A stretch of 9,216 nt of DNA. It comes from Candidatus Hodarchaeota archaeon. GTDB lineage: Archaea; Asgardarchaeota; Heimdallarchaeia; Hodarchaeales; YT1-057. The stretch lies in contig JAEOTI010000165.1 of assembly GCA_016839955.1 (NCBI GenBank), positions 1 through 9,216 on the forward strand. Reading direction: 5' to 3'. Numbering within the stretch: the first letter of the stretch is position 1; the number at the start of each line of letters is the position of its first letter. The notes beneath the pieces are model-generated. The model did not search any database and was not told the DNA's origin. It was given only the letters and a program-made list of their open reading frames with translations. A program made the translations under genes and the position numbers. This document shows positions 1 through 9,216 of the stretch, in pieces.

Positions 1-374
1 CTATGCAAATTTGGCATTATGAATACAAAGGTAGTCTAAGGATTTTTTTTACGGGAGCGTATTGTGGTGTTTTTGTTTTCGATGTCACACAACCTAATAC
101 TTTTGAAAGAATAAAATTCTGGATCGATGAATTCTGGAAACATAATGGAAGAGGCAAAATACCATTGGTTGTAGTTGGAAATAAAGTTGATTTACGAAGT
201 TTAGCTCCAAAAACTGTCGAAAAAGAGGATGGAATTCGATTTTGTAAAAAATTGTCAAATCAGATCAAATCAAAAAGTTTTGACATATCCTATTTTGAAA
301 CCTCTGTAAAATTAAACCTAAATATAGAGAGACCTTTTCTGCATATAGCTCAACAATTCCTTCAAAGAAAATAA
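1..374 (+). CDS. Ras/Rab-like small GTPase, C-terminal part (5'-truncated by window edge)
   Basis: This is the C-terminal two thirds of a Ras-superfamily small GTPase, a GTP-binding switch protein. Residues are numbered from the first ATG in the window. The guanine-specificity G4 motif NKVDL is at 60-64, preceded by a hydrophobic strand (PLVVVG). The G5-like ETSVK is at 99-103, and a typical closing helix (PFLHIAQQFL) follows. GAYCGVFVFDVT at 18-29 matches the strand after switch II in Rab proteins. The P-loop and switch I must lie upstream, so the ATG at position 3 is very unlikely to be the true start. Where Rabs read IWDTAGQ, this protein reads IWHYEYKG, so the DxxG aspartate is not visible and the segment is about four residues short. 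The C-terminus (QRK) has no cysteine for prenylation. The family call is firm; whether it hydrolyses GTP is open. Such GTPases are abundant in Asgard archaea. Confidence 0.88.
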   Translation, partial: MQIWHYEYKGSLRIFFTGAYCGVFVFDVTQPNTFERIKFWIDEFWKHNGRGKIPLVVVGNKVDLRSLAPKTVEKEDGIRFCKKLSNQIKSKSFDISYFETSVKLNLNIERPFLHIAQQFLQRK

Positions 375-375
375 A

Positions 376-386
376 CAGTTTTTACA
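376..386 (+). terminator. possible oligo-T terminator after the GTPase gene
   Basis: A run of five T (379-383) begins four bases after the GTPase stop codon. Archaeal RNA polymerase can terminate at short oligo-T tracts without a hairpin. The run is short and the region is AT-rich, so the call is weak. The rest of the convergent gap (to 556) shows only a poor stem (398-403 with 432-437) and no gene I can support. Confidence 0.3.
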
Positions 387-527
387 AATATAGCAAAAGA
401 GAGGGCTTGAAAAATCTAAAAATATCTCCCACTCTCTATATGGTGATTCTAGATCAGGATATATGGATGAGACTTAAAGGAATGAGAGTTCTTACTTGAA
501 TAAGTTGGTCGGAATGGAGTTAGCAAT

Positions 528-540
528 AAAAGAAAAAAAA
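528..540 (-). terminator. oligo-T terminator of the SprT-like gene
   Basis: Read on the minus strand, the SprT-like gene is followed after about 16 bases by T8, C, T4 (the complement of positions 540 to 528). No strong hairpin precedes it. Oligo-T tracts of this kind are the usual intrinsic termination signal in archaea. It also lies where the convergent GTPase transcript has to be kept apart. Confidence 0.55.
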
Positions 541-556
541 GGAAGGCGAGTTTATT

Positions 557-1246
557 TTAATTTGGTCTAAGAATTTCCTTTTGTTCTTCTAAAACTCCTT
601 TCAAAACTTTATATATTGTATTTAGCCTGTTATAGAACCCGCTAGTATGAAATAGATGTTCTATTTTCAAAAAAAACTTATCATAATGATGAATCCATTC
701 ATGTAACAATGTGTTGAGAAATGTCTTTGGTTTTACAAACTGACATCTTTTTGCTGTTCTACTAAAGACTGAAATACTCGTTTTTTCCCTTCCCTGATTT
801 ATCCAAGTTTTATGGAGGCCATGGATTTGTGATCTACGAAAAATTGTCCTTTTCCCTCGAGTATAGACCGGTGATGGGGGTAAATTGTAAATTTTGTTTA
901 GTGAGTTAACGATATGATTCGCATTTTGGTGAATATGCTCTTCTTCTCCACTTATTAAGGCTAAACCAAGATCATTAACGAAATTTAGAACATTTGATAT
1001 TTCTTCTTGGTTTACCTTGATAGTTGCTGTTTTTGAAACTAAATAATCACATTTTTGAGAATTCGACCATTTTTTCCTAATTTTTGGTTTTAATGTTGGC
1101 CAACCAATTATACTCGCAAAAGGGACGTAATAACTGCCATTAGATGTAATAACGGTGTAGGTTTTTTTGTTGATCCTTTTGACTAAACCAGAAATTTCAA
1201 CACCTTTGTAACCAAAAGAGACTGTTTTTCCAACGTCTATAATCAT
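557..1246 (-). CDS. SprT-like zinc metalloprotease with N-terminal small beta-barrel-like domain
   Basis: Predicted cytoplasmic zinc-dependent protease of the SprT-like (Spartan-related) group; family members include proteases that degrade DNA-protein crosslinks. The zinc site is visible: HEWIH at residues 182-186 supplies two His ligands and the catalytic Glu183, and His200 in HTSGFY is the expected third ligand, matching the HExxH...HGxxF layout of SprT. Residues 75-120 look helical, and 127-165 form the strand-rich segment that precedes the active site. Residues 5-46 (VGKTVSFGYKG through YYVPFASI) look like a small SH3/KOW-type barrel that could bind nucleic acid or another partner. There is no signal peptide or membrane helix. 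The ATG is preceded by AGGGA, and a TATAAAA box lies about 35 bases upstream. It follows the membrane-protein gene on the same strand, but a terminator and 174 bp separate them, so it is probably transcribed alone. The substrate is unknown. The protease fold is well supported; a crosslink-repair role is inferred. Confidence 0.85.
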   Translation of the reverse strand: MIIDVGKTVSFGYKGVEISGLVKRINKKTYTVITSNGSYYVPFASIIGWPTLKPKIRKKWSNSQKCDYLVSKTATIKVNQEEISNVLNFVNDLGLALISGEEEHIHQNANHIVNSLNKIYNLPPSPVYTRGKRTIFRRSQIHGLHKTWINQGREKTSISVFSRTAKRCQFVKPKTFLNTLLHEWIHHYDKFFLKIEHLFHTSGFYNRLNTIYKVLKGVLEEQKEILRPN

Positions 1247-1277
1247 AAAAATTCCCTTTAAATCAATAGATGTTTGG

Positions 1278-1284
1278 TTTTATA
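1278..1284 (-). promoter_or_regulatory. TATA box for the SprT-like gene
   Basis: The minus strand reads TATAAAA here, centred about 35 bases upstream of the ATG at 1246. With the usual archaeal spacing of about 26 bases from TATA to start site, transcription would begin near 1255, giving a very short leader. That start would fall at or inside the AGGGA ribosome-site candidate (1253-1257), so translation may be nearly leaderless. The box is stronger than most T/A-rich strings in the window. Confidence 0.5.
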
Positions 1285-1362
1285 CAATGATTGGAGATTT
1301 TCACAAGAACTGGAGGTAAAATTATACTACTAGTAAGAATTTATTATTAAGTTATTATTTTC

Positions 1363-1382
1363 GATATTCTCCCAAGAATATC
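1363..1382. repeat. perfect 8-bp inverted repeat with 4-base loop
   Basis: GATATTCT (1363-1370) and AGAATATC (1375-1382) are exact reverse complements around CCCA. The repeat lies between the terminator of the membrane-protein gene and the promoter of the SprT-like gene. No T-run follows it on either strand, so it is not an obvious terminator. It could be an operator for the SprT-like gene or a 3'-end structure on read-through transcripts. Confidence 0.5.
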
Positions 1383-1385
1383 AAG

Positions 1386-1420
1386 AAAAGGAAAAAAGGA
1401 GAATTGTACAAAATTCTCCT
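1386..1420 (-). terminator. hairpin plus oligo-T terminator of the four-helix membrane-protein gene
   Basis: The arms AGGAGAATT (1397-1405) and AATTCTCCT (1412-1420) are perfect reverse complements with a six-base loop. On the minus strand the hairpin starts directly after the TAG stop codon and runs into T6, CC, T4 (1397 down to 1386). This is the layout of a bacterial-style intrinsic terminator; in archaea the T-tract alone may suffice. It argues against strong co-transcription with the downstream SprT-like gene. Confidence 0.75.
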
Positions 1421-2956
1421 CTAACCGGATATAAATGCTTCAGCACCTGAAAGTGCAGCACCTGCAGCGAGAGCTGCAACACCCATTACTTTTCTCATCA
1501 AAGATCCTAAGTCATAAACGATTTTAACTCTAAAATTCTTACCCGCAATGATTGCTCCAGTCTCTGCATCTTCTATAAATACATTGATCGCATGAGTTCC
1601 AACATCTTGGGGGACAAGAGTTAACCATAATGCATCTGCAACTTGGAGAATTTCACTAATTGCCTTAGAAATATCGTCTCCCGCTAGATCTAAGATAGGT
1701 AAAACATGCGTTGAACCGAGGTGGACTTCCTCTCGTGGGTCTAGAGTTAAGTCTAAATCTAGCTGTGACGGTTCAAATCCAGGAGCTACAATTTTAACTC
1801 TAATTGGTCTTCTCCGCTCTATAAAGTTAGGATCATTGTTAAAGAAAAAGAGAAATAAGGGTAGTGGGTCTCCTGGATATGCTACTTGGGGTAAAGCTGC
1901 ATCAAAAAATAATTCTGTATTTCGAAATTCTGTTAAATTATCTTCTAGTTGAATCATTATGTGATCAATGATTTTAAAAAACTGTGGGATTTCTTTTTGC
2001 ATTTTTGCGAGTACCAAATCAATTTGACCAATTTCTAGGTTGGGAAAATCTCGAATCCGAGTATAAGCATCATCAACCCTAACTCTAAAGTTGATCAACG
2101 CTTCTGCTGCTGCTTCACTTATTGCGGGAAAGTTCTGAACTAAATAACGAAGATAAAGAACTAATTCTCTCACTCGTTCAAATTCTGTTTCCGTATAATC
2201 GTCTCCTAAACCTTCTTTTGTTAAATTATCAATTAATTCGCTCCACTCATCAAATTTTAGATACGCCATTGGATCCAAATAAGCCCGAAAAACTTCAGAA
2301 AGGCAATTATCTACCGCTACAGGAAATTCTTCGAGTTCATATAATGGAGATAACCCGCCATGGTAATCAAAAGTAGCCACACGAGATACTTCTCTTAATG
2401 AGGAGACTCCAAGAACTAATAGAAGAAAGAACACAGAAATTAAGTACATTGCCACATGAAAAGGAAAATCTGGAAGGTCCTGTTCATGTCCTTTTTGGTA
2501 TTCAGTTGCACCCACGCCAATTAAATAGCAAAAAAAAGCACCCACACCTAATAAAAATAACAATAATGTATTTTTTCTTGCTACTTTGAGGTTAGTAAAA
2601 ATACTATCAAATCCTCTTACAGCTCCTAATGGCATTCCTGATGCTCGATAATCCATCAGCATCATTTCAACACCTTTGACACTAATAATTGAATCTAACA
2701 AATAAACGAATAAATTGAAGATAAAAAAGAGCCAAAGAAAAACAATAAGCCAGACAGGTATGTCTGCTTCAAATGTAATAAACTGCGCTTCTTCTGATGC
2801 TGTTAATGCACCGTCAAGCCATAAAAGAATAAAAATGAGTATTGGCAGTATTACAAAACCAGGAAAAGCCACTCGCCGCCCATAAGATCCAAGTTTTCGT
2901 TCAATGCCTTGAATGAAACTGGCGCTAAATCGACTAATTTTAAACTCTTGACTCAT
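1421..2956 (-). CDS. four-helix membrane protein with helical and beta-sandwich-like cytoplasmic region, unknown function
   Basis: I do not recognise a family for this 511-residue protein. Four hydrophobic helices are visible at about 29-50, 67-91, 129-150 and 167-187. The loop between helices 2 and 3 is basic, while the loops 1-2 and 3-4 are acidic, so by the positive-inside rule both termini and the large C-terminal part face the cytoplasm. Residues 200-350 look helical and charged. Residues 350-485 look like a beta-sandwich: a PGDPLPLFLFF segment, then alternating strands including IRVKIVAPGF, THAINVFIEDA and KNFRVKIVYD. The protein ends in a Gly/Ala-rich hydrophobic stretch (489-510) that may lie on or in the membrane. 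Only two N-X-S/T sequons occur, both in the predicted cytoplasmic part. The ATG follows a weak GGATGAG ribosome site. The gene is divergent from the VWA surface-protein gene and ends in a clear terminator. A scaffold, sensor or transport accessory is possible; no catalytic motif is visible. Confidence 0.8.
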   Translation of the reverse strand: MSQEFKISRFSASFIQGIERKLGSYGRRVAFPGFVILPILIFILLWLDGALTASEEAQFITFEADIPVWLIVFLWLFFIFNLFVYLLDSIISVKGVEMMLMDYRASGMPLGAVRGFDSIFTNLKVARKNTLLLFLLGVGAFFCYLIGVGATEYQKGHEQDLPDFPFHVAMYLISVFFLLLVLGVSSLREVSRVATFDYHGGLSPLYELEEFPVAVDNCLSEVFRAYLDPMAYLKFDEWSELIDNLTKEGLGDDYTETEFERVRELVLYLRYLVQNFPAISEAAAEALINFRVRVDDAYTRIRDFPNLEIGQIDLVLAKMQKEIPQFFKIIDHIMIQLEDNLTEFRNTELFFDAALPQVAYPGDPLPLFLFFFNNDPNFIERRRPIRVKIVAPGFEPSQLDLDLTLDPREEVHLGSTHVLPILDLAGDDISKAISEILQVADALWLTLVPQDVGTHAINVFIEDAETGAIIAGKNFRVKIVYDLGSLMRKVMGVAALAAGAALSGAEAFISG

Positions 2957-3198
2957 CTGTTCTCATCCAACCTAATGCGATTAAATTCAAAAATTTCTAA
3001 ATTATGTTTGATCTAAGTGGGAGAAAGACAATTTATCATGAAATATTTATTTCAAAAAAACTGTTCCTGAAATTAAGTTTTCCTTAAAGATATCTTTTTG
3101 TGAACTTGTTTCTATCTGTAAATCTTATTCACCAAAATAATTCTAAAAAATCATTAAAAGAAGTAAATTAGTACTTAAAGCTCAAAAAAATTAATTTT

Positions 3199-3236
3199 AC
3201 TAAATACTAGAATTTAGTTTACTTTAAATTTAGTTT
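3199..3236. repeat. short inverted repeat overlapping a 10-bp direct repeat
   Basis: ACTAAAT (3199-3205) and ATTTAGT (3212-3218) are reverse complements across six bases. AATTTAGTTT then occurs twice, at 3211-3220 and 3227-3236, a period of 16 bases. The repeats lie in the divergent control region, 20-60 bases upstream of the TATA-like box at 3256, where a transcription factor could bind. Short A/T repeats arise by chance in such DNA, so the site is tentative. Confidence 0.35.
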
Positions 3237-3255
3237 TAAAGCCTATATCCCATGC

Positions 3256-3289
3256 TTTATAATAAATATGATTCAATTATCTATATTAT
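3256..3289 (+). promoter_or_regulatory. TATA-like promoter boxes for the VWA / TM-RING gene pair
   Basis: TTTATAATAAATA (3256-3268) is the best TATA-like box before the VWA gene and would place the transcription start near 3287, giving a leader of about 50 bases. A second box, CTATATTAT (3281-3289), would start near 3311. Either leader includes the G6 ribosome-site candidate. No strong promoter is visible in the 44-bp gap to the next gene, so this region probably drives both. Confidence 0.4.
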
Positions 3290-3321
3290 GTGACCATGTT
3301 TCACCCAAAGTCAAACAGAAT

Positions 3322-3327
3322 GGGGGG
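3322..3327 (+). promoter_or_regulatory. G-run ribosome binding site for the VWA gene
   Basis: Six consecutive G end eight bases before the ATG at 3336. The run stands out in this AT-rich stretch and could pair with the C-rich anti-Shine-Dalgarno end of 16S rRNA. It supports the ATG at 3336; the ATG at 3320 is out of frame. Confidence 0.5.
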
Positions 3328-3335
3328 CACTGTCA

Positions 3336-5504
3336 ATGCACAATTCAAAAAATATTCGGATTGCGTTTCTCTTTAATTTTATATTTCTATTAAATCTTTT
3401 TAGCATAATGAATGTGGAATCAACAAGTACTGATCCTCAAGAATCCAATAATGAAAAAATAACACCTGATTTACAAACCACTAGTCAAGTTGAACTTAGA
3501 ATAATCCCAAATGCTACTTCACTTGGCGCAGGTCAGGCTGTTGAAGTCAACATTACAGTGGAGAATACTGATGACGAAACAGTATATGGAGTCAATCTTA
3601 CGCTTTCAACAGATGGCTTTGACAATGAGACAGAAGTTGAAAATTTGACTCTCTCAATTGGAACTCTAAACGCTTTCGAAAGTAATTCGTCAAAATTGCA
3701 ATTTAGTTTTCCTTCCTATGACGATATAGATTTTGTAGGAGATGCAATCGATCTTGTTTTTGTAATTGATTCAAGTGGATCCATGGGTTCTGAAATCACC
3801 GCTATCAAAACCCAACTAAATTCACTTTTAACTAATTTAACAGATAGTTATCATGATGTGCGGGTTGGGGCAGTTGTTTATGGGTCTAAGATATATTCTG
3901 AGTATCCTGCTGATGATCCACGGAACTATTTACCTCTATCTAACGATTTCATTGCCGTTAGCGAATTTATCGATGATTTGCGTGCTTATGGGGGAGAAGA
4001 GCCTTGGGGTGATGCTCTCTGGGTTGCAAATAATTTTTCCTGGCGTCTTCAAAGTCCTGTAGTAAAGATGATTGTCATAGTTGGCGATGAAGATTGTGAT
4101 CCTGGCAAACTAGTGGGCGTAGGTGTCCTAGGGGGTTATTATAATGGTTCAGAACTTTTAGCTGTCGTTGATAGTCTCAAACAAAAAAATGTTAAGGTAT
4201 ATTCAGTCGTAACAGAAGACCCCCATGAGAATGTTGCGGACCAATTTCGTTGGATATCAGAATATACAGAGGGAAAGACATTTTCACTCGATGAGGGAGG
4301 ATTAACTGCAGATGATCTTCCACAATTAATTAATGCTTGGGCATTGAACCAAACTCATGAGATGGTCGTTGAGATAACAGGTACTATTGAATGGCACTCT
4401 CCTATATTTGGTTTTCAAAAAACAAACACAACTGAGATTATCTGGATAGATCTGACTGCTCCAGATATTAGTATAAGTTCAAGTGTTCCTTTTACTATGG
4501 AAGATTCTGTCTCCTATCAAGTGTTTGCGTATGTTAATGATGTATCTAGCATCACTGCTGTGACTGGGTACTGGAAAACAACTGGGCTATGGAATTTTAC
4601 GTCTCTTGAAAAAGTAGGAAAGTCCATTTATAAATTGGAATTACCAAAATACCCATTTGGCTCAGTTGTTCAATGCTATATTAATGCGCAAGATAGTTGT
4701 GGAAATGATGGCTCAACTGAGATAATGAATATTACTATCGCTTATCCTACAGTATCAAATGGATCAATAATGCGAATTTACTCAATAAACGATTCTCTTG
4801 CGTACAAATTAAATCTTGAATCATCAGCAGATTATGTAGTATGGATTACAAGTATAAATGGAACTACAGAACCTTCCTTATATTCTACTTCCAAAATTTT
4901 TACCCCAACTTCCACATCTTCTGAAAACAATACAAAAACGTTGGTTTGGAGACAAAAGCTAAGTGGTCCTGATCTTTTAAAGATCGATGCGGTCCCGGAA
5001 GGTCTGAATGAATCTGTTTTTATCAAAATATCCTTAGCTGCTATTAAAACCCTGGATATAACAAAATATATGTTAAATTTACAAGATTTCTATTTAAATG
5101 AAACTATTCAAGTTCACACCTTTAAAATTAACGTGACATTATCTGAAAAAGACGATAATAAGACTCTCAGTTTATATTTTCCTGAGTATTCAGATTTAAT
5201 TGCAAAAATACGAGTTTACAACGAAAATTGGAGTCTTTCTGAAGGAATTGTTGATGAGTCTGGATTCTGGGCAGCATTTGACACCAATGGCATTTATTAT
5301 TTGCGTATAGATCGGGTCTTCCGTACGGGTGTTTATTCTTTCACAGGGGATATTGTTGGTTATGATCCCTATCGACAGTACTATGATGCAGAAGGAGCGG
5401 CAGATGATGCATCTTTACCTCATATTGCATTATTCTTCACCTTTTTCACACTAATAGCGTTATCTAGGACTTATCGACGAAAGAAAAATCAAAATAATGT
5501 CTAA
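3336..5504 (+). CDS. secreted, membrane-anchored VWA-domain surface glycoprotein
   Basis: A 722-residue predicted cell-surface protein. Residues 8-25 are a hydrophobic signal segment. Residues 50-125 form an Ig/CARDB-like beta domain. Residues 138-333 are a von Willebrand factor A domain, a fold for metal-dependent protein binding, with the MIDAS DSSGS at 145-149 and a third-loop Asp251 (GDEDCD). The loop GGEEPWGDAL (219-228) replaces the usual MIDAS threonine motif. It resembles the GGGDEPED type known from eukaryotic alpha-kinase VWA proteins, but with an acidic residue in place of Thr. Residues 375-470 are a second Ig/Fn3-like domain ending in AQDSCGNDG, and 480-680 continue as beta-rich sequence. 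A helix at about 693-710 followed by RTYRRKK anchors the C-terminus, leaving a tiny tail inside. I count 22 N-X-S/T sequons, all on the outer side, which suggests N-glycosylation. The gene is 44 bp upstream of the transmembrane RING gene and probably co-transcribed. The ligand is unknown; adhesion or co-receptor function is inferred. Confidence 0.88.
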   Translation: MHNSKNIRIAFLFNFIFLLNLFSIMNVESTSTDPQESNNEKITPDLQTTSQVELRIIPNATSLGAGQAVEVNITVENTDDETVYGVNLTLSTDGFDNETEVENLTLSIGTLNAFESNSSKLQFSFPSYDDIDFVGDAIDLVFVIDSSGSMGSEITAIKTQLNSLLTNLTDSYHDVRVGAVVYGSKIYSEYPADDPRNYLPLSNDFIAVSEFIDDLRAYGGEEPWGDALWVANNFSWRLQSPVVKMIVIVGDEDCDPGKLVGVGVLGGYYNGSELLAVVDSLKQKNVKVYSVVTEDPHENVADQFRWISEYTEGKTFSLDEGGLTADDLPQLINAWALNQTHEMVVEITGTIEWHSPIFGFQKTNTTEIIWIDLTAPDISISSSVPFTMEDSVSYQVFAYVNDVSSITAVTGYWKTTGLWNFTSLEKVGKSIYKLELPKYPFGSVVQCYINAQDSCGNDGSTEIMNITIAYPTVSNGSIMRIYSINDSLAYKLNLESSADYVVWITSINGTTEPSLYSTSKIFTPTSTSSENNTKTLVWRQKLSGPDLLKIDAVPEGLNESVFIKISLAAIKTLDITKYMLNLQDFYLNETIQVHTFKINVTLSEKDDNKTLSLYFPEYSDLIAKIRVYNENWSLSEGIVDESGFWAAFDTNGIYYLRIDRVFRTGVYSFTGDIVGYDPYRQYYDAEGAADDASLPHIALFFTFFTLIALSRTYRRKKNQNNV

Positions 5505-5537
5505 TTCGAAACTCATCGACTTGTCTTAGGACTTCTT

Positions 5538-5554
5538 GAGGTTGTCTCTTGGTG
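5538..5554 (+). promoter_or_regulatory. GAGGT ribosome site and TTG/GTG start choice of the TM-RING gene
   Basis: GAGGT (5538-5542) is a canonical Shine-Dalgarno core. It lies six bases before a TTG (5549) and nine bases before an in-frame GTG (5552). Either gives a signal peptide beginning (M)VFPIKNDVR. No ATG is available before the hydrophobic segment. GTG is the commoner archaeal choice; TTG has the tighter spacing. The difference is one residue. Confidence 0.6.
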
Positions 5555-8359
5555 TTCCCAATTAAAAATGATGTAAGAATTCTTCCAATTCTTTTTATTG
5601 TTTTATCTGTCTCAATAAGCCTTTTTCCATCAACCATTCAACCATCTAACTGCTTTGACTTTCATTCAAATGGATCAAGCCCTAGTTCATTTATATATTT
5701 TGAAAACAGTTCAACCTCTCAAGTAGCAACCTGGTTCGATACAATTCCTAGCACTATCTTAACTTGCTCAGACACTTTCCAACTTGAATCAACGCAGGAC
5801 ACTTACGTTGTATTAGGTGGGTATTCATCAAAATATGGCCAACAAAACGCCCAATTACGAATTGGAAACATTTCTAAGAGCGAAATAGATATTTTAGATG
5901 ATGAAATTTTATTAAATAATACTACCTCACGCATTACACAAGTAGAGATTGCAACTAACAATCTAATCGTTGCTGGAGGACAGATCACTGCTATAGATGA
6001 AGATTATTTTCTATTTGTGACTTTTTTAAATGAAGAACAGAAATTTGTCACTAATACTTCTGTTTCGTGGTTTATTACTAATCCTGAACGAACACTTCGT
6101 CAAATTAAACTTATAGAAGATGAAAATAAAATATTAATTATAACTGTAGAAACAAATTATACTCAAGTTTCACCCATTTATTCTCGAGTTTATCAAATAG
6201 AAAATAATTCATCAATTTCTTTGCTCTCTGAGACTCAAATTGATGCTGCAGTACCTGTGACATTTTGTGCAACCTCCAATTCTTCTATTAATAACCTTGA
6301 CTTTATAGTAGCTGCTCGGGTACAAGGATTTATGAATGTAATAGCTCTTTATAATCTAGAGAATTCATCAGGGAGTATGATGACTAATTTTCTCAGTAAT
6401 TTCTCTATATCGGTTGATCAACTATATTCAAGACAACTAATGATTGATTCAAGTTCCACTAATTATCCCTATCAAATGTTATTATTAGGTGAAGAACTCA
6501 ATAATAGTCTTAAAACTCCATTTATTCTAGAAATCATGGTTTTGAATAAGAACAGTGTTTCTTGGGGTCAATATTCTCAAATGGGAGACACGACATTAAA
6601 TTATGAATCGGAGGATGCTTTTTTTGTAGATTTTGATAATAATGGAATATTTGAATTGATTTGGCAAATAACGGCCAGTTCCCAGCTTGGAGATTCAATT
6701 CATAAAGAAATTTGGTTGGTGGACCTAGAATTCGACCCGACTTTAATTAAAGTCACAGAAATTGATTCCACTGCTACTTTAAAGGCTTTTGCGACTGGAG
6801 CATCACTATCTAATGATAATTCGTTTCTCTTATCTTGTGGATATATCGTAAATGGAACAGAAAACTATGCTCAATTGGATTTACTTTCAATCCATCCATT
6901 CAGTATAACAATAGAATTAGAACGACGAGTTTGGATCTTTGGAGGAACTCTCGATGGATTAGCGAGACTTGAATGGTGGTCTGGTGATCCTGTTAGCTCA
7001 TTACTAATCAATTTTCTCTTGTTGGACTCTATAAATCAAGAAATCTCTAACCAGTCTTCAATGACTGATGAAATCGGTTATACTTTTTTTTCGCATCAAC
7101 TTCCATATGTTGAGGAGCCAATGTTCTATAATTTCTCAATATCATCAAATTTAAATGGTTGGAGTTCTGATGAAATCCTAATTGAGGTATGGCTAGATTG
7201 GTTTGATGAGATAAGCTTCGATTTCTCCTTCCATGACTCATATGGAGGGAAAGTAAGTGGTAACTTGTATCTTCAAAATTTATTTTCGAGAAACGAGACT
7301 TTTCTCATAAGTATCGTAGATCCAACAAGTTCTCTTCGTAGCTTTCGAGATTATCGGAATCCGACTATTTTAGAGCAACAAGGTGATCAATTAGCTTCAT
7401 TAAGTGTCTCTAGATCAAATAGCTTTTCTAATGCGTGGAATAATACCCCATTCACGCTAACTACAATGGAGTCAATTGATTTAGTATTCGATGCCACAAT
7501 AAAAGTTGATCATTCAGTTTCATTAACTCTCAATATAAATAGCTCCCTTATCTCTTATCCATTTGTTTCAATTCGTATTACTTCTGAAGAAATATGGTTT
7601 TCACCACTATTTCAATTGACTATTCTTGTTTTGCTTTCGCTTCTTCTCTCATCAGTTTTTTTCATAGGTTATCAAATGAAAAGAAAAAGACAACAGATAC
7701 AAATGCTATCAAGTCTTCCACGTATTCAACCCATTGATTTAGCACAGGTATCTGTTCAGCTTCAAAGAAGTCAACCACTTGTTACTCGTTTGGTACTTAA
7801 AACAATCCCCGGTTTTATCTCGAAGTCAAATAGTAATCTTTTCTTTCCGTCCCAGTATTTAACAATAATGACTCAGGAACTTTTAGAACTCGAATCAGTT
7901 AAATCAATAGTAGAGCTTTCGGATCAACTCGACATTCATTTTAAGGAAGCTAAAATATTAATTGCAGATCTTCGCTACAGGGCGATTAAAGAAGACAATA
8001 AGAAAATGAAGAATAATCTGCGTTTGCTACTTGTAGATTCATCAATGATTAAGAAACTCGGATTAAAAGATGTAGATGGTGAATATTTACTCGAAGAACC
8101 TATTCTTGCAACCCCACAGGAAGTTGAAGTCGATACTCGACCAGTAGCTTGTATTTATTGTGGAGAATTGCTTCATGGCACAAAGTCTTGTCCTAGTTGC
8201 CATAAGGAACGGTTAAAATGTTCAATTTGCCGTTTAACTATATCTTTTGGAGAACAAACCACCAAATGCCCAAGCTGCAGTGCAATGTTTCATCAGGCTC
8301 ATTTAGATGAGTGGTTGAAAATCAAAGGTAATTGCCCTGTTTGTGGACAGAATATCTAG
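5549..8359 (+). CDS. single-pass transmembrane protein with large ectodomain and cytoplasmic zinc-ribbon plus RING-like domain (candidate receptor-type E3)
   Basis: A 936-residue predicted type I membrane protein. The signal segment is at 10-27. The ectodomain (about 35-680) is beta-rich; DFDNNGIFEL at 361-370 matches the calcium-binding loop of integrin-like FG-GAP repeats, so 80-470 may be a beta-propeller, with Ig-like sequence at 540-675. One membrane helix spans about 683-709, followed by KRKR. The tail has a helical, winged-helix-like segment (770-815), a zinc ribbon C868-C871/C881-C884, and a RING-like module C891-C894, C907-C910, H915-H918, C929-C932, eight ligands in cross-brace order. 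Ile893, Trp922 and Pro930 occupy the positions that contact E2 enzymes in eukaryotic RINGs; the usual linchpin Arg after the last Cys is Gly933. All 19 sequons precede the membrane helix, which fits this topology. RING proteins with E1, E2 and ubiquitin genes are known from Asgard archaea. Ligase activity is inferred. A structural zinc domain related to prokaryotic RING families is the alternative. Confidence 0.87.
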   Translation: MVFPIKNDVRILPILFIVLSVSISLFPSTIQPSNCFDFHSNGSSPSSFIYFENSSTSQVATWFDTIPSTILTCSDTFQLESTQDTYVVLGGYSSKYGQQNAQLRIGNISKSEIDILDDEILLNNTTSRITQVEIATNNLIVAGGQITAIDEDYFLFVTFLNEEQKFVTNTSVSWFITNPERTLRQIKLIEDENKILIITVETNYTQVSPIYSRVYQIENNSSISLLSETQIDAAVPVTFCATSNSSINNLDFIVAARVQGFMNVIALYNLENSSGSMMTNFLSNFSISVDQLYSRQLMIDSSSTNYPYQMLLLGEELNNSLKTPFILEIMVLNKNSVSWGQYSQMGDTTLNYESEDAFFVDFDNNGIFELIWQITASSQLGDSIHKEIWLVDLEFDPTLIKVTEIDSTATLKAFATGASLSNDNSFLLSCGYIVNGTENYAQLDLLSIHPFSITIELERRVWIFGGTLDGLARLEWWSGDPVSSLLINFLLLDSINQEISNQSSMTDEIGYTFFSHQLPYVEEPMFYNFSISSNLNGWSSDEILIEVWLDWFDEISFDFSFHDSYGGKVSGNLYLQNLFSRNETFLISIVDPTSSLRSFRDYRNPTILEQQGDQLASLSVSRSNSFSNAWNNTPFTLTTMESIDLVFDATIKVDHSVSLTLNINSSLISYPFVSIRITSEEIWFSPLFQLTILVLLSLLLSSVFFIGYQMKRKRQQIQMLSSLPRIQPIDLAQVSVQLQRSQPLVTRLVLKTIPGFISKSNSNLFFPSQYLTIMTQELLELESVKSIVELSDQLDIHFKEAKILIADLRYRAIKEDNKKMKNNLRLLLVDSSMIKKLGLKDVDGEYLLEEPILATPQEVEVDTRPVACIYCGELLHGTKSCPSCHKERLKCSICRLTISFGEQTTKCPSCSAMFHQAHLDEWLKIKGNCPVCGQNI

Positions 8360-8393
8360 TTGAAAGCACACTATTTATCTATCTTTAGAGAAT

Positions 8394-8408
8394 AATTTTT
8401 CGAAAAAT
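8394..8408 (+). terminator. possible T-run terminator after the TM-RING gene
   Basis: T5 at 8396-8400, inside the palindrome ATTTTTCGAAAAAT, lies about 37 bases after the stop codon. The palindrome is too A/T-rich and its loop too small for a convincing hairpin, so any termination would depend on the T-tract. It would separate the TM-RING gene from the permease. Confidence 0.3.
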
Positions 8409-8462
8409 ACCAAACATGTCTGGGCTAAGACATTCATTTCTTTGTTCTATATAATAGGTAAG

Positions 8463-9216
8463 GTGCTTAATCTGTGTCCAAAACCTAGACATTTTTCTAG
8501 AGAATACCTATTTGCCTCTCTTTTGGCTTTTTCTGTTACAATATTATGGTCTAGCTCTTATATAATTATTATATACGGATTAAAGGATATTCCTCCATTA
8601 ATTTTTGCTGGATTGAGATATTGCGTTGCAGCATTGATCCTTATGAGTTATGTCTTACTAAATGAAGGTCATCGTAATTCTCTTAGTCAGCAATCAGGTT
8701 ATTGGTGGGTGACGATTTGTTTTTACGGTTTCATCTTTGTGTCTGTTGTCCAAGGTGCTCAATTTGTTGGATTGGAACTTTTATCCGCAATAACTGTGAG
8801 TTTGGTCTTAAATTTAACAATTATTGTTGTCCTCTTTTTTTCTATTTTTTTATTAAAGGAATATCCGGATTTCTTTCAATTTTTTTTAATTATATTTACC
8901 CTAATAGGTGTAATTGTTTATTTTTATCCAATTGAGATAGGTTCTGAAGAGATTATAGGTTTGATGGTGATTTTCATTGGTATGTTTGCTAACGCACTAT
9001 CTGCTATTCTTGGGAGAAGGATAAATAAGAACCAAGTAGCCTCTCCAGTAATAATAGCGGGTTTAAGTATATCTGTTGGTTCTTTGATTCTCCTTTTGTC
9101 CGGATTAATTATAGAAAACCATCCTTCATTTTCTATTGTCTCTTTGATGATTATACTTTGGCTTGGAATAGTTAATACCGCTTTAGCTTTTACATTATGG
9201 AATAAAGCATTACAAA
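8463..9216 (+). CDS. EamA/DMT-family permease (3'-truncated by window edge)
   Basis: An open frame of 251 codons runs to the window edge without a stop. It encodes a very hydrophobic protein of the drug/metabolite transporter superfamily, typically ten helices built from two EamA repeats and about 290-300 residues, so roughly 40-50 residues are missing. Diagnostic stretches are LWSSSYIIIIYGL (29-40), IFAGLRYCVAALIL (47-60) and the second-repeat signature WLGIVNTALAFTLWNKALQ near the end. About eight helices are visible (near 16-38, 46-65, 81-103, 107-131, 137-154, 164-185, 193-215, 225-246). Family members export or import small metabolites; the substrate cannot be told from sequence. There is no ATG before the first helix. 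GTG 8463 is the best start, though its AGGT (8456-8459) is only three bases away; TTG 8442 is an alternative. A TATA-like CTATATAATAG at 8447-8457 sits too close to serve a GTG 8463 start. The gene is on the same strand 103 bp after the TM-RING gene and is probably unrelated in function. Confidence 0.85.
   Translation, partial: MLNLCPKPRHFSREYLFASLLAFSVTILWSSSYIIIIYGLKDIPPLIFAGLRYCVAALILMSYVLLNEGHRNSLSQQSGYWWVTICFYGFIFVSVVQGAQFVGLELLSAITVSLVLNLTIIVVLFFSIFLLKEYPDFFQFFLIIFTLIGVIVYFYPIEIGSEEIIGLMVIFIGMFANALSAILGRRINKNQVASPVIIAGLSISVGSLILLLSGLIIENHPSFSIVSLMIILWLGIVNTALAFTLWNKALQ

What the first reader, a model, noticed from the sequence alone, without database searches (positions are those of the whole stretch)
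5549..8359. Archaeal protein with the layout of a receptor-type transmembrane RING E3
Signal peptide, glycosylated-looking beta-rich ectodomain, one membrane helix, then a basic juxtamembrane stretch, winged-helix-like segment, zinc ribbon and RING-like domain in one chain. Eukaryotes use ectodomain-TM-RING proteins to couple surface or lumenal sensing to ubiquitination and membrane-protein turnover. In an Asgard archaeon this would link the archaeal ubiquitin system to the cell surface. The order of parts is read from the sequence; E3 function is inferred.
Basis: partly seen in the sequence, partly recalled or inferred. Interest (0 to 1): 0.75.

Follow-up and report, generated by a model that had tools for sequence, protein, structure and literature searches.

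The report
Archaeal surface protein with cytosolic RING
An Asgard-type archaeon carries a one-pass membrane protein with a large outer domain and an inner zinc RING domain, laid out like some membrane ubiquitin ligases of animals, but lacking the residue that usually makes such domains active.

Summary
The layout is real. The 936-residue protein at 5549-8359 has a signal peptide, a 650-residue beta-rich outer part, one membrane helix, a basic stop, a winged-helix-like helical domain, a zinc ribbon and a RING. Pfam zf-RING_2 passes its cut-off, and the predicted RING fits RNF165 bound to E2~ubiquitin at 1.1-1.3 A over 47 residues. Four relatives, three of them named Hodarchaeota/Hodarchaeales, keep the parts they cover; against three of them the RING is the best conserved part (65-70% identity, 21-43% elsewhere). 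Residues that matter for E2 docking in an archaeal RING E3 (Ile, Trp) are present in 5 of 5. Against simple E3 function, the basic 'linchpin' after the last cysteine is Gly, Asn or Ser in 5 of 5; in RNF38 these are poor replacements. The joined ribbon-RING also resembles the GATOR2/SEA C-terminal domain, where RINGs hold complexes together. The window's genome is not held, so E1, E2 and ubiquitin could not be sought in it. Most likely a receptor-like RING protein that docks an E2 and acts as a weak or partner-dependent ligase (0.45); a RING-based assembly platform is a close rival (0.35).

The parts
5549..8359 (+). whole ORF, 936 aa, membrane RING protein (TTG start; GTG at 5552 also possible)
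5549..5647 (+). signal peptide, residues 1 to about 33
   Evidence: hydropathy 2.17 at residues 9-27; the cleavage site is inferred
6068..6889 (+). beta-rich part, residues about 174-447, propeller-like, with one DxDxNG motif (6629-6646)
   Evidence: strands in a low-confidence model, matches to propeller proteins among others, motif in 4 of 4 members that cover it
6932..7201 (+). MG2/Ig-like beta domain, residues about 462-551
   Evidence: MG2 in 3 of 5 members, best E 0.0093, P0003 16.1 bits against a cut-off of 32.8; not listed for the window's own protein
7610..7666 (+). single transmembrane helix, residues 688-706
   Evidence: hydropathy 2.41; helix in model
7673..7690 (+). basic stop QMKRKR, residues 709-714
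   Evidence: sequence
7706..8032 (+). winged-helix-like helical domain, residues 720-828
8150..8200 (+). zinc ribbon C868-x2-C871-x9-C881-x2-C884
   Evidence: ligands invariant in 5 of 5
8219..8344 (+). RING, C891 C894 C907 C910 H915 H918 C929 C932
   Evidence: Pfam; RNF165 1.1-1.3 A over 47 residues
8345..8347 (+). linchpin position, residue 933, Gly here; Asn, Ser, Asn, Asn in P0003-P0006
3336..5504 (+). neighbour with signal peptide, VWA domain (DSSGS) and C-terminal hydrophobic stretch; 44 bases upstream, probable operon partner
   Evidence: Pfam VWA 8.8e-12; hydropathy 2.07 at residues 9-27 and 1.74 at 692-710; operon inferred

Best explanation
A type I, single-pass surface protein of a Hodarchaeota-like archaeon. 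Its outer beta-rich part binds a ligand or partner, perhaps the VWA surface protein encoded just upstream. Inside, the winged-helix and ribbon-RING tail docks an E2-type ubiquitin carrier and brings ubiquitin to the protein itself or to partner membrane proteins, as a weak or partner-dependent ligase (heterodimer, clustering or a high-activity E2), for sorting by the ubiquitin-ESCRT pathway. Shown here: the order of parts, the RING fold by model, conserved E2-docking residues. Inferred: topology (from signal peptide and basic stop), E2 binding, ubiquitin transfer, partner, ESCRT sorting.
Against: No basic linchpin in 5 of 5 members, nor in the distant P0007. RNF38 with Gly, Asn or Ser there binds E2~Ub 36, 42 and 24 times more weakly, and of the variants assayed all but Lys and Met, so Ser too, had minimal activity (PMC12326332, passages). 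R69A impaired the archaeal srfp, whose authors call this residue Lys or Arg in all RING E3s. None of the 6 ORFs scanned matches a ubiquitin, E1, E2 or JAB family. Ubiquitin genes of this genome were not searchable. In one search the GATOR2 match outranks the RNF165 match.
Confidence: 0.45

Rival explanations
1. The ribbon-RING is an assembly module, as in the C-terminal domains of the GATOR2/SEA subunits: it pairs with another RING and links the surface protein to a cytosolic scaffold; no ubiquitin transfer.
Against: By sequence the RING is nearer chains named E3 ligases (7e-7, 4.5e-6) than GATOR2 chains (0.17 and worse, 0.01 and worse). The E2-docking Ile, Trp and Pro are kept. The Foldseek alignments of ranks 1-18 run across the low-confidence linker at 13.5-20.3 A rmsd.
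Confidence: 0.35
2. The tail is a UFL1/DDRGK1-like winged-helix scaffold near the membrane for a ubiquitin-like modifier, the RING being an accessory.
Against: The tool warns that mostly helical models reach such Z without clear kinship. No DDRGK or UFL1 family is listed up to E 10 for the helical pieces of three members, and the window's piece finds no solved chain by sequence.
Confidence: 0.1
3. An ordinary anchored surface protein whose zinc tail binds nucleic acid or other cytosolic proteins unrelated to ubiquitin.
For: RING and ribbon folds occur outside ubiquitin pathways; a chain named aS34 (9fhl_a; archaeal ribosome, recalled) gives E 0.0099.
Against: The RING is by far the best conserved part and keeps the three E2-docking residues.
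Confidence: 0.1

Closest known systems
PA-TM-RING family (RNF13, RNF128/GRAIL and others)
   Same: signal peptide, outer domain, one helix, RING, in that order (PMC4021871, passages)
   Different: no PA domain listed; outer part about five times larger than a PA domain (that size recalled) and strand-rich; extra winged-helix and ribbon; no basic linchpin
Caldiarchaeum small RING finger protein (srfp)
   Same: archaeal RING with Ile and Trp at nearly the same spacing and an additional cysteine near C3 (PMC5654768)
   Different: srfp is small, encoded in an operon with ubiquitin genes, and has Arg69 at the linchpin; here a 936-aa membrane protein with Gly
GATOR2/SEA and IFT-A C-terminal zinc-ribbon plus RING domains
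   Same: ribbon then RING at the C-terminus; 71 residues superpose at 3.3 A, 27% identity
   Different: SEA subunits have propeller and alpha-solenoid before the RING; here a membrane helix and winged helix precede
RNF165/ARK2C RING
   Same: 36% identity and 1.1-1.3 A over 47 residues
   Different: ARK2C is soluble (recalled); here ligand 4 is a Cys three after C3 and the linchpin Arg is absent

Membership tests
RING domain (zf-RING_2) | profile score over curated cut-off | tested here: met
   28.7 against 27.3 bits; P0003 31.0 and P0006 33.8; scores of P0004 and P0005 not shown one by one
RING domain (zf-RING_2) | eight zinc ligands and RING fold | tested here: met
   8 of 8 ligands invariant in 5 of 5; fold match 1.1-1.3 A; zinc not modelled, cross-brace distances not measured
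RING-type E3 ubiquitin ligase | E2-docking Ile, Trp, Pro | tested here: met
   I893, W922, P930 invariant in 5 of 5
RING-type E3 ubiquitin ligase | basic linchpin after C8 (usual, not universal) | tested here: not met
   G, N, S, N, N in five members; Ser occurs in TRIM32, described as active (PMC11992055, passage)
RING-type E3 ubiquitin ligase | ubiquitin transfer with cognate E2 | not testable with these tools
   needs proteins; no whole genome held
PA-TM-RING | signal peptide, outer domain, TM, RING order | tested here: met
PA-TM-RING | PA domain | tested here: not met
   not among the 7 families up to E 1 for the window's protein, nor among the 25 of 27 families shown for five members; only four of these reach the outer part, two of them cut
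PA-TM-RING | RING-H2 (C3H2C3) ligands | tested here: not met
   order here is C4H2C2: C891 C894 C907 C910 H915 H918 C929 C932
archaeal srfp | small protein in an operon with ubiquitin, E1, E2 | tested here: not met
   936 aa; none of 6 ORFs scanned is a ubiquitin-system gene; only 9.2 kb seen
GATOR2/SEA-type C-terminal domain | ribbon-RING fold | tested here: met
GATOR2/SEA-type C-terminal domain | propeller plus alpha-solenoid and RING in one soluble chain | tested here: not met
   membrane helix 688-706 separates the beta part from the tail
UFL1/DDRGK1 | family profile and fold | tested here: inconclusive

The most novel reading that the evidence does not exclude
A receptor-type membrane RING ligase existed in the archaeal lineage placed nearest to eukaryotes: outer-surface binding is passed through one helix to an E2-docking RING, marking surface proteins for ESCRT sorting before endomembranes arose.
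Probability: 0.3. Interest if true: 0.85.

Novelty: new variant of a known kind. Interest (0 to 1): 0.55.

Why it matters
The archaeal ubiquitin and ESCRT proteins of the two papers seen (PMC9192718, PMC5654768) are soluble parts; what would select membrane cargo is, as far as I saw, open. A surface protein with a cytosolic E2-docking RING would be a candidate for that step and would put receptor-type RING proteins before the origin of eukaryotes. If instead the RING only assembles complexes, it would point to an archaeal root of the ribbon-RING junctions of coat-like complexes.

Tried and rejected
Two genome-contig scans, with the whole-protein and the tail alignment, gave no relative among 57 and 77 stretches; each demands 8-residue patterns, so this is no proof of absence. 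One viral-contig scan: 0 of 220 stretches; phage records: no match to the tail. A protein search with the whole alignment returned only the window's own protein, not even the known relatives, because candidates were capped; not used as evidence. The 14 control genomes gave no zf-RING_2 match: uninformative.

Rejected: artefact or chimera (relatives keep the layout or tail); multi-pass protein (two hydropathy places); known anti-phage defence protein (no PADLOC match up to E 0.01 for the ORF). Foldseek hits of the full-length model (GH43 enzymes, CBMs, integrins) were set aside: mean pLDDT 46, rmsd 12.9 A and more. Taken as chance: 2iak (plakin) over the helical part, E 0.0012 and 0.0077; LARP1 (0.22) and Izumo (0.16); ThiS (best 0.0057) and Htt_bridge (best 0.0082), both below cut-off. 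Sequon asymmetry is only weak support. Paper searches on RING or ubiquitin in Asgards showed no transmembrane RING by title or start of abstract; subscription papers are not covered. One search was spoilt by a term read as LC3. A 2011 survey of prokaryotic RINGs, seen only in the reference list of PMC4678705, is not held.

Full report
What was checked. Residue numbers below follow the 936-aa form; searches count one less. Hydropathy above 1.6 occurs at two places only, the N-terminus and residues 688-706: a signal peptide and one membrane helix, hence, by inference, type I topology with the C-terminal 228 residues inside. The tail begins with QMKRKR and holds ten cysteines, all in two zinc modules: a ribbon (C868, C871, C881, C884) and a RING (C891, C894, C907, C910, H915, H918, C929, C932).

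Family. A search of about 5.8 billion proteins with residues 690-936 gave three relatives besides the window's own protein; a search with the tail alignment gave one more tail, P0006, and a distant small membrane RING protein, P0007. P0004 and P0005 (cut at the N-terminus) are named Candidatus Hodarchaeota, and P0006 Candidatus Hodarchaeales; P0003 is full length and unnamed. Identity to the window's tail is 38-41%. By region, against P0003-P0005, the RING stands out: 65-70%, against 28-30% in the first outer part, 27-29% in the MG2-like part, 39-43% near the membrane, 21-29% in the membrane helix, 35-38% in the winged-helix part, 22-27% in the linker and 39% in the ribbon. Selection is therefore focused on the RING.

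Does it look able to work as an E3? For: Ile893, Trp922 and Pro930, the usual E2-docking residues, are invariant in 5 of 5. In the Caldiarchaeum cascade I30Q abolished and W58A impaired ubiquitination (PMC5654768, passages); the spacing I to W is 28 there and 29 here, W to linchpin 11 in both (from the paper's residue numbers). Against: R69A also impaired that cascade, and the authors call the residue Lys or Arg in all RING E3s; the same position here is Gly in the window and Asn, Ser, Asn, Asn in P0003-P0006. In RNF38, Gly, Ser and Asn at this position weaken E2~ubiquitin binding 36, 24 and 42 times; of the 19 replacements only Glu (44 times) is worse than Asn. Of the variants assayed all but Lys and Met, so Ser too, had minimal activity (PMC12326332, passages). 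The position is not absolute: TRIM32 has Ser and is described as active (PMC11992055, passage), and the yeast ERAD ligase Doa10 (printed Doa1) has His and uses an E2 of high basal activity. So a weak or partner-dependent ligase is possible, a strong stand-alone one is unlikely.

The outer part. It is nearly all strands in the full-length model, at low confidence. Residues about 173-446 match propeller proteins among many others. A DxDxNG motif occurs in the four members that reach it. An MG2-like domain is listed in 3 of 5 members, best E 0.0093; P0003's score is below the cut-off. A ligand cannot be named. Sequons are found only outside (19, 20, 21, 17 against none), but once Asn content is allowed for this is weak (P 0.012-0.058).

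Surroundings. Forty-four bases upstream on the same strand lies a 722-aa surface protein with a signal peptide, a VWA domain with DSSGS, and a C-terminal hydrophobic stretch (1.74) followed by a basic end. A shared operon is likely but inferred. Other ORFs: the end of a Ras-like GTPase, a 511-aa membrane protein, a 229-aa protein with a weak SprT-like match, and an EamA transporter. None of the six scanned is a ubiquitin-system gene.

Ubiquitin system of the host. It could not be searched. From print: Hodarchaeales genomes are described as enriched in ubiquitin-system proteins (PMC12077186, passage), and most Asgard genomes, Thorarchaeota excepted, are said to encode large parts of a ubiquitin-ESCRT system (PMC9192718, section 6; Hodarchaeota are not named there).

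Verdict. I commit to a receptor-like membrane RING protein that docks an E2 and is a weak or partner-dependent ligase (0.45), with a RING-based assembly platform close behind (0.35).

Noticed in passing
window 3336-5504 (+): 722-aa VWA surface protein with DSSGS motif, 22 N-x-S/T sequons and a basic C-terminus, 44 bases upstream of the RING gene; possible operon partner.
   Followed up: partly
P0007 (186 aa, 5205-base contig, source without organism name): A different membrane protein with two hydrophobic stretches (16-34 and 46-64) and the same RING pattern, also with Gly at the linchpin position; suggests more membrane RING proteins without a linchpin in such microbes.
   Followed up: partly
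window 557-1246 (-): 229-aa protein with an HEWIHH motif, a weak SprT-like match (E 0.039, below cut-off) and a weak PADLOC SIR2 match (E 0.0051); possibly a zinc metalloprotease.
   Followed up: no
window 3-374 (+): C-terminal part of a Ras-like GTPase (Pfam Ras 1.7e-16), in line with an Asgard origin.
   Followed up: no
window 1421-2956 (-): 511-aa protein with about four strong hydrophobic stretches between residues 29 and 184 and no family above cut-off.
   Followed up: no
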